64,000 nt of DNA from Muribaculaceae bacterium (GTDB taxonomy: Bacteria; Bacteroidota; Bacteroidia; Bacteroidales; Muribaculaceae), in the NCBI GenBank assembly GCA_029061225.1, contig JAIDSM010000123.1, forward strand, positions 44,147 through 108,146, given 5' to 3'. Position numbers and translations under genes: made by a program. The stretch's first letter is position 1. Every line of letters starts with the position of its first letter. The notes below the pieces were generated by a model, which saw only the letters and a list, made by a program, of their open reading frames with translations, was not told where the DNA came from and did no database searches. This document shows positions 1-64,000 of this stretch, one piece after another.

Positions 1-1414
1 ATAGATGACGGTAGACCTCGTTACGGTTGTCATCGTAGCGGAGCCATGTCTGAATGGGCTTGCGGCCGGGTGGGAGTTCGTCGATCACACTGACGTCAAG
101 ATCTCCATAGACAGTCATGGCGAGGGTACGGGGAATTGGGGTCGCCGTCATCACCAGGACATGCGGCGGGACGACCCCCTTCTTCCACAGGCGAGCACGC
201 TGCGCGACGCCGAAGCGGTGCTGCTCATCAATCACCGCAACCCCAAGATCGCGAAACTCGACATTATCCTCGATAAGGGCGTGGGTACCGACAAGCATAT
301 GGATGGAGCCATCGGCGAGTCCTTCCGCAATTCGGCGGCGCTCCTTCGTACGGGTGCTGCCGGTCAGCAACGCAGTGCCGATACCGAGGGGCTCCGCCCA
401 CTTAGCCAATGCCTCGGCATGCTGAGAGGCGAGAATCTCCGTGGGAGCCATCAATGCGGCCTGCTTTCCATTGTCGACGGCGAGAAGCATAGTCATAAAC
501 GCAACCAATGTCTTTCCGCTGCCCACGTCGCCCTGCAGCAGACGGTTCATCTGCCGACCGGTGCGCATATCCTCACGTATCTCCTTGAGGACACGCTTCT
601 GCGCACCCGTCAAGGGGAAAGGCACGACTTCAGAATAGAACTTATTGAAAAGGGGACCGACTTTCGTAAAGACATGGCCCTGCAACTGAAGATTTCTCCT
701 GCGCGAGAACTCAAGGATATGCAGCTCAAGATAGAACAGTTCCTCAAACTTCATACGCTCAGTAGCCTTCTGAAGCGCCTGCATAGACACAGGACGATGC
801 ATGTTGCGCATCGCCTCATCGAGCGGCATCAACGAACGCTCGCGCATCACCTCAACGGGCAATGTCTCAGGGATGGAGCCTACAGGCATCGAATCGAGAA
901 GATTGGCGGTGAGCGTCTGCATAAGGCGCGTGGTGAAGCCACGCTTTCGGAGGGTATCGGTGAGACCATAGACACCGCGCAGTCCCTGCGGAGGAAATTC
1001 GGGATCGAAGACCTCAATCTCGGGGTGCACGAACTGCCAAGCATTGTATTTGAAGGCCGGTTTTCCGAATAGGACATAGACAACTCCGGGACGATACATG
1101 CCGGCGATAGTCTGGATTTTGGAAAACCAAGTGACCTGACAGAGGCGGTCGCCATCGGTAAAAGTAGCGGTCAGACGCTGCTTACGACCCTCACCCTCCT
1201 TGGTAAAGTTGACGAACTGACCTTTAATCTGAATATAGGGCATCTCTGTGCCGTAAAGGTCACGGATACGGTAGAATCGGGATCGGTCTACGTGGCGGGT
1301 AGGGAAATAATGGAGGAGATCGGCGCAAGTGTGTATGTCGAGTTCGGAGGCAAGGAGCTTCGCCCTTGCCTCGCCGACACCCTTCAAATATTTAATGCTT
1401 AATTCATAATTCAT
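1..1414 (-). CDS. recG: ATP-dependent DNA helicase RecG, 5' part (runs off the left edge)
   Basis: RecG unwinds stalled forks and Holliday junctions in recombinational repair. The visible 471 residues cover the N-terminal wedge domain and the first helicase lobe: Walker A GDVGSGKT near residue 295, the DEQH box followed by RFG near 395, and TATPIPRT near 425. The family is about 700 residues, so the C-terminal third lies outside the window. The only sensible start is the ATG at 1414, giving MNYELSIKYLKG; the first five residues are encoded by an AT-rich intergenic repeat. The opposite strand also carries a long open frame, which is a shadow. Identity is secure; the start is less so. Confidence 0.95.
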   Translation of the reverse strand, partial: MNYELSIKYLKGVGEARAKLLASELDIHTCADLLHYFPTRHVDRSRFYRIRDLYGTEMPYIQIKGQFVNFTKEGEGRKQRLTATFTDGDRLCQVTWFSKIQTIAGMYRPGVVYVLFGKPAFKYNAWQFVHPEIEVFDPEFPPQGLRGVYGLTDTLRKRGFTTRLMQTLTANLLDSMPVGSIPETLPVEVMRERSLMPLDEAMRNMHRPVSMQALQKATERMKFEELFYLELHILEFSRRRNLQLQGHVFTKVGPLFNKFYSEVVPFPLTGAQKRVLKEIREDMRTGRQMNRLLQGDVGSGKTLVAFMTMLLAVDNGKQAALMAPTEILASQHAEALAKWAEPLGIGTALLTGSTRTKERRRIAEGLADGSIHMLVGTHALIEDNVEFRDLGVAVIDEQHRFGVAQRARLWKKGVVPPHVLVMTATPIPRTLAMTVYGDLDVSVIDELPPGRKPIQTWLRYDDNRNEVYRHL

Positions 1415-1560
1415 AATCTTCACCAATTCATAATGCTTAATTCACAATTCATAATGATCTACAGCGGCAATAAATTTCAATCCTGAGAAATTCTGCATTA
1501 TGACTTGCTTTATCTTGGGCAAAGCCAATTATGCATTGTGCATTATGAATTATGAATTAT
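1397..1560. repeat. AT-rich intergenic repeats between GH89 and recG
   Basis: Bases 1397-1454 contain three spaced runs of AATTCATAATTCATAAT type, and 1528-1560 carry the same unit in the opposite orientation (ATTATGAATTATGAATTAT). The first block supplies the start codon and first codons of recG; the second supplies the stop codon of the GH89 gene. Related units recur at 4881, 10006, 10788, 18262 and 19145. Confidence 0.8.
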
Positions 1561-3803
1561 CTGCACAGGTAGTCGAGGACTTCGAGGGAGATGGCTACTG
1601 GATCGCCTTCGGGGGCTGAGGAGTAGCCACCGGTCTGCGTAGTCCAGGGTTCCTCCATGGCATACCAGTCGATCACAGGCGCAGAGGGGAGCGCCATGGC
1701 AAAGAGTTCGGAAGAGGTCTTGTTGGCGTTGGGACCGGCACCAAGCGCGTCAGGACGCGGTCCGGCATCCTCGGCCATCTGAGCGGCAAGCGCATCCATC
1801 CATGCCTTCCAACGGGGATAATAAAAATCCTTCAGAAGGCCTTGCCACTCCTTGTTGGCGTAGTCGCGTAGACCACCATTGTCGGCACATTCGCGGTTGC
1901 CCCATGTAGTAATCTGGGTGCGGGCGTTCCATTCATACTGATCCTTCTCGGCTGGAGTCGTGCCGCGTTTGCGGGCTGCTTCCGTCCATGAGCCGAGGCG
2001 GAACTCGGGACGTGTGCCGAGCAAACGGTCCTGCAACAGGAGCATATCGAGAAACTTCTTAGAAGACTCGTCGAAATCCTTGCGTGAGAAAGTGCGATAG
2101 TCAGACATCGCGCGCTGATACTGCCTGCGCCCCTGATCGGCAAGAGCCTGACGGGTGAAGTCTACGAGATCGTACTCGTAGTTGTTGTTGCCTCTCATAC
2201 GGTCGGCAGCCTTCGCCATCAGGCGTGCAGCCTCGAGGGTAGTAGCGGGATCATAATAGTTTCGCATCTTCGACCATGACTTCACCTGGAAATTATTGAG
2301 CGAAGGGCGACCGCAGAAGATACTCTCATGAGGACCCTGCTGATTGTTGCCGAGGGGACAGTTGTAGATTCCATCAGCGAGGATCTTCCAGGCAGCCCGG
2401 ATATCAGGGTCATCGACACCATAGCGAGCCTTTACATAACCATCGAGCCATTCCTCCTTAGTCGGAACATTGTCACCGAGCCAAGGAAGCTCACACATAA
2501 GCTCGAACATCACGGGGTTGTTGCCGGAACCTTCCATAGTAAGCCCCATACCTTTCATGTTGCGGGCGAGCGGGTTAGTCTTAGTCTCGCGGAAATTATT
2601 AAGGAGCTGATCCATACGCCCATGAAGCCCGACGTTAGCGCCGAAATTTTCCAACATGCAGAAGAGCCATGTATGGTCGTCATAGCCGTTGTCACGTTTC
2701 CAGACGGAGGGGATGCCCCACATGGGACGACATTCCGAGAAGAGATCGAGAATGATCAGTTCACCGGGCTGCAGTGCCTCAAGCATCTGAGGACGGGGGT
2801 TCTCCGTCCAGCCCTGTATCACCCACTTCGCATCGGGATTGCAACGTTTCATAGCCTTCATCAGTTTAGCACCGGCCTCACCGTAGTCGACATCAACGTC
2901 GTTCATCTCATGGAAGGGATCCATGGAGTAGTATTTCGCCTTGCCGTAGAGTTTTGTAAGCTCATCATAGTAAATATCCGCGATTTCATCAAACTTCGGA
3001 TCGGTCGGCAGGAGATTGGATGGGCGGACATAACCGTTCCAGGGGTTACCCTCTATCACGTCGAGACCAAGACGCGAGGCCGCATCGTGGGGCATCATGC
3101 CGCAGTAGCCGGGAAGTACCGGAGTCATACCGAGTGAGTTCATGCGGGCAAGAATCTTCTTCTGCAGCTTCTCCTGATCCTTATACCAGGATTCCGGGAG
3201 AGGACCTCCCCACCCTTCGAGATTGTTCATCGCCCACCATGCAAGGAAAGCGGGACCGGCGATGAACTCCCCTACCTCCTTGTCGGAATAGCCGAGGCGG
3301 AGAAGCATGTTGCGCCACGCCGACTCCATACCTACGATGGCAAGAGGCATGTTGATGCCATGAAGCGCCATCCAGTCGATTTCTTTCTCCCATCGCTCCC
3401 AATCCCAGAAGGGCATGGAGTAGGAGAATGTGCAATAGTTGAAATCATAGCGCATCGTCAACGGGGTTTCCTTGCGTACGGGGTCCGTAACTGAGGGAAG
3501 CACATCGGGGAGGGAAGCCTGCATATTGTTCCATGTCAGGTTGATTCCACAGAAATGCTTCAGATACCAGTTGAGGCCTGTAGCCACCGACACAGAAGTG
3601 TTGCCGACGATATGTGGACGGCCGTCCTTCATCGTTATCTCGAAGAAGTCGGTATCTGGCGTGGCAGACTTCTGCAGTTCGAAGGATATACGACCTTTCG
3701 AACCTGGAGCAATTCTCTCAAGGAGCGCCTCGGAGGCCTTGTCGCGCGCGGCAAGGGCCAGCATCGGAAATAGTAAAAGCAGATATATCAGTATTTTTTT
3801 CAT
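1557..3803 (-). CDS. Alpha-N-acetylglucosaminidase, glycoside hydrolase family 89
   Basis: A secreted NAGLU-type enzyme (748 aa) expected to remove terminal alpha-linked GlcNAc, as found on gastric and intestinal mucin glycans. The ATG at 3803 starts a clear signal peptide (MKKILIYLLLLFPMLALAA); an upstream extension in frame has no such feature. The NAGLU fold is recognisable throughout, with the two candidate catalytic glutamates in DPFHE (about residue 299) and LTMEGSGNNP (about 424), matching the retaining pair of family 89. There is no lipobox, so periplasmic or exported location is inferred. It stands alone, divergent from the guanylyltransferase gene, and its stop codon lies inside an AT-rich repeat. 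Confidence 0.93.
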   Translation of the reverse strand: MKKILIYLLLLFPMLALAARDKASEALLERIAPGSKGRISFELQKSATPDTDFFEITMKDGRPHIVGNTSVSVATGLNWYLKHFCGINLTWNNMQASLPDVLPSVTDPVRKETPLTMRYDFNYCTFSYSMPFWDWERWEKEIDWMALHGINMPLAIVGMESAWRNMLLRLGYSDKEVGEFIAGPAFLAWWAMNNLEGWGGPLPESWYKDQEKLQKKILARMNSLGMTPVLPGYCGMMPHDAASRLGLDVIEGNPWNGYVRPSNLLPTDPKFDEIADIYYDELTKLYGKAKYYSMDPFHEMNDVDVDYGEAGAKLMKAMKRCNPDAKWVIQGWTENPRPQMLEALQPGELIILDLFSECRPMWGIPSVWKRDNGYDDHTWLFCMLENFGANVGLHGRMDQLLNNFRETKTNPLARNMKGMGLTMEGSGNNPVMFELMCELPWLGDNVPTKEEWLDGYVKARYGVDDPDIRAAWKILADGIYNCPLGNNQQGPHESIFCGRPSLNNFQVKSWSKMRNYYDPATTLEAARLMAKAADRMRGNNNYEYDLVDFTRQALADQGRRQYQRAMSDYRTFSRKDFDESSKKFLDMLLLQDRLLGTRPEFRLGSWTEAARKRGTTPAEKDQYEWNARTQITTWGNRECADNGGLRDYANKEWQGLLKDFYYPRWKAWMDALAAQMAEDAGPRPDALGAGPNANKTSSELFAMALPSAPVIDWYAMEEPWTTQTGGYSSAPEGDPVAISLEVLDYLCR

Positions 3804-3833
3804 TATAAGCTTGATGAATATCGGGATTTTTTG

Positions 3834-3873
3834 CAAAGATAATAAAAAAGATGGGATTTTTTGTGTATCTTTG
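3834..3873. promoter_or_regulatory. Divergent -7 boxes between GH89 and guanylyltransferase genes
   Basis: TATCTTTG occurs on the minus strand at 3841-3834 and on the plus strand at 3866-3873, both fitting the Bacteroidota -7 consensus TAnnTTTG and each upstream of a gene start. Neither has a clear TTTG at the expected -33 distance, so only the -7 half is supported. Confidence 0.4.
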
Positions 3874-3902
3874 TGAATTAATACCAAAAATTGACCAAAG
3901 AT

Positions 3903-4883
3903 ATGAAGATAATACTTCTTTCAGGAGGCTCGGGCAAGAGACTTTTGCCCCTCTACAACGATGTTAGATCGAAACATTTCCTGCAGGTGCTTGATACACC
4001 CGACGGGAGGAAGGAGTCTATGATCCAGCGCGTAGTGCGCCAGATTGAGGCAACCGGAAACGCCGACGGCATCGTCGTGGCTACCGGTGAGGCCCAAGCC
4101 AGCTATGTCAAAGACCAGCTCGGACGCAGCATAGGGATTGTGACCGAACCATGCCGCCGCGACACATTCCCCGCGATAGCCCTCTCCTGCTCCTATCTCG
4201 CATCCGAAGGCACCGACTATGATGAACCTGTAATCGTCATGCCCTGCGACACCTATGCAGACGACTCCTATTTCGAGACTGTCTGCCACATGGCTGAGGC
4301 AGTCAAAAGGGGCGACGCAGAACTGATACTGATGGGTATCACGCCTACTTATCCCTCCGAGAAATTCGGATACATCGTACCTGTGAAAGGAGCGAAGGAT
4401 GACGGCAAGGCAATGCCGGTAGAACGATTTACCGAAAAGCCCAACGTAGCTACAGCGGAAAAGCTTCTTGAGGAGGGTGCCTTATGGAACGGCGGCGTAT
4501 TCGCGTTCCGCCTCGGATACCTGATGAAGATAGTGGAGAAATACATGCCGGGCAAAGACTTCAAACAGATTCATGCAGACTACGAGCAATTCCCGAAGAT
4601 CAGTTTCGACTACGAGGTAGTGGAGAAAGCGAAGTCCGTAGGAGTACTACCCTATGCCGGCGAATGGCGCGACTTGGGAACATGGAACACACTGACCGAG
4701 AAGCTTCCGTCAGAGACAGAAGGAGCGGCACGGCTTCATGACTGCGAGAACACACATGTGGTCAATGAGCTCGGGATACCGGTGCTGGGACTTGGACTGA
4801 AGGATATAGTGGTAGTAGTGTCGCCGGAGGGAATCCTCGTGTCTAAGAAATCGGATTCGGAGAAGCTTAAGAGCTTACTTTAA
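3903..4883 (+). CDS. Mannose-1-phosphate guanylyltransferase-type nucleotidyltransferase
   Basis: A 326-residue sugar nucleotidyltransferase, predicted to make GDP-mannose from GTP and mannose 1-phosphate for glycan synthesis. Visible motifs: the N-terminal nucleotide loop LLSGGSGKRLLPL, EPCRRDTFPAIA, the metal-binding region VMPCDTYAD, FTEKPN and WNGGVFAF. It has no C-terminal cupin isomerase domain, so it is the short single-function form. ATG at 3903 is preferred over an in-frame TTG four codons upstream. The stop codon runs into an AT-rich repeat. The sugar specificity is inferred; another hexose-1-phosphate remains possible. Confidence 0.82.
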   Translation: MKIILLSGGSGKRLLPLYNDVRSKHFLQVLDTPDGRKESMIQRVVRQIEATGNADGIVVATGEAQASYVKDQLGRSIGIVTEPCRRDTFPAIALSCSYLASEGTDYDEPVIVMPCDTYADDSYFETVCHMAEAVKRGDAELILMGITPTYPSEKFGYIVPVKGAKDDGKAMPVERFTEKPNVATAEKLLEEGALWNGGVFAFRLGYLMKIVEKYMPGKDFKQIHADYEQFPKISFDYEVVEKAKSVGVLPYAGEWRDLGTWNTLTEKLPSETEGAARLHDCENTHVVNELGIPVLGLGLKDIVVVVSPEGILVSKKSDSEKLKSLL

Positions 4884-4914
4884 TTCATAATGCATAATTC
4901 ATAATGCATAATTA
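4881..4914. repeat. AT-rich intergenic repeat
   Basis: Alternating AATTCATAATGCATAAT units begin in the stop codon of the guanylyltransferase gene. Same family as at 1397, 10006, 10788, 18262 and 19145. Confidence 0.75.
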
Positions 4915-4939
4915 TAGCCTATGCGATTATCTGGTGATA

Positions 4940-4966
4940 GGCGGACGCACGGGGCGTACGTCCCTA
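4940..4966 (-). repeat. Dispersed GC-rich imperfect palindrome, copy 1
   Basis: On the minus strand this reads GTAGGGACGTACGCCCCGTG then CGTCCGCC. A nearly identical sequence is at 48316-48341 on the plus strand. GGACGTACG and CGTGCGTCC can pair as a short hairpin, like REP-type elements. Both copies lie between genes. Confidence 0.6.
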
Positions 4967-4989
4967 CCTGTTGTATGCGGAGCTAATTC

Positions 4990-6297
4990 TCAATCACCGT
5001 TGTAGTGGCGGAGGATGCGGACGCGGAGCTGGCGTTCGTAGGAGGCCTGAAGACGGTCGGCGACCGCGTTGATGTAGTCGGCCTTCGCCTTTTCATATTC
5101 GGTGGCATTCGCGCGCCCGTTGTCGTACTTCACGGTCATGGCGTCGAATGCCGCTTTTGTATTCTCCATGGCTGCCTGGGCGGCGCGTTGCTTGCTTTCA
5201 GCGGCTATCGCCTGCGCATGGGCGGTAGAGACTGTCTTATAGAGCTGCTGTCGGGTATTCTCAAGGTCAAGTTCGGAATTAAGCTGCTCGAGCCGGGCCC
5301 GGCTTATTGAGTTGCGTGTGGAGAAGCCATCGAAGATTGGGATATTTAGGGAAAATCCTAAAGATTTGGCGAAATTATGGCGCATCTGAGCCGCAAAACC
5401 TTCGTTAGCAAAGCCGGAAGTCTTATAGTAGTTGGTGCCGAGGCCTGCATTGAATGAAAGCGTAGGGAGGTAGCCTGACTTAGCCACTTCCACACTCTCT
5501 CCGGCAGCCTGCCTCCGGATTGCGGCAGCGCGGAGAGTATGGTTTGCCATCTGCATGTTGGTCCAGACCTCGTCGAGCGATGGCATCGGCAGGTCTTCAT
5601 GCGAAAGGGGAAGAATGTCGAACGAGCCGTCGCTTTCAAGATCGAGCAGATTGGCGAGATCGAGGAGTGCCATCACACTGTCGTTCTGAGCGTTGACAAC
5701 AGTCAATTCGTCGCGGCTCACCTGCGCACGGGCCTCGAAAAGGTCAAGCTCCGGAATCTTACCGGCGTCAAGAAGTATCTCCCGCCTTTTCAGCTCATCC
5801 TTCGCCACCTCAAGACTCATGCGAGCCACTCCGAGGGCCTCGCGGGAATATAGAGCCTGCAGATAAGCGGCCATAACATTGATCGTCACATCATCCTTGG
5901 TAGCCTCCGACTGCTCTACGAGAGCCTTGAGTGAAGTCTCGGAATACTTCACCGAACGCACTACACGCAGCCCCTGAAAGAGAGGCAGGGAAAGCTGGGC
6001 GCCAACAGAAAAGGAATTTGTATTGCGGTTGGCATAGGTATTGTCGGCAGTGAGACCACGACCGAAGCTGAAGTTTTCAGATCCGTAGCCACTGACATTT
6101 GGCAGGACACGGTCTTTAGCCTCGCGCACCGCCAGCTCGCCCTGACGGGCGGCATTGATGCGCTGACGGATCTCGACATTGTGTGTCAGCGCATAGCTGA
6201 TGCAGGAATCGAGCGACCAGGCCCGTTGGGCATGAAGCGGAGAGTGGAGAGCGGAGAGAAAAGCGAGGAGGAGAAAAGATAAGAGATAGTTTTTCAT
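4990..6297 (-). CDS. TolC-family outer membrane efflux channel
   Basis: Outer membrane channel (435 aa) of a tripartite exporter. The ATG at 6297 starts a signal peptide ending near LHSPLHAQ, followed by the typical WSLDSCISYALTHN opening and two long alpha-helical, coiled-coil-rich halves (OEP repeats). A longer in-frame extension upstream overlaps the adaptor gene and has no signal, so it is rejected. It is the last gene of the operon ATPase, permease, permease, adaptor, channel (10801 to 4990), 19 bp after the adaptor. Confidence 0.88.
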   Translation of the reverse strand: MKNYLLSFLLLAFLSALHSPLHAQRAWSLDSCISYALTHNVEIRQRINAARQGELAVREAKDRVLPNVSGYGSENFSFGRGLTADNTYANRNTNSFSVGAQLSLPLFQGLRVVRSVKYSETSLKALVEQSEATKDDVTINVMAAYLQALYSREALGVARMSLEVAKDELKRREILLDAGKIPELDLFEARAQVSRDELTVVNAQNDSVMALLDLANLLDLESDGSFDILPLSHEDLPMPSLDEVWTNMQMANHTLRAAAIRRQAAGESVEVAKSGYLPTLSFNAGLGTNYYKTSGFANEGFAAQMRHNFAKSLGFSLNIPIFDGFSTRNSISRARLEQLNSELDLENTRQQLYKTVSTAHAQAIAAESKQRAAQAAMENTKAAFDAMTVKYDNGRANATEYEKAKADYINAVADRLQASYERQLRVRILRHYNGD

Positions 6298-6316
6298 ATT
6301 TGCATGGAAGAAGTTA

Positions 6317-7408
6317 CTAAAGTTTCTCGGCACGGATGACGTCTGACTTCTTGACGCCTTTCTTAATCTCAACATTGATGCCATCGGAAAGGCCGGTCTC
6401 AACAGCTCGACGTTTGAACTTAGGCCGGGGTACAGTATCGGTGCGGACGTAGACGAAAGTGCTGTCGCGCTCGAATACCACCACGCTTTCAGGGAGTCCA
6501 ATCACATCCTTGGCCTCAGAGAGGAGAATAGAAGCGTTAGCGCTATAGCCGGAGCGGAGCGAGGATACATCATCGACGGTGAGGGCGGCTTTGATCTCGA
6601 ACGTATTAGCTCCATTGTTTTCAGTTCCTTTCGGAGATATATACTCGAGCACAGCGGATGGATGCACGTCCGGAACGGCACCGATAGTGATTTCCATAGG
6701 CATACCGGGCTTAAGGAGTCCGACTTCCGTCTCATCTACATTGCCGCGGAAGATGAGGTTGGTCATGTCGGCGATGGTGGCTACAGTAGTACCGTCGTTC
6801 ATGGTATTGGCCTGGATTACGGAAGACCCGACCTTCACGGGAACGTCAAGCACAAGGCCGGTGATTGTGGCTCTGACAAGCGTGTTGCTTTCCTGTGCGT
6901 TGAACTGAGAGACACCCTCCTTCACGATGCGGTAGGCATCCTTGGCATAGCTGAGGTCCTGACGGGCCTTGACCAATGTCTTCTCTGCATTCTCGTACTC
7001 CTCACGGGAGATAACCTTCTTATCATACAGATCCTTAGAACGATTGAACTTCACCTGAGCGTCGTCCACCTCCACCTGAGCGGCATCGATGCGAGACTGA
7101 GCATTGGAGAGCTGGGAAGCCTCGGGAATTACCTTGATGCGAGCTATAACGTCGCCTTCATGCACGAAGTCGCCGGCCTCAACATCGATCTGGGTTATGA
7201 TACCCGAGATCTGCGGCTTGATCTGAATCTCGTCGCGAGGTTCTATCTTGCCGTTCAATACGGTGGTATGCCGGATGTCGGTGATCTCGGGGGTCACGGT
7301 GGCGTAATGCTCCTCTTTGGGCTGAGAATTACGGTAGAGGAAATAGAATGTGCCTGCGATGATGGCGGCTACGATGATCCATAGGATGATCTTAAGGGCT
7401 TTTTTCAT
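6317..7408 (-). CDS. Periplasmic adaptor of the HlyD/MacA type
   Basis: A 363-residue membrane fusion protein linking the inner membrane ABC permeases to the outer membrane channel. It has one N-terminal membrane anchor (residues 7-25, IILWIIVAAIIAGTFYFLY), a biotinyl-lipoyl-like half (EIQIKPQISGIITQIDVEAGDF), a central coiled coil (about 100-175), the second lipoyl half (TLVRATITGLVLDVPVKVGS) and a C-terminal beta-barrel region. No Cys lipobox. It follows the permease pair, separated by 132 bp containing an AT-rich repeat. Substrate unknown; macrolides, peptides or lipids are all possible for this family. Confidence 0.88.
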   Translation of the reverse strand: MKKALKIILWIIVAAIIAGTFYFLYRNSQPKEEHYATVTPEITDIRHTTVLNGKIEPRDEIQIKPQISGIITQIDVEAGDFVHEGDVIARIKVIPEASQLSNAQSRIDAAQVEVDDAQVKFNRSKDLYDKKVISREEYENAEKTLVKARQDLSYAKDAYRIVKEGVSQFNAQESNTLVRATITGLVLDVPVKVGSSVIQANTMNDGTTVATIADMTNLIFRGNVDETEVGLLKPGMPMEITIGAVPDVHPSAVLEYISPKGTENNGANTFEIKAALTVDDVSSLRSGYSANASILLSEAKDVIGLPESVVVFERDSTFVYVRTDTVPRPKFKRRAVETGLSDGINVEIKKGVKKSDVIRAEKL

Positions 7409-7507
7409 ATTGTTGGTTTAGGGAGTTTAGAAAGTTTAGATGGGTTGGAATATTCAGATCGGAAACCGAGCCTAAGGCTCAGACACCGAAACAAACAGGG
7501 GTTGGAA

Positions 7508-7546
7508 AATAATTCTCAATTCTACATTCACAATTCTCAATTATTT
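7508..7546. repeat. AT-rich repeat, CAATTCTCAATT type
   Basis: AATTCTCAATTCTACATTCA followed by CAATTCTCAATTATTTAT, ending at the stop codon of the permease gene. A nearly identical block occurs at 18323-18360. It appears to be a second class of intergenic repeat. Confidence 0.7.
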
Positions 7547-8788
7547 ATCGTTGAGGGCTTCGATGGGTTTTATCTTCATGGCGCGCAGGGCGGGGATGGT
7601 GCCGGCGAGGGAGCCGAGGATAAAGAAGAGGAGCACTATTATGACCGCGACGCGGAATGAGAGTTCGAATCCGGCGTGGCCGAGGAGAGGATCGTATGTA
7701 AGCTTATCCGCGATGCCGAGCACCAAGGCTCCGAAACAGACACCGAGCGATCCGGCCACAAGAGTGAGCATGATGCTTTCGGAGAGCACCTGAACGGTAA
7801 TGTCGAGGGGTTTGGCACCGATGGCACGGCGGATTCCGAACTCCTGAGTACGCTCCTTCACCACAATCCACATGATATTGCCGACACCGATGACACCGGC
7901 CATAAGAGAACCGAAGCCGACGAAAAGCGCGAGGATAGAAATACCGAGAAAGAGATTGTCGATCATCTCGAACTGCTCGGAAATGTCGACGAACTCTATG
8001 GCCTTCCTGTCGTCGGGACTGATGGAATGGGCAGACGACAAGACGCGCCGGATGACGGCTTCGTTTTCAGCCGGAGAATGACCCTGGGGAGCGGTATATA
8101 CAAAGAAACCTACATTCTCGCCAAGATTATATGCACGCTTCATCGTCGACGAAGGGAGCACGACTCCGTCGTCGATCCTCATTCCTATGGAAGCATCGGA
8201 GAGCTGTGTAGCCACACCAACCACGAGGAAGTAAATGCCATCGACACTGACGTACTTACCGACTGCAGGATCAGATCCGAAAAGCGATGTCGCCACATTC
8301 TTGCCGATCACAGCCACCTTCCTTTCAGAAGACACATCGGAATGATTCAGGAAGCGGCCTTCCATCATCACGGGAATCATGATATTGCCGTAGTCCCCCT
8401 CAACTCCGGCAATTGAAGCAGCCTTTGTCTTGGAACCGAACGCAACGGTTCCGGACCGCTGATTCATCTCCGTGCTGTATTCCATAGCGGGGGCCATCTG
8501 CCTGATGAGAGCTATGTCGCGGGTGGTCATCTGCCAATATGTCCCTTTGTTGAAGCCCTTGTAAGGTTCAGTACGTTGATTGGCGATAGCGGCACCGAGG
8601 TTGGTGGAGAATCCTGCGAAATTGCGTCGCATCACTCCCTCGAATCCCTGAGCTCCACCGAAAAGCATGGCGAGCATTGCCGTGCCCCAGAAGATACCGA
8701 AGGCAGTCAGGAAGGTACGTGTCTTGTTGCGTGCCAACGTCGCGCCTATCTCACGCCAGTTCTCAATGTCGAAAAAGGAAGTTTTCAT
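7541..8788 (-). CDS. ABC transporter permease, MacB/FtsX family (second permease)
   Basis: A 415-residue permease with one N-terminal transmembrane helix (about 20-45, TRTFLTAFGIFWGTAMLAML), a large periplasmic MacB-like core domain, and three C-terminal transmembrane helices carrying the FtsX signature region (IMWIVVKERTQEFGIRRAIG). Overlaps the upstream permease by 4 bp, so the two are translationally coupled and probably form a heterodimer served by the single ATPase gene at 10091. The end of the coding region lies in a CAATTCTCAATT repeat. Confidence 0.87.
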   Translation of the reverse strand: MKTSFFDIENWREIGATLARNKTRTFLTAFGIFWGTAMLAMLFGGAQGFEGVMRRNFAGFSTNLGAAIANQRTEPYKGFNKGTYWQMTTRDIALIRQMAPAMEYSTEMNQRSGTVAFGSKTKAASIAGVEGDYGNIMIPVMMEGRFLNHSDVSSERKVAVIGKNVATSLFGSDPAVGKYVSVDGIYFLVVGVATQLSDASIGMRIDDGVVLPSSTMKRAYNLGENVGFFVYTAPQGHSPAENEAVIRRVLSSAHSISPDDRKAIEFVDISEQFEMIDNLFLGISILALFVGFGSLMAGVIGVGNIMWIVVKERTQEFGIRRAIGAKPLDITVQVLSESIMLTLVAGSLGVCFGALVLGIADKLTYDPLLGHAGFELSFRVAVIIVLLFFILGSLAGTIPALRAMKIKPIEALNDK

Positions 8789-10002
8789 TCGTCGCGTAGT
8801 GCTTCTACGGGTTTAACTTTAGTAGCCTTTATAGCCGGGAAGAGTCCGGCGATGGCTCCGGCCACAATTAGAGCCACCGTCACCTGAACCGCAATGGAGA
8901 TATCGACCGTCGGGTTGGAGAATCCCTGAGCGTCACCCAGAAATAGGTTGAGCACCTGAAGGACGGCCATCCCGGCAACGAGTCCGATATATCCGAACAG
9001 GGCCGTGATAGCCACGCTCTCAGCGAGAATCTGAATTATTATACTCTTCGGCTTAGCCCCGATCGCGCGGCGGATGCCTATCTCATGTATGCGCTCGCGG
9101 ACAGAAACGAACATGATGTTGCTAACGCCAACAATACCGGTCAGCAGGGTAAGGATGCCGATCACCCAGACAGCGAGGTTAAGATAGACCATAGCCTGCC
9201 CCTGCCTGAGATAATTGGCAAACTGATTCCAGATCCAGACGGCATTAGGGTCGGTGGGATCGAACTCATGTCGACGGGCAAGCACCGAGCGTATCTGCTC
9301 TTCGGCCGCCTCGGCCTCTGTCTCTGAGGCTATGCCGTCAACACGCACTGTCATCTCATCGACATATCCGTCGACACCGGAAATGGCCTTATATGTAGTG
9401 TAGGGGACAAAGGTACCCTTACGCCAGCGGTGTTCGTAGACACCTACCACCTTCCAAGAGAGATTAGCCACCTTGACCTCCTGACCGAGGGCCTTGTCGG
9501 CATCGCCGAAGAGCAACGCTGCATTCTCACGGTGAAGCACGATGGTGCGACGCAGGTCTGAAATGTCTTTTTGATTTATGAAGCGACCCTTGATATCGGT
9601 GATGCGCTGCGATCGGGCCACATCGGGATAGACGGCATCAATACCGGCAGTGATGAAATCTTTAGGACCTACGATGCTATGTCCGGAGACGGTAGTGGAA
9701 ATCGCAACCTCCTTTGCAGCACCCACTTCCTTCTCTATTGCACCCATATCCTTCTGATGCAAGCGGATCCAACGTCCGTCCCGATAGCCTTTGTAAGGCA
9801 TGGAGGTGGTACCGCTCCAGAGGCGTATGGAATTGACGCTGGAAGTGGAAGCCTGGTCCTGAAAACTATTGACCACTCCCCTCGCGGCACCCAGAAGGAC
9901 TATGAGCATGAATATGCCCCATGCCACCGCGAGGCCCGTGAGGGCTGTGCGGAGCTTATTGTTTTTTATTGTCTGGGAGATTTCCCGAATGAGGTCGAAC
10001 AT
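8785..10002 (-). CDS. ABC transporter permease, MacB/FtsX family (first permease)
   Basis: A 405-residue paralogue of the next permease with the same plan: N-terminal helix (TALTGLAVAWGIFMLIVLLG), periplasmic core domain, three C-terminal helices with IMFVSVRERIHEIGIRRAIG. Two different half-transporters with a separate ATPase are common in Bacteroidota, unlike the fused MacB of proteobacteria. It lies 88 bp after the ATPase gene, in a spacer filled by AT-rich repeats. Confidence 0.87.
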   Translation of the reverse strand: MFDLIREISQTIKNNKLRTALTGLAVAWGIFMLIVLLGAARGVVNSFQDQASTSSVNSIRLWSGTTSMPYKGYRDGRWIRLHQKDMGAIEKEVGAAKEVAISTTVSGHSIVGPKDFITAGIDAVYPDVARSQRITDIKGRFINQKDISDLRRTIVLHRENAALLFGDADKALGQEVKVANLSWKVVGVYEHRWRKGTFVPYTTYKAISGVDGYVDEMTVRVDGIASETEAEAAEEQIRSVLARRHEFDPTDPNAVWIWNQFANYLRQGQAMVYLNLAVWVIGILTLLTGIVGVSNIMFVSVRERIHEIGIRRAIGAKPKSIIIQILAESVAITALFGYIGLVAGMAVLQVLNLFLGDAQGFSNPTVDISIAVQVTVALIVAGAIAGLFPAIKATKVKPVEALRDE

Positions 10003-10005
10003 TTC

Positions 10006-10123
10006 TTATAATGCATAATTCACAATGCACAATTCATAATCAATAGTCAGCCGGGTGATTGACTTTCATATGAATAATTCATTATGACAATTAATCATTG
10101 ATAATTGATAATTGATCATTATT
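10006..10123. repeat. Two AT-rich repeat blocks between ATPase and permease
   Basis: Bases 10006-10041 are ATAATGCATAATTCACAATG type. Bases 10075-10123 are TTAATCATTGATAATTGATA type and form the last codons and stop of the ATPase gene (C-terminal residues NDQLSIIND). The second type is also seen near 38306. Confidence 0.7.
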
Positions 10124-10801
10124 CTCGATGCGACCGTCTACGATCCGGATGATGCGGTCGGTGGCAGCTCCTACACCAGGGTCGTGGGTGACGATTACGA
10201 TTGTCATTCCGGTGTCGTTGAGGTCGCGGAACACCTGCATGACTTCCTTTGAAGTCTTGGAGTCGAGGGCTCCCGTCGGTTCGTCGGCGAGTATTAGTGA
10301 TGGTTTCGTGACGAGGGCCCGTGCTATGGCTACACGCTGCTTCTGACCTCCGGAGAGCTCGCCGGGAAGATGGTGGGCGCGGTCGGCGAGTCCCATGCGC
10401 TCAAGCTGCTCCATGGCGAGCGCATTTCGTTTTCTGCGGCCTACGCCTTGATAGAAAAGAGGAAGGGCTACGTTTTCGAGAGCGTTCTTATAGTTTATGA
10501 GGTTGAACGACTGGAATACGAATCCTATCATACGGTTTCGAAGTTCTGCGGCCCTGTTCTCGGATAGATCCTTGATAAGGACACCGTCGAGAGTGTAGCT
10601 GCCGGAATCGTAGTTGTCGAGTATTCCCAGTATGTTTAGGAGGGTAGACTTTCCTGAACCGGACGCACCCATGATCGAGACCAGCTCACCCTTCCGGATG
10701 TCGAGGGATATGTCCTTAAGTACGTGGAGCGGAACGACCCCCGGGTACGTTTTGTTTATGTCGCGGAGGGAGATTACCGCTTCGTCTAATTCATAATTCA
10801 T
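10091..10801 (-). CDS. ABC transporter ATP-binding protein, MacB/LolD type
   Basis: A 236-residue ATPase energising the two MacB-like permeases. All motifs are intact: Walker A GASGSGKST (45-53), Q-loop FVFQSFNLI, signature LSGGQKQRVAIARAL, Walker B LILADEPTGALD, and the H-loop VTHD. First gene of the five-gene exporter operon. The ATG at 10801 is inside an AT-rich repeat and gives MNYEL; the last nine residues are encoded by a different repeat, so both termini are repeat-derived. Expression is probably controlled by the operator at 10906-10931. Confidence 0.92.
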   Translation of the reverse strand: MNYELDEAVISLRDINKTYPGVVPLHVLKDISLDIRKGELVSIMGASGSGKSTLLNILGILDNYDSGSYTLDGVLIKDLSENRAAELRNRMIGFVFQSFNLINYKNALENVALPLFYQGVGRRKRNALAMEQLERMGLADRAHHLPGELSGGQKQRVAIARALVTKPSLILADEPTGALDSKTSKEVMQVFRDLNDTGMTIVIVTHDPGVGAATDRIIRIVDGRIENNDQLSIIND

Positions 10802-10822
10802 AATGCAGGATGCATAATTAAA
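10788..10822. repeat. AT-rich repeat carrying the ATPase start codon
   Basis: TAATTCATAATTCATAATGC followed by AGGATGCATAATTAAAT. It supplies ATG and the first four codons of the exporter ATPase. Confidence 0.75.
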
Positions 10823-10905
10823 TTGTCACGTTTGTTATATACTATGTGTATTAGACGCAAGATACAGCTGAATTGTAACAGAGAAATAAAAGAAATTTCC
10901 CATAT

Positions 10906-10931
10906 CAGTGTATTAGCGTACTAACACACTG
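10906..10931. promoter_or_regulatory. Palindromic operator of the exporter operon
   Basis: CAGTGTATTAG (10906-10916), spacer CGTA, CTAACACACTG (10921-10931): 11-bp arms with one mismatch, starting directly downstream of the -7 box, hence over the transcription start. A further half-site GTGTATTAG lies at 10846-10854. Placement is that of a repressor site. AGTGTA...TACACT-type palindromes are reported for YtrA-like GntR repressors of ABC exporters, but no regulator gene is seen nearby, so the regulator is unknown. Confidence 0.65.
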
Positions 10932-10963
10932 CAAAGGTAATGTATTTTTTTTAACTGACAAAA
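10932..10963 (-). promoter_or_regulatory. Promoter of the exporter operon
   Basis: On the minus strand TTTTG (10963-10959), 19 bp, then TACCTTTG (10939-10932): an excellent match to the Bacteroidota sigma-ABfr promoter. Transcription should start near 10925, inside the palindromic operator, giving a leader of about 120 nt. Confidence 0.8.
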
Positions 10964-10973
10964 TATTTACATT

Positions 10974-11007
10974 ATAAATTTCAATTTTTTTGAAAATTGG
11001 AATTTAT
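10974..11007. promoter_or_regulatory. AT-rich inverted repeat in the divergent region
   Basis: ATAAATTTCAATTTT and AAAATTGGAATTTAT are 15-bp arms with one mismatch around the loop TTTG. It lies between the exporter promoter and the EamA gene; a protein-binding site or a weak terminator are both possible. No promoter for the EamA gene was identified in 11008-11100. Confidence 0.5.
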
Positions 11008-11100
11008 AGGGTTAAGAGGTTACGGGGGTAAAGGGTTAAATGGTATGTAAAATTGGGAAGGAAAATAAACTGAAGTTAAGAACAATAGATAAAAAATAAT

Positions 11101-11976
11101 ATGTGGATAATATTTGCATTAGTATCGGCGGTGGGTCTTGGATTCTACGACGTGATGAAGAAGATCTCGTTGAAAGACAACAACGTGCCGCTCGTGCTAT
11201 GGTTTAATACCCTTTTCGGAACCTTGCTTATGAGTCCTGTGCTTGTGGAATGCTTCGCGCATGGCGGCACAGGGCCCGGCGAGGGACTGACAGGACATCT
11301 TCTTATAGCGACCAAGTCTGTGATAGTGTTATCGTCATGGATATTAGGATACTTCGCCATCAAGCATCTGCCGCTTACCATTCAGGGACCAATCAACGCA
11401 TCGCGACCTGTTATGGTGCTTGTCGGCGCATTACTGATATTCGGGGAGCAACTGAACTTCATCCAGTGGTGCGGTATCCTGTTGGGTTTCGCGTCGCTTT
11501 TCATGATAGGACGGGTAGGATCGAAGGAAGGTTTTTCGTTTAAGCACAGCAAGTGGCTGTGGATGTCGGTGGGTGCGACAGCCTTGGGAGCAGTCAGCGC
11601 GCTCTACGACAAGTATCTGATGACGCGGTTTGAGCCGTTGATGGTGCAGAGCTGGTATTCGCTCTATCAGTTGGCTATGATGAGCGTGGCGGTGCTTATA
11701 CTGCGACGGCTGCATAAACAGAGCTCCACTCCCTTCCATTGGAAATGGGCTATCGTAGGAATATCGGTGTTCCTGACAGGAGCGGACTTAGCTTACTTCT
11801 ACTCGCTGTCTGAGGCCGGATCAATGATCTCGATCGTGTCGATGATACGCCGAGGAAGCGTGCTGATACCGTTCTTCTACGGAGTACTGGTACTGCACGA
11901 GAAGAACATCAAGACGAAGCTTGTCGACCTCGGAATCCTGCTTGTCAGCTTAGCGCTCCTTGTAATCGGATCTTAA
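11101..11976 (+). CDS. EamA/DMT-superfamily membrane transporter
   Basis: A 291-residue integral membrane protein with about ten hydrophobic helices in two five-helix halves, typical of the drug/metabolite transporter (EamA) superfamily. The first half begins IIFALVSAVGLGFYDVMKK, the second near WLWMSVGATALGAVSALYDK; the glycine- and proline-containing ends of helices fit the family. Substrate cannot be told from sequence. It converges with the PnuC gene, the stop codons overlapping by 4 bp. Confidence 0.8.
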   Translation: MWIIFALVSAVGLGFYDVMKKISLKDNNVPLVLWFNTLFGTLLMSPVLVECFAHGGTGPGEGLTGHLLIATKSVIVLSSWILGYFAIKHLPLTIQGPINASRPVMVLVGALLIFGEQLNFIQWCGILLGFASLFMIGRVGSKEGFSFKHSKWLWMSVGATALGAVSALYDKYLMTRFEPLMVQSWYSLYQLAMMSVAVLILRRLHKQSSTPFHWKWAIVGISVFLTGADLAYFYSLSEAGSMISIVSMIRRGSVLIPFFYGVLVLHEKNIKTKLVDLGILLVSLALLVIGS

Positions 11977-12584
11977 TGCATGAGGCGGTGCCATTTGCGG
12001 TAGCCGAAGAAGGCTATGACTGTATATAGGGCGTAGAGGATGCCGTAGAGGGGAATGCCTTTATACCAATACAGGCAGGCACATACGGCATCGACCAGTA
12101 TCCAAGCTATCCACTGCTGGAGGTATTTGCGGGCCAGCATCCACATGCCTACTATGCTCAAGGCCGTTGTGAAGGCATCGGGGATTGGGACGGTACTGTC
12201 GGTGAGATAGTTCAGGATCAAGTACAGGCCTATCCACAGGATGAGGAAGACTCCGATGCACGCAGCCAGCATTTTTCCCGATATATTCGTGATGGGAAGT
12301 TGCTTCACTCTGTCGGAGTTGTCTGAGTGATCTGAGATCTCTGAACCAGCAGATTTATTGCGGTGGCCACGGGTCCAGACTATGTAGCCGTAGACTGCAA
12401 TCACCAGATAGTAGATGTTGATGGCGAAGTCGGCGTATATTCCTTTGCTAAAGTAGATCCACATAGATATGGCGGGCATAACCATGGAGGCGTACCATAG
12501 TCGCCAGTCGGCGTGATATTCCCACCAGAGGTAGAGGAGGCCTACCGTGAAGCCGAGGATTTCGAGGATTTTTGCAACATCCAT
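11973..12584 (-). CDS. pnuT: PnuC-family transporter, probably thiamine (PnuT)
   Basis: A 203-residue PnuC-family membrane protein with about seven helices. Motifs include LYLWWEYHADWRLWYASM near the N terminus and WILVDAVCACLYWYKGIPLY near the C terminus. PnuC proteins import vitamins by facilitated diffusion coupled to phosphorylation. Because it lies 73 bp after a TonB-dependent receptor gene headed by a TPP riboswitch, thiamine is the likely substrate (the PnuT subgroup) rather than nicotinamide riboside. The thiamine pyrophosphokinase gene often found in this locus is absent here. Confidence 0.82.
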   Translation of the reverse strand: MDVAKILEILGFTVGLLYLWWEYHADWRLWYASMVMPAISMWIYFSKGIYADFAINIYYLVIAVYGYIVWTRGHRNKSAGSEISDHSDNSDRVKQLPITNISGKMLAACIGVFLILWIGLYLILNYLTDSTVPIPDAFTTALSIVGMWMLARKYLQQWIAWILVDAVCACLYWYKGIPLYGILYALYTVIAFFGYRKWHRLMH

Positions 12585-12657
12585 AATTATTTATGATTCA
12601 TTGAAGTTACCTTTAGACTACACAAGGCGATTAGGAAACCGCCTACCCATAAGAGAG

Positions 12658-14907
12658 TTAGAAGGAGAGAGTTACGGTGGCGAGTACGTTGGTGGTGGCC
12701 TGGGCGGCAAAACCAGCGTAGCGGTAGATCACGGGTTTGCCATCTTCAAGATAATAGCCGGCTCCTGCATAGCCGTTGTTGCAGTATTTCTCGTTGAAAA
12801 GGTTGTATACTGTCACTCCTACACGTAGATCCTTCATGCCTGATATCTTCTTGAACGTATAGGCCAGCGCAAGATCGGAAACAAAATAGGAGTCGAGCTT
12901 TGCCTCAGACGAACGGGCATTGTTCATGTATTGGCTGGATACGTAACGGCTCATAAGCGAGGCTTCGAAACCCTTGACGTTGAAGTTGAAGGAATTGTGG
13001 AGGATGAAGTCAGGAGAGAAAGCTATCGGAGTATCGCCGCAGTCGATTGCAATTGGATTGGTCCACTCATCTTCATAAATGTATTCTGTGAAGTTCTTGA
13101 TGCGGTTGCGGGAGACAGTAGCGTTGATCTGCCAGTCAAACCAGCTGACAGGGCGCAGCGCACCCTGCAGCTCGATACCCATGCGATAAGATTTCGGGAC
13201 ATTTACGCTTATGGCGTTGCCGGTATCCGAAAGTTCGCCGGTCACGACAAGCTGATCCTTATAATCCATATAATAGAGTCCGGCACCGACATTGAAGAGA
13301 GATGTGCCGTAGGAATAACCAGCCTCATAGTCGAACATACGCTCCGCCACCGGATAATGCGCCGGGTCACTGTCGGTGAAGTTGTCTCGGGTCGGTTCCT
13401 TATGAGCCACACTCCACGATGCGTATGCGCGATGACCTCCGTCATTGTAAGATACACCGAGTTTCGGATTGAAGAAATCCCACTTACGCTTAAGGTCTAA
13501 GATTCCCATACCATCAATGTTCCAGTCATAGTTGTCGCTCACGCCTCGTATGGAGTAGTCGATGTGGCGGTATTGAAGGTCGGCATATGCCGAGAAGCCG
13601 GATCCGAAGGAGTAGTCGCCGCGTATGAACACGTTGGAGTCAAACTTACGGCCCGTATTGCTATAGTATTCCTGCAATGGGTCGATTGCACCCATGAAAT
13701 TACGAACCCACTTCACCTTTCCGAAATGGTTGCCGCGGTGCCAGTTTACTGCGCCACCTCCTACGAGAATCAACGCGTCCTTCTGATAACGGACATTAAC
13801 CATACCTCCACCGAAATCGTTGTCATTAAATTTCAGACGAATCAGGTCAGACTTTTTCACGAGGTTTCCGTCTGCATCAAGGAAAGGCTCAAGACCGTAT
13901 TCGGCGAGGGTACGCTTTGTCTTGTATTGGTCGTAATAGCCGTCACCTTTCGTATAATGGAGTGTGGCATTCAGTGTCACATATTCACCGATATACTGAT
14001 TGAGAAGCAGTTGGAAATGATGCTGAGTGAAGTTGTCGCACTGGTCAGGATAGTAGGCTACAGAGCCGTCGGAAGCCGTATATTCGCCACAGGGATTGTA
14101 TCGGCGTCCGTATTTCTCCATCTGTTCCTTAGAGGCATAGTCCCATGCCATGTAGGTACGTTCCTTACCGCCGAAAGCGAGCAGTCGCAGGGTAGTGTTA
14201 TCCGAACGGTAGGCAAGTTGCCCCATATAGCTCCAAAGCTGTGAGAAAGCACGGTCTATGTATCCATCAGAACCGATGTGGCTGAAACGAGCATCGACGC
14301 TCCAATGGTCGCCGAAAAGGCCGGAAGACACCTTGACAGTCTCCCGGTTGGAGTTGAAAGAGCCATATGAGGCCGAGACCATTGCTGAACGCTCGGAAGA
14401 AGGATAATCGGTCAGCATATTGATGGATGCTCCGAAAGCACCCGCTCCGTTAGTGGAAGTACCGGCACCACGCTGGATCTGGATATCGTTGAGGGAGGAA
14501 GCGAGGTCGGGCAAGTTGACCCAATAGACATTATGGCTCTCGCTGTCATTGATGGGAACGCCGTTGGCCGTAATATTGATGCGGGAGCCATCGGTTCCGC
14601 GCACACGGAGACTGCTGTAGCCTATTCCTGCACCGGCATCGCCTGTGGAGATGATGGAGGGAGTCATTTCAAGAAGGGAGGGAATGTCACGCCCGTCGTT
14701 GCCTTTAGCTATTTCCTTGGCGTTAACGTTTGTGTAAGCCACAGGAGTCTTCACTCCGGCACGGTTTGCCGTGACTTCTACTGCGTCAAGGGCGGTGTAC
14801 ACACTGTCGAGGCTCTCTACGAGCGACGAGGCTCCGGCATTATCAGCCGAAGCATGGAGTGTCGAGGCGCACATAAGGGCCACACCCCATGAAAAGGTCT
14901 TTTTCAT
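12658..14907 (-). CDS. TonB-dependent receptor, probable thiamine receptor
   Basis: A 749-residue outer membrane receptor: signal peptide (MKKTFSWGVALMCASTLHASA), plug domain (about 45-160, with SLRVRGTDGSRINITANGVPIN and NDIQIQRGAGTSTNG), and a beta-barrel ending in an aromatic C terminus (VLATVTLSF). No N-terminal CarboxypepD-like or signalling domain. A TPP riboswitch in its leader and a downstream PnuC gene assign it to thiamine uptake, as in the Bacteroides thiamine locus; this is by context, since barrel specificity cannot be read. Confidence 0.88.
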   Translation of the reverse strand: MKKTFSWGVALMCASTLHASADNAGASSLVESLDSVYTALDAVEVTANRAGVKTPVAYTNVNAKEIAKGNDGRDIPSLLEMTPSIISTGDAGAGIGYSSLRVRGTDGSRINITANGVPINDSESHNVYWVNLPDLASSLNDIQIQRGAGTSTNGAGAFGASINMLTDYPSSERSAMVSASYGSFNSNRETVKVSSGLFGDHWSVDARFSHIGSDGYIDRAFSQLWSYMGQLAYRSDNTTLRLLAFGGKERTYMAWDYASKEQMEKYGRRYNPCGEYTASDGSVAYYPDQCDNFTQHHFQLLLNQYIGEYVTLNATLHYTKGDGYYDQYKTKRTLAEYGLEPFLDADGNLVKKSDLIRLKFNDNDFGGGMVNVRYQKDALILVGGGAVNWHRGNHFGKVKWVRNFMGAIDPLQEYYSNTGRKFDSNVFIRGDYSFGSGFSAYADLQYRHIDYSIRGVSDNYDWNIDGMGILDLKRKWDFFNPKLGVSYNDGGHRAYASWSVAHKEPTRDNFTDSDPAHYPVAERMFDYEAGYSYGTSLFNVGAGLYYMDYKDQLVVTGELSDTGNAISVNVPKSYRMGIELQGALRPVSWFDWQINATVSRNRIKNFTEYIYEDEWTNPIAIDCGDTPIAFSPDFILHNSFNFNVKGFEASLMSRYVSSQYMNNARSSEAKLDSYFVSDLALAYTFKKISGMKDLRVGVTVYNLFNEKYCNNGYAGAGYYLEDGKPVIYRYAGFAAQATTNVLATVTLSF

Positions 14908-14920
14908 GTCTTCAAATTTT

Positions 14921-14990
14921 TCTTACGCCGGAATTACCCGGGTCAAGTTCAGAGGGTTTGTTCTCAGCCTTTCGGCACCCCTAAATTGAA
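14921..14990 (-). ncRNA. TPP riboswitch (THI box)
   Basis: The minus strand carries the THI-box hallmarks in order: GGGGTGCC, GGCTGAGAA, ACCCTCTGAAC, TTGACCCGGGTAATTCCGGC. It ends about 14 nt before the receptor ATG, so TPP binding probably masks translation initiation of the thiamine receptor gene; no separate terminator is visible. Confidence 0.95.
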
Positions 14991-15030
14991 TATATTTTGC
15001 ATCGAGCGTCCTAAAACGCGATTACGGGTG

Positions 15031-15038
15031 CAAAATTA
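15031..15038 (-). promoter_or_regulatory. -7 box of the thiamine operon
   Basis: TAATTTTG on the minus strand fits TAnnTTTG; the -33 position holds TTTT rather than TTTG. Transcription from near 15024 would include the whole riboswitch. Confidence 0.55.
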
Positions 15039-15066
15039 ATAAAAAAAGTTGAGACATAAAAAAAAT

Positions 15067-15120
15067 CATGCAATTATGATCAATCATGATTCAGCTTCAT
15101 TTATCATGATGTATCATGAA
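15067..15120. repeat. Cluster of ATCATG repeats
   Basis: ATCATG occurs five times in about 50 bp (ATCATGCAATTATGATCAAT, CATGATTC, TTTATCATGATG, TATCATGAAGG), with several ATCATGAT palindromes. It lies between the thiamine promoter and the stop of the DUF2723 gene; a regulator-binding cluster or degenerate terminator are possible. Confidence 0.4.
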
Positions 15121-15140
15121 GGATTGCATAAATCAGGATA

Positions 15141-18100
15141 CTAAGGCGTCATAATCGTATGGTTGCGGGAATCGGGAGAGAGGGCGGATCGGCGCCAGGC
15201 TGGGAGAGCCTGACGGTAACGGCGGAAGGCTACGGTGCGGAGGGAGTCTTCCTTTTCGATTTCATCTGCAAGGGAGAGGGCCATACTATCGCCTACGGCC
15301 TGGCCGGAGCGACGCAACACCATAGCGATCTGACGCGCCTCGAAATACGCGCTGTCAGCATGGTAACGAATGGAGAAGGGGATAAGGCCGGAGGGATAGC
15401 GCACCCAGGCCGACTTCGCTACATGCAGAGCCTGATCATGACGACCGTCGGCACCCAACGACTCGGCAAGCCTTATAAGGGAGGCACGCTGTCTGGCTGC
15501 CTGAGACGATACATCAGGCCCGGGATAAGGAGCCATATCGAGTCCACCCCACTTCAACTTAGGAAGAGCGCCAAGAGCTTCGTCGAGGAGCACTGCGGAG
15601 TCAAGTAGCTGAGGCATAAGCCGACGTGTGAACAGAGCCTGCCGGGTGTGTGGATAGAAACCGATGGACTTAGCGTTCGAAAGGTCCTGATGCCAGTAGA
15701 CGGGGCGTGGATAACGGGATACGGCATTAGTGGCAACGATGTCTATCGCCGCCACTTCACGAAGACCAGCGAGCGATCCGGCAGGTTTCCCGGGGATAGA
15801 AAGGATATCGAATACCCAGCTATCGGTCGAGTCCTTACCCATCCTGAGCCAACGCGACCTGAAGGAGGGTGTGGCAGATCTATCGGCATAAAGAGCCCTG
15901 AGAGCTTCAATAGCTTCTACCGTGTCAGTCTCAGACGCGGGGAAACGCACCATATTGAAGTTGCCAAGTGCTATATCTCCTTCCGTGCCGGTCATCTTCA
16001 ACCCGTCGTAGCCATAACGGGGAGTCATCAACTGGCATACATACCAGTCGCAACCGAGGTAAGGATTGCAGATCACGGTCACATCCCGGCGTAGGCCCAT
16101 CACTTCCTGAGCGAACCAAAGGGGAAAGATATAATTGTCGCCCTCAACAAACAGGATGGCATCCTCATCGAGAGACTCAAGAAGATTGGAGGCATAGTCG
16201 AGAGTAGCCGAACGGCAGCTTCGATCATGGTCTCGCCAGTTCTGCGCAAGCATCCAGAACGGTACAGCGCAGACGAGAGCCACCGCCACTCCCCTCGCCC
16301 AACGGCGACGCACGGAGTGCAGAAGAAGAAGCATTCCAAATGCAATCCATAGCGCAAAAGTCCAGAAGCTTCCCATAAACGAGTAGTCGCGTTCGCGTGG
16401 TTCGCCGGGCGACTGGTTAAGATAGAATACAATAGCTATTCCTGTCATGAAGAACAGCACGAGAGATACCCAAGCTGTGCGCCTCATACGGAGGGAAAGA
16501 AGACCTTTACGCGAACCACGGAAAAGCCAAACAATACCTACCATCCCTAAAAGAAAAGGGATACACCAATAGACATTCCGGCCGTCGTTTTCCTTCCCAA
16601 GCTCGGGAGGAAGACTCGACTGAGATCCGAGCATAAGGTCATCGAAAGTGGGAACACCGGTGATGAAGTTGCCGTGGTCGATCTCGCCGGTAGAAGGGAC
16701 ATCGTTCTGACGTCCTGAATAGTTCCACATGAGATAGCGGAAATACATGTAGCCTATCTGATAGACCGCCATATAGGCAAGCGAATGCAGATATGTGGGA
16801 CGTAATCCGTATTTGACGATGGGTTTTCCATCCGCATCGCGCATAGGGACCGGATGACCGAGCGAATCAAAAGCTTCCGATACGCGCACGCGCACCATAC
16901 TTGCAGAATCCATACCCGTCCAATCGCGATAGGCAGCCAGGTCGCCGGGAGAAGAGGCATAGATGCGAGGGAGCCACATATTTAGTTCGGGAGTCATACG
17001 AGCTTCTGAACGTATACCGGCGACCACATATCCGATAGCGGAATCTTTGGAGGAAATTCTCTCATTGAGCTTGCGGTCATCCTCGGTAAGGAATATGGAG
17101 CGAGCTGGGATATGTCCTCCCCTTACCATCGGACGCATGTCGCGACCCTTGACGTCAAGAGCGTTCCAAGAGTAATCGTAGACAGTATCTCCATCCTCAC
17201 CCACCGAAACATGCTCCTGACGCATCACCCTGCTATAGGGAGTCTGACCATAAAAGAGAGGCGACTTGCCATACTGCCTGCGGTCGAGATAGTCGGCCAT
17301 CCGAAACACATCAGACGGATTTCCTTCGTTGACCGGAGGATTCGCCCATGCACGAAGGGGAATAAGGATATAGACCGAGAAGCCAAGCATAACAGCAGCC
17401 GTACACCAGAAGGCGGTCGAGAGATTGCGGTGACGTTTTCCAGCCACAAAAGACGCCGCGACGACGATGGCAAGAGAAACGCCCCAAAACATAATTGCAC
17501 CTGACCAATATGGAAGACCGAAAGAATTGACCGCTATAAGATCGGCCCATCCTGCCAAGGCCAACGATCCCGGCATCAAGCCTTTCAGAATCAAAGCAAC
17601 AACGGAGCATCCTATCAGGAAGGCAAACACCACCCGGAAGAATCCTGACTTTTTCCTTTCCCTGATACTTAACGCCATCACCATTGCAATGGCCGGAAGG
17701 ACAAGAAGATTCAGCTGATGCACACCCAAAGACAAACCAATTACATACATAAGAGCCACGAGCCAGCGGGCGCGTGCGCCCCGGCCGAACTGAAAAGCCC
17801 ATCTGAGCGACATCCAGACTGTAAGGGCTGAAAGGAAAAGCGACATAGCGTAGACCTCGGCCTCCACCGCGCTATACCAAGCCGAGTCTGACCACGCGAA
17901 GCATAGTGAACCAGCCAGCGACGCCACTGAAATGGAAGCACATCGCCATCCCCGCTGCCTCCCCGGCGACCAGATCCAACGCATCACTGATAAGGATATC
18001 GAGCATAGGATCATGACAGCGAGAGACGTAAAGAGGCCTGCCATCATATTGACGACCTGCACCTGAATAGCAGGGTCATTAAAGAAACAGGATACGAACC

Positions 18101-18320
18101 GATGTGTCAGGCTCCAGCCGGGATTGCCGGGAGGATGCCCTACTTCAAGTCGCAGCGCGGTGAGTAGATATTCAGGACAGTCCCAGTAAGAGGCCCCCGG
18201 ATCGACCGTAAGCCAATAGACCAAAAGAGAACCCAGAAAGGCAAGCCAGGGCACCACCTTGAATGCATAATGCATAATGCATAACGCATAATTAGCCGGA
18301 TTATCCTTATTCGCAGCCAT
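15141..18320 (-). CDS. DUF2723 (TMEM260-like) multi-pass membrane protein
   Basis: A 1059-residue protein with about a dozen N-terminal membrane helices and a large soluble C-terminal part. The DUF2723 core is clear: VDPGASYWDCPEYLLTALRL followed by EVGHPPGNPGW. Human TMEM260 of this family is a protein O-mannosyltransferase, so a GT-C glycosyltransferase role is inferred. ATG at 18320 is preferred over a TTG two codons upstream. Unusually, residues 11-20 (NYALCIMHYA) are the in-frame translation of an AT-rich intergenic repeat, so the repeat lies inside the gene's 5' end, or the true start is further in. Confidence 0.82.
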   Translation of the reverse strand: MAANKDNPANYALCIMHYAFKVVPWLAFLGSLLVYWLTVDPGASYWDCPEYLLTALRLEVGHPPGNPGWSLTHRFVSCFFNDPAIQVQVVNMMAGLFTSLAVMILCSISLSVMRWIWSPGRQRGWRCASISVASLAGSLCFAWSDSAWYSAVEAEVYAMSLFLSALTVWMSLRWAFQFGRGARARWLVALMYVIGLSLGVHQLNLLVLPAIAMVMALSIRERKKSGFFRVVFAFLIGCSVVALILKGLMPGSLALAGWADLIAVNSFGLPYWSGAIMFWGVSLAIVVAASFVAGKRHRNLSTAFWCTAAVMLGFSVYILIPLRAWANPPVNEGNPSDVFRMADYLDRRQYGKSPLFYGQTPYSRVMRQEHVSVGEDGDTVYDYSWNALDVKGRDMRPMVRGGHIPARSIFLTEDDRKLNERISSKDSAIGYVVAGIRSEARMTPELNMWLPRIYASSPGDLAAYRDWTGMDSASMVRVRVSEAFDSLGHPVPMRDADGKPIVKYGLRPTYLHSLAYMAVYQIGYMYFRYLMWNYSGRQNDVPSTGEIDHGNFITGVPTFDDLMLGSQSSLPPELGKENDGRNVYWCIPFLLGMVGIVWLFRGSRKGLLSLRMRRTAWVSLVLFFMTGIAIVFYLNQSPGEPRERDYSFMGSFWTFALWIAFGMLLLLHSVRRRWARGVAVALVCAVPFWMLAQNWRDHDRSCRSATLDYASNLLESLDEDAILFVEGDNYIFPLWFAQEVMGLRRDVTVICNPYLGCDWYVCQLMTPRYGYDGLKMTGTEGDIALGNFNMVRFPASETDTVEAIEALRALYADRSATPSFRSRWLRMGKDSTDSWVFDILSIPGKPAGSLAGLREVAAIDIVATNAVSRYPRPVYWHQDLSNAKSIGFYPHTRQALFTRRLMPQLLDSAVLLDEALGALPKLKWGGLDMAPYPGPDVSSQAARQRASLIRLAESLGADGRHDQALHVAKSAWVRYPSGLIPFSIRYHADSAYFEARQIAMVLRRSGQAVGDSMALSLADEIEKEDSLRTVAFRRYRQALPAWRRSALSPDSRNHTIMTP

Positions 18321-18360
18321 TGACAACTCTCAATTCTAAATTCACAATTCTCAATTATTT
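18262..18360. repeat. AT-rich repeats at and inside the DUF2723 gene start
   Basis: Bases 18262-18294 are tandem GCATAAT units within the open frame of the DUF2723 gene. Bases 18323-18360 are a CAATTCTCAATT block almost identical to that at 7508-7546, abutting the stop codon of the dehydrogenase gene. Confidence 0.75.
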
Positions 18361-19158
18361 CACTATGCCCTTGTCGAGAAGGCGGCGTTTCACCTGCATG
18401 CGGAGCCAAGTGGGGGTTATCCCGATGAAGAAAATCGCAAGGCGGTTGATGAAGCCGTTGATGTACTGTTTCTTTCCCTTGAGCATAGCTTTTACCGCCT
18501 TCTCTGCGAATCGGTCGGGCTTCTCAACGGCTCCGACCGCTACAGCGAGACGCATTAGATTGTCGGGCAGACCAAACAGGGAAGTAGCTATACCGCCGGG
18601 GGCAGCCACAGTAGCCGATGCTCCGTAATCCTTAAGCTCATAATGGAGAGAGCGGGTGAAGACGCGTATGTATGCTTTTGTGGACGCATACATAGCAAGT
18701 CCGGGCATCGGCATCCAGCATGACATCGACGACATGTTAAGGATCCGGCCACTACCGCGAGCCTTAAACCTGCGGGCGAAGAAGAGCGACAGCATCGTGG
18801 TGGCACGCACATGAAGGTCGATGAAACAGTTTATTTTAGCTTCCGGGGTCTCTGCAAGTTCACGGAAACTGAAAATACCGGCATTGTTGATCACGAAATC
18901 CGGCTCAATCCCTCTGGTGGAAAGGAATGCCCCAAGCATCGACACGGATGAGGAATCAGTGAGATCAAGCGTGAAGGGAATGGCCTTGACCCCATATTCC
19001 TTCTCTATGGAGGCAGCGGCCTGGCGCAACGGATCTACAGTCACGCTCACCATCAACAACGAACAGCACCGCCTTGCAAGGGCTCGACAGAACTCAATGC
19101 CGATACCTCCGTCAGCACCCGTGACGACAGCCCACTTTCCTTCTAATTCATAATTCAT
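18355..19158 (-). CDS. Short-chain dehydrogenase, candidate hydroxysteroid dehydrogenase
   Basis: A 267-residue classical SDR: cofactor loop TGADGGIG (14-21), NNAGIF, catalytic Ser in LNMSSMS, and YASTK. It resembles the 17-beta-HSD12/3-ketoacyl reductase branch of the family. Third gene of an operon with a 5-alpha-reductase and a flavin oxidoreductase, 104 bp after the latter, so a 3-hydroxysteroid/3-ketosteroid interconversion on bile acids or sterols is inferred. Stereochemistry (3-alpha or 3-beta) cannot be read. The ATG at 19158 lies in an AT-rich repeat and gives MNYEL; no later start keeps the cofactor strand. Confidence 0.85.
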   Translation of the reverse strand: MNYELEGKWAVVTGADGGIGIEFCRALARRCCSLLMVSVTVDPLRQAAASIEKEYGVKAIPFTLDLTDSSSVSMLGAFLSTRGIEPDFVINNAGIFSFRELAETPEAKINCFIDLHVRATTMLSLFFARRFKARGSGRILNMSSMSCWMPMPGLAMYASTKAYIRVFTRSLHYELKDYGASATVAAPGGIATSLFGLPDNLMRLAVAVGAVEKPDRFAEKAVKAMLKGKKQYINGFINRLAIFFIGITPTWLRMQVKRRLLDKGIVK

Positions 19159-19183
19159 AATTCATAATGCATAATGCATAATT
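19145..19183. repeat. AT-rich repeat carrying the SDR start codon
   Basis: TAATTCATAATTCATAATTC followed by ATAATGCATAATGCATAAT. It supplies the first five codons of the dehydrogenase. Confidence 0.75.
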
Positions 19184-19262
19184 GGCAAGTCATAATCAGC
19201 TATTGCTAAACCTTAGCTTTAAAGCATTATGAAAAATCATGCATTAGATTAACTCCAATTGA

Positions 19263-20492
19263 TCAATTTCTACTTTTAATATTCTCTATCTCTTTGCGTA
19301 TCTTAGGAGGGAGATCGGAAAGCGTGCAGTGACAGGCCATCTCGCGGCTATACATCCGTGCGATGCAATAGTTGACATGCTCGCATCCGCAATGATGCGA
19401 CACCTCGCGTGCAAGCCGATTGATAAAATCCGGCTCGCGAAGCAACGCACGCCCCATCTGCACGAACTCAAAACCTTCTGAAAGAGCCTTATCCATACTC
19501 TCGCCATCCACTACTCCTCCGACATAGATGAGCGGAAGCTTAAGTTCCGCACGGAAACGCTTTGCATCCTCCAGAAAGTAAAGGGGCTTGAACGGCTCTT
19601 TAGGAATCATGTATTTCCCGACCATGCGCACTCCGTATTTAAGCCACCACTGCTTCATATAGTAGGTCATGCTGTAGATAGGCATCTCTCCGCGCATCAC
19701 ATACATCGGGGCCTTGCTTACGAAACCGCCGCTGAGCACTATGGCGTGCGCACCGAGGCGTTCTATCTCCTTAGCTACGGTAAGGCAGTCGTCGATCTCG
19801 AGGCCACCCTTGAAACCATCGCGCATATTGGTCTTTACGATGACACCCATATCGCTTCCGGCTGCCTTCATCACCTCTTCAAGACACATACGCATGAAAC
19901 GCATACGGGAATCCAGGCCGCCTCCGAACTCATCCCGACGTCGGTTGGTATAGGGTGAAAGGAACTGGGAGATAAGGTAGCCGTGTCCGGCATGCACCTC
20001 CACGCAGTCGAATCCTGCGTCGCGTGCCGTGCGCACGGCGTCTCCGAAGTCTTTTGCCATCTGCAGAAGCTCATCCTTACGCAGACCGCGCACGATAGTA
20101 GGGGAATAAAGGTTGAAACCTGTCGAAGCGCCTACAGGAATACCGCCTGCGGTCTTGATATGGGTCATGTTGCCGCAATGGCCTATCTGGATCGAGGCCT
20201 TTGCACCGCGCTCGTGGATACCGTCGGTAATTTCGCGCAGGGATCCCACTATTTCAGGACGCAGCCACAGCTGAGTCTCAAACGAGAGAGCCGACCTGTT
20301 GATGCCCGCATAGGCGAGAGTAGTCATGCCGACTCCCCCTTCAGCGACGCTCCAGTGATAGTCGCGGAGCATTTCCGTAGGATTATTGTCTTTTCCCATT
20401 CCCTCGAAGGCCGCGCTCCGGATGGAACGGTTGCGCAGTTCCACAGGTCCTATCTTTCCGGGAGTAAAGAGTCTGTCGAGCGAGTTCACCAT
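19263..20492 (-). CDS. NADH:flavin oxidoreductase (Old Yellow Enzyme family), candidate steroid 5-beta-reductase
   Basis: A 409-residue FMN barrel of the BaiCD/dienoyl-CoA reductase branch: LFTPGKIGPVELRNRSIRSA at the N terminus, IQIGHCGN, and CVEVHAGHGYLISQFLSP followed by TNRRRDEFGG. The C-terminal Cys-rich stretch CEHVNYCIARMYSREMACHC resembles the iron-sulfur site of longer homologues, with one position changed to Val. It lacks the C-terminal FAD/NAD domain of full dienoyl-CoA reductases. Its start overlaps the end of the 5-alpha-reductase gene by 7 bp. Gut enzymes of this type reduce the Delta4 bond of 3-oxo bile acids to the 5-beta form, which is the inferred role. Confidence 0.85.
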   Translation of the reverse strand: MVNSLDRLFTPGKIGPVELRNRSIRSAAFEGMGKDNNPTEMLRDYHWSVAEGGVGMTTLAYAGINRSALSFETQLWLRPEIVGSLREITDGIHERGAKASIQIGHCGNMTHIKTAGGIPVGASTGFNLYSPTIVRGLRKDELLQMAKDFGDAVRTARDAGFDCVEVHAGHGYLISQFLSPYTNRRRDEFGGGLDSRMRFMRMCLEEVMKAAGSDMGVIVKTNMRDGFKGGLEIDDCLTVAKEIERLGAHAIVLSGGFVSKAPMYVMRGEMPIYSMTYYMKQWWLKYGVRMVGKYMIPKEPFKPLYFLEDAKRFRAELKLPLIYVGGVVDGESMDKALSEGFEFVQMGRALLREPDFINRLAREVSHHCGCEHVNYCIARMYSREMACHCTLSDLPPKIRKEIENIKSRN

Positions 20493-21265
20493 ATGAAAGG
20501 GATTATGTATTTTCTATTCAGTTTCCTGTATTCATCACCGAACTCCTCCATATAACGGCCATGGAGCGAACGAGCACGGGGAGCGAGGTTGGCGAATGTC
20601 CAGAGTGCGAAAATCACCCCCGGGAGCGACCATGTCAGGACAGCATACCCTACCCATTCGGTAAACTCGCCGAAATAGTTGGCAGACGTCACATAGCGGA
20701 ACATACCTCCTTTCGGGATGTAGTGGCGACGGTCGCCGGGCTTACGCAGATGGCGTATTATATGGTCGGAATGAAGATTGACCAGCATGCCGACAAAGAA
20801 GATGACCGTACCGAGCAGAAACTTTACGCTATAGAGCCATGAGGCAGGATAAGAATCGGCCGGCGACACATAGAAGAGCCAGCCTCCGATGAGATAAGCG
20901 TTGACTATGTTGAAGACACACCCCATAAGGATTATGACGAGGGGCATGCGGCTATTTCCCTTGATAAGAAGAGGGAATACAAAGGAACGCTGGAAATAAT
21001 GGAGCATGAAAATGGAAGCCATGGCAATAAGAGCCGCCTCTCCACGGCGTTCTGACAAAGCCCAGAGCAAGGCCATGCAGATGAAGACAGGAGCCTCCAT
21101 CAAGACCCATCCGAGGCGGTTGCCAACCGAGGGTCCCCATTTAGGAGTATAGAAGATGCCGTAGCCCGGCGTTATGAATCTAAGTCCCGCAAAGACCATG
21201 ACGGCGAGCGCTATCATGACATATTCTACCGTGCGGAACACTATAGGGTCGAAAATCGCGTTCAT
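20486..21265 (-). CDS. Steroid 5-alpha-reductase (SRD5A) family membrane enzyme
   Basis: A 259-residue protein with about seven membrane helices, matching eukaryotic SRD5A over most of its length. The C-terminal third is diagnostic: SANYFGEFTEWVGYAVLTWS, then RYMEEFGDEYRKLNRKYIIPF, which parallels the NYFGE..EW.GYA and C-terminal IIPF of human SRD5A1. NADPH-dependent reduction of a Delta4-3-ketosteroid to the 5-alpha product is predicted at the inner membrane. First gene of the operon with the flavin enzyme and the SDR. ATG at 21265; a TTG one codon upstream is less likely. Confidence 0.9.
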   Translation of the reverse strand: MNAIFDPIVFRTVEYVMIALAVMVFAGLRFITPGYGIFYTPKWGPSVGNRLGWVLMEAPVFICMALLWALSERRGEAALIAMASIFMLHYFQRSFVFPLLIKGNSRMPLVIILMGCVFNIVNAYLIGGWLFYVSPADSYPASWLYSVKFLLGTVIFFVGMLVNLHSDHIIRHLRKPGDRRHYIPKGGMFRYVTSANYFGEFTEWVGYAVLTWSLPGVIFALWTFANLAPRARSLHGRYMEEFGDEYRKLNRKYIIPFIW

Positions 21266-21331
21266 CAATATATAGACTTATAGTGGGGCGTATTCTCTGC
21301 CGAGAAGAACGCTTCAGTCAATAATCAGGTG

Positions 21332-21363
21332 CAAATTTACTAAATTAAAGCGACATTTGCAAA
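21332..21363 (-). promoter_or_regulatory. Promoter of the steroid reductase operon
   Basis: Minus strand TTTG (21363-21360), 20 bp, TAAATTTG (21339-21332). Transcription should start near 21325, about 60 nt before the 5-alpha-reductase ATG. Confidence 0.7.
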
Positions 21364-21441
21364 ATGCAGGCCCATAAACTGACAAACAGACTATTAATTG
21401 GCAGAAACGTCAGCTTCATCAGCCGACTTACAAGATTCGCC

Positions 21442-21993
21442 ATGACTCTGATTCTCTTACTGGCAATCACTTTGCCGGGGATGGCGGAAGATCAGGTCTT
21501 CACACCTACGCGAGCCCAGAAAGGGGTGAGGACTTCGACCGATGTGATTGCGGTGACTCTTCCGGCTACAGCCCTGGCCGTCACCCTGATAGAGCGAGAC
21601 TGGGAAGGGCTGAAAGAGGGTGCCCTCTCCGCGGCAGTGACCACAGGCGTCACTCTCGGACTGAAATATCTGGTGAAGGAACAGCGACCCGACTTCAGCA
21701 ACAGGCATTCCTTTCCTTCTGGCCACTCGGCAGTGACATTCGCATCCGCGACCTATATAGGGCGACGATATGGATGGAAGTGGAGTATCCCGGCCTACGC
21801 TCTGTCAACCTATACGGCCTGGGGAAGGGTGTACGGGAGGAAACACCATTGGTGGGATGTAGCAGCCGGAGCGGCAATCGGAGCGGCGAGCACGATGCTC
21901 TTCACTCACCCATACATGCAGAAACATGAAGCGGTACTCGTGCCTGCCGTAACGGACACGAGCGCCGGGGTTATCATGAGTTTTACGTTTTGA
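21442..21993 (+). CDS. PAP2-family phosphatase, membrane or periplasmic
   Basis: A 183-residue type 2 phosphatidic acid phosphatase. The three catalytic motifs are present: KYLVKEQRP, the PSGH core in HSFPSGHSAVTF, and RVYGRKHHWWDVAAG. ATG at 21442 starts a signal peptide (MTLILLLAITLPGMAE); an upstream ATG at 21364 would overlap the -33 box of the divergent operon and mask the signal. Members dephosphorylate undecaprenyl diphosphate, phosphatidylglycerophosphate or lipid A; which applies here is unknown. Confidence 0.85.
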   Translation: MTLILLLAITLPGMAEDQVFTPTRAQKGVRTSTDVIAVTLPATALAVTLIERDWEGLKEGALSAAVTTGVTLGLKYLVKEQRPDFSNRHSFPSGHSAVTFASATYIGRRYGWKWSIPAYALSTYTAWGRVYGRKHHWWDVAAGAAIGAASTMLFTHPYMQKHEAVLVPAVTDTSAGVIMSFTF

Positions 21994-22071
21994 GTTTTAC
22001 GTTGTACGTTTGACGTAAATGGTATTTCGTAAAACTTACAACGTACAACTTACAACGTACAACGTAAAGCT
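21994..22071. repeat. TTACGTTGTACGTT inverted repeat spacer
   Basis: The spacer between two convergent genes contains TTTTACGTTGTACGTT followed by AACTTACAACGTACAACTTA and ACAACGTACAACGTAA. The two halves can form a long hairpin. It may act as a bidirectional terminator and looks like a third class of intergenic repeat. Confidence 0.55.
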
Positions 22072-22617
22072 TCAGTCCTCGGAGGTGATGGCGCGGTAGT
22101 CGGCTAGGAAAGCGAGCAGCTGACGAATCCCTATGGCAACTCCGGCAATAAATCCGACAACGATACCGAGACGGAAATATAGATTATCCATAGACCATGC
22201 CATGACGGCGATGATGGCCAATACAATCGGGAGGAGGACTACTATAAACTGCAGATGTCGCTTACGATAGAAAAGAGCCTTTCGAACTACTTCCGATACA
22301 GGCATCACAACGATGTCAATACTTTGGATTCCCTTATAAAGCCAGCGATCCATAATGGATGCCATCAAAGCATAGACAGCGAACGACACACCTACAGCAA
22401 TCCTGAGGCCATGATTGCCGGGAAACATGTCGGGATTGAATATCCATGAAAAACTCAATAAAATGAGCACCAAAGCCAGGTTTGAAAACCGGCGATAGCG
22501 TTCGGCAAGGTTCTGAAGGGCGGTTTTCCTTTTGCCGTTGATGATGGAGGCGTATGACTCAGAGTCGCGTCGGATGGATACGCTTGTATCCTGCCAGTCT
22601 TTTCTTAGATTATCCAT
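22072..22617 (-). CDS. Small 4-TM membrane protein paired with an ECF sigma factor
   Basis: A 181-residue protein of no recognised family. A hydrophilic N-terminal 45 residues precede two pairs of membrane helices (about 47-63 and 70-88; 124-142 and 146-164); the C terminus reads GIRQLLAFLADYRAITSED. The paralogue at 40828-41373 has exactly the same length, topology and C-terminal motif (GLRQYLNDYRNLSE), and is also directly downstream of an ECF sigma gene. The conserved pairing suggests a membrane-bound anti-sigma factor or sensor; this is inference only. It lies 32 bp after the sigma gene. Confidence 0.75.
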   Translation of the reverse strand: MDNLRKDWQDTSVSIRRDSESYASIINGKRKTALQNLAERYRRFSNLALVLILLSFSWIFNPDMFPGNHGLRIAVGVSFAVYALMASIMDRWLYKGIQSIDIVVMPVSEVVRKALFYRKRHLQFIVVLLPIVLAIIAVMAWSMDNLYFRLGIVVGFIAGVAIGIRQLLAFLADYRAITSED

Positions 22618-22649
22618 TTTTCTAAAGTTTAATTATTAAAGATTAAAGA

Positions 22650-23237
22650 TTAATATTTTATCTTTGACTTGAGTTTCTCCTTGGCGCGGTGAAGGCGGGT
22701 GGCGACGTTGTTGCGTTTGATGCCGATGGTGTCGGCAATCTCTTCGTAGGAGTATTCGTCAAGCCACATCATGACGATTGCCTTGTCGATAGGGCCGAGA
22801 GTCGCGATACATTCATACAGTTCCTTTACGGTCTCCTTCTTTTCCAGAGATTTGTCCGGAACGAGGATGACCTCGTCGAGTGAAGTCATCGCAGGCTGAC
22901 GGCTCCGGCTGCGGAGAGTGGAAACGCAGGTGTTGAGGGCAATGCGGTAGACCCAGGTGCGTATGGATGAGTCTTCCCTGAAGGATGGCAAGCCACGCCA
23001 AATATTGACAAGGACATCCTGATACAAGTCTTCGAGATCCTGCGACGTGCGGGCATAGCCAAGACATATGCGGCGTATCATGGCGTCATGGTCGGCTACG
23101 GTGCAATCGAATAGCCGGTGGAGACGCGTTGACTCCGGAGCAATCCCGAGAGTGGCTGCGAACCTGAGGATGATGTTTTTCATCGTTGTCAACGTTGTCG
23201 TCGTTGTCATGTATGGCAATGCTATAGAAAGATTCAT
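22650..23237 (-). CDS. ECF-type RNA polymerase sigma factor
   Basis: A 195-residue sigma-70 family member. Region 2 (ICLGYARTSQDLEDLYQDVL..IW) and region 4 (AIVMMWLDEYSYEEIADTIG followed by IKRNNVATRLHRAKEKLK) are clear. ATG at 23237 is chosen because its N terminus (MNLSIALPY) parallels the paralogue at 40220; ATGs at 23210 and 23183 are possible. The open frame continues upstream through tRNA-Tyr, which is not coding. Residues 10-18 are a run of Thr encoded by ACA/ACG repeats. No TAnnTTTG promoter is visible, in keeping with control by an alternative sigma factor, possibly itself. Confidence 0.88.
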   Translation of the reverse strand: MNLSIALPYMTTTTTLTTMKNIILRFAATLGIAPESTRLHRLFDCTVADHDAMIRRICLGYARTSQDLEDLYQDVLVNIWRGLPSFREDSSIRTWVYRIALNTCVSTLRSRSRQPAMTSLDEVILVPDKSLEKKETVKELYECIATLGPIDKAIVMMWLDEYSYEEIADTIGIKRNNVATRLHRAKEKLKSKIKY

Positions 23238-23302
23238 TGTTGTTCGTCTTTGTTTTGTAATGTTAGTCGCGGAAAATGGAATAATAGTTACACGAGGCAC
23301 GG

Positions 23303-23330
23303 AAAAAAAACGGACCCCCGAAGGAGTCCG
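23303..23330 (-). terminator. Rho-independent terminator after tRNA-Tyr
   Basis: Minus strand: CGGACTCC, loop TTCG, GGGGTCCG, then eight Ts. It lies 35 nt downstream of tRNA-Tyr and before the sigma gene, separating the two transcripts. Confidence 0.85.
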
Positions 23331-23364
23331 CAAAAAATAGAGAATTAATGAATGAATGACGAGG

Positions 23365-23447
23365 TGGGCGAAGATGGATTCGAACCACCGAAGGTATAAA
23401 CCAGCAGATTTACAGTCTGCCCCATTTGGCCACTCTGGTATTCGCCC
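23365..23447 (-). tRNA. tRNA-Tyr (anticodon GTA)
   Basis: An 83-nt cloverleaf with acceptor arm GGGCGAA/TTCGCCC, anticodon loop CTGTAAA, a long variable arm as expected for a class II tRNA, T-loop GGTTCGAATCC and discriminator A. CCA is not encoded. A good promoter lies at 23482-23513 and a terminator at 23303-23330. Confidence 0.95.
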
Positions 23448-23481
23448 GATGAATGACCCACATCGCGTGGGATTCACGATG

Positions 23482-23513
23482 CAAAATTACGAATAAATTC
23501 CGAATCCACCAAA
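23482..23513 (-). promoter_or_regulatory. Promoter of tRNA-Tyr
   Basis: Minus strand TTTG (23513-23510), 20 bp, TAATTTTG (23489-23482). Confidence 0.8.
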
Positions 23514-23534
23514 TATTTCTCAAAAAATTTCTTT

Positions 23535-23715
23535 ACATTCTTACGCGGTGGTCACGATGCTGATGACTATGTCGGGTTCAACACTGGCTACCGCAATTAT
23601 CAGGAATCTTCAGAAGTAAATATCCTCATGCGAAGGCAGATGATTGTCAAGAAACATCACGTAATAGATCGGCATATAAGTCACTTTTGTACTGTCCTAC
23701 GAAAAGCAGACACAT
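23535..23715 (+). other. Gene-free spacer with a possible gene remnant
   Basis: A plus-strand frame without a start reads GGHDADDYVGFNTGYRNYQE near 23549-23610 and continues open for about 60 codons into the inverted repeat. It looks protein-like but matches no family I can name with confidence. It may be the end of a decayed gene or chance. Confidence 0.2.
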
Positions 23716-23762
23716 ATTATGCAAGTTGCATTATGCTTTTCGCATAATGCAACTTGCATAAT
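23716..23762. repeat. Perfect 21-bp inverted repeat before the ATPase gene
   Basis: Left arm 23716-23736 starts ATTATGCAAGTTGCATTATG; right arm 23742-23762 is its exact reverse complement; loop TTTTC. Each arm is itself nearly palindromic around TGCAAGTTGCA. The right arm contains the -33 element of the ATPase promoter, so a protein bound here, or a cruciform, would affect transcription. Confidence 0.9.
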
Positions 23763-23784
23763 TAAGAAAATTTAATTAATTTTG
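23754..23784 (+). promoter_or_regulatory. Promoter of the ATPase gene
   Basis: TTG (23754-23756), 20 bp, TAATTTTG (23777-23784), about 30 bp before the ATG at 23816. The -33 element is inside the inverted repeat. Confidence 0.7.
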
Positions 23785-23815
23785 CATCAAATACAAATCA
23801 TCAAAGCTTTTTCAA

Positions 23816-24967
23816 ATGGCAGAACCGCGCAATCCCTTCATACTCGGACATCGAATCAGCCGGCCATATTTCTGCGACCGAACAGATGAAGAAAGAATTC
23901 TCCTCAACTCAATAATGAATGGTAGGAACACCGTTCTTATGTCGCCGCGCCGAATGGGAAAGACATCACTCGTATATGTGGCGCTACATGAGTCTCCGGA
24001 AATAGAAAAGGACTATATCACTTTCTTCTTCGATATACTCCAGACCAATTCCCTCGCTGAATTTACGTTCCTTCTCGGCAAGGCCATATTCGAGCGTCTG
24101 CGGAAAAAAAGCGAGTCGGGACTGCGCAGATTTCTCTCCACCCTGAAATCTCTGAAAGGGACCTTCGGGTTTGATCCCTTTACCGGAACCCCGACATTCA
24201 ACCTCCAACTCGGCGACATCCAGAATCCTGAATTCACCCTCGAAGAGATATTCGACTTCCTTGACAAGAGCGAGAAGCATGCGATTGTCGTTATCGACGA
24301 ATTTCAACAGATATCCAAATATTCCGAAAAGAACATCGAGGCCATGCTGCGTACACACATCCAACGGATGACAAACGCCACATTCGTTTTCTCTGGAAGT
24401 GAACAGTCGATACTGAAGGAAATGTTCACATCATCCAAACGACCTTTCTACAATAGTTCGGAGATTATGCATCTCGGACCGATTCCCCAAGACATCTATG
24501 TCGATTTCGCAAAGGATCTCTTCAAGCAACGCAACAAGAGTCTTGACGAGCAACCCGTAAGATGGGTCCTCAACCTCTTCGACGGCAATACATTCTACGT
24601 TCAGCGTTCCATGAACGGAGCTTTCGCCGACACACGTGAAGGAGATGTCTGCGGGGAGATGGAAATCCGTAGGTCAGTGAAAGGTATGCTGGCAGCAAAC
24701 GAAGTGATTTATCGGGAGATACTGTCTAATATAAGTGTGAGCCAAAAAGCATTGCTTATCGCAGTGGCCAAAGACAGGGTCGTGACCAGTCCTACAAGCG
24801 GATTATTCATCAAAAAGCATTCGCTGCCCTCGGCCAGTTCGGTGCAGAGCGCGCTTGGTATCCTTCTGAAAAACGGTCTCATCGTAAAGGAAGAACCAGG
24901 CTACCGCCTTAACGACCCCCTGCTTCGAATCTTCATCAACAGCCTTTACTCGATTCCTGAAGTCTGA
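23816..24967 (+). CDS. AAA-type ATPase of the ATPase_2 (PF01637-like) family
   Basis: A 383-residue cytoplasmic STAND-like ATPase. Walker A is SPRRMGKTS (43-51), Walker B AIVVIDEF (about 158), a sensor-like FVFSGSEQS follows, and the C-terminal 90 residues look like a winged helix (SSVQSALGILLKNGLIVKEE). Proteins of this family are multi-copy in Bacteroidales and archaea and of uncertain function, sometimes paired with nucleases. It is monocistronic, with a striking inverted repeat in its promoter. Confidence 0.8.
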   Translation: MAEPRNPFILGHRISRPYFCDRTDEERILLNSIMNGRNTVLMSPRRMGKTSLVYVALHESPEIEKDYITFFFDILQTNSLAEFTFLLGKAIFERLRKKSESGLRRFLSTLKSLKGTFGFDPFTGTPTFNLQLGDIQNPEFTLEEIFDFLDKSEKHAIVVIDEFQQISKYSEKNIEAMLRTHIQRMTNATFVFSGSEQSILKEMFTSSKRPFYNSSEIMHLGPIPQDIYVDFAKDLFKQRNKSLDEQPVRWVLNLFDGNTFYVQRSMNGAFADTREGDVCGEMEIRRSVKGMLAANEVIYREILSNISVSQKALLIAVAKDRVVTSPTSGLFIKKHSLPSASSVQSALGILLKNGLIVKEEPGYRLNDPLLRIFINSLYSIPEV

Positions 24968-25122
24968 TATACCTTACAGGCGTCTTTGGATTCAAAATTC
25001 TCAGGCTAAGATTTTTTCAAAAAAATGTGATTCCGGATAGGGGTATTTGGGGAAGAAGCACTCTATAGGTTGTAATCGCGATCGCACAGACAGCATCAAG
25101 CAACTTTAAACTACTTGTGATT

Positions 25123-25584
25123 ATGACTGAAAAGATGAAAAAATCGTTGCAGTTCGTGACGAGATTCTATAGTCCGGGAGCCTTACGCCCCGACGACTCT
25201 TTCATTACCGAGGGGCTTTCTTTTTGGAAGCGCCATGCCGTGGCTGCATCCATAATCGGCGCAACCCTTCTCGCTGCGGCAGCGGTATCCACATATCTTG
25301 CCCTGAACACCTCGCGACCACAGGTGGAAACCGGAGCGCCGGAAACAGAAGTCACGGCCTCTCCTACCGATGAAACGCCGGATACAGATACTGTGAAGGA
25401 GATGAAGTTTGAAGACGCGTCGCTTCCCGAAGTGGTCAAAGCGATTGAAGAGGCCTACGGAGTGAAAGTAGCAGGCACGACAGAAGGACAGCCCAGCCTG
25501 ACACTCAGCTATAAAGGCACGGCAGAAGATCTCGTAGCGGCCATCAACGACCTTCTCGGCACTAACCTAAGCATAGAGAAATGA
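25123..25584 (+). CDS. Short FecR-like membrane protein (TM plus DUF4974-like domain)
   Basis: A 153-residue protein: about 35 cytoplasmic residues, one membrane helix (about 36-56, AVAASIIGATLLAAAAVSTY), an acidic Pro/Thr linker, and a C-terminal domain (KFEDASLPEVVKAIEEAYGV, SLTLSYKGTAEDLVAAINDL) that resembles the DUF4974 end of FecR anti-sigma proteins. Ordinary FecR proteins are over 300 residues with an additional FecR domain; this is a minimal version. Overlaps the TonB receptor gene by 4 bp. A role in passing a signal from the receptor to the ECF sigma factor at 29314 is inferred. Confidence 0.7.
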   Translation: MTEKMKKSLQFVTRFYSPGALRPDDSFITEGLSFWKRHAVAASIIGATLLAAAAVSTYLALNTSRPQVETGAPETEVTASPTDETPDTDTVKEMKFEDASLPEVVKAIEEAYGVKVAGTTEGQPSLTLSYKGTAEDLVAAINDLLGTNLSIEK

Positions 25585-28226
25585 AAAGGACCAAGATCAT
25601 CGCTCTCTCTGCGCTATTAACCGCATCGATGACGATGCAGGCTCAAAAGGTGAGTGTAAAAGCCAACAACATGCCTGCCGATAAGGTATTCGCTGAACTG
25701 ATGGAGCAAAGCGGAAAGAACTTCATATATCAAGCGGATTTGCTGAAATCATTGAAGGTAAACGTCTCAGCCAACAATGAACCTCTTGAACGTGTGCTCG
25801 ACAGGATGCTGGCCGGAAGCGGCATCAGCTTCCGAATACGAGGCAACAACGTCCTGCTTTTCCGCAAACAACAACCTAAACCATCGAAAGCGACCATAAG
25901 CGGTTTCGTAAGGGAAGAAGGGACCGGAGAGGCTATTCCTGGAGTGACGGTCTGCGTATATCCTTCCGGAATACGCACAGCTACCAATGCCCAGGGTTTC
26001 TATTCCCTGACAGTTCCTGCAGGAGAAGTGACAGTATCCTTCACCGGAGCAGGATATGACGAATACCATACCGGCGACATTAAACTGGCATCTTCGCGCA
26101 AGCTGGACGTAAGCCTTACGGAAAATGCCACAATGCTCGAGGGAGTGACCGTCATCGGCAACCTCAACAGCGACCGAGCCGTGAACTCCGCGGAGATAGG
26201 CTCCATGAACGTCAGCCGAAGCTCCATCCTCACCACCCCGGTGATATTCGGAGAAAGTGACCTTGTCAAGACCATTCAGCTTGAGCCAGGCGTATCTGCC
26301 GGAGTAGAGGGAATGGCCGGCATGTATGTACATGGAGGAAGTTCCGATGAGAACCTCTATATGCTCGACAACATACCGCTCTATCAGGTGAACCATTTCG
26401 GTGGCCTCTTCTCCGCATTCAATACCGAGGCCCTTCGCAACGTGGATTTCTACAAAAGCTCCTTCCCGGCCAAATACGACGGACGACTCTCCTCCTATAT
26501 CGACGTCAACACCAAAGACGGAAACATGGAGGAACATCACGGCAGCGTGAAATTAGGACTCACATCAGCTGCAGTAAACGTGGACGGCCCCATCTGGAAA
26601 GGCAGGACATCCTATTCCGTAGCCGCTCGCCGCTCATGGTATGACGTGCTCTCGCTCCCGGCAAGCGCGATAATCAGCAGCTTTAAGGATGATGAGAAAC
26701 TACGGTTCGGATATGCCTTCTCCGACATCAACGCCAAAATCAACCACCGCTTCTCAGACCGCAGCCGCGCTTATGCGATGTTCTACTACGGAGAAGACTA
26801 TCTGCATCTTAAGCAGGACTACTATTGGGAGGACGAACGCGATACCGATAAGTCCAACCTTCGCTGGGGCAACATCGTGGCATCTGCCGGATGGAACTAT
26901 GTGCTGACACCAAACTTATTCGGAGAAATAACCGGTGCATTCACACGCTATTCATCCCACCTCTCGCACTCTGAAGAATCGAAACTCATAGAAGACGGGG
27001 AACACCTGCCGGTAACCATAGACAAGGTCAGTTCACGGAACTACATACATGACTGGATTCTGAAATGCGACTTCGACTGGCGTCCGCATCCCTCACATCA
27101 CATCTCCTTCGGCGGAGGCTATACAAGACATTCATTCCTTCCATCCCTGACGAAACGCTATCTCCATAACGGAGACATAACAGCTACCGGCCAAGACCGG
27201 GTGCATTCCTACGGAGCCAATGAAATGAACCTCTACGCCGGAGCTGATTGGTCACCTTTCCAACAACTTCGCATCAACTACGGTCTGCACTACTCGCTCT
27301 TCAATATAGACGGCAAGACACACGACGCAGTGTCGCCAAGGGTATCGTTCAGATTCCACACAGGAGGCGACTGGGCCATAAAGGGAGGATACTCACGCAC
27401 GGTGCAATACGTGCATCAGCTTATGCAAAGCTCCATCTCCCTTCCTACCGACCAATGGGTGCCGATCGTAGGGGAACAGAAACCACAGACAGCCGACAAG
27501 ATCGCCATAGGAGGATACTATACACTCAAGAACCAGTATACCTTCTCAGCGGAAGCCTACTATAAATGGATGGACAACCTTCTGGAATATGCCGATGAGT
27601 ATTATCTTCTTCCTCCCGATACAGAATGGAGCGGAAAACTCACAGCCGGAAAAGGGACAGCAAAAGGCATCGACTTCAAGGTGAGCAAAGACTACGGAAA
27701 GGTCACCGGCCACATTGCCTATTCCCTCCTTTGGGCCGACCGACAGTATCCTGACAAGAACGGGGGCAAGAGATTTCCCGCCCGCTTTGACAACAGACAC
27801 AAGATAAACGTGCTTCTGAATTGGAAGATATCTCCCAAATGGGAAGTCTCTGCATCATGGACAGGAATGAGCGGCAACCGCATCACGCTACCGACCCAGA
27901 TGTGGCAGGATCCACTTATCGGGCCATGGCATTACGACATGACGCTCCCCGCGGAGGAAAACAATTTCCGTCTTCCTTTCTACCATCGTATGGACCTCAA
28001 CCTGCGCCGCAACACACGGCACGGCTACTGGAACTTCTCGCTCTACAACGCTTACTGCAACATGAACACAATAGCCGTAATCCGCGACATCAATACCACT
28101 TATATTCCAAACGGCAGTGCTCCGAACTATGGTCCCTCCTACGGACAATGGGACTCAAAGCCCGTATTTAAGAAACTTAAACTCATTCCTATAATCCCAT
28201 CAGTATCCTACACATGGCTATTCTAA
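25581..28226 (+). CDS. TonB-dependent receptor with N-terminal STN signalling domain
   Basis: An 881-residue outer membrane receptor: signal peptide (1-21), STN/secretin short domain (about 25-95, VSVKANNMPADKVFAELMEQ), a carboxypeptidase-regulatory-like beta domain (about 108-190), plug (SDLVKTIQLEPGVSAGVEGM, MYVHGGSSDENLYMLDNIPL), and a barrel ending in SVSYTWLF. The STN domain marks it as a signal-transducing receptor. Operon partners: the FecR-like protein upstream, a DUF4249 lipoprotein overlapping by 13 bp, and an ECF sigma gene. Ligand unknown. Confidence 0.9.
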   Translation: MKRTKIIALSALLTASMTMQAQKVSVKANNMPADKVFAELMEQSGKNFIYQADLLKSLKVNVSANNEPLERVLDRMLAGSGISFRIRGNNVLLFRKQQPKPSKATISGFVREEGTGEAIPGVTVCVYPSGIRTATNAQGFYSLTVPAGEVTVSFTGAGYDEYHTGDIKLASSRKLDVSLTENATMLEGVTVIGNLNSDRAVNSAEIGSMNVSRSSILTTPVIFGESDLVKTIQLEPGVSAGVEGMAGMYVHGGSSDENLYMLDNIPLYQVNHFGGLFSAFNTEALRNVDFYKSSFPAKYDGRLSSYIDVNTKDGNMEEHHGSVKLGLTSAAVNVDGPIWKGRTSYSVAARRSWYDVLSLPASAIISSFKDDEKLRFGYAFSDINAKINHRFSDRSRAYAMFYYGEDYLHLKQDYYWEDERDTDKSNLRWGNIVASAGWNYVLTPNLFGEITGAFTRYSSHLSHSEESKLIEDGEHLPVTIDKVSSRNYIHDWILKCDFDWRPHPSHHISFGGGYTRHSFLPSLTKRYLHNGDITATGQDRVHSYGANEMNLYAGADWSPFQQLRINYGLHYSLFNIDGKTHDAVSPRVSFRFHTGGDWAIKGGYSRTVQYVHQLMQSSISLPTDQWVPIVGEQKPQTADKIAIGGYYTLKNQYTFSAEAYYKWMDNLLEYADEYYLLPPDTEWSGKLTAGKGTAKGIDFKVSKDYGKVTGHIAYSLLWADRQYPDKNGGKRFPARFDNRHKINVLLNWKISPKWEVSASWTGMSGNRITLPTQMWQDPLIGPWHYDMTLPAEENNFRLPFYHRMDLNLRRNTRHGYWNFSLYNAYCNMNTIAVIRDINTTYIPNGSAPNYGPSYGQWDSKPVFKKLKLIPIIPSVSYTWLF

Positions 28227-29299
28227 AAAAAACATACTTTCTACCTCTCCTCATGGCGATGGCCATGGGGATGACATCCTGCTACTCGGAGTTTGACCCC
28301 AAAATCGACTCTACTCCTGTGCTATGCATGAATTCAACTATAACACCTGGTGAACCGGTGACACTATTCCTAACACGCACATGGTCTTGGACTGAGGGAT
28401 ACGAGCAAGATCTTGATCTTAACGTAAGGGATGCGGAAGTACTTCTTATAGTGAACGGAGAATACAAGGAAACACTAAAACAGACTGTCATTCACAATCC
28501 TGATTATCCATATGATCCATATCCGGAAAAACGTGAATGCTATCAGAGTGAATACCACCCTAAAAGCGGCGACGTAATCCGACTGGAAGCGACCTCGGCT
28601 CAATACGGAGAGGCTACCGCTGATGTAGAAGTGCCGTATCCTGTGCCGATTGACAGGATCGAAGTGCGAGATATACACTGCAAGACTTATGGAGATATCT
28701 CCGGATTCCCGGCAGTCAGAGACAGGTGTGAATTCGCACTTGATTTCAATGTCTTAGCCTATTTCACCGATCCGAATGGGCCATCGAATTACTACGAATT
28801 AAAATCCGGGACATCAGGCTACCGTAACTATGACGGAGAAGCGGAAGCGGAGTTTATAGACTACCCATGGATAGATTACTCCGGAGAACCCCTGCTGACT
28901 GAACATGTGTCGGAACTCGATTCGACGATAGCCGACACAAGCGGTTATACCATTTTTTCCGACCGTCAGATCAACGGGCGAACATATCCACTGCGTATAG
29001 GATTCAGGCAGAGTGTATTCCTATACCAAAACCCCTTGAACCTTCCCGGTCCTAAGGAAACCGGAATAACTGTTGTATTACGTCATTTAGATTCCACTTA
29101 CTATAAACACGTCATGTCGGTCTGGGAAGGTAATGACGGGATCGTCGGCGCATTGGGAGGCATAGGTCTGGCAAGCGCAGTCTACCCCTACAGCAACGTT
29201 TCCACCCGAGCCGGAGTCGTAGTTGCTTTCGCGGAAGCGAGCCTTACGATTCCTGTATTGGATGTAATCGCCCTTGCAGAAGAGGGGAATTTTAAGTAA
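28214..29299 (+). CDS. DUF4249 lipoprotein
   Basis: A 361-residue predicted lipoprotein: signal sequence with lipobox ending at Cys23 (MAMGMTSC), then a beta-rich domain (TPVLCMNSTITPGEPVTLFL) typical of DUF4249. These proteins are regularly encoded directly after a TonB-dependent receptor and probably act at the cell surface as its accessory component. Overlaps the receptor gene by 13 bp; 14 bp before the sigma gene. Confidence 0.8.
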   Translation: MAILKKTYFLPLLMAMAMGMTSCYSEFDPKIDSTPVLCMNSTITPGEPVTLFLTRTWSWTEGYEQDLDLNVRDAEVLLIVNGEYKETLKQTVIHNPDYPYDPYPEKRECYQSEYHPKSGDVIRLEATSAQYGEATADVEVPYPVPIDRIEVRDIHCKTYGDISGFPAVRDRCEFALDFNVLAYFTDPNGPSNYYELKSGTSGYRNYDGEAEAEFIDYPWIDYSGEPLLTEHVSELDSTIADTSGYTIFSDRQINGRTYPLRIGFRQSVFLYQNPLNLPGPKETGITVVLRHLDSTYYKHVMSVWEGNDGIVGALGGIGLASAVYPYSNVSTRAGVVVAFAEASLTIPVLDVIALAEEGNFK

Positions 29300-29313
29300 C
29301 TTCGCATTCCGAA

Positions 29314-29811
29314 ATGACAGCACGAGAATTTACCCGGATATACAATAAACTCTACATGCCGCTCTGCATGTATGCGCTACGCATCACGGAGAACACGGCC
29401 CTTGCACACGACACGGTGCAGGGGTCGTTCATGCGCATATGGGGCATGATACGCGAAGGTCATGAGATCAATTCAATTGAAAGGTATCTGTATAGGGCTG
29501 TACGGAACGCCGCCATTGAACAAATACGTAATGAAGACCGCTATACTTCGCTACCGGAAAATATGGATGAAGTCTCGGAGGAAGACATAGATACTGCGGA
29601 GCGCGACGCAAGACTCTGGCAGGCAATCGACTCTATGCCTCCACGACGCCGGGAAATCTTCCTGATGAGCAGACGCGACGGTCTGACCTACGCCGAGATC
29701 GCGGATGAACTCGGACTGTCTGTAAAGACCGTCGAGAACCAGATCGCAAAGGCCACAGCTTCTCTCCGTGGCAATACAAGGATCAATTACTTCGTCCTGA
29801 CCTTTTTATAG
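29314..29811 (+). CDS. ECF sigma factor (Bacteroides expansion family)
   Basis: A 165-residue sigma factor with region 2 (LYMPLCMYALRITENTALAH, DTVQGSFMRIW) and region 4 (MPPRRREIFLMSRRDGLTYA, EIADELGLSVKTVENQIAKA). It closes the operon FecR-like, STN-type TonB receptor, DUF4249. In the usual order the sigma gene comes first, so this arrangement is reversed; the sigma factor would be raised together with the receptor it serves. Target promoters are unknown. Confidence 0.88.
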   Translation: MTAREFTRIYNKLYMPLCMYALRITENTALAHDTVQGSFMRIWGMIREGHEINSIERYLYRAVRNAAIEQIRNEDRYTSLPENMDEVSEEDIDTAERDARLWQAIDSMPPRRREIFLMSRRDGLTYAEIADELGLSVKTVENQIAKATASLRGNTRINYFVLTFL

Positions 29812-29861
29812 ACCATGCCGAAAACGGCCGCACGAGCTGTGCGCCACTCCCCGATGCCGAC

Positions 29862-31265
29862 TCAATCCCGAGGAGGAAGGGGATTCGGAGTGCGCCAACC
29901 GCCGCCGAGAGCCTTATAGATGTTGACAAGGGCTGTATATTGGTCGCGGACAGCGTTGGAGAAGGCTATCTGGGCATCGAAATAGCTACGCTGCGCATCA
30001 AGCACATCGATATAGTTGATCATACCGGCACGGAACTGAAGCTGCGCGAGCTGCATATACTCTGCGGAGGCATCTCGCAGTTCCTTGGTACGGTAGAAGG
30101 ATTCCTGCACATGATAATAAGTGTGGAGAATGGTGTTGACCTCGGTGAATGCCTTCAAGACAACATCCTCATAGTCGAGCCGGGCTTCTTCGTAGGCCGC
30201 CACCGCAGCCTTGTATTTCTTCTTGCGGCGGTTGAAGTCGATGAGCGGTCCGGCCAAGGACCCCACTATGTCATTGTAAGGGGATTTCAGGAAGTTTGCG
30301 AGCGCATCATTCTCCAATCCGGGACGCAGACTGATGCTGAATGACGGGAACCGGTCGGCATACGTCATGCCTACTTTCGCCCTCGCAGCATTAAGCCGCT
30401 GCTCGGCAGCCCTGATGTCGGGTCGACGCTTCAAGAGATCGGAAGGCATACCGGCAGGAAGCTGCTCCGGACCTATGAAGGTCTGCGGAAGCTTGCCTAT
30501 CCGATCTATATCCTGCGGCACCTCCCCCATAAGCAGAGTAAGCTTATTGCGTGTCTCATACCACTTCTGCTCAAGCTTGGGAACGAGGGCTGCCGCCGAG
30601 GAATACTCCACCAACGTCTGATTGTAGAGCATCTCCGAAGTCAAGCCACCCTCGTAGCGCAGTTTTGCGATGCGCACGGATTCCTCACGAGTGTCCATAG
30701 TCCGGCGCACGATGGTAAGCTCGTTTTCCAACGCCATCATAGTATAGTAAGCCTCTGCGGTCTCAGCTATCAACTCCATCTTTATGGCACGGCTGTCTTC
30801 CTCTGAAGCACGGTATTCGGCCTCAGCCTCACGCCGAGCCCATATCTGCGAGCCCCAGAGGTTGATCTCCCACGATATGGGTATCTTGACGCTGTAGGTA
30901 GGACTTGTAGAAGCTCCCTTTCCTCCATAGTCGGCAGTCTCATATTCGGCAGACACGTCAATACCCACCTCCGGCAGAAGATTGGTCTTGGATATGCCGT
31001 AGAGCTCACGCAGCTGATCCATGCGGGCCTGCGACTTGAGAAGGTCGCGGTTGTTGCTGACAACCCTCTCAAGCAGCGAGCAAAGCGTAGAATCGGAATA
31101 AAATTTCCACCATTCAAGATCCGCAAGACAAAGGGAATCGACATAGTCAATCTTGGAGAAATCGCCGAAATGATGCACATACGGCTCCTTAAGGCCCTTC
31201 ACGCCGGAACAAGCTGACAGCAACAAGAGCGTCGCCGTCACTACAGCAAATGCACTCCCTCTCAT
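29862..31265 (-). CDS. Outer membrane efflux channel, NodT/OprM-like lipoprotein
   Basis: A 467-residue outer membrane factor with a lipobox (LLLLSAC, Cys19) and the duplicated helical OEP repeats; DLLKRRPDIRAAEQRLNAAR is the family landmark. It is the last gene of a six-gene operon, overlapping the adaptor gene by 4 bp. No RND pump gene is in the operon; the only inner membrane motor there is the ABC ATPase/permease pair upstream. Confidence 0.9.
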   Translation of the reverse strand: MRGSAFAVVTATLLLLSACSGVKGLKEPYVHHFGDFSKIDYVDSLCLADLEWWKFYSDSTLCSLLERVVSNNRDLLKSQARMDQLRELYGISKTNLLPEVGIDVSAEYETADYGGKGASTSPTYSVKIPISWEINLWGSQIWARREAEAEYRASEEDSRAIKMELIAETAEAYYTMMALENELTIVRRTMDTREESVRIAKLRYEGGLTSEMLYNQTLVEYSSAAALVPKLEQKWYETRNKLTLLMGEVPQDIDRIGKLPQTFIGPEQLPAGMPSDLLKRRPDIRAAEQRLNAARAKVGMTYADRFPSFSISLRPGLENDALANFLKSPYNDIVGSLAGPLIDFNRRKKKYKAAVAAYEEARLDYEDVVLKAFTEVNTILHTYYHVQESFYRTKELRDASAEYMQLAQLQFRAGMINYIDVLDAQRSYFDAQIAFSNAVRDQYTALVNIYKALGGGWRTPNPLPPRD

Positions 31266-32500
31266 CTCTTTGCCTCCGCCGGCACGGCCGACTTTTTAAG
31301 ATTATGCTTATCCGACAGGCCTACCGGCTTCACCACCACGGCTTCAAAGAGAAGCTCAAACCGGTCTGTGGCTACCATCTCACCGGGCGCAAGCCCGCTC
31401 TTCACTACGATTCGCTTTCCGGCCTTAGTCCCTACCTTAACGGGACGAGCCTCCACCGATCCATCTGCCGACACGACGTAGACGAACGTCTCCCCTTCTT
31501 CTTCACGCACAGCCTCGGCAGGGACCGTCATGGCACCTTGAAGCACATCAAGAAGCACCTTGACCTTGGTCTTCTCTCCGGGGAGAAGGCAGCCGTCGGG
31601 ATTAGGCATCTCGGCGCGAACGGATATAGTACCGCTATCGGTATCGACCACGGGATCCGCGAAATCCACGACACCCCGATAGGGATACTCGCTGCCGTCT
31701 GCGAGGGTTATTGTCACGTAGGAGGGAAGCCTGTCAAGACACTCCCCGTCGTCGCAACGAACATTCACATCGCGGTCCTTTCCCTGAAAATATTGAAGCG
31801 ATGTCATCGAGAAATCGATCATCACAGTATCGCTTCTGACAATCGTCGCGAGCAGGGATTTTCCTCCGGGGCCGACAAGCGCACCCACATCGACCATGCG
31901 CTCGGAAATGTATCCGGAGATCGGAGCCACAACGCGGGTATAGCCGAGTGTGACCTGAGCCTCAAGGAGATCGACCCTTGCTATCTCCACATCGGCCTGA
32001 GCGCATTCGACGGCAGCCTCTGCATTGTCAAGGTCGAGCTGCGAGGCCGCCTTCTGATTGTAAAGGGGACGGATGCGGTTGAGGTCGCGGTCAGCCTTAT
32101 CCTTCAGAGCCTTAGCGCGGTCAAGCTGAGCCAGGGCACGGTCTACCTGGGCCTGATACAGTCTTGGGTCGATGACGAACAGCGTCTGACCTTTCTTTAC
32201 ATAGGAACCCTCCCTGAACAGCATCTTCTCAAGCACGCCCTCCACACGTGCGGTAACCTCCACTGACCGAATGGCCCTTATACTGCCGTCAAACTCTTCG
32301 TACACTTCCAGACGCGCCGTGTCTACCAAAGCCACCCTGACCTCCGGAAGGAGTCCGGAATCAGAAGCGGGCCTGCGCAGCAACAGCCACACCGAGAGAA
32401 GCACCACAACAAGCACTCCGATGAGCAGAAACGCCCATCTGGGGAAACCACCCTTATGTCCGGACCGAGCCGAGTCAGCCCCTTCTTTATGATCGCTCAT
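31262..32500 (-). CDS. Periplasmic adaptor of the AcrA/HlyD type
   Basis: A 412-residue membrane fusion protein: one N-terminal membrane helix (about 22-41, FLLIGVLVVVLLSVWLLL), lipoyl half (SVEVTARVEGVLEKMLFREG), coiled-coil hairpin, second lipoyl half (YTRVVAPISGYISERMVDVG), beta-barrel and membrane-proximal domains, and a Lys-rich C-terminal tail. The sequence is closer to RND-pump adaptors (AcrA/MexA), but it is encoded 10 bp after a DUF2752 gene and downstream of an ABC pair. Either it works with that ABC transporter or with an RND pump encoded elsewhere. Confidence 0.88.
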   Translation of the reverse strand: MSDHKEGADSARSGHKGGFPRWAFLLIGVLVVVLLSVWLLLRRPASDSGLLPEVRVALVDTARLEVYEEFDGSIRAIRSVEVTARVEGVLEKMLFREGSYVKKGQTLFVIDPRLYQAQVDRALAQLDRAKALKDKADRDLNRIRPLYNQKAASQLDLDNAEAAVECAQADVEIARVDLLEAQVTLGYTRVVAPISGYISERMVDVGALVGPGGKSLLATIVRSDTVMIDFSMTSLQYFQGKDRDVNVRCDDGECLDRLPSYVTITLADGSEYPYRGVVDFADPVVDTDSGTISVRAEMPNPDGCLLPGEKTKVKVLLDVLQGAMTVPAEAVREEEGETFVYVVSADGSVEARPVKVGTKAGKRIVVKSGLAPGEMVATDRFELLFEAVVVKPVGLSDKHNLKKSAVPAEAKR

Positions 32501-32510
32501 ATTACTTTAA

Positions 32511-32885
32511 TTAAACAAGATTACGCACTATCCACCAACATAACACCGAACCCGCCAGCATACAGATCAAGACAGGAGAATGAACCTTAAGATAGAGCCG
32601 CGGATATCTCTCCCTGAAACATTCCAGCAAGAGCAAAAAAGCTATAACCGGAAGCATACACATGGCAAAGGCATTGGCCTGCCAGGCCTCACGGAATTCA
32701 CCATGCACCAATGCATGCGCCATCCTCTGCGACCCGCATCCCGGACAGTCAGTCCCGGTAGTCAACTTCCACAGGCACTTCGGCATCCAGACCGCGTCCA
32801 TAGGGTCGAAGAAGTAGTAGACCACGGCCAGCACCGCGAAAAGCACCGCCATGCCTACGGCCATATAGAAACGCCTATCCCGCAT
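32511..32885 (-). CDS. DUF2752 membrane protein
   Basis: A 124-residue protein with three membrane helices and the DUF2752 signature TGTDCPGCGSQRMAHALVHG followed by EFREAWQANAF. Function unknown; the CPGCG motif could bind metal or be redox-active. Its start overlaps the permease gene end by 11 bp, so it is translated with the transporter, between its ABC and adaptor parts. Confidence 0.85.
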   Translation of the reverse strand: MRDRRFYMAVGMAVLFAVLAVVYYFFDPMDAVWMPKCLWKLTTGTDCPGCGSQRMAHALVHGEFREAWQANAFAMCMLPVIAFLLLLECFRERYPRLYLKVHSPVLICMLAGSVLCWWIVRNLV

Positions 32886-34083
32886 CGCTTATCCGAAGGC
32901 CCCATGCAGATTTTATCTTGCGGCCGACGGCCACTATATTGACAAGAACAACGCCGAGCGCAAGAAGCGTACCGACACCGATACCCCACATCAGACCTCC
33001 TGTCCCTACCCCAAGGCCCTCAAGCGCACCGGCATAGAGCGAACGCAAAGCAACGAGTGCTCCTACTGACAACAGCCACGCCGCTCCGCATCCCACAACT
33101 ATCATGGAGCAATAGGGAGCTCCTACCTTACGCAGAGGCGCACCAAGCATCAGAAGACGATGGATCACCTGACGGTTCTTCTCCATCAGCAACGAAACAG
33201 ACAGCATGAGCACAAACAGGGACAGAAGGGTTATCACGGCACCGACCGCCATCACTATTCCCACCACCACCTTCAGCAGATAGGCGGCTGAACTGCCGGA
33301 CTTATCGCCGGCCACCTCCCAACCATGGGAAGAGAGATATTCGGATATCGCAACGTCGCCGGGAGACGACACATCGATTATGAGGCGCGATGGAGCGGAG
33401 GAGCCGCTGTCGCCCAGACGCGAATTAGCATATTGCATGAAGCCGTCGGGCACCAGGACTGTATTGAGGCGGTTGCTGAATCCTGCGATGCGCCCTTCCA
33501 TCTGCATGGAGCGGGAACCATCCTCACTACGCATATAGAGTTTCAAGGGAATTCCGGAGATAAGCTGCTCGCTGAGCTGCGGGAGTCCGGCTGATCCGGC
33601 GAATCCGAAATTATAGAGGGCAAGATAGTCTTTAGGTATCATCACGGGGACTACGGGCTGTCCCGGTTCGAAACGCCAGTCGGCAGCCGGGAGGTCGACA
33701 AATGAATCCGGCACGGACTCGAAGAAAAGAGCTGTCTCCAACCCGCGTCCTCCCTGACTCACTGAGGCATACACCCGAAAGTCGGAAGAACTGAACTCCC
33801 CTACCCTCCTGACCCAAGGCTGCGCCTTGAGGTCGGCAAGATCAGCCGCCGAAAAACGAGTGGCACCACCATCGCCAAGCGTACTGGCGGATGTCACTTT
33901 CTTGTTGACCACCAGATAATCCGTATTGATCACACTCTCGTCATCATCCCAGATACCCCTGGAATCCACATAAAACATCACGGCACCGCCGATGATCAGC
34001 AGACCGATGAAGTTGGAGAGCGCGAAACCCGCGATGCGCGCAGGCGATGTATTCTTTCTTAAAAGTTTAGAAATAAGACCCAT
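32875..34083 (-). CDS. FtsX-like ABC permease
   Basis: A 402-residue membrane protein: N-terminal helix (about 18-38, GFALSNFIGLLIIGGAVMFY), a long extracytoplasmic domain (40-260) and three C-terminal helices. Topology is that of FtsX/MacB permeases, but the sequence is divergent: the conserved cytoplasmic loop reads LMEKNRQVIHRLLMLGAPLR. One-base overlap with the ATPase gene. Likely substrate class (lipoprotein, peptide or signal) cannot be told. Confidence 0.8.
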   Translation of the reverse strand: MGLISKLLRKNTSPARIAGFALSNFIGLLIIGGAVMFYVDSRGIWDDDESVINTDYLVVNKKVTSASTLGDGGATRFSAADLADLKAQPWVRRVGEFSSSDFRVYASVSQGGRGLETALFFESVPDSFVDLPAADWRFEPGQPVVPVMIPKDYLALYNFGFAGSAGLPQLSEQLISGIPLKLYMRSEDGSRSMQMEGRIAGFSNRLNTVLVPDGFMQYANSRLGDSGSSAPSRLIIDVSSPGDVAISEYLSSHGWEVAGDKSGSSAAYLLKVVVGIVMAVGAVITLLSLFVLMLSVSLLMEKNRQVIHRLLMLGAPLRKVGAPYCSMIVVGCGAAWLLSVGALVALRSLYAGALEGLGVGTGGLMWGIGVGTLLALGVVLVNIVAVGRKIKSAWGLRISDAG

Positions 34084-34742
34084 CAGAGATTCATTTTAAC
34101 CGGATTTTCTATCAACAAAGGATTACCGACAGAGAAAGTGATTACAGCGGCACCCTGACGCCCGGCCTCTTCCTCCACAATCCCGGCCGCAAGGCGGTTG
34201 TTTGCCTCGTCGAGATGGCTAACCGGCTCATCAAGGAGAATGAAATCGAAGGGCTGGCAAAGACTGCGTATCAACGCCACACGCTGCTGCTGACCTATCG
34301 AAAGGCGACCGGCGGGATAGTCGCGGCGGGCGGTGATTCCAAGACGCTCCATCCAGCCTTCCACCCGCTGCATATCGACGCCACCGCAAATCTCGCCCTT
34401 AAGAAGGATATTGTCGATGGCCGAGAGTTCGGGAAAGAGAGCGAGTTCCTGCGGCAGGTAGGCTATACGGGCACGTCTGATTTCCTGCCAGTCGGTAATG
34501 CCGAGTGAGGAAGCGTCACGACCGTCGAAAAGAAGTCTTCCCTCATAGTCACGCCTTGCCCCCATGATGAAGGCGGCCAGACTCGATTTTCCTCCGCCAC
34601 TGGCCGACTCCACAAGATAACGTCCGCCACGCCGGAAAACGACCGTACGGCGCCACACCTCAGAATACGGCAACTCCTCCCGCGCAAAGACGCGCGGGAG
34701 GAGACCCTGGAGTTCAATCTCTTCTATATGGTCGGGAATCAT
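34083..34742 (-). CDS. Divergent ABC transporter ATP-binding protein
   Basis: A 219-residue ABC ATPase. Walker A is degenerate at its first Gly (SASGGGKSS), Q-loop YLPQELALFP, signature LSIGQQQRVALIRSL, Walker B FILLDEP, D-loop SHLD. The H-loop position, normally VTHD, reads VITFSVGN: the switch histidine is missing. ATP hydrolysis may therefore be weak or use another residue. Overlaps the upstream lipoprotein gene by 4 bp and the permease gene by 1 bp. Confidence 0.82.
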   Translation of the reverse strand: MIPDHIEEIELQGLLPRVFAREELPYSEVWRRTVVFRRGGRYLVESASGGGKSSLAAFIMGARRDYEGRLLFDGRDASSLGITDWQEIRRARIAYLPQELALFPELSAIDNILLKGEICGGVDMQRVEGWMERLGITARRDYPAGRLSIGQQQRVALIRSLCQPFDFILLDEPVSHLDEANNRLAAGIVEEEAGRQGAAVITFSVGNPLLIENPVKMNL

Positions 34743-36034
34743 TTCGTAATCGCTTCAATGAGAGCGTCGACACCTCCCTTTGCCTCGAAATCGAGACGAA
34801 GGCTCTTATTATCGACGCTGAGTTTGGTGACGGATGTAACGTCGCGGGCCGGAAAACCTTTGGTCACCACACCTATCCATGAGCCCTTAAGCATGTCGGC
34901 CGCTTCAGATGGAGTGATGGATCCGGAGAAGTCCTTGCTGCCGTAGACCGCTGTGATCATATCGCCATCGCGGGTGACGGTCACTCCGAAAGCACTCTGC
35001 AAAAGATTGGAAAAATCAGCGAAGTCCTTTCCCGTGGTCTGTATACGGGCCTCACCATCGTTGGCTCCTGAATTAGTACGGACAGCGATGGTGCCGTCGA
35101 TGGCCTCAAGCATTCCCAAAGCCTGACCTTGACTTCCTCCCATCATGGAACCGGCGAGGTCTGTGATCTTCTTTATGAGTTTCTTAGGGACTCCGGCTGC
35201 AATAAACACATCGGCATTCTTATCAAACGACTTTACCACAGAAGCGTCGATCTTCTCTACCGGAAGAAGCAGCTCTGCGGGCTTCATATCGGAATTTAGC
35301 ACGGATGCGTTGGCGATAAAACTCTTTTTCTTAATGTCTGCGCTGCCGGCTACATAAGCCATATCGTTGAAGACAAGCGACGAAGCCATCTTCATATAGG
35401 TGCCGTTGGGGACAAGCGACATACTGCGGTTGACATCAGCCACATACGTCATGACCTTATCAGCCTCGAGCAGAAGCTTAGAAGCATCAACCGAGACGTA
35501 GCTCTGCTTATCGCCGAGCTCCTGATAATACTTCAGCTGCTCCACGTCGGGGCGTCCGGTGGTGCATACCCAGAACTGGTTGCCAAGCACGGCGACATTA
35601 TCGATTGTACGCGCATCTCCCTCCACGACAGCTTTGGATCCGGACTCCTTCTCGACATACGCAACGAACTTATCGGGATCGTTGAGCAGACCGGTGACAT
35701 AGCTGCGGGCAGCGGAGAAAAAGACGATGCTACTCATAGCCACACCGGTCTCACCGTCGCAGATTTCCTTAATCTGCTTCTTATCCTCTGACTTGATGGC
35801 CTGACTTTGATCAATAGTCTTCTGAAGGTCGTCGGAAAGCTTTACAGTGGATCCATCCGTGCTTCCGCCAAGGGATTCCACTGTGTGCGCGATATTGACC
35901 ACCACCACGCTCGACGCATCGGCCGGCACGGTGCGGAGGAGAGACGCGGAGTCATCGTTTCCAGTCTTCGAGCATCCTACCGCTACAAAAACGAGGGTCA
36001 GGAGCGCGAGGAGGCTATAGCTCAGTTTCTTCAT
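34739..36034 (-). CDS. DUF4836-like lipoprotein
   Basis: A 431-residue predicted lipoprotein (lipobox FVAVGC, Cys21). After it comes LRTVPADASSVVVVNIAHTV, which resembles the start of DUF4836 proteins of Bacteroidota; assignment is tentative. First gene of the exporter operon that continues through ATPase, permease, DUF2752, adaptor and channel (36034 to 29862), all overlapping or within 10 bp. It might be a substrate-binding or anchoring component. Leader is only 35 bp after ribH, so read-through from the ribH run is likely. Confidence 0.65.
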   Translation of the reverse strand: MKKLSYSLLALLTLVFVAVGCSKTGNDDSASLLRTVPADASSVVVVNIAHTVESLGGSTDGSTVKLSDDLQKTIDQSQAIKSEDKKQIKEICDGETGVAMSSIVFFSAARSYVTGLLNDPDKFVAYVEKESGSKAVVEGDARTIDNVAVLGNQFWVCTTGRPDVEQLKYYQELGDKQSYVSVDASKLLLEADKVMTYVADVNRSMSLVPNGTYMKMASSLVFNDMAYVAGSADIKKKSFIANASVLNSDMKPAELLLPVEKIDASVVKSFDKNADVFIAAGVPKKLIKKITDLAGSMMGGSQGQALGMLEAIDGTIAVRTNSGANDGEARIQTTGKDFADFSNLLQSAFGVTVTRDGDMITAVYGSKDFSGSITPSEAADMLKGSWIGVVTKGFPARDVTSVTKLSVDNKSLRLDFEAKGGVDALIEAITK

Positions 36035-36069
36035 GATTTCAAGTTGTTTTAATGGTTTGAAAATATTAT

Positions 36070-36561
36070 TCAGATTCGCAGGAAGCTTCCCATCCTGAGG
36101 GCTGCCACAGCTGCTTCCGCACCTTTATTGCCGAGCTTGCCTCCGGCTCGGTCGAGAGCCTCCTGAAGGTTGTTGACGGTCAGCACCCCGAAGATCACAG
36201 GCACCTCACCCATACAGTTGAGTCGGCATATACCGTCGGCAGTCTGTGAACATACATAGTCGAAGTGAGGTGTATCCCCTCGGATGACGGTGCCTATGGC
36301 CACGACAGCGTTGTATTTCTTAGGGCTCTTGATGATTCGGGCCGCAGCATATACAAGCTCCACTGCGCCGGGCACACGGTATTTCTCTACCATAGACTCA
36401 TGGAGGCCGGCCTTTTCAAATACTTCGAGAGCTCCTGCGAGGAGCCGGTCGTTGACTTGGCTGTTCCAGTCGGCAGTCACTATGGCCACACGGAATTTTT
36501 CCTTATCGCGGAGTTCGGGTATCTCAAGAAGAGATCCTTCTGTATTAAGTATTGTCGACAT
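36070..36561 (-). CDS. ribH: 6,7-dimethyl-8-ribityllumazine synthase
   Basis: A 163-residue lumazine synthase for the penultimate riboflavin step, condensing the ribitylamino-pyrimidinedione with dihydroxybutanone phosphate. Motifs VPGAVEL, VVAIGTVIRGDTPHFDYVCS with the catalytic His, and the C-terminal GNKGAEAAVAAL are intact. No other rib gene is nearby; it follows a TPR gene as is common in Bacteroidales. Confidence 0.95.
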   Translation of the reverse strand: MSTILNTEGSLLEIPELRDKEKFRVAIVTADWNSQVNDRLLAGALEVFEKAGLHESMVEKYRVPGAVELVYAAARIIKSPKKYNAVVAIGTVIRGDTPHFDYVCSQTADGICRLNCMGEVPVIFGVLTVNNLQEALDRAGGKLGNKGAEAAVAALRMGSFLRI

Positions 36562-36619
36562 TTCCTAAAACTTAACCCTTAACCTTATTGTTTATTGTTT
36601 ATTACTCAATACTTTACCC

Positions 36620-37447
36620 TCAACCCTTCTTAGTGCGGAACGCACTAAGCCATGACACTTTCATGTTTTCCTGCAGCTTTATCATCTCCTTAAGCGTATG
36701 TATCTGCTGCTCGAGGTCGGCCTCGCCCTGCGCTATAGCATGAGGAAGCACTGCATCGAGAAGACGCTCGGCGCGCGGACGCATGGATTTTACGCGGATC
36801 ATGATCTCGGCCATCTCGGCCGTCATCTTGATCTCCTTCTTGTTCACCTTACCTGTACGCTTCTTCGAGATGCGGATCGCCTCCGAGAAGAACTTCATGG
36901 CTTCGCGGTAATCGCCGGAAGACGCAAGCAGGCGCCCTACGTTGCAGAGAGAATCCACAAGGCGATCGGTAGCGCTGTTGATTCCGGCGTTCACTTTCTC
37001 TGTAAGTGCATCGACATTGAGCTGCTGACGTGCAAGCATATCGATGGTCTTTTTCTTCGAACGCAGGATACGGGTGGAAAGCTCCATAGCGAGGATGTGC
37101 AGACGCCCGAAGCGGTCGGGATTCTTCACCAAAAGCGGATCGAGCACCTTGAACAGGGCATCCAGCTCCTTCTCGCTGCGCTTGAAGTCCTTGAGTTCGT
37201 AGTGTATTTCAGCAAGGTCGAATATTAAAGCCACGAGAATAGCCTTGAACTCCTCATTCTCATGGTCGGGAAAGTCTTTGAGACGCTGCAATGCAGTGAT
37301 GGTGCGCTCAAGAGCCTCCATATATTTCTCGGCTTCTATAAGCCGGCTGATCTCCAGACGGGCGGCGACTACATTGGCAAGCACTTCCGCCTCCAGGCTA
37401 TCCTTGCCGAAGGCCTCCATCCGGATATGGACATCTATCTGATTCAT
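36620..37447 (-). CDS. Tetratricopeptide-like helical protein
   Basis: A 275-residue all-helical cytoplasmic protein with TPR-like pairs (IEAEKYMEALERTITALQRL, LAEIHYELKDFKRSEKELDA, GRLLASSGDYREAMKFFSEA). No signal or membrane segment. It lies between the thioesterase gene and ribH on the same strand; the family is a conserved Bacteroidales neighbour of ribH and recF. Partner unknown. Confidence 0.8.
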   Translation of the reverse strand: MNQIDVHIRMEAFGKDSLEAEVLANVVAARLEISRLIEAEKYMEALERTITALQRLKDFPDHENEEFKAILVALIFDLAEIHYELKDFKRSEKELDALFKVLDPLLVKNPDRFGRLHILAMELSTRILRSKKKTIDMLARQQLNVDALTEKVNAGINSATDRLVDSLCNVGRLLASSGDYREAMKFFSEAIRISKKRTGKVNKKEIKMTAEMAEIMIRVKSMRPRAERLLDAVLPHAIAQGEADLEQQIHTLKEMIKLQENMKVSWLSAFRTKKG

Positions 37448-37535
37448 CGTATATTACCGTTAAATAACGTTGTTTTTATAAGTATTGCTATAAGTTATAA
37501 CAAACGAAACGCGGAATCGTATCAAACCACCGAAT

Positions 37536-37979
37536 TCATTGCCATCTCGCCAGCCCCTCAGCAATATTCTCAGGAATCGGCTTGGATGTCTTGGTAGCGT
37601 AGTCCACGCTTACCATCACGGACTCGCACATGGAGCAGATCTGTCCTGTGGCTGTATTGCGAAGTATCTGCTGGAGGGTGAAGCTTTTTTCACCGATCTT
37701 CTTGACGCGGGTACGCACCTCCATAGGGTCGGTGAAACGTATCTGCTCCATAAACGTACAGTTGATATTGACTATGACAGCCTCCACGCGGCTCCAGTCG
37801 GCGAGCTGACCGCGGAGCGCGTTGTAGAACTCCGTCTTGCCTACGTCGAAGAGAGCAAGCTGGGCATTGTTGTTGACGTGGCCGAGCACATCTATATCGT
37901 TGAATCTCAACTGTAGGGGCACTGCATGTCGGAATCCTTCCGCATCAAGGTGCTCCAGTTTTTCGTTTTTCTCACTCAT
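37536..37979 (-). CDS. Acyl-CoA thioesterase, 4HBT hotdog family
   Basis: A 147-residue hotdog-fold thioesterase (YbgC/FadM-like). The active-site region RFNDIDVLGHVNNNAQLALF, with Asp and the HVNN motif, is intact. Acts on acyl-CoA or acyl-ACP; natural substrate unknown. Encoded 25 bp after the DciA-like gene. Confidence 0.88.
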   Translation of the reverse strand: MSEKNEKLEHLDAEGFRHAVPLQLRFNDIDVLGHVNNNAQLALFDVGKTEFYNALRGQLADWSRVEAVIVNINCTFMEQIRFTDPMEVRTRVKKIGEKSFTLQQILRNTATGQICSMCESVMVSVDYATKTSKPIPENIAEGLARWQ

Positions 37980-38004
37980 GTTACGTATTTCTTCTATTTA
38001 TGCG

Positions 38005-38298
38005 TCAGTTTCTGAACATCACTTCCCTTACAACATCCTTTCCCAATATCTCGTTGATACCCCTTACTATCCTTCCTCGGCTCATGTTGAGTTCGGAACG
38101 CAGGGAGGCGTTGGGGGTTCCGATGGTCATAACGCCGTTTTTTATCCACGGGCGAGCGCACATGGAGGCTATATGCTTTCCCACCACAAGGGGAAAGGCC
38201 TCGCAGGCACGCACCTCATCGAGCCTCCCCTGCATGCTGCTCTTCTCAAGGCATTCACGCAGCACGTCTCCCACTGTCACAGCATCCCGTCGCTCCAC
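38005..38298 (-). CDS. DUF721/DciA-like protein
   Basis: A 97-residue protein of the DUF721 family (LVVGKHIASMCARPWIKNGV, SLRSELNMSRGRIVRGINEI). In many bacteria DciA loads the replicative helicase, and its position next to recF fits. The start is GTG at 38298; the preceding in-frame codon is a stop, so no earlier start exists. The 18-bp gap after recF is made of a TTAATGATTAATGATC repeat. Confidence 0.8.
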   Translation of the reverse strand: MERRDAVTVGDVLRECLEKSSMQGRLDEVRACEAFPLVVGKHIASMCARPWIKNGVMTIGTPNASLRSELNMSRGRIVRGINEILGKDVVREVMFRN

Positions 38299-38301
38299 TT
38301 A

Positions 38302-38336
38302 TATAATTATTAATGATTAATGATCAATGATCTCAA
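38302..38336. repeat. AT-rich repeat at the recF 3' end
   Basis: ATTATTAATGATTAATGATC followed by AATGATCTC provides the last codons and stop of recF (EIIDH). Related to the TTAATCATTGATAATTGATA block at 10075. Confidence 0.6.
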
Positions 38337-39420
38337 ATTTACCATCTGTCACAGTAAACAGTTTGCTTTCGCCGTGAATGGCGCCAAGTATCTCGTCGAG
38401 ATGCTCGCGGTTGGTGTCGGTGATGAAAATCTGTCCGAAGCTCTCGTCACCGCTGACCATCTCCATTATCCGGCCCACACGGCTTGAGTCGAGCTTGTCG
38501 AATATGTCGTCAAGAAGCAATATGGGTGTGAGGCCCGACACCTTACGCAGGTATTCGAATATAGCGAGCCTAAGTGCGATTGTGAAGGTCTTCACCTGTC
38601 CCTGACTGCCTAATCGACGCATGGAGTATTCGCCCAATCCGGTCAGAAGGTCGTCGCGGTGCACACCTTTGGATGTATAGCCAAGCACCTGGTCTTTAGC
38701 TCTGGTGCTGTCAAGAACCTCTCGGAGGGTCTGATCGTTAAGTACGCTCGAATACCTTATCGAAGCCTTCTCAGCGTCGCCGGAAATCTCGCTGTAGCGG
38801 GAGCGGAATGTAGGAAGTATCTCTTCCACCCACGCCTTACGAGTAGCGTGGATTACTCCTGCGGATTCCTCCATGGCTGACTCAACCGACTCATAGAGGA
38901 GCTTGTCCTTGACTCCGGCGCGCAGCATACGGTTGCGGCTGTCGATGCTGCGGTTGTAGCGGATGAGATGGGATAGATAGGTCTTATCGGCCTGAGAAAT
39001 CACCATATCCATCAGCTTGCGGCGCTCCTCCGCCGATCCGCTCACGATGACATGGTCGGCGGGAGTGACGGTGACTATCGGGAATCTCCCGATATGCTCC
39101 GATATGCGCTGGTATTCCTTGCCGTTGCATTTAAGGGTCTTTCCCTTTCCCTTCACTATGCCGCAGCTTACGAGCTCGTTGGTGCCTGAGTCCATGACGA
39201 AGCTGCCCTTCACCATCATCATCTCCGAACCATGACGCGGAAGCGCGGACTCCGGGAGCGACTGCATGGGGCGGGCGAGGCAAAGGAAATGGATAGCCTC
39301 TAAAAGGTTGCTCTTACCCATGCCGTTCATGCCCAGCAGGCAGTTGACTCCACCGGAAAACTCCAGGGAGGCCTCTTCAATATTCTTGAAGTTCAGTATG
39401 TCGAGCTTCTCGATCTTCAT
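38317..39420 (-). CDS. recF: DNA replication and repair protein RecF
   Basis: A 367-residue SMC-like ATPase that loads RecA at single-strand gaps. Walker A GMNGMGKSN, signature-like RLGSQGQVKTFTIALRLA, and Walker B PILLLDDIFDKLD are present. ATG at 39420 gives the standard MKIEKLDILNFKN start and overlaps the end of upp by 4 bp; a longer frame inside upp is rejected. Confidence 0.95.
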   Translation of the reverse strand: MKIEKLDILNFKNIEEASLEFSGGVNCLLGMNGMGKSNLLEAIHFLCLARPMQSLPESALPRHGSEMMMVKGSFVMDSGTNELVSCGIVKGKGKTLKCNGKEYQRISEHIGRFPIVTVTPADHVIVSGSAEERRKLMDMVISQADKTYLSHLIRYNRSIDSRNRMLRAGVKDKLLYESVESAMEESAGVIHATRKAWVEEILPTFRSRYSEISGDAEKASIRYSSVLNDQTLREVLDSTRAKDQVLGYTSKGVHRDDLLTGLGEYSMRRLGSQGQVKTFTIALRLAIFEYLRKVSGLTPILLLDDIFDKLDSSRVGRIMEMVSGDESFGQIFITDTNREHLDEILGAIHGESKLFTVTDGKFEIIDH

Positions 39421-40082
39421 GCGTTGTCTTCCTTCTCTCCGTAGGCAAGGTCGCCGGCATCGCCGAGCCCCGGCACTATGTAGCTGTGGGCGTTGACTTC
39501 GGGATCTATGGCCGCACACCATACGGTAGTCTTATCATCAGGGAAACGCTCCTTAATGAATTCCACAGCGCGTTCGGACGCTATTACTGAAGCCACATGC
39601 ACCTTTGCGGGATGCCCCTTGCGTAGAAGAGCACGGTAGCCGAGCTCCATCGACGTTCCGGTGGCGAGCATCGGGTCCACGAGTATGAGTGTCTTCCCTT
39701 CGATGGAGGGAGCGGCCATATACTCGACGAGGACATCGAAAGTATCGCCGGTCTCGTGATACTTTCTATAGGCACTTACGAAGGCATTCTCCGCCATATC
39801 GAAGATCTGAAGGAAGCCGTGATGGAACGGCAGGCCGGCACGAAGGATGGTAGCGATGACCACCTTCTCGGCAGGCTCCTTGCATATGCACTCCGCAAGC
39901 GGAGTCTGGACGCGCACGTCGTCATAGGCTATGCGCTTAGATATCTCATAGGCCATCAGCTGGCCGATACGGTCGATATTGGCGCGGAAACGCATGCGGT
40001 CGCCCTGGATATTGATGTCGCGGAGCTCACGCATATATCTGCTCATCACCGACGGCTGGTCGGCAAAATTAATAACTTCCAT
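39417..40082 (-). CDS. upp: Uracil phosphoribosyltransferase
   Basis: A 221-residue type I PRTase converting uracil and PRPP to UMP (pyrimidine salvage). The PRPP loop LILVDPMLATGTSM and the uracil-binding C-terminal region SYIVPGLGDAGDLAYG are clear. First gene of the run upp, recF, dciA-like, thioesterase. Confidence 0.95.
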   Translation of the reverse strand: MEVINFADQPSVMSRYMRELRDINIQGDRMRFRANIDRIGQLMAYEISKRIAYDDVRVQTPLAECICKEPAEKVVIATILRAGLPFHHGFLQIFDMAENAFVSAYRKYHETGDTFDVLVEYMAAPSIEGKTLILVDPMLATGTSMELGYRALLRKGHPAKVHVASVIASERAVEFIKERFPDDKTTVWCAAIDPEVNAHSYIVPGLGDAGDLAYGEKEDNA

Positions 40083-40102
40083 TTGTTTAAATTTTTGGTC
40101 TA

Positions 40103-40110
40103 CAAATTTA
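40103..40110 (-). promoter_or_regulatory. -7 box of upp
   Basis: TAAATTTG on the minus strand, 20 bp upstream of the upp ATG; the -33 position reads TTTC. Confidence 0.45.
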
Positions 40111-40219
40111 ATACTTTAAATTGAAAAAATGAAATAATCACTATTATTTTTTCTACGATTTGAAACTATACGGGATATAATGGAGTCTAATAAGCAGAAT
40201 CAAATAATCAACATATAAA

Positions 40220-40831
40220 ATGGTTTCGACAGCCCTTACCTATCCCCCCGCTACACTGCCTCTGAAGCTTCGGATGAGATTTCTTTGGAATCGGATGTTG
40301 CGATTCGCAGCATTATCCAAAGATGAGGAAGCCACTTCGAGTTATGCCCTCGAACACGAGTTCAAGGAGCTGATCGATATAGAGAATGCCACCATATCAA
40401 GGATTTGTTTCTCTTATTCGAATACGGTAGATGAATTTGAGGATCTACGTCAGGACGCCATAATAAACATATGGAGAGGGATGAGTGGCTTTCGAGGGGA
40501 ATCTTCTTCGAAAACATGGATATACCGCGTGACTGTCAATTCATGCCTATCGACTATCCGGAAACAATCCCGCCATAAACACGAATCGCTTGATGGCCTT
40601 TACGAATTGATAGACAGTGATGATTCCGATAAAGAGGCAATCGAAGAGTTGCATCGCGTGATCAATACGCTTGACCCGGAAGAGAAAGCGATAATAATGA
40701 TGTGGCTCGATGAATTGAGTTATGATGAGATCGGGACGGCCATGGGACTGAACAGGAATACTATAGCGACAAGAATCAGAAGGATCAAAGAGAAAATCAC
40801 CAAAGCATATAAGAAGGAGGAGATCATATGA
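40220..40831 (+). CDS. ECF-type sigma factor, second copy
   Basis: A 203-residue sigma factor. Region 2 (ICFSYSNTVDEFEDLRQDAI..IW) and region 4 (AIIMMWLDELSYDEIGTAMG followed by LNRNTIATRIRRIKEKI) closely follow the copy at 22650, including the MMWLDE.SY.EI stretch. Translationally coupled (4-bp overlap) to a 4-TM protein. The 9-mer ACTATTATT precedes both sigma genes (40140-40148 here, 23288-23280 on the minus strand there), a possible part of their promoters. Confidence 0.9.
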   Translation: MVSTALTYPPATLPLKLRMRFLWNRMLRFAALSKDEEATSSYALEHEFKELIDIENATISRICFSYSNTVDEFEDLRQDAIINIWRGMSGFRGESSSKTWIYRVTVNSCLSTIRKQSRHKHESLDGLYELIDSDDSDKEAIEELHRVINTLDPEEKAIIMMWLDELSYDEIGTAMGLNRNTIATRIRRIKEKITKAYKKEEII

Positions 40832-41373
40832 ATTCACAGAATTTTGACGTTGAGCAGATGAGAAAGGTATGGTTAGAGATGGGCAAGGTGCTTGGCATGG
40901 AGATGCACCCTAAGGATCCGGACAATCTGAATAAGATGAGAACGTCGCTCGACAGAATACGAGATCGATATAGGCTGGGGTGTGACTGGTCGATAGTAGG
41001 CGCAATCGTATTTGCTGCATTCTTTTTCTTCATGCCCTCATTAAAAGACGAGTATAGAATACCGTTGGCGATAACATATGTGATGGTGATGTTGGCCAAC
41101 GCATATGCACTGTATTGGCTATGGAGAGGAACAGGGAAAATCAATCCGCTAACCATGTCGATAACCCGGGTTTCGTCGATGGCAAAGTACTATAAGAAGT
41201 GTCACCTGTTATATATCATGATAGGATTCCCCGTGGCGGCCCTATGGATTGTATTCTTCATGTACGCCACTGACCGCTCTGAAAGCATTATCATCGGCTC
41301 TATCATGGGAGGCATATTCGGCCTTTACGGACTCCGTCAATATCTGAACGACTACCGCAACCTGTCGGAATAG
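40828..41373 (+). CDS. Small 4-TM partner of the ECF sigma factor, second copy
   Basis: A 181-residue protein: hydrophilic N-terminal 50 residues, then helix pairs about 54-70/77-96 and 126-145/152-167, and a C-terminal motif GLRQYLNDYRNLSE. Same length, topology and gene position as the protein at 22072. A membrane anti-sigma or sensor role is inferred from the pairing alone. Confidence 0.75.
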   Translation: MNSQNFDVEQMRKVWLEMGKVLGMEMHPKDPDNLNKMRTSLDRIRDRYRLGCDWSIVGAIVFAAFFFFMPSLKDEYRIPLAITYVMVMLANAYALYWLWRGTGKINPLTMSITRVSSMAKYYKKCHLLYIMIGFPVAALWIVFFMYATDRSESIIIGSIMGGIFGLYGLRQYLNDYRNLSE

Positions 41374-41382
41374 AGGAGAGCA

Positions 41383-42606
41383 TCAGCGGCCACAGCAATG
41401 CTTGTATTTCTTGCCGCTGCCACATGGACAAGGATCATTACGCCCTACCTTTTTGCTTGAAGCAAAAGGTTGTTCAGGGAAAGATGGAAAGTCTTGTCCA
41501 TTCCGGGCCATTTCCTGCAATTGCTCAAATGATTCAATGCCCATAGCCCGCATATTGGGACCGATGGAAATTTTTGGTTGCTGTCCACTCCGACGCATAT
41601 TCTCCAACTCTTTTTTACCTATTTCTTCAGAGGAATTGCCTCTTAATCTCCAATAGGGTATGGAATTGAGAAAATCCATAACAGCCCCCATGCAATCTTG
41701 TATCTGGGAGATATCGTGAAACAGGAAAAATCGATTTATGTCAGGCACATGAAGATTTTTAGTCTCATCTTGTTTGTCTATCCATAAGTTGCGGATCATA
41801 TCTTCTGATGTCTCATCAGACTTACCATATTTCTTAAAGACCTCATGCATTTTTTCTACGGCTCTTCCCTTGATGGTAGGATAAGGCATTTCGCCGTAGC
41901 CGACTATGGTGTCAAAATCAAATGTCTTTGGCTCTATGTGTATATCAACATGATACTCGTCAATTTCAAAACCATTGAAGACTGAGAATGGAGAAAGGAA
42001 TGGCCTGTCCTTTCTGGGAATGCCATATCGCATTGCTCTTAGAACCGGATAGAACAGGTCTGTAAGATTGTCGTCGCTCAAATAGCAACCCAGCCTTTTA
42101 TCCATATCCGGAATCAACTTATTGATATAATACATATCAGTATATCCATACAGATTGGCACATCCAATAGCTACTTTCTCAGCCAAGAGTGCACCGTTTT
42201 TCTCTCTGCGTTCAAGTTCTGCGGGCACGAGTCTTGAAAATTCATCAGTAAGTTCTTTACAGAAGCGAAGATCGCAATGACCCGTGCTTTTCTGCTCCGT
42301 GGAGTATATGAGGCCGAAGCGGTTTAATTCAAAAAGCAAGCCGGATTTTTCAGCGTAATCGAGCGTCATCCGTTCCTCTATTACATCAAGACAAGCTTTC
42401 AGTTCATAATGGAACATATTTTTGACAACCAACTTAGGATCATCAAGCATAATCTTAGCTATGGTCTTTACAATACCTTGTTTTTTCGGACTCCCCCTAA
42501 ATTTTACACCTAAGTCAAAGGCAAGTTCCTTGAGTTGAGGTATTGTCTTGAAATCGAGTAATTCTTCGAGGGAGAATTCTCCGGTAAATGTAACGTTGGT
42601 AGCCAT
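41383..42606 (-). CDS. SEC-C motif protein
   Basis: A 407-residue cytoplasmic protein ending in a perfect SEC-C zinc motif ([20 protein letters not shown]), as on the tail of SecA. The first 370 residues match no family I recognise; about residues 10-60 look like a helical SAP-like segment ([20 protein letters not shown]). Stand-alone, with a TAAATTTG box at 42640-42633 on the minus strand. Confidence 0.75.
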
Positions 42607-42725
42607 ATTGATACTGTCTTGATTTTAGACTACAAATTTAAGCAAAATAATCGGAAAATCCTATTTTTTAAGAAAAAGATACATTAAAATATGGCACATT
42701 ACATCAAAAAATTCCATTGCGCTTC

Positions 42726-44027
42726 CTATTTACCGGCAACTCCAATCATTAGGTCGGTCAGGTAGGCTTTATAGTCAGACCACGGTACTATCATTGTGCC
42801 GGACATGGGGGCCACGAAATGGCCGTTAAGGCGCACCGCCGCATAGGTATTTCCTCTCGACGACTCGAGAAAGATTATGTCGAGGTTGGCGCCGAGTGGC
42901 ACTACATCATAGTCGCGCCAGCGTTCATAAAGCGTATAGTAGTCGGAGGAATCACTGTAGCATCCGGGCAGACGCATAAGGGATAGCAATGGCATGAGGG
43001 TCTCGGCATGCCCGAAATAGAAATTCGCGTCATAGCCTTCTGTCTTAACAGGAGGCATTCCCGCCTGCTTCCTCAGATTGGCCTCCATGCGCGCGTCTAA
43101 GGCGGCATCGGCATCCGACAGTATACGGGCGAGCAAAGGAGCGGTAGCCTCTCCAGCGTAGCTTGAAAGTGGAGAAATTGTGTTGCGGAGATAATGCTCG
43201 AGGTTGTCGACCTCCCAGCAGGCGCGGTATTCGACTTCCGACATGAACTCATCGGTAGGAGCAGGCAGTCCGAATGCGGTCAGTGACTGAAGCACGTCAT
43301 ACATGTCGAGAGTGAGTTTCTTTAGGTGTTTATCGGACAATCCAGATGACTTACCGAGAATACGCCGTGCCGGTTCCGGCGAGACTATCGAATCCATCAG
43401 ACTGTCAGATACGCTTTTCCAGTCGCCGTTGTCGCGATAGGCGGCATAGGCCGAATCAGCAGTAAAGCAACGAAGAAGCGGGCTGAAATCACGGCCTTCG
43501 GATGCGCATATGGAAATATAGGATGATTTCACCGTGAGGGCATGGTTGAATTCATACATAGTCATCACTACTCGTGGCACGTAGGTAGAGATGGCATTGA
43601 CACGCGCCTTCTTCAACAAGCCGGGGAGCAGCGTGTAGAGGTCGGAGGCAAGGCGACGCTCCTCTTCGGCTCCTACCGTTGAGAGCAAACCCCACTGATC
43701 ACCCGTAGCTTTCATAACGCTTTTGAGAAGGGTATCAAACCTGCGTCCCTCTTTGGTGAGTGTTCCCTCGGAGACGGCTTTTGAGATGGCATCCTGAAGT
43801 TTATCGAGTTTCTTGGCCGTGGAGATATAACGGGCGCCATGACGGGCTACGTGAGCCACATAGACAGGCTTCAGCGAATCGGGCCATATGGGAGAAATCT
43901 CAGAGCCACTGAAGTCATAAGGCATCATAGACCCGGCATAGCGGGCAGGCAACTCGGCGTAAGGCTTCGCGGCCCAAAGAGGGAGCGAAAGGACAACTGC
44001 CATTACAAAAAGAATACGACGCATCAT
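42726..44027 (-). CDS. MINPP-type histidine acid phosphatase
   Basis: A 433-residue secreted phosphatase: signal peptide (MMRRILFVMAVVLSLPLWAA), the N-terminal catalytic motif HVARHGARY (RHGxR), and the proton donor motif FGHAETLMPL (HAE rather than HD), which is diagnostic of the multiple inositol polyphosphate phosphatase branch. Such gut enzymes degrade phytate. ATG at 44027 is chosen for the signal peptide; an upstream in-frame ATG adds 16 residues that mask it. Confidence 0.83.
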   Translation of the reverse strand: MMRRILFVMAVVLSLPLWAAKPYAELPARYAGSMMPYDFSGSEISPIWPDSLKPVYVAHVARHGARYISTAKKLDKLQDAISKAVSEGTLTKEGRRFDTLLKSVMKATGDQWGLLSTVGAEEERRLASDLYTLLPGLLKKARVNAISTYVPRVVMTMYEFNHALTVKSSYISICASEGRDFSPLLRCFTADSAYAAYRDNGDWKSVSDSLMDSIVSPEPARRILGKSSGLSDKHLKKLTLDMYDVLQSLTAFGLPAPTDEFMSEVEYRACWEVDNLEHYLRNTISPLSSYAGEATAPLLARILSDADAALDARMEANLRKQAGMPPVKTEGYDANFYFGHAETLMPLLSLMRLPGCYSDSSDYYTLYERWRDYDVVPLGANLDIIFLESSRGNTYAAVRLNGHFVAPMSGTMIVPWSDYKAYLTDLMIGVAGK

Positions 44028-44091
44028 AGAGGTTGGGGTATTAATGTAGTGTATATAAGTTTGCAACAACCCCACGATTCATAATGTTCAT

Positions 44092-44119
44092 AAAAAAAGC
44101 TTCCCGCGAAGCAGGAAGC
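44092..44119 (-). terminator. Rho-independent terminator after tRNA-Leu
   Basis: Minus strand GCTTCC, loop TGCTTCGCG, GGAAGC, then seven Ts. It follows the tRNA-Leu remnant. Confidence 0.8.
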
Positions 44120-44122
44120 CAG

Positions 44123-44193
44123 TACCCTGAGCCGGGGTCGAACCGGCACGGATTGCTCCACTGGTGCCTTTTGACAGATAAGCCCAGCGCGTC
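44123..44193 (-). pseudogene. tRNA-Leu 3' remnant
   Basis: Bases 44118-44166 are identical over 49 bp to 44231-44279, the 3' half and flank of the intact tRNA-Leu. The D-stem/anticodon part is altered (an insertion in place of the anticodon loop) and the 5' acceptor half is missing, so no cloverleaf can form. A 9-bp hairpin GCCGCAGAA/TTCTGCGGC separates it from the intact gene. Confidence 0.8.
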
Positions 44194-44235
44194 AAAACGA
44201 AAGCCGCAGAACCGAATTGTCGATTCTGCGGCCAG

Positions 44236-44317
44236 TACCCTGAGCCGGGGTCGAACCGGCACGGATTGCTCCACTGGTGTTTGAGACCAGCGCGTCTACC
44301 GATTCCGCCATCAGGGC
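44236..44317 (-). tRNA. tRNA-Leu (anticodon CAA)
   Basis: An 82-nt class II tRNA: acceptor GCCCTGA/TCAGGGT, anticodon loop TCTCAAACA, long variable arm, T-loop GGTTCGACCCC, discriminator A, CCA not encoded. A copy of its 5' end (GCCATCAGGGCTTA) recurs upstream at 44344-44357, and a 3' remnant lies downstream. Confidence 0.95.
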
Positions 44318-44343
44318 TTATGTCACCTGAGCCTACTATAATT

Positions 44344-44357
44344 CGCCATCAGGGCTT
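44344..44357 (-). pseudogene. tRNA-Leu 5'-end fragment
   Basis: GCCATCAGGGCTTA repeats the first bases and 5' flank of the intact tRNA (44307-44320). Together with the 3' remnant it suggests past tandem tRNA copies or an integration scar. Confidence 0.55.
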
Positions 44358-44389
44358 ACCGTCTTTGGCCTTGAAAGCCTTTGACGATG

Positions 44390-44421
44390 CAAAGTTAATC
44401 GGAATTTTCCATTATTCCAAA
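44390..44421 (-). promoter_or_regulatory. Promoter of tRNA-Leu
   Basis: Minus strand TTTG (44421-44418), 20 bp, TAACTTTG (44397-44390). It overlaps the 3' end of the HAD hydrolase gene. Confidence 0.75.
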
Positions 44422-45269
44422 TTTTTCAGCATTTTAGTTTGCTTTTTTATGTCTTTCGCCACAGAATCCTCACTATTGGGACCTATCACACGCCCCGCAG
44501 CGAGCCTTGCAGCCTCCACGGCGTTCTCCACCACGACAGCATCATCCGCCACCTCAAGGATAGGGATATCATTCACATTGTCTCCGTAAGCCACTATCCT
44601 ATCGGCTCCCACCATATCGGCAAGGCGACGCACGGCATTCGCCTTCGAAGCCTCCGGACCGAACACCTCCATCAGGGCTATATCATCGCCATACATATCA
44701 TGGTAGAAAACAGCACGAAGGTCATCGGAATCCCGGATCTCATCATATACCCGAGCCACTTCCCCGGTAGGACGCATGCTGTAGAAAAGAAGCACCCTGT
44801 CAAGACGTTTCGGCAATTCGCCTTCCTCCTTGTCAAGAATATGAAAATCCTTGTAGGGAGTATGAAGACGCTCCTCCATAAACTCATGCTCCAAATCGCT
44901 CATATCCCCTATATGATAGATATGAATCACATTGTCTTCGCCAAGAATATATACGAACGCACTCAGGCCATGCCTACGGTAAAGTTCAGCAAGCCTTTGG
45001 GCTGTCGCTTCACTATGAAATGCCGCATGCACGTAGCGGTTATCCTCACGGTTCCAGATAGCAGCTCCGGTCATGACTATAAACGGCAGCGGACTCTTCA
45101 CGTCGGCGAGCAGAGGACCGACTGTAGCAGGGGTGCGAGCCGTAGCCACACTGAACATCGCGCCGTCATCCACGGCCTCATTGATGAGGCGCGAGCTTTC
45201 GGCACTCACCTTACGGTCGGGTCCGAGAAGGGTTCCGTCGAGATCAGATACAAACAGAGTCCTCATCAT
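44412..45269 (-). CDS. Cof-type HAD-IIB phosphatase
   Basis: A 285-residue haloacid dehalogenase-fold phosphatase. Motif I DLDGTLLGPD with nucleophile Asp, the Cof cap domain, and motif IV VAYGDNVNDIPIL are intact. Likely acts on sugar phosphates or flavin mononucleotide. It directly abuts the DUF4834 gene and is the last gene of the psd-pssA operon. Confidence 0.9.
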   Translation of the reverse strand: MMRTLFVSDLDGTLLGPDRKVSAESSRLINEAVDDGAMFSVATARTPATVGPLLADVKSPLPFIVMTGAAIWNREDNRYVHAAFHSEATAQRLAELYRRHGLSAFVYILGEDNVIHIYHIGDMSDLEHEFMEERLHTPYKDFHILDKEEGELPKRLDRVLLFYSMRPTGEVARVYDEIRDSDDLRAVFYHDMYGDDIALMEVFGPEASKANAVRRLADMVGADRIVAYGDNVNDIPILEVADDAVVVENAVEAARLAAGRVIGPNSEDSVAKDIKKQTKMLKNLE

Positions 45270-45674
45270 CTATCTCTCCTTCTTTATCTCGATTATCTCG
45301 GCGTCGCTCACCTGCGACTCTACGGTAAAGCGGACGGTGCTGCCGTCGGAAGCAATGGTTTCCTCTGATGAATAGGAGCGAATCTCCGTATATTCCACAT
45401 CCACAGCATATTCCTTCGGAATCAACGGACCGGAGGAATATCCGCGTCTGCTGCGCCTTCCTCCGTAGGAATCGGAGGAATATCCACCTGAGGAAGCATA
45501 CGACTCCCTACGGCTTTCGCGCTCCTTCTTCCTGTCGCGCGGAGGCATGCCCATCTGGCGACGCAGATAGTCTTCCGTGCGGTGCTGGGCCCAACGGAAG
45601 AAATATGGCTTGAGCCACCTCCAGAGAAGCGGCACACCGATGAAAATCAATATCAATATAAGCAATCCGGACAT
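45270..45674 (-). CDS. DUF4834 small membrane protein
   Basis: A 134-residue protein: one N-terminal membrane helix (LLILILIFIGVPLLWRWLKP), a basic Arg/Ser/Tyr-rich low-complexity middle, and a short C-terminal strand region. Length and layout fit DUF4834, regularly found beside pssA in Bacteroidales. ATG at 45674, three codons after a TTG. Function unknown. Confidence 0.7.
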   Translation of the reverse strand: MSGLLILILIFIGVPLLWRWLKPYFFRWAQHRTEDYLRRQMGMPPRDRKKERESRRESYASSGGYSSDSYGGRRSRRGYSSGPLIPKEYAVDVEYTEIRSYSSEETIASDGSTVRFTVESQVSDAEIIEIKKER

Positions 45675-45686
45675 TGCGATCAAGTT

Positions 45687-46409
45687 TTAATGTGTTGATG
45701 ACTGTCGGCGCGCAAACAGAAGCGACATGACGACATAGAAGACTATGGCCCAAAGCATGCCCCTCAACTGAAAGCAGACCAAAAGGATCACCGACCCTAT
45801 TATCAACAAATACCGCGCCAGATTGGATTTAAAACCCCACGTCTTGAATTTCAGAGACAGCATCGGGACTTCGGAAACCATCAGCCAGCTGACGAACAAC
45901 AGTGCCGGAAGAAGCACCCAAGGCTCAGACAGCCAGTAGGCGCCATCCTGATAGCTCGCCACGTAGCCGATCCAGAAAACGGCGTTGGCGGGCACGGGCA
46001 TTCCAAGAAAACCGGTGGTCTGGCGTGTATCCACATTGAATTTGGCGAGCCTCAATGCCGTGGCTACGGGGATGATCGCCGGGGCGAAGGCAAGCCAGAG
46101 AGGGACGTTGCCCCATAGGTTGAAAGCCATCAGCACCGCCGGAGCCACGCCGAAGCTGACCTGATCAGACAATGAATCGAGATCGGCACCAATAGGATGA
46201 TGCTCGTGAAGCATGCGCGCGGCAAAACCGTCGAAAAAGTCTGCAACTGCCGCGAGCACGATAAAAAGTGACGCCCACTTCCAAGACATCATGCCCATGT
46301 ATGAGAGATGAGGATGGGCGGCCACAAGTATGGCTATAGTGCCGCAGAGGACGTTGAGGCATGTGATGCCGTTGGGTATGTTGTGTCTTATAGTCTTAAG
46401 GATACTCAT
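45687..46409 (-). CDS. pssA: CDP-diacylglycerol-serine O-phosphatidyltransferase
   Basis: A 240-residue CDP-alcohol phosphotransferase making phosphatidylserine. The family motif is complete: DFFDGFAARMLHEHHPIGAD followed by LDSLSD, after IPNGITCLNVLCG. About seven membrane helices. It follows psd by 40 bp; the two enzymes form the phosphatidylethanolamine pathway. Confidence 0.93.
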   Translation of the reverse strand: MSILKTIRHNIPNGITCLNVLCGTIAILVAAHPHLSYMGMMSWKWASLFIVLAAVADFFDGFAARMLHEHHPIGADLDSLSDQVSFGVAPAVLMAFNLWGNVPLWLAFAPAIIPVATALRLAKFNVDTRQTTGFLGMPVPANAVFWIGYVASYQDGAYWLSEPWVLLPALLFVSWLMVSEVPMLSLKFKTWGFKSNLARYLLIIGSVILLVCFQLRGMLWAIVFYVVMSLLFARRQSSTH

Positions 46410-46449
46410 AGGTTATTTCTATATGTTCATAGGGATATACCCCGAAGGC

Positions 46450-47148
46450 TCACTGTTTGTTCACTTGTTGAGCCGCTTTATAGCCTGGAAGGGTAGCGAT
46501 CTGCGTGAGGTCGCCCACCACGCGCTGCCCTATCCTGACGAGGGGAACCGACTCAACGGGGAGATAGATGTCGACACGCGAGCCGAACTTTATGAAGCCA
46601 AGGTGCTCGTCAAACTCAGCCTCCTCGCCAACCCTGGCGTAGGTCACAATACGGCGAGCCATCGCTCCGGCAACCTGACGTACCGTCACCCGATGTCCTT
46701 CAGGAGTGACGATACCGATTGTGGAACGTTCGTTCTCAGTGCTTGCCTTCGGAAGCCACGCCGAATAGAAGCGTCCCGCATGATGCCGCACGTAGGCCAC
46801 GCGGCCTTCTACCGGAAACCAGTTGGCGTGCACGTTGAGAGGCGACATGAATACTGAGATCTGGAGGGCCTCACCCTTGATGAACTCACGCTCCATGGTC
46901 CGCTCTATGACCACCACGCTTCCATCGACCGAGCTTATGACCATGTCCTTGCGTGGACCTTTGTAACGACGTGCGGGACAACGGAAAAAGTTGAACACGA
47001 ACGAATACACAAGCACGGACAGCGCGGACAGCACTGACGGAAGAATCCATGGCGGCAGGAAAAGCCATACCGGTATGTTGAGAGCCAGCAGCACTACCGC
47101 CAGCATTATGAGGATATTGGTACCTTCTCGGTGAATCTTGTATTTCAA
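46450..47148 (-). CDS. psd: Phosphatidylserine decarboxylase, short form
   Basis: A 232-residue proenzyme producing phosphatidylethanolamine. Two N-terminal membrane helices, the substrate region FMSPLNVHANWFPVEG, and the self-cleavage site in FIKFGSRVDIYLP, where Gly-Ser yields the pyruvoyl alpha subunit. The start appears to be TTG at 47148 (KYKIHREGTNI follows); an in-frame stop precedes it by two codons and no ATG fits. A strong promoter is at 47183-47214. Confidence 0.92.
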   Translation of the reverse strand: MKYKIHREGTNILIMLAVVLLALNIPVWLFLPPWILPSVLSALSVLVYSFVFNFFRCPARRYKGPRKDMVISSVDGSVVVIERTMEREFIKGEALQISVFMSPLNVHANWFPVEGRVAYVRHHAGRFYSAWLPKASTENERSTIGIVTPEGHRVTVRQVAGAMARRIVTYARVGEEAEFDEHLGFIKFGSRVDIYLPVESVPLVRIGQRVVGDLTQIATLPGYKAAQQVNKQ

Positions 47149-47182
47149 GGCCTTTCAATCACGCATCGGGCGTGACAACGTG

Positions 47183-47214
47183 CAAATTTATAAAAAATCC
47201 GCCAAACAGGCAAA
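47183..47214 (-). promoter_or_regulatory. Promoter of the psd-pssA operon
   Basis: Minus strand TTTG (47214-47211), 20 bp, TAAATTTG (47190-47183). A divergent TAAATTTG at 47233-47240 may serve the lipid kinase gene, but lacks a -33 match. Confidence 0.75.
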
Positions 47215-47286
47215 TCTTTCGGATTTTTTTGCTAAATTTGCGCTCCAAAACAACGACAGAACCCGTAAAATAGAAAGCTACAAGTC

Positions 47287-48249
47287 ATGCCCTCCGCCCT
47301 TATGCTCATCAATCCCATCTCAGGGACCCGCGACAAGAACGGAATATGCGACCTGACCGCCTCGCGGCTCAAGGCCGCAGGAATCGACCTCGACATTGTG
47401 CAGACCCAATATAAAGGGCATGGCGCGGAGCTCGCACGCAGCGCGGCGGAATGCGGCACCGACATTGTGGTGGCGGCGGGTGGCGACGGCACAGTCAATG
47501 AAATAGCCTCGACACTCATGCATACAGACACCGCCCTCGGCATCATACCATGCGGAAGCGGCAACGGACTCGCGCGTTCTCTCGGCCTTCCCATGGACTT
47601 CGACGGAGCCATAGACATAATAGCCCGCAATCGTCCTTGCGCCGTAGACTGCGGAGTGGCAGACGACCGACCATTCTTCTGCACCTTCGGTATGGGATTT
47701 GACGCGGTAGTGACAGAAAAATTCGCATCGGGCGACAGGCGGGGCAAAATGCAATACGTAAGAAGCGCACTTCTCGAATATATCAATTTCACACCGGATT
47801 GCTACGCATTGGAGATTGACGGCGAGATCTATACGGAGGAGGCTCTGCTGATCGCGGTATGCAATACCCCGCAATACGGCAACAATGCCTACATAGCACC
47901 CCGAGCTTCGCTTACGGATGGATTTCTTGATGTGACGGTAGTACGAAACGGCCCCATTTTCCAACAGGCGATGGCGGGCCTCGGTCTGCTTAGCGGACAG
48001 ATCGACCGCAACCGATATGTAGATACATTCAAGGCGAGGAATGTGAAGATATTGCGTCTAAAAGACGGTCCGGCCCAAATCGACGGAGAACCTCTAACGC
48101 TTGGAAGGAAGGTGACTATCCATTGCGAACATGCGTGCCTGAAAGTGCTCGGCAACGGCAGCGAACCGGAGTTCCGCCCAATCATAACCCCGGTGCAGGC
48201 TTTCTTCGCAGATATGATATCCGACCTTCGGTATCTGACGAGGCAGTAA
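47287..48249 (+). CDS. Diacylglycerol kinase-family lipid kinase
   Basis: A 320-residue YegS/DagK-like kinase. The nucleotide loop VVAAGGDGTVNEIA, the GSGNGLARSLGLP motif and the C-terminal IDGEPL site are intact. Probably phosphorylates diacylglycerol or another lipid alcohol, which suits its position divergent from the phospholipid operon. Confidence 0.9.
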   Translation: MPSALMLINPISGTRDKNGICDLTASRLKAAGIDLDIVQTQYKGHGAELARSAAECGTDIVVAAGGDGTVNEIASTLMHTDTALGIIPCGSGNGLARSLGLPMDFDGAIDIIARNRPCAVDCGVADDRPFFCTFGMGFDAVVTEKFASGDRRGKMQYVRSALLEYINFTPDCYALEIDGEIYTEEALLIAVCNTPQYGNNAYIAPRASLTDGFLDVTVVRNGPIFQQAMAGLGLLSGQIDRNRYVDTFKARNVKILRLKDGPAQIDGEPLTLGRKVTIHCEHACLKVLGNGSEPEFRPIITPVQAFFADMISDLRYLTRQ

Positions 48250-48315
48250 GTTGGTCGTCAGTCGTTGGTCGTAATAAATTGGCCGAGATAGGCTGCAAGT
48301 GGATTTACCGACATT

Positions 48316-48341
48316 GTAGGGACGTACGGCTCGTGCGTCCG
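48316..48341 (+). repeat. Dispersed GC-rich imperfect palindrome, copy 2
   Basis: GTAGGGACGTACGGCTCGTG then CGTCCG, nearly identical to the minus-strand copy at 4940-4966. The rest of the 330-bp spacer 48250-48577 holds no gene; apart from the tRNA promoter I see nothing else in it. Confidence 0.6.
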
Positions 48342-48503
48342 GCGGCAGCCCGACACGCGACATGGCCAATGGAGGAAGTGGAGTAAAATTGAAGCAATGT
48401 TAGCAAGCTCACGGCACAAATATAATATACTATTAATTTTAAGGCAATTAACCTCTACTCTTCTTTTATTAGAAAAACTTTTTCAAAAAAAGTTGCTGAA
48501 AAA

Positions 48504-48535
48504 TTTGCACAATTCAAAAAAAGGCAGTAACTTTG
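48504..48535 (+). promoter_or_regulatory. Promoter of tRNA-Phe
   Basis: TTTG (48504-48507), 20 bp, TAACTTTG (48528-48535), starting transcription about 35 nt before the mature tRNA. Confidence 0.8.
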
Positions 48536-48577
48536 CACTCGCAAACGGGAAACAACCCCCGAAAGCAACCACACGAT

Positions 48578-48650
48578 GGTGTCATAGCTCAGTTGGTAGA
48601 GCAAAGGACTGAAAATCCTTGTGTCCCCGGTTCGATTCCTGGTGACACCA
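48578..48650 (+). tRNA. tRNA-Phe (anticodon GAA)
   Basis: A 73-nt cloverleaf: acceptor GGTGTCA/TGACACC, anticodon loop ACTGAAAAT, T-loop GGTTCGATTCC, discriminator A, CCA not encoded. The AT-rich island begins directly after its terminator. No copy of its 3' end was found elsewhere in the window. Confidence 0.96.
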
Positions 48651-48656
48651 CCCAAG

Positions 48657-48688
48657 ACCGCTAATTCTCAATGAGTTAGCGGTTTTTC
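48657..48688 (+). terminator. Rho-independent terminator of tRNA-Phe
   Basis: ACCGCTAA, loop TTCTCAATGAG, TTAGCGGT, then a run of Ts (48683-48688). Confidence 0.85.
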
Positions 48689-48994
48689 TTTCATCCACAC
48701 CCCTCCAAGTCACCACATTAGTCACCACACCCACAATAATTCACTGAATTACTGCGTGTTATGCGTGTTGTGGGATACACATATCTATAGTGTTGATATT
48801 GTAATATGCTGATTATCAGTATTAAATACACCATCATTCATCATCATTCACAGCCATTCACCACACTTATCTTCTCCAAGAATGGCAAACTTTAACAGAT
48901 TTTAACTATAATCGCCATGTAAAAATGTGGTGACTTCAGTCAAAATTGCTACTAGGTCACCACGCAAGATAGTTAAAAACTCAAAATTTTTTCG

Positions 48995-49190
48995 TATCTT
49001 TGCACTCGGATTGGTGTATGCCATTCCACGACATATTGAAATAAGGAAGCGTTATGCTCATCTTGTAGTTTGAGAACCTGAGAAATTCATAAAACAGAGC
49101 AAGAGATAGCATAGTGGTTCTCACGCGTATAGCGTGAGCTGCTATTGTTACATCTGCTCACAGGTTTTCTCAGGACCTTCAAATAAAAGT
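48995..49190 (+). ncRNA. Candidate structured RNA (long bulged hairpin, 6S-like)
   Basis: A -7 box TATCTTTG (48995-49002) precedes a sequence that folds as one long hairpin: 49069-49085 with 49165-49183 (CCTGAGAAA/TTTCTCAGG core), GAGCA 49097 with TGCTC 49155, TAGCA 49107 with TGCTA 49140, and CTCACGC 49120 with GCGTGAG 49132. Bulges separate the helices. No open frame overlaps. The outline recalls 6S RNA, but identity is not established; a leader or recombination-related RNA is also possible. No T-run follows. Confidence 0.5.
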
Positions 49191-49199
49191 ATAGGGAAA

Positions 49200-49637
49200 A
49201 TATAGTTTGTGGATTTTGGCGGTGTATATAAGTGATTATATGGCAGTTATATGGGCTGATTTGGAGATTTTAGAGCGTTTTTCAAATTAGGGGTAATTTG
49301 AATGATTTTAGAGGGCGTTCAATGGCGATTAATGCCTAATGAAATGCTATTAGGTTGTAATAGACGTTGAACGGCATTAGGGAGTGTTGTTGAATGATGA
49401 CACCTCCATAAAAGACTATATCGTTGAACAGCGTTAGGGGCATTAGAGAGGTCAATATCGGTTAGTGGTGTTTAATGATGGTTCCCATATTACCCTCATA
49501 CTGTCATCAATGCCTATAATCCACCTCCAAATTAGGCTAATCTCTTTACAAATTACGCTAATTCATTGTAGTATATTAGATTATGGCAATCATTGGTGCT
49601 TATAGGTGGTCTTATAGGATGGCAACGGCTTTTCTTT
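49200..49637. other. Gene-free AT-rich region before the left array
   Basis: No credible gene. It contains loosely repeated phrases such as CGTTGAACGGCATTAGG (49365) and CGTTGAACAGCGTTAGG (49421), and from about 49590 a partial unit of the 140-bp repeat (GGATGGCAACGGCTTTTC). Confidence 0.5.
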
Positions 49638-50197
49638 TATATATAAATTCTAATGGGGATTGCCTCTACTAATACCTATCGTCCTTTTAATTTACCATAA
49701 ATCATTGATAATGTTTAGCGTATCGCATTTAATGATGCGAATAGGTCTATCCCTATGGATTGAAGAGGCAATAATACTATATATAAAGATTAGCAGCAAC
49801 TCTCCCTATTGCAATCTATTTCCATTATAAATAACTATAATCGCCACTATATTACCGCCTTATCGGTATTAATGATTGGATTAGGTCAATCCAATGGAAT
49901 TGCCATCGTTTTATTTCTATATATAAAGATTGAATCCAATTGCCCTTTCAAATACCTATTTTTAACATCAATAACCATAACCGCCACTATATTACTGCCT
50001 TATTGCATTTAATGAGTGTATTAGGTCTTATAAAGGGAATGAAACCTCCTTTTCTCTTATATATAAATACTGATGGCATCTCCTCCGCTCATTACCTACT
50101 AATCGACTTTTTTACTTACTTATCACTATATTACATATATAGCCTATAAATTCCGCTCATTAGCCTACATAAGTGTTAAAATAGTGTTAAAATCCAA
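49638..50197 (+). repeat. Left array: four degenerate repeats with a 140-bp period
   Basis: TATATATAAA occurs at 49638, 49778, 49918 and 50058, exactly 140 bp apart. Between copies, units align without gaps at further blocks: CGCCACTATATTAC around unit position 65-78, TTAATGA near 92, and ATTAGGTC near 103-110. One unit carries TTGGATT-AGGTC-AATCCAA, a 7-bp inverted repeat. The same unit occurs four times in inverted orientation at 59528-60088. Confidence 0.85.
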
Positions 50198-50221
50198 ACG
50201 CCATCTAAATATCGCTCCTAT

Positions 50222-50257
50222 TCCTATATATTGGAGTGTTACCTTTCAATGACGATT
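50222..50257 (+). repeat. Inner 36-bp inverted repeat, left copy
   Basis: Starts TCCTATATATTGGAGTGTTA. It matches 59468-59503 in reverse complement at 35 of 36 positions. Bases 50258-50570 hold no gene; they are AT-rich, with a purine run near 50370-50400. Confidence 0.85.
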
Positions 50258-50570
50258 GGAGGTAACGATAAGAGAACATTGAAATAGTGGAACGGATTTT
50301 TAGGGTGATCTATTCAACAGCCATCCCCTTTTTCCTATTCATCTATATATAAGGAGGTGTATTGATGAAGTGGAGGGAGGGAAAGGGAGGGAAAGGGAGA
50401 GATAGACCCTTAAATCAGTCTAAATAAGGAGAAGTGTTAAAATTGTGTTAAAAATAGGATAACCACTAAAGATTGGAGGGTCTTTTAGTATATATCTTAT
50501 TTAGGTCTGAAATAAAGTAGGTTGCGAATTTGGAATGTTCGGATTTTTTTATTACATTTTGGCGTTTTTG

Positions 50571-50602
50571 TTTGGAGAGGTGGAGAATTTTGTGTAATTT
50601 TG
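50571..50602 (+). promoter_or_regulatory. Promoter of the cassette's plus-strand operon
   Basis: TTTG (50571-50574), 20 bp, TAATTTTG (50595-50602): full consensus. It should drive the small-protein operon 50927-53360. Confidence 0.75.
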
Positions 50603-50689
50603 CATTATGGATAACCACCTAAAACAGTAAACGAACGAAACAGACATAAAAAATAACGACATACAACAAAACGACTTTAGACAAGTTAT

Positions 50690-50914
50690 TTGGCGTGGAT
50701 AAATCTGGAAAATTTTGAACGCAGTCCAAATGATAAGTCGAAAGTGGGATTGTACCCCTCACAGGGCGCAACCTACTTTTTCCTTATTGTGACTGCAAAG
50801 GCAATTTCCAGAGCCTATCCACCCAATGAGAGAAAAGTTAAAGGATGTGACCCTTTTTCTTTTCTACCCTATTGGGGATTTGTCATAAGTCTGAACCAAT
50901 ACGTTAACCCTTAA
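50690..50914 (+). CDS. Doubtful small open frame
   Basis: A 74-codon frame that can only start at TTG, with no ATG. It sits between the promoter and the first clear gene, ending 12 bp before it. The product (GLYPSQGATYFFLIVTAKAI) is unrecognised. It may be a decayed gene or untranslated leader. Confidence 0.25.
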   Translation: MAWINLENFERSPNDKSKVGLYPSQGATYFFLIVTAKAISRAYPPNERKVKGCDPFSFLPYWGFVISLNQYVNP

Positions 50915-50926
50915 AAACAAAAGACT

Positions 50927-51133
50927 ATGGCAATTTTTCAAGTTACATCTAAAATGTCTCTCGGCGGTTCTAACGGAATACCCAAAGGCACAACAGTTCA
51001 GGTAATAACTCCTAATGGAGTAAACAGTGTGGATGCCAATAAAATTCAAGCGGCTATTAAACAGCAGCTTGGCAAAGACCTCCAAACCTCTGTATGTGTC
51101 GCTGCCCACTTTGAGGTAGTAAGACTGAAATAA
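50927..51133 (+). CDS. Small unknown protein, 68 aa
   Basis: MAIFQVTSKMSLGGSNGIPK followed by a short strand/helix protein ending FEVVRLK. No signal or membrane segment, no recognised family. First clear gene of a five-gene operon; its stop and the next ATG overlap (TAATG). A beta-rich adaptor is possible, but nothing more can be read. Confidence 0.65.
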   Translation: MAIFQVTSKMSLGGSNGIPKGTTVQVITPNGVNSVDANKIQAAIKQQLGKDLQTSVCVAAHFEVVRLK

Positions 51134-51450
51134 TGGCTTATATCTATAAGGTTCAAAATGGCGCAGTCTGCACCCTTGATAAATACGGAGGACAGGTAAG
51201 AGCACCCTTTCATCCTGCAATGGGTGGTAACGCCATCTTTGTGGACTATAATTCCAACTTAGAAAGATTGATGGTGACTACTGACAGAGGTGCTATCATT
51301 TTTTACAATAATTATGGCGGTGCTATATCCCATTTTACTGTAAAGGATGTAGCTATGGCTCGATGGCAAGGTGATGACATACTTGTTCAGCTCAAAAGCG
51401 GTAAATGCACCCTCTTCAATAAGTATGGAGGTATGATCAAACATTTATAA
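51133..51450 (+). CDS. Unknown protein with three KYGG repeats, 105 aa
   Basis: A small beta-rich protein in which a short motif recurs three times: LDKYGGQVRA (about 16), YNNYGGAISHF (about 59) and FNKYGGMIKHL (about 95), each after a strand. The repeat suggests a small solenoid or partial propeller that might bind a protein or nucleic acid. Unrecognised family; cytoplasmic. One-base overlap with the preceding gene. Confidence 0.65.
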   Translation: MAYIYKVQNGAVCTLDKYGGQVRAPFHPAMGGNAIFVDYNSNLERLMVTTDRGAIIFYNNYGGAISHFTVKDVAMARWQGDDILVQLKSGKCTLFNKYGGMIKHL

Positions 51451-51462
51451 ATAGATTGCGCT

Positions 51463-51861
51463 ATGGCAAAGAAATCTGAAATCATAGGCGAATTTATAGT
51501 AACGATAGACGACAACAATTCAGTGTCGGTAAGCCGTATCTATAAAAGCACCAAAGAGGCACTTAGAAAAATATGGGAGGACAGCGGAAAAGGCGTTGCT
51601 CCCGAAAAATGGACTACCCAGGATTTAGGGCGTCATATACTCAATGAGCTGTGCGATGGTGCTAAGGAGGCTACATTAGGAGATTACACCATTGAAAGAG
51701 AGGCTAACAACCGTATCAACGTACTCCGTACTTATAAGGTGGCAAAAGAGGGTCTGAGAGATTGTGCAGAAAGCATCGGTTTTCCCTACGAAAAGGAATG
51801 GGACACACAAAATTTCGGTCGTAGGCTTGTTATTTATGCTCAAACTTTAAATACCAAATAA
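51463..51861 (+). CDS. Unknown protein with internal duplication, 132 aa
   Basis: Two halves align: FIVTIDDNNSVSVSRIYKST / KEALRKIWEDSG with WTTQDLGRHIL, and YTIEREANNRINVLRTYKVA / KEGLRDCAESIG with WDTQNFGRRLV. Each about 60-residue unit predicts two strands and two helices. No known family. Middle of the operon, with 12 bp before and 2 bp after. Confidence 0.65.
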   Translation: MAKKSEIIGEFIVTIDDNNSVSVSRIYKSTKEALRKIWEDSGKGVAPEKWTTQDLGRHILNELCDGAKEATLGDYTIEREANNRINVLRTYKVAKEGLRDCAESIGFPYEKEWDTQNFGRRLVIYAQTLNTK

Positions 51862-51863
51862 TT

Positions 51864-52364
51864 ATGGGCGTATTAAACTCCACCGGCTATTTCAACGGCG
51901 ATAAGGACAAATGGATTGAGAAACGACACCTAATGCTGGAGTTTTTCAAAGGGAAAGTATTGTCCGTTCTGATAGTTGACCCTAACAATGAAATGCCGTT
52001 GGAGGAGATTGAGAAAGCCTTACCCGATTTATTTCTGAAATCCTTTGATTTAGCCGATTGTAAAGATGGCGATTTCAACCGAATAGGTCAGCATTTAGGG
52101 AAATATATCAATGATGGAAAGTGCGCTTATGATGGACTGCTGTTTGATAACGTCGATTGCATCAATGCAGGTAAAGACACCGAAGATTTACAGACGATGG
52201 TGTGGCAATCACTGAAAAGAGATGACTCTGAAACGTGTGGTTATCAGATACTACCATTTGGCGATGCTATCCCATTCGATAAAATGATGATAGCCGCAAG
52301 GTGTAAGGAAATTCCCGACTATCTAAAGGATAAATCACTGCAAAGGTATATTATCGAAGTATAA
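51864..52364 (+). CDS. Unknown cytoplasmic protein, 166 aa
   Basis: No recognised family, signal or membrane segment. Mixed alpha/beta sequence with an early charged helix (KWIEKRHLMLEFFKGKVLSV) and DFNRIGQHLGKYINDGKCAY in the middle. Encoded 2 bp after the duplicated-domain protein. Confidence 0.6.
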   Translation: MGVLNSTGYFNGDKDKWIEKRHLMLEFFKGKVLSVLIVDPNNEMPLEEIEKALPDLFLKSFDLADCKDGDFNRIGQHLGKYINDGKCAYDGLLFDNVDCINAGKDTEDLQTMVWQSLKRDDSETCGYQILPFGDAIPFDKMMIAARCKEIPDYLKDKSLQRYIIEV

Positions 52365-52424
52365 GGCAATTATACTTCTACTTCGATGAAACCATTATAT
52401 GAAACCATTTTAATAACGCTATAT

Positions 52425-53360
52425 ATGGCAAAATTCAAAATCACCCCAACAACAACCGTTGCCGAACTCAAAGAGCAGTTCCGCAATGAAATCGGCGGTG
52501 TTCTGCGTGTCTATGAGGGACGTAGCCAAGCACCAGCCGATGCGACCTTGGTGTCGCTCGGAGCAAAGGAGGGCGAATTGGAATGCCGAACCAGCCGAAC
52601 AGTCGGCAAGTTCGAGGAGGCATTTCAGAAAGACCTCAATCTCAAAGTGAAAGTCTATACCAAAGACGAAAACGTATCTGTACTTGATGGCATTACCCTT
52701 GCGACAGTAAAGGAAATCCCCAATATGTCCACTCACGCAAAGATGGAAAAGTACCTTGCTTATCAGAAGGAGGGAAAAGAGGAAGAAAACGCTGAGGTAG
52801 TGAACGAAGAAACAACTGAAAGCGAAGATGTTGAATTATTCAAAGGGGTGATACCCAAATTGGTATTTAGCCCTAATGAGAAGCGCTATGCTGTAGAACA
52901 TGGAGAGGGTATAGTTTTAATGGCGAGAGAACTTAAAGATTTCTCAAATTTGGACATCCTTGTAGATGAATATGCACGTGAGGAGGAGCCAATGGTTTTG
53001 ATAGCCATTAATAAAAATAACTCGGAAGACTGTGCGGCTGTTGACATTTACTGTGTAGGTGTAGAATATGTTGAGAGGGAACTTAAGAAACATGGTATAA
53101 CTTCATACGATGATTATAAGTTCTACTATACGTATGTGGATCCATATGATGAAACAGAGGAGGAATTTATAGAGAACACTTACCATTGTATGTACCTAAA
53201 TAAAGACCGAGCAGGTCTTTATGAAGACCAAGAATTTGATAGGAAAGAACTTATTAAGACTATCAATAAGGAATATAGGCACTGTTCGGATGCACATTTG
53301 GATATATTCAATGGAAAAAAATGCATCTACTCATGTGATGGTGTAGTTGTTAGTGATTAA
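52425..53360 (+). CDS. Unknown protein with ubiquitin-like N terminus, 311 aa
   Basis: Residues 1-60 (MAKFKITPTTTVAELKEQFR, VLRVYEGRSQAPADATLVSL, GAKEGELECRTS) have the strand-helix-strand order of a ubiquitin-like beta-grasp, including the L.VYEGR...ADATL stretch reminiscent of ubiquitin's second half. A second strand-rich unit (LNLKVKVYTKDENVSVLDGI) and an acidic linker follow, then an unknown C-terminal domain (160-311). No diglycine end. ATG at 52425 is chosen over one 13 codons upstream because the family-like MAKF start is natural. Last gene of the operon, followed by a strong hairpin. Confidence 0.6.
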   Translation: MAKFKITPTTTVAELKEQFRNEIGGVLRVYEGRSQAPADATLVSLGAKEGELECRTSRTVGKFEEAFQKDLNLKVKVYTKDENVSVLDGITLATVKEIPNMSTHAKMEKYLAYQKEGKEEENAEVVNEETTESEDVELFKGVIPKLVFSPNEKRYAVEHGEGIVLMARELKDFSNLDILVDEYAREEEPMVLIAINKNNSEDCAAVDIYCVGVEYVERELKKHGITSYDDYKFYYTYVDPYDETEEEFIENTYHCMYLNKDRAGLYEDQEFDRKELIKTINKEYRHCSDAHLDIFNGKKCIYSCDGVVVSD

Positions 53361-53384
53361 AAAACATCTGAAAATTACCGAGTG

Positions 53385-53414
53385 TCCCAATCCCATTTTT
53401 CAGTGGGATTGGGA
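53385..53414 (+). terminator. Hairpin terminating the small-protein operon
   Basis: TCCCAATCCCA and TGGGATTGGGA are perfect 11-bp arms around TTTTTCAG. No T-run follows. It overlaps a TTG (53409-53411) placed 21 bp before the -7 box TATATTTG (53433-53440) of the next gene. Confidence 0.6.
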
Positions 53415-53459
53415 TATTTGTGCCATAATGACTATATTTGCATTTATATAAAAATTGAT

Positions 53460-54065
53460 ATGAGTGCATTTAAGTATAGAAGTCTAACAGACTTAAAAAG
53501 AGTTCTTGATATAATTGTAAACAAGCGATTGTATGGAGCAAAATACCTTTCATTGAATGACCCAATGGAAGGTCAATTTCAATTTAACCTCAACGAAGAT
53601 TTTACTCAAGAAAATCTTCAAAAATTATTTGACGCAAGAGCAAAAGCCCGTATTTGCTCTTTATCAAGGAAGTTAGATGATAATGAAATTCCTAATAATG
53701 GTATTCTTTGGTCAATGTACGCTGATGAACACAGAGGGTGTTGTATCGAAGTTATTGCGGATGATTCTAATTGGCACAAAGAAGATGTATACTATTCCAA
53801 ATTTCCACCGATTGTAAATAATACCAGTGTAAAACTTAGTGATATACTATCCATTAAGTTTAACCAATGGGACTACGAAAAAGAAGTTAGGTACATTAAC
53901 ACTGACCCGAAAACGCCTTATATGAAAGTTAAGATAAAGGCGGTCTATTTGGGATGCAGAGTTGATAAGGAAGATGTAGAGTTTTACACTTCGCTAATAA
54001 AATCAATTGACAAAAAAATCACTGTCCGTCAGATAAAACGAGACGAACTCAATTGGATACGATAA
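53460..54065 (+). CDS. DUF2971 family protein
   Basis: A 201-residue cytoplasmic protein. Hallmarks: FKYRSLTDLKRVLDIIVNKR, LYGAKYLSLNDPMEGQF, ICSLSRKLDDNEIPNNGILW followed by SMYADEHRGCCIEV, and WDYEKEVRY. This is the DUF2971 pattern, a family of unknown biochemistry common in accessory and defence-rich regions. ATG at 53460 follows its own TATATTTG promoter box. It ends at a bidirectional terminator shared with the opposing gene. Confidence 0.8.
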   Translation: MSAFKYRSLTDLKRVLDIIVNKRLYGAKYLSLNDPMEGQFQFNLNEDFTQENLQKLFDARAKARICSLSRKLDDNEIPNNGILWSMYADEHRGCCIEVIADDSNWHKEDVYYSKFPPIVNNTSVKLSDILSIKFNQWDYEKEVRYINTDPKTPYMKVKIKAVYLGCRVDKEDVEFYTSLIKSIDKKITVRQIKRDELNWIR

Positions 54066-54071
54066 GATTTT

Positions 54072-54106
54072 GAGAACACCGCCACAAAACGGTGTTCTCT
54101 TTTTTT
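54072..54106. terminator. Bidirectional terminator at the cassette centre
   Basis: GAGAACACCG (54072-54081), loop CCACAAAA, CGGTGTTCTC (54090-54099), then seven Ts on the plus strand; a partial A/T stretch on the other side. It separates the converging transcription units. Confidence 0.85.
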
Positions 54107-54109
54107 CGT

Positions 54110-54913
54110 TTAGAAAATCTTATCTCTATATAAGGGCAACAACTCCATTCCCTTATGATATGCCCATTCCACTAATTCTTCTTCTGAAATATTAGGATTG
54201 TTTTTCTTATATTCTTCAAGTTCTTTTATAGCCTCACTGTAAGCTCTTCTTGTTCCATATGAATATTTAAGAAAGTATTGTAAAGCATAATGATCCATTG
54301 GTTCAAATCCACGTCCCGTGTTAGGGTTCATCCTGATAATAAGAGTATCTGTTGAAAACATTGGGCAACATCTATATGGTATCTCGAAATCATCATCTTC
54401 ATCATTTCCATACATAGTATATCTCTTTCCATCATTAAAATACTTCAATCTTTTTCTATCATCCCAAGATTGACGATACATCCCCTCCCAAGTAGATGCA
54501 ATGTCCTCTGCCGTTTTCTTAATCGTTTCGTACTTGAATTTTTCTCTTTCATTCCAATTCTGATTAGACACTGCCTTTGCAGCTTTCTCTTTCTCAATAT
54601 ATTTCTCTGATAGTATTTTGTATTGTTCTTCCTTTTGCTCAATTGCTCTTTCTTTATCAGCGATAATCGCTTTAAGTTCCTCATTCTTTTTCTCTGTCTC
54701 CACCACTTGGTCGGAGTACTCGGATATAAGGTTTATGGCACTATGAGGTAGAGTATTAAGTGCCTTTGCCTTTTCTCTTTCCAATCGTCCAACGGCATAA
54801 TTCAACCGTTTTCGGTCTTTTTTGACTTGGGAGAGTTCAGCCTCTTTTTCAGCGAGTTTTGCCTCTAATCTCTCAATCTTCCTTTGGTCTTTGGTTTTGT
54901 ATTTTCTGTCCAT
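54110..54913 (-). CDS. Coiled-coil protein of unknown function, 267 aa
   Basis: Residues 5-125 are a long charged coiled coil (RKIERLEAKLAEKEAELSQV, KAIIADKERAIEQKEEQYKI). The C-terminal 140 residues are globular and aromatic-rich (EIPYRCCPMFSTDTLIIRMN, YALQYFLKYSYGTRRAYSEA) with no family match. No membrane segment. It is preceded by the GACTAAA/CGACCCTC motif shared with two other cassette genes. Confidence 0.65.
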   Translation of the reverse strand: MDRKYKTKDQRKIERLEAKLAEKEAELSQVKKDRKRLNYAVGRLEREKAKALNTLPHSAINLISEYSDQVVETEKKNEELKAIIADKERAIEQKEEQYKILSEKYIEKEKAAKAVSNQNWNEREKFKYETIKKTAEDIASTWEGMYRQSWDDRKRLKYFNDGKRYTMYGNDEDDDFEIPYRCCPMFSTDTLIIRMNPNTGRGFEPMDHYALQYFLKYSYGTRRAYSEAIKELEEYKKNNPNISEEELVEWAYHKGMELLPLYRDKIF

Positions 54914-54942
54914 ATTTGAATTATCTTTATCTGACTAAACAT

Positions 54943-54971
54943 AACGAAAGGAGGGTCGAAGTTTAGTCTGA
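54943..54971 (-). promoter_or_regulatory. Shared upstream motif, copy 1
   Basis: Minus strand: GACTAAACTTCGACCCTCCT followed by TTCG, 30 bp before the coiled-coil gene. Copies 2 and 3 lie at 56241-56266 and 59252-59275. It could be a -35-like element or a regulator site. Confidence 0.6.
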
Positions 54972-54986
54972 AAGGGTTAATAAATG

Positions 54987-55502
54987 TTATCGGTTAGACA
55001 TAATCTGCATTGCCTCAAATACCATTGCAATATCTACTCCGTTGCATAGATCCAACTTATCGTCCGTAAGGGCGTAATGAGTATAAGGATAGACCTTTTC
55101 ATAAAGATGGGCGTTCTTTATGCTCCTTTCATCACCTCCAAAAAGACAGATGGTGTTTTCTTCATCATATTCATCTATCTCATTAGACTCATCGAAACTA
55201 TCAGTATAGACCGATGGAGAAATTAGATATTTTCGTTTGAAGTTTTTGATTGGCTCAATGTAGTTAGCACCGTCTCTATAGCCTATCAATATCGGCAATC
55301 TGACCTCTTTCCATATCTGCTCAAAGTTATAGAAACAACGGCATTTTGGATAGTCGATGATATGAACATCAAACTTATCGGAATTGAACCACTTATTTAC
55401 CACTTCCATAAGTTTATTTTCATCATAGTAGCCGTTAGGAGCGGTCTTATCTATGGGCTTAAAGTGATGTTTGCCTGTGAAGATTATTACAGTCTGTTTC
55501 AT
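54987..55502 (-). CDS. YqiA-like alpha/beta protein lacking the nucleophile, 171 aa
   Basis: The layout resembles small YqiA/RBBP9-type alpha/beta hydrolases: an early strand (VIIFTGKHHF), then LPILIGYRDGANYIEPIKNF with RKYLISPSV, where the nucleophile elbow GxSxG would lie, and a late HYALTDDK. The elbow reads GYRDGA, with Arg for Ser, so hydrolase activity is doubtful. The cassette gene at 56373 has the same plan with another altered elbow. Assignment by pattern only. Confidence 0.5.
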   Translation of the reverse strand: MKQTVIIFTGKHHFKPIDKTAPNGYYDENKLMEVVNKWFNSDKFDVHIIDYPKCRCFYNFEQIWKEVRLPILIGYRDGANYIEPIKNFKRKYLISPSVYTDSFDESNEIDEYDEENTICLFGGDERSIKNAHLYEKVYPYTHYALTDDKLDLCNGVDIAMVFEAMQIMSNR

Positions 55503-55524
55503 TGCTTTTTCTTTTTAGGGTGAT

Positions 55525-55551
55525 GGAGAAGGGGCATTTGCCCCATTCTCC
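55525..55551. terminator. Hairpin between two minus-strand genes
   Basis: GGAGAAGGGG and CCCCATTCTCC arms around CATTTG with one bulge. No T-run on either side. It may end or protect the upstream transcript. Confidence 0.4.
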
Positions 55552-55565
55552 GATACTGTTACTTA

Positions 55566-56153
55566 TTAGAGTTTGTATTTTGCTGATGAATAGTCCTTTT
55601 TCCATTCGCTTTTCCAATTACATCCTATCATTCCGTTGAAGTCGTTGGGAAGAAAGATTTTATCGTATTTGGTTTCACCTAATATCGCATTCAGTTCGGC
55701 TTTCAGGTTGGTACTGTCTTTCAGTGCCTTAATCAGTCCTCTAATGAGCGTTGTTTGTTGTTTCATACGGATTTTGAGATAATCGGGTGCATCACTGCCG
55801 ATTTTGAAATTTACGTTTTGAGTGAGCATTTTGTCGATGTCCTCCACCTCCTTATATGAGGGAATGACCTCCGTAAGATAGCGTTTGATTGAGTGGCGCA
55901 TAAGTTCGTCCATACGGAACTTATAGCCGTTGATGTAGAAGTGCTGTTCGGTGGTGTAGTCCTTATTGGTGAAGATGGTAATTACATTCATCATCTTAAT
56001 ATTGGGTGAACCATAGTTGACACCGTTTTCAACTATCATTTCAACCACTTCCTCTACGTCATTGGCAGTGGTTTTAGGTGCAACGTTCTTAACTGTTGCG
56101 TTCTTTGCGTTGTTGGTGTTGTTGCGTTTGGCTGATTTAGTTTTCTTATCCAT
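55566..56153 (-). CDS. Unknown protein, 195 aa
   Basis: A basic Asn/Lys/Thr-rich N terminus (first 30 residues), then a mixed domain (NVITIFTNKDYTTEQHFYIN, GYKFRMDELMRHSIKRYLTE) and a helical end. No known family. An uptake or DNA-binding role is imaginable from the basic tail, but not supported further. Preceded by copy 2 of the shared upstream motif. Confidence 0.6.
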   Translation of the reverse strand: MDKKTKSAKRNNTNNAKNATVKNVAPKTTANDVEEVVEMIVENGVNYGSPNIKMMNVITIFTNKDYTTEQHFYINGYKFRMDELMRHSIKRYLTEVIPSYKEVEDIDKMLTQNVNFKIGSDAPDYLKIRMKQQTTLIRGLIKALKDSTNLKAELNAILGETKYDKIFLPNDFNGMIGCNWKSEWKKDYSSAKYKL

Positions 56154-56240
56154 TGTTCTTTGTATTAATTGTTAATATTCTGTTTTAGTGTGGGTTATTG
56201 CCGTTGGTGGCTCTTTTTCCCTTTCGCACATATATATACT

Positions 56241-56266
56241 AAATGAGGGTCGAAAATTTAGTTCCA
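56241..56266 (-). promoter_or_regulatory. Shared upstream motif, copy 2
   Basis: Minus strand: GGAACTAAATTTTCGACCCT then CATTTAG, about 90 bp before the gene at 56153. TATATATA follows 6 bp further on. Confidence 0.6.
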
Positions 56267-56372
56267 ATCATCATTTTAACACTTATTTAACATTTGAAGA
56301 AATATGGGGTAAATCATTTGGCTATCAGAGGATTTTTTATTAACTTTACATTCTCTAAAGCGCACAACATCA

Positions 56373-56855
56373 ATGGATAAGAAAGCAACCGACATAATAT
56401 TCTTTCTCCCTTATTGGGATAAGAAAAATCCTACATTGGAAGACCAAACTGGCTTTATGCTCTCTGAAATGTTTGAGGAAGATGAATGTTTGAAGATTGG
56501 CGATAAGGTCTATTCAAGCAATGATTACTATATGAAAGACCCAAAGGAATTTATAAGGGAGGCAATAAGAAAAGACCGTCCCAAATGGGTAATCGGCATA
56601 GAGAACACCGCCACTATCCTTATTTCATACAAACGGCAAATGAAAATACTCATAAATCCGACTGTCACCCTCAACGACCTAAATTGGGTTACACCAGAAA
56701 CGATAAGGGATACATACGCCTTTTTCAGTGCCGATTATGAAAAGGATTATGAGATATATTCTAAGGTGTATCGTAATGTCGCTTTCTTCCCTACTCAGAA
56801 AACGCTGTTTATAGGCGATTTAAGTGCGGCTATAAGGGGGATAGTATCTGAGTGA
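56373..56855 (+). CDS. YqiA-like alpha/beta protein lacking the nucleophile, 160 aa
   Basis: An early strand (DIIFFLPYWDKKNP), the elbow region PKWVIGIENTATILISYKRQ with MKILINPTV, and a late VYRNVAFFPTQKTLFIGDLS. ILINPTV after the elbow is typical of YqiA esterases, but the GxSxG is GIENT, without Ser. It aligns with the protein at 54987 across elbow and ..LI.P.V. The only plus-strand gene in the right half of the cassette; ends before a long hairpin. Confidence 0.5.
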   Translation: MDKKATDIIFFLPYWDKKNPTLEDQTGFMLSEMFEEDECLKIGDKVYSSNDYYMKDPKEFIREAIRKDRPKWVIGIENTATILISYKRQMKILINPTVTLNDLNWVTPETIRDTYAFFSADYEKDYEIYSKVYRNVAFFPTQKTLFIGDLSAAIRGIVSE

Positions 56856-56907
56856 CATATATTATTGGTTTGAGAGGCGTAATTGCCTTATACGTCATAT
56901 ATACCGT

Positions 56908-56952
56908 TAGAACCCTCCAATCCTTTGCAGTGCTGTTGATTGGAGGGTTCTA
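56908..56952. terminator. Bidirectional hairpin between convergent genes
   Basis: TAGAACCCTCCAATC and GATTGGAGGGTTCTA are perfect 15-bp arms with a 15-nt loop, between the stop codons of the gene at 56373 and the small serine recombinase. Confidence 0.7.
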
Positions 56953-56960
56953 TATAGCGA

Positions 56961-57596
56961 TTATAGTGCTGTATCCCTTATTTTCCGTATGGTGTTTATG
57001 GAAGTGCCGGTGATGGCTGATATATTCTTTAGGGATAAGCCTTTGCGGAGTAGTGATATTTCCTTTGGGTACTGCTCTTTGTAGGTTTCAACGCTCTTTC
57101 TATAAGTGGAGGGGCGACCCATTTTTATACCCTCTTTTCGGCAACGGTCTATATACTGGTTTCTTCCGCTCTCCATCCTCTCCCTTATGGTTAACCGTTC
57201 CATAGACGCTATCTCTAAAAGGATAGTGCAGATAAGGGAGGTAATCGGATTGGGTTTGCCGTTTTCGTCCAACGTCTCCAAATTATAGTTCTTCACATAT
57301 AGGCTGACACCATTTTCAGTGAGGAACTGAATTACCTTTAGAGCCTCCAACGTATTGCGTCCAACTCTGCTAATCTCCAAACATACGACCCTCTTTATCT
57401 GATGTGCCTTAACGTATTCCACCAACGACACAATTTCCTCCCTTTCCTCAATGCGTTTCGCTCCGCTTACCTTATTGGCGAAGATTTCCTCCACCGTCCA
57501 TTGACGGCTGTAGCAATAGGCTGACAGTTCGTTTATCTGCCTTTGGTATTCCTGGCGGTCGGTGCTGACCCGTGCTAATATAACTACCTTATCCAT
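56961..57596 (-). CDS. Small serine recombinase (resolvase/invertase)
   Basis: A 211-residue serine recombinase: catalytic Ser in LARVSTDRQEYQRQ, SRVGRNTLEAL, the E-helix region ASMERLTIRERMESGRNQY, and a C-terminal helix-turn-helix (SLKNISAITGTSINTIRKIR). Length is that of resolvases and invertases. ATG at 57596 gives MDKVVILARVS. An inverted repeat lies 50-80 bp upstream. Likely to act on sites within or flanking the cassette. Confidence 0.9.
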   Translation of the reverse strand: MDKVVILARVSTDRQEYQRQINELSAYCYSRQWTVEEIFANKVSGAKRIEEREEIVSLVEYVKAHQIKRVVCLEISRVGRNTLEALKVIQFLTENGVSLYVKNYNLETLDENGKPNPITSLICTILLEIASMERLTIRERMESGRNQYIDRCRKEGIKMGRPSTYRKSVETYKEQYPKEISLLRKGLSLKNISAITGTSINTIRKIRDTAL

Positions 57597-57643
57597 ATCG
57601 TTTTGCGTTTTTGTCTGATACGGATATATATAACAAAGAAACC

Positions 57644-57676
57644 CTATTAATTTAATATAAAACATTAAACTAATAG
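57644..57676. promoter_or_regulatory. Inverted repeat before the small recombinase gene
   Basis: CTATTAATTTAAT, 7-bp spacer, ATTAAACTAATAG: 13-bp arms with one mismatch. Direct repeats TTAATACGGTT at 57715 and 57732 follow. A recombinase (res-like) site or operator is possible. Confidence 0.5.
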
Positions 57677-57740
57677 GATTTTCAGTGTCTTTTTTACCGC
57701 TTTTCAATATTAAATTAATACGGTTGCGGTTTTAATACGG

Positions 57741-59219
57741 TTAGGAGGTCTGTTTCTCCTTTAGGCGGTATTCATCAACTTTCCTAACACCAACCTCCTT
57801 TGACTGTTTGTTACTGTTCGCCTCATATACGGTGACGGTATTGTTTAAGTGGTTGAATACACTTATCTGTGCAATATATTTGGATAGGCGGATTACCGAT
57901 ACTTTCTTAACCACTTTTCTAATGATGGCTATCTTATCGTCAATCGTCATTGTGTCTTCGTTTAAACCACCTAAAAAGTCGGCTTCCACCATTTGCTGTT
58001 GCTTATATGCCGTTTCATTGGTCAGTTCCAACAACCGCCGTTCCTTATCGGATAGTTGTTCCTTTTGTTGTTCCATCAGTTCCTCTCCTCTTTCTGTAGA
58101 TAGGTTGCCGAAAATCATTCTCTCCTCAACCTTATCAATCCTATCCTTTATGGTTTTTATTTCCGTCCTAATGGTATCGGCCTTTTTACAGATGATGGCT
58201 AACTCCTTTTGAATTTGACGTTTCATAATCGTTGGGTTCATAAGGTGTTTACGGTACATCTCTTTTGCATACTCCCATACTATCGGATCAATGACTTTCC
58301 GTTTTATCATCAGTCCTCCATAATGGGAAATATAGTAACTGTCCTGTGATGCCCAACCACATAGGGAACGACCGCTGTTTCCATCATAAACCAACCCCTT
58401 TAGTAAGAGAAGATTTTTTGATTTCTTCTTAGGTGCTTTCCTTCTTTTCTTTCGCATCGACTGCACCTTATCATAAAGCGATGGAGATATGATTGGGGGA
58501 TAAGGCGGTTTCCCTACATAGAAACTTCTCTCCAACCAATCACTCATCTTCTTTTGGAGGGTGAAGAATGATGTTTTGGGAAACAATCCCTCCTCCTTAA
58601 ATTCCTTTGCTATATCGGCTATCGATACATCACCTTTGGAATACCTCAAATAGAAACGTTCCACTATTTTGGAGGCGATTGGGTCAACGATATAATACTT
58701 TTCCTTATTTACGGAGTAGCCGAAAGGAGGGAAACCTCCCCCTATTTTACCGATGGAGACATTGTGTCTTCTTCCCCTCATCATCCTTTCCTTTTTTACC
58801 GCCATTTCGGTTTCTGAAAAGGAAGAAAAGATTGAGAACATAAGGGAGGCGGTCTGTGACATTTCCCCCTTATCATCCAATAGGCGCATAAAGGGTTGTA
58901 GGCAGATAAGTTGGATTTTGCGTTCAATAAGGAAATCCCTTATGCTGAACAGCACCAACTGACGACGGCTTAAACGGCTTAATTCGTAAAGGTAAACCGC
59001 ATTGATGGAGGGGTCGTTGTTGATGTGCTCTTTCATTCGGTTAAGTCCGTTCCTTTCCTCTTCACTCAACTTTATAGCCGACTCCTTATCTTCAATAATG
59101 ATGATGTTGTCATCGGTGTAGCCGTCCTTTTTTACCTCTTTTAAGACGGCTTCCGTTTGTTGTTCCAACGTCTGATGATTGGAGCTAACCCTACTTAAAA
59201 TGATTGCCTTATTTATCAT
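57741..59219 (-). CDS. Large serine recombinase
   Basis: A 492-residue site-specific recombinase: N-terminal catalytic domain with Ser in ILSRVSSNHQTLEQQ and LSRLSRRQLVLFSIRDFL, a recombinase domain (GGGFPPFGYSVNKEKYYIVD), a zinc-ribbon-like region that appears reduced (only one Cys, SLCGWASQD), and a coiled coil (about 330-410). Such enzymes integrate, excise or invert DNA. It starts 36 bp from copy 3 of the shared motif, just inside the right repeat array. Confidence 0.9.
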   Translation of the reverse strand: MINKAIILSRVSSNHQTLEQQTEAVLKEVKKDGYTDDNIIIIEDKESAIKLSEEERNGLNRMKEHINNDPSINAVYLYELSRLSRRQLVLFSIRDFLIERKIQLICLQPFMRLLDDKGEMSQTASLMFSIFSSFSETEMAVKKERMMRGRRHNVSIGKIGGGFPPFGYSVNKEKYYIVDPIASKIVERFYLRYSKGDVSIADIAKEFKEEGLFPKTSFFTLQKKMSDWLERSFYVGKPPYPPIISPSLYDKVQSMRKKRRKAPKKKSKNLLLLKGLVYDGNSGRSLCGWASQDSYYISHYGGLMIKRKVIDPIVWEYAKEMYRKHLMNPTIMKRQIQKELAIICKKADTIRTEIKTIKDRIDKVEERMIFGNLSTERGEELMEQQKEQLSDKERRLLELTNETAYKQQQMVEADFLGGLNEDTMTIDDKIAIIRKVVKKVSVIRLSKYIAQISVFNHLNNTVTVYEANSNKQSKEVGVRKVDEYRLKEKQTS

Positions 59220-59251
59220 ATAACCGATTTTTTCGTTCCACTATATATCCC

Positions 59252-59275
59252 AAAAAGAGGTCAAAAATTTAGTCC
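59252..59275 (-). promoter_or_regulatory. Shared upstream motif, copy 3
   Basis: Minus strand: GGACTAAATTTTTGACCTCT then TTTTGGG, 33 bp before the large recombinase gene. Confidence 0.6.
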
Positions 59276-59467
59276 TATACCCAATTATTTTCCATCATTT
59301 TTCAAAAAAATCCATAATCCCTTAATGGAGGTGATTTTGGAGGTTATAGGAGGTATGGGGTAACGGATGAAAGAAAAATGAGGGATAGTATTAGGTAGCA
59401 ATGGAGGTGAAAAAGCCACTGATATATTCCTTTCAAAATTTCAATGTGCTCTTTTCCATTACCCTTT

Positions 59468-59503
59468 AATCGTCATTAAAAGGTAACACTCCAATATATA
59501 GGA
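59468..59503 (-). repeat. Inner 36-bp inverted repeat, right copy
   Basis: Reverse complement of 50222-50257 with one mismatch. The stretch 59276-59467 holds no gene. Confidence 0.85.
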
Positions 59504-59527
59504 AATGGTGAGGTGTTTAGTAGAGAA

Positions 59528-60088
59528 TACCGTTTTAACACTTCTTAATATCAGAAGTGGCTGATGGGTGGTAGATATGGATTATACAGGTGATATAGTG
59601 GTGGTTATGAGAATTAAAAGTGATAGTAGGTAAAGATTGGAGTAATCGCCATTAATCTTTATATATAGAAACAAAAGGGATGTAATGCTGATGGATTGAC
59701 CTATTCCAATCAATAAATGAGATAATAAGGGAATATAGTGGAAGTTATAGTATTTTATGGTAAAATTAGGTTACAGTAGGACGATTTTCCACTAATCTTT
59801 ATATATAGAAATAAAGCCTCTCCAATCCGATGTTATAGACCTAATCGCATTATTAATGCTTATATCTATAACATTACCAGTAATTTATAGCACTTTATGA
59901 GTGAATTAGGTATGTTTGGGAGTAACATCCATCAATATTTATATATAAAAGAAAAAGGAGGCGATAACCTACCATTGAACCTAATGTCAATATTCTTTGG
60001 GGTAAAGAAGTAATATATTGGTGGTTATAGCGTTCTATAATGAAAGTAGGTATTGACAAAGGTAGTCGCCATTAGATTTTTATATATA
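59528..60088 (-). repeat. Right array: four 140-bp repeats, inverted relative to the left array
   Basis: TTTATATATA occurs at 59658, 59798, 59938 and 60079 (spacing 140, 140, 141). The reverse complement of 59668-59807 aligns in register with left units, including CCACTATATT and GATTGGAATAGGTCAATCCA. The innermost units of both arrays end in AAGTGTTAAAA. Bases 60089-60338 hold no gene. Confidence 0.85.
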
Positions 60089-60338
60089 AAGTAATTCTAT
60101 GGAAATACAACGGTTGCCACCTACCTATCTTTTTATCTTCACTAACCTCTTACAACATACGATATTATGCAATACAACGACATAACAGCCAATAAATTAA
60201 CTATATAGCGGTAGATTTCTTTGCCGATTTGACAAACTATAGTTTTCATATAGTCTTATAAACTAGAACGTGGCATAGTTGGCTCACGTTTTCTTAATTA
60301 TAATTATATCTTTAGAGTCAGAAGATAGAACCAATAAT

Positions 60339-61073
60339 ATGAAACGTCATTTCATAAATATTGTCTTGTTATGTTCAATTTTGTTACTAATACAATCATG
60401 CAGTAACAATAATCCACCAGACCTATCTTTTAGTGGAATAGAAATTGGTCGCCAATTCCCGGATAGCCTTCTTAGTTCCGGTGGTTTCAAATTAAATGGA
60501 AATCAAAGACTGGTAAATAATTTTTTGCCAGAATATGAAGGGCAATTGACATTTAACCTGCCTAGTCATAAAGACATTCCATTAAATGTAAAAGCTTATG
60601 GAGACCATGAATCGGGTCATATATTTGAGATCAATATTAACGGCATGACTCTTTCTCAAATGGAAGAGTTCTATGATATGTTAATTGCCAAATATGGAGA
60701 CCCGCAAACGGTTTTTAACGAAACAGAAAACACGAATAAGAGATTTGGATCTATAATCTTAGACGTCTACAGAAGGGTTATAGAAGATGAAAAGAATAAT
60801 ATCTATAGTTATAAGCCTATTAAAATTGCAGAATGGGAGCCTATAGGTTATGAGTCAAAAATTCAAATCTCATGCTATTCCTATGTTTTTACAAAAGACG
60901 CATGGTCAGATATACAGATTACATATTACAACGAGGCAAATCGACTAATGAATCTAAAAAAATATGAAGACGAACTAAAAAGAGAAGAATCACACGAAAA
61001 ATGGAAGCAAAAGCATAAAGCACAAGAAGAATATAAGAAGAAAAACAAAGAAACTATGGATCAAGATTTCTAA
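60339..61073 (+). CDS. Unknown lipoprotein, 244 aa
   Basis: Signal sequence with lipobox (LLLIQSC, Cys20), then an unrecognised domain (GIEIGRQFPDSLLSSGGFKL) and a charged Glu/Lys coiled C terminus (KWKQKHKAQEEYKKKNKETM). AT-rich codon use like its island neighbours. ATG at 60339 is chosen for the signal; 53 bp before the zinc-ribbon gene. Confidence 0.7.
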   Translation: MKRHFINIVLLCSILLLIQSCSNNNPPDLSFSGIEIGRQFPDSLLSSGGFKLNGNQRLVNNFLPEYEGQLTFNLPSHKDIPLNVKAYGDHESGHIFEININGMTLSQMEEFYDMLIAKYGDPQTVFNETENTNKRFGSIILDVYRRVIEDEKNNIYSYKPIKIAEWEPIGYESKIQISCYSYVFTKDAWSDIQITYYNEANRLMNLKKYEDELKREESHEKWKQKHKAQEEYKKKNKETMDQDF

Positions 61074-61125
61074 TAATATAGTATCTACTATATAGTGTAG
61101 AATCTTTACCAGGAAGTAGTGTTTT

Positions 61126-63222
61126 ATGAAATTAAGCAACCTACCGGAACTTATATCCCAATGGGATATAGATAGAAATGTTGCCTCCTATCTAACCCTT
61201 AGTATCGGATCTCATTATGTTGCATGGTGGCATTGTGACATCTGTGGCTACTCATATGATCGAGAAGTTCAGAATCAAGTAAAAATATATAGACAGAGAG
61301 GTCTCAAAAATATTTGTCCTATTTGTCGTGGCAAGAGAATTGTACCAGAATATAACAGTCTTAAAGCTCGCCATCCAGATATTGTAAAAGCGGAATGGGA
61401 CTATGAAAAGAATAGTGTAGCACCGGATAGAATTGCACCTCATACCAATAAAAAGGGTTGGTGGATATGTCCTAATGGACATTCTTATCCAAGTTCGCCC
61501 AACAACAAACTTAATGGAGGGGGCGATTGCCCTTTCTGTAGTCACCAAAAGGTCTCACCCGAGACTTCACTGTTAGCGACCTATCCAGAGATTGCAAAAG
61601 AATGGCATCCCATTCTGAATAATTGTGGGCCTGAAGATATCCTTCCCCAAAGCAACGTAGAAGTATGGTGGAAATGTTCTGTCTGTGGAAACGAATTTAA
61701 GAAAAAAGTTTATCAACGGATTCAATCTCCATTTGGATGTAGAGAGTGCAACAAAGGTAGACAGACCTCTATTTCAGAACAGCTTGTATATAATTTCTTG
61801 ACACAATATTTCCCTGATGCAATTAACATATATAAGATTGATAGAAGAACTGATATAGATATATTCTTGCCCTCAACAAATGTAGGTATTGAATATGATG
61901 GTGCAAGATATCACAAGTGTAAATTAGATAAAGATATTGCAAAAACAAAAAGGATTATATCTCATGGTATCAATCTAATTAGAATAAGAGAAAAGGGATG
62001 TCCCAAATTATCTGTAGATGGATGTGTTTGCATTGAAACTGATGATACACCGGTTTCTTTAGAATTTAAGTTACCCATCCTTCTTAATACTATTGGTAAA
62101 CTTGTTAATAAACAATTCGTATTAAAGAATTTTGATTTCCAGACCATTTTTCGTGAGTTAAAGGCTGAATTCTCGACAGTTCCTTATGATAAAAGTTTAG
62201 AAGCGTATATTGAAAAACTCAAGTTTGAAGGTAAGTCTTTAGTCGCTTTATGGGATAAGGATAAGAATGGCGTTCTAACACCGCGACACGTTACCCCAAA
62301 ATCCGCTATTGAAGTGAACTGGCTATGTCCTAATGACACTTCACATAAGGGGTGGCTTGCACCTATTCATTCAGTCGTAAATGGTTATGGATGTAAAATA
62401 TGTTCTAAACGTCAAAGATATACTACCGAAGATTGGATAATAGAGGCGAGAAAAATACATGGGGATAAGTATGATTATTCCCAATCACAATATGTCGATG
62501 CTTCAACTCCAATCGATATAATTTGTTCAGTACATGGAATTTTTTCACCACCTGCGGGTCAACATCTGGCGGGAAGAGGATGTCCTTATTGTGCTGGACA
62601 AGCATTTCACCCAAAGGATGCTGTTACCGAAGTTTATCCTGAATTAGCCAAGGAATGGGACTATGAGAAGAATTTTTCTGAGTTCAATGTCACCCCTGAT
62701 AAAGTTAGCTTTCATGATACCCGCGAATTTTTTTGGCACTGTAACTTTGGCAAATCGCATAGCTATAAAGCGACTTTGTGGAGTAGAATTAAAAAAAATT
62801 CAAAATGTGCAGTTTGTCATGGTAAGCAAATATCGCATGACACCAGTTTAGCATATTTAGATCCCAAGCTTGCCTCTGAATGGTGCATAGAGAATGATAA
62901 AACTCCTGAAGAAGTTACCCCTAAGTCAGATTACCTAGCTCTTTGGAAGTGCCCAAACCCCAATCATCCACCCTATAAACAAAAGGTGGAAGTAAGATCT
63001 AGAGGAACTGGGTGTGTTTATTGTTCAAGGCGTGGTAAAAAACACCCAAAAGATTATGAAGACGAACTAAGAGCAACTCATCCACAGATAAAGTTATTAA
63101 AACCATACGTTAGAACTCAAGAACGGGTTACATGCAAGTGTGAAGTATGTGGACATATTTGGTCTCCATATCCATACAACCTTTTAAAGAGTAAAGGATG
63201 CCCAAAATGCTCCAATGAGTAA
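61126..63222 (+). CDS. Multi-zinc-ribbon protein with Vsr-like nuclease core, 698 aa
   Basis: Seven or more treble-clef/zinc-ribbon units (WWHCDICGYSY...CPIC, WWICPNGHSY...CPFC, WWKCSVCGNEF...CREC and later copies) of the DUF4379 type surround a PD-(D/E)XK/Vsr-like domain at about 220-300: ISEQLVYNFL, RRTDIDIFLP, NVGIEYDGARYH, NLIRIREKGC. A DUF723-like unit (TTEDWIIEARKIHGDKYDYS) follows at about 438. The D..FLP...GIEYDG.YH pattern fits a nuclease active site. A DNA-recognising endonuclease, perhaps for defence or homing, is inferred. AT-rich. Confidence 0.78.
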   Translation: MKLSNLPELISQWDIDRNVASYLTLSIGSHYVAWWHCDICGYSYDREVQNQVKIYRQRGLKNICPICRGKRIVPEYNSLKARHPDIVKAEWDYEKNSVAPDRIAPHTNKKGWWICPNGHSYPSSPNNKLNGGGDCPFCSHQKVSPETSLLATYPEIAKEWHPILNNCGPEDILPQSNVEVWWKCSVCGNEFKKKVYQRIQSPFGCRECNKGRQTSISEQLVYNFLTQYFPDAINIYKIDRRTDIDIFLPSTNVGIEYDGARYHKCKLDKDIAKTKRIISHGINLIRIREKGCPKLSVDGCVCIETDDTPVSLEFKLPILLNTIGKLVNKQFVLKNFDFQTIFRELKAEFSTVPYDKSLEAYIEKLKFEGKSLVALWDKDKNGVLTPRHVTPKSAIEVNWLCPNDTSHKGWLAPIHSVVNGYGCKICSKRQRYTTEDWIIEARKIHGDKYDYSQSQYVDASTPIDIICSVHGIFSPPAGQHLAGRGCPYCAGQAFHPKDAVTEVYPELAKEWDYEKNFSEFNVTPDKVSFHDTREFFWHCNFGKSHSYKATLWSRIKKNSKCAVCHGKQISHDTSLAYLDPKLASEWCIENDKTPEEVTPKSDYLALWKCPNPNHPPYKQKVEVRSRGTGCVYCSRRGKKHPKDYEDELRATHPQIKLLKPYVRTQERVTCKCEVCGHIWSPYPYNLLKSKGCPKCSNE

Positions 63223-63256
63223 CAATCTAATAATATGATAATTACTAATTATTATC

Positions 63257-63292
63257 ACTCCGAAAGAAATGCAAAAATATTTCTTTCGGAGT
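63257..63292. terminator. Bidirectional hairpin at the island's right end
   Basis: ACTCCGAAAGAAAT, loop GCAAAAAT, ATTTCTTTCGGAGT: perfect 14-bp arms between convergent genes. Confidence 0.75.
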
Positions 63293-63298
63293 GTATAG

Positions 63299-63730
63299 TT
63301 AAAGTTTTGGACCCTTACGACGTTGCTTGGCTTTTTGTTCATCGCGGTAGCGGTAGAGGGCTTCGTCAATGCTGAGACCGGGATGACGGCTCAACCACAG
63401 TTTGAAATCATCCGATATGCCGTCTCCAGAGGCGAAACCTTGATCGTCTTGTACTCCGGCTCTGAAAGAAGGCGATGACAGAGTTATTCCTGCTCCTTGT
63501 GATTGGGAGTTTGAGGCCACTTTAGATGAAGCGGTATGCTGGCGGAATACATCGGGTATATAACGGTCAGCGGGTGGCGGTGTTAGTTCACATCGGGGTT
63601 GACCAGTCTTGAAGTCATACCATATCCAATGATGCTTGCCGACAATCTCATCGGGATTGCAGATATAGGCACATATAGTCTCCCCTCTCTGATAGCGGTC
63701 AAGGTCGTGGGGTGCTATCCTTGCTCCCAT
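63299..63730 (-). pseudogene. Probably 5'-truncated or frameshifted gene of unknown function
   Basis: From ATG at 63730 the product is 143 residues, ending in a basic tail (YRYRDEQKAKQRRKGPKL). The same frame is open up to 63883 and still looks like protein (SPSKFLPWKLNGYAPEYVVI), but offers no ATG and meets TGA at 63886. It also crosses one copy of the 20-bp repeat. So the upstream part seems lost or shifted. Base composition is like the core genes, unlike the island. No family recognised. Confidence 0.5.
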
Positions 63731-63763
63731 GAATCCATCGGGTAATGGTGGTATGACTACGTA

Positions 63764-64000
63764 TTCCGGAGCATACCCGTTCAGTTTCCATGGGAGGAAT
63801 TTCGAGGGAGATAAATGAAATTCGAGCCCTGACTCTGAATATTTTGCGGTATTACTACCAATAATACGGCAAAATAGCCTGTTTCAGTCCCGGATTCCGG
63901 AGCATATCCGTTCATCGGCCTCTTTTTCCGGAGCATATCCGTTCAGTGTGCGACCGTCATCGTGGCTGTCGGCCGCAGGAGCTCCCATTCCGGAGCATAT
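63764..64000. repeat. Four direct copies of a 20-bp repeat
   Basis: TTCCGGAGCATATCCGTTCA at 63895 and 63926, a one-mismatch copy at 63764, and a partial copy from 63988 cut by the window end. Spacings are 131, 31 and 62 bp. Read on the minus strand, different copies fall in different frames (NGYAPE or ERICSG). Confidence 0.8.

Follow-up and report, generated by a model that had tools for sequence, protein, structure and literature searches.

In Parabacteroides merdae, a steroid 5-alpha-reductase (5AR) gene is clustered with genes for a 3beta-hydroxysteroid dehydrogenase (3beta-HSDH) and an NADH:flavin oxidoreductase, and disruption of this 5AR abolished allo-LCA derivatives (reviewed in PMC10382948). 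Conversion of 3-oxo-Delta4-LCA to isoalloLCA has been reported for P. merdae, O. laneus and B. dorei. In the published Bacteroidota model, 5BR converts 5beta bile acids to the 3-oxo-Delta4 intermediate, which 5AR takes to the 5alpha form, and 3beta-HSDH yields the isoallo product (PMC10382948). In Bacteroidetes of the chicken gut, 5AR was noted to be widespread, P. distasonis and two Odoribacter isolates being the exceptions (PMC6069880). The BaiP/BaiJ 5-alpha-reductases of Firmicutes, for which the same reaction is proposed, are a flavoprotein solution, unlike the membrane 5ARs of Bacteroidetes (PMC9645264). Among SRD5A-type membrane enzymes, PbSRD5A is a proven 5-alpha-reductase (PMC7815742).

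The locus described here lies in the window, by which we mean the whole 64,000-nucleotide stretch that was analysed, from contig C28 in the assembly of a gut Muribaculaceae bacterium. It has the same three enzyme classes clustered as P. merdae and other gut Bacteroidota, in a member of the same phylum (PMC10382948, PMC9645264). The three-gene set is already known from other gut Bacteroidota families, and what is new here is its Muribaculaceae member. All three ORFs are intact and lie on the minus strand:

18355..19158, minus strand: SDR1, a short-chain dehydrogenase/reductase of 267 aa, putative 3beta-hydroxysteroid dehydrogenase (PF00106, motifs, P. distasonis SDR)
19144..19183, no strand assigned: heptamer repeat TAATTCA/TAATGCA between 5BR and SDR1, a dispersed repeat of the window's genome
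19263..20492, minus strand: 5BR, an Old-Yellow-Enzyme-family NAD(P)H:flavin oxidoreductase of 409 aa, putative 3-oxo-steroid 5-beta-reductase/dehydrogenase (PF00724, P. distasonis orthologue, OYE barrel)
20486..20492, minus strand: 5AR stop overlapping 5BR start, exactly 7 bp (ORF coordinates)
20486..21265, minus strand: 5AR, an SRD5A-type steroid 5-alpha-reductase of 259 aa, seven-helix membrane protein (PF02544, phmmer, predicted fold)
21332..21363, minus strand: operon promoter of Bacteroidota type, TTTG-N20-TAAATTTG (pattern count against shuffles)

The sequence-only reading had described an SRD5A-type 5AR, a flavin enzyme overlapping it by 7 bp and an SDR, forming one operon behind a consensus promoter. 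Profile matches bear out the three families, and the overlap is confirmed. The single operon stands as well, with the promoter found where listed above and the gene order conserved, as does the parallel drawn with Bacteroidota 5AR, 5BR and 3-HSDH genes, given the P. merdae cluster (PMC10382948) and named relatives in the same clade. The promoter pattern occurs seven times in the window, compared to 0.66 matches expected from shuffling, and its copy here precedes the 5AR start codon (ATG, 21265) by ~65 bp; one codon before this ATG there is also an in-frame TTG. 5BR and SDR1 are separated by a 104-bp gap that contains the heptamer repeat, within which the SDR1 start codon (19156-19158) also falls. 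A nearby TonB receptor was considered as a steroid importer and ruled out, since it lies behind a TPP riboswitch and together with a PnuC-type transporter, which points to thiamine.

The 5AR protein, in which NYFGEFTEWVGYA makes up residues 196-208, matched the Pfam family Steroid_dh (PF02544) with E = 6e-46 and 156.6 bits, compared to a cut-off of 22.6, and PbSRD5A (7c83) with a phmmer E-value of 1.8e-53 and 40% identity over aligned positions. Its predicted structure (pLDDT 92) has the seven-helix fold common to PbSRD5A (TM 0.91/0.94) and human SRD5A2 (7bw1; TM 0.83/0.87), the second value of each pair being that to the target, and comparison of this model by fold gave no convincing match beyond these two enzymes. 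Both in sequence and in fold, the closest matches are thus steroid 5-alpha-reductases and not TECR-type proteins.

We then read the functional positions given for PbSRD5A in PMC7815742 in the window's enzyme. The catalytic residues E54 and Y87 of PbSRD5A, a Glu and Tyr present also in human SRD5A2, correspond to E57 and Y90 and are invariant among 120 bacterial relatives. In place of the Q-E-Y Gln (Gln53 in PbSRD5A), the window's 5AR and 120/120 relatives have Met, as does a Nocardia homologue, and human SRD5A2 is inactive when its Gln is changed in Q56A or Q56L (PMC7815742). Because Q-E-Y is the motif of the enzymes in that study and not a family criterion, membership of the window's 5AR in the family rests on fold and profile. 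The 5AR of Phocaeicola massiliensis, 54% identical to the window's, also carries Met at this position. B. dorei is nowadays assigned to Phocaeicola. Since P. massiliensis carries Met and the related B. dorei converts 3-oxo-Delta4-LCA to isoalloLCA, the Met of Met-Glu-Tyr is probably a working variant.

Ten of the 13 residues of PbSRD5A that hydrogen-bond NADPH are kept in the window's 5AR, whereas R34, Y177 and H230 are replaced by Ile, His and Leu, respectively. A conserved Tyr directly follows the His at position 177 and may assume the role of Y177. Lone 5ARs retain R34 and Y177 in 7/7 cases and H230 in 6/7; the 99 5ARs with an adjoining 5BR have His at 177, lack His at 230 and are mostly hydrophobic at 34. 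The tree unites the operon 5ARs, P. massiliensis included, in a single branch (support 100/96), which also takes in a few lone members, mostly with the same residue pattern. The remaining lone 5ARs group with PbSRD5A, on a side of the tree made unsure by long branches. We hypothesize that the residue pattern of the operon 5ARs corresponds to an altered cofactor site.

These departures from PbSRD5A at Gln53, Arg34, Tyr177 and His230 across the operon clade, and the action of SRD5A3 of the wider SRD5A family on polyprenols (PMC7591894), would fit a role in reduction of a non-steroid enone, endogenous or dietary, or of a polyprenol-type lipid, so that the steroid reading would be misleading. We regard this as highly improbable, as the steroid 5-alpha-reductases are closest in sequence and fold, and the P. 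merdae mutant connects allo bile acids with the 5AR of the cluster (PMC10382948).

5BR matched the Pfam family Oxidored_FMN (PF00724) with E = 2.8e-51, its predicted structure is an OYE barrel (pLDDT 90), and its HxxHxY residues (H167, H170, Y172) are invariant in the alignment. Its identity is 64% with P. distasonis WP_005861966.1, an NADH:flavin oxidoreductase adjoining an SDR, and 66% with the 5BR of Phocaeicola massiliensis; taken together, the window's 5AR and 5BR are orthologous to genes of Phocaeicola and Parabacteroides at 54-66% identity. Calling the flavoprotein "BaiCD-like", as had been done from the sequence, proved too loose. BaiCD, the bile acid Fe-S flavoenzyme of Firmicutes (NF041087), shares the OYE-type FMN domain, matched by residues 6-264 of 5BR, but the C-terminal FAD/NAD half is absent from 5BR. 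The best stretch aligns to positions 2-261 of the 642-position profile, and assignment of 5BR as BaiCD is ruled out by its score (169.7 bits compared to a cut-off of 825) and its length (409 compared to 642 aa). C370, C376 and C387 of 5BR are invariant and lie near the position of a FadH-type 4Fe-4S cluster, with a different spacing.

SDR1 matched adh_short (PF00106) with E = 3.6e-36 and has the classical motifs TGADGGIG (T13-G20), NNAG (N91-G94) and YASTK (Y157-K161); His116 takes the usual position of the catalytic Asn, as read by eye from the alignment. It is 36% identical to the SDR beside 5BR in P. distasonis, whose own stereospecificity is unsettled. SDR1 is therefore described as a putative 3beta-HSDH, in a family too broad for 3beta stereospecificity to be inferred from sequence.

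Conservation of the genes as a unit was then followed through the genus and beyond. 5AR was found in 31/36 other genomes of the window's genus, in which the set is nearly universal. Among the 30 genomes of the genus with an extracted 5AR locus, the window's included, 5BR lies directly downstream of 5AR in 29, and in the single exception 5AR is at a contig end. Over all loci fetched, the gene orders were 5AR-5BR-SDR1 (n = 48), 5AR-5BR-SDR1-SDR2 (n = 35) and 5AR-5BR-SDR2 (n = 4), counts to which a single genome may contribute several overlapping extracts, and in which many 5AR-5BR entries are short and end before the SDR. The contig-scan loci were the 80 nearest, with no Parabacteroides among them; those of P. 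massiliensis and P. distasonis came from plasmid records. The P. distasonis locus has 5BR-SDR1 without 5AR, in agreement with its place among the exceptions in PMC6069880. The window has the three-gene form, differing from the other Bacteroidota clusters as a Muribaculaceae member without the SDR2 that follows in 35 other loci; the four-gene form is common in other families, and no copy of SDR2 was found at E<=1e-10 in the window's genome, which is 86% complete.

Among 247 evenly drawn Bacteroidales genomes, 31 had operon-type 5AR, and 30 of these also had 5BR. Only four of the 216 genomes without operon-type 5AR had 5BR, and these four carry a lone-type 5AR elsewhere. As the genes are arranged alike within the window's genus and far outside it, the association of 5AR, 5BR and SDR1 is not a matter of chance. 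The pairing in this survey and the varied SDR content of the loci show that 5AR is coupled to 5BR much more tightly than either is to the SDRs.

We consider it likely that the operon is the Bacteroidota 5AR/5BR/3beta-HSDH cluster acting as a steroid A/B-ring epimerase. The FMN enzyme 5BR would first act on the beta face of 3-oxo steroids, moving hydrogen at C4-C5, and, on 3-oxo-5beta substrates such as 3-oxo-LCA, would run towards the 3-oxo-Delta4 intermediate. The membrane enzyme 5AR would then add hydride to C5 on the alpha face to give a flat 3-oxo-5alpha (allo) steroid, a step suggested by its fold, its catalytic Glu-Tyr pair and the published work on its relatives. Finally, SDR1 would reduce the 3-ketone, probably to the 3beta-hydroxyl (iso) form. 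The net effect would be to turn bent 5beta steroids into flat isoallo steroids while disposing of reducing equivalents. An epimerase that oxidises and then reduces predicts the near-obligate pairing of 5AR with 5BR. Support in this study comes from the genes themselves, their conservation as a unit, their orthology to named Phocaeicola and Parabacteroides genes, the fold and the active-site residues. Counting against the epimerase are the indirect link to the proven activity of P. merdae, which passes through these named relatives, the Met in place of the Q-E-Y Gln, the three changed NADPH contacts, His116 at the catalytic Asn position of SDR1 and the complete clusters from rumen, reticulum and omasum assemblies described below. 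The earlier prediction of both 5-alpha and 5-beta products is not implied by the operon, because in the published model 5BR works in the direction of the 3-oxo-Delta4 intermediate, with 5-alpha as the net outcome.

As for the substrate, bile acids of the hindgut are the likeliest, and neutral 3-oxo-Delta4 steroids are probably accepted too. A bile-salt-hydrolase-family gene is found elsewhere in the window's genome (G000:C64:4934-5800), and such genes occur in 18/31 operon genomes compared to 20/216 others (Fisher 2e-9), an enrichment confounded by gut habitat and phylogeny, in a family (PF02275) that also includes penicillin acylases. PbSRD5A, 40% identical to the window's 5AR, acts on steroid hormones, progesterone foremost (PMC7815742), and host or dietary hormones (progesterone, androgens, corticoids) might on this ground be the main substrates. 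Near-universal retention of the set in the genus suggests an abundant substrate, but the gut lumen contains little hormone relative to bile acids, and we hold hormones as main substrates to be highly improbable.

Nine of the named loci trace to assemblies with rumen, reticulum, omasum or abomasum in the title, or to rumen-genome series, and 8/9 of these have 5AR, 5BR and SDR1; the ninth ends at a contig end. Bile acids are expected to be scarce in the forestomach, so neutral sterols merit equal consideration there, and these clusters suggest that bile acids are not the sole substrate. The isoallolithocholic acid named as a product from the sequence was inferred, and the forestomach clusters mean that a substrate other than a bile acid would fit as well. 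By the same chemistry, the main natural substrates might be neutral 3-oxo-Delta4 sterols derived from cholesterol or plant sterols, giving 5alpha/5beta-stanols and not allo bile acids. Neutral 3-oxo-Delta4 steroids are reduced by SRD5A enzymes (PMC7815742), and Bacteroides sp. D8 reduces cholesterol via 3-oxo-Delta4 and 5beta-3-oxo intermediates, through genes that are unassigned. On the other hand, bile acids were used in the published assays of the clustered genes (PMC10382948), the operon holds no gene for making 3-oxo-Delta4 sterols, the bile-salt-hydrolase-family genes are enriched in operon genomes, and the sample name of an assembly is no proof of its cells' habitat. We therefore think it unlikely that neutral sterols are the main substrates. 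A further, speculative proposal, to which we give similarly little weight, is that operon-type 5AR is a distinct SRD5A subclass (Met-Glu-Tyr; Y177, H230 and mostly R34 lost; tied to 5BR) with a changed cofactor use, for example of NADH or by reuse of NADH from an oxidative 5BR, in a redox-balanced steroid epimerase, whose forestomach members would act on plant sterols and not on bile acids.

The set most likely converts bent bile-acid-like steroids to flat ones. The Met-Glu-Tyr variant, the operon-tied change of the NADPH site, the four-gene form elsewhere and the forestomach members are details of possible interest. The forestomach copies, together with the altered cofactor site, make the natural substrate and cofactor a directly testable question. 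If active, the operon would place much of a large Muribaculaceae genus among the producers of flat bile acids, a point of relevance to animal models of that biology.

The 5BR flavoprotein of the steroid operon ends in a conserved Cys-rich stretch, in which C370, C376 and C387 are invariant. This end is similar to the 4Fe-4S site of FadH-type enzymes, but the spacing differs. Near the steroid operon lies a thiamine uptake operon, and at a more distant locus, L125, relatives of its TonB receptor and PnuC transporter are also found close to 5AR.

19263-20492, minus strand: 5BR gene; Cys-rich C-terminal stretch at residues 368-389
11973-14992, minus strand: TPP riboswitch, TonB-dependent receptor and PnuC-type transporter
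14903-14992, minus strand: the TPP riboswitch, upstream of receptor and transporter
1400-1456, 4881-4913, 18262-18296 and 19144-19183: heptamer repeat arrays

An intergenic tandem heptamer, CATAATG/CATAATT, is dispersed through the window, and the SDR1 start codon falls inside one array. Searching the whole genome with a 26-base probe (2 mismatches permitted) yielded 77 matches, compared to 0 for the reversed probe in the same genome. Another array of this genome, in the region G000:C64:4583-5800, lies ~330 bp upstream of the bile-salt-hydrolase-family gene.

Immediately upstream of the 5AR-5BR-SDR2 cluster of Phocaeicola massiliensis (L162) are three long ORFs; on visual inspection of the sequence alone, they resemble aconitase, isocitrate dehydrogenase and citrate synthase. 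In P. distasonis (L163), 5BR-SDR1 stands without 5AR and comes immediately after the genes of an RND-type efflux pump, namely TolC, an adaptor and a permease; this pump might export steroid products. In many Bacteroidales clusters (L140, L141, L143, L144, L157 and ~30 more loci), SDR1 is followed by a distinct second SDR, SDR2, which may be a source of the opposite C3 stereochemistry.
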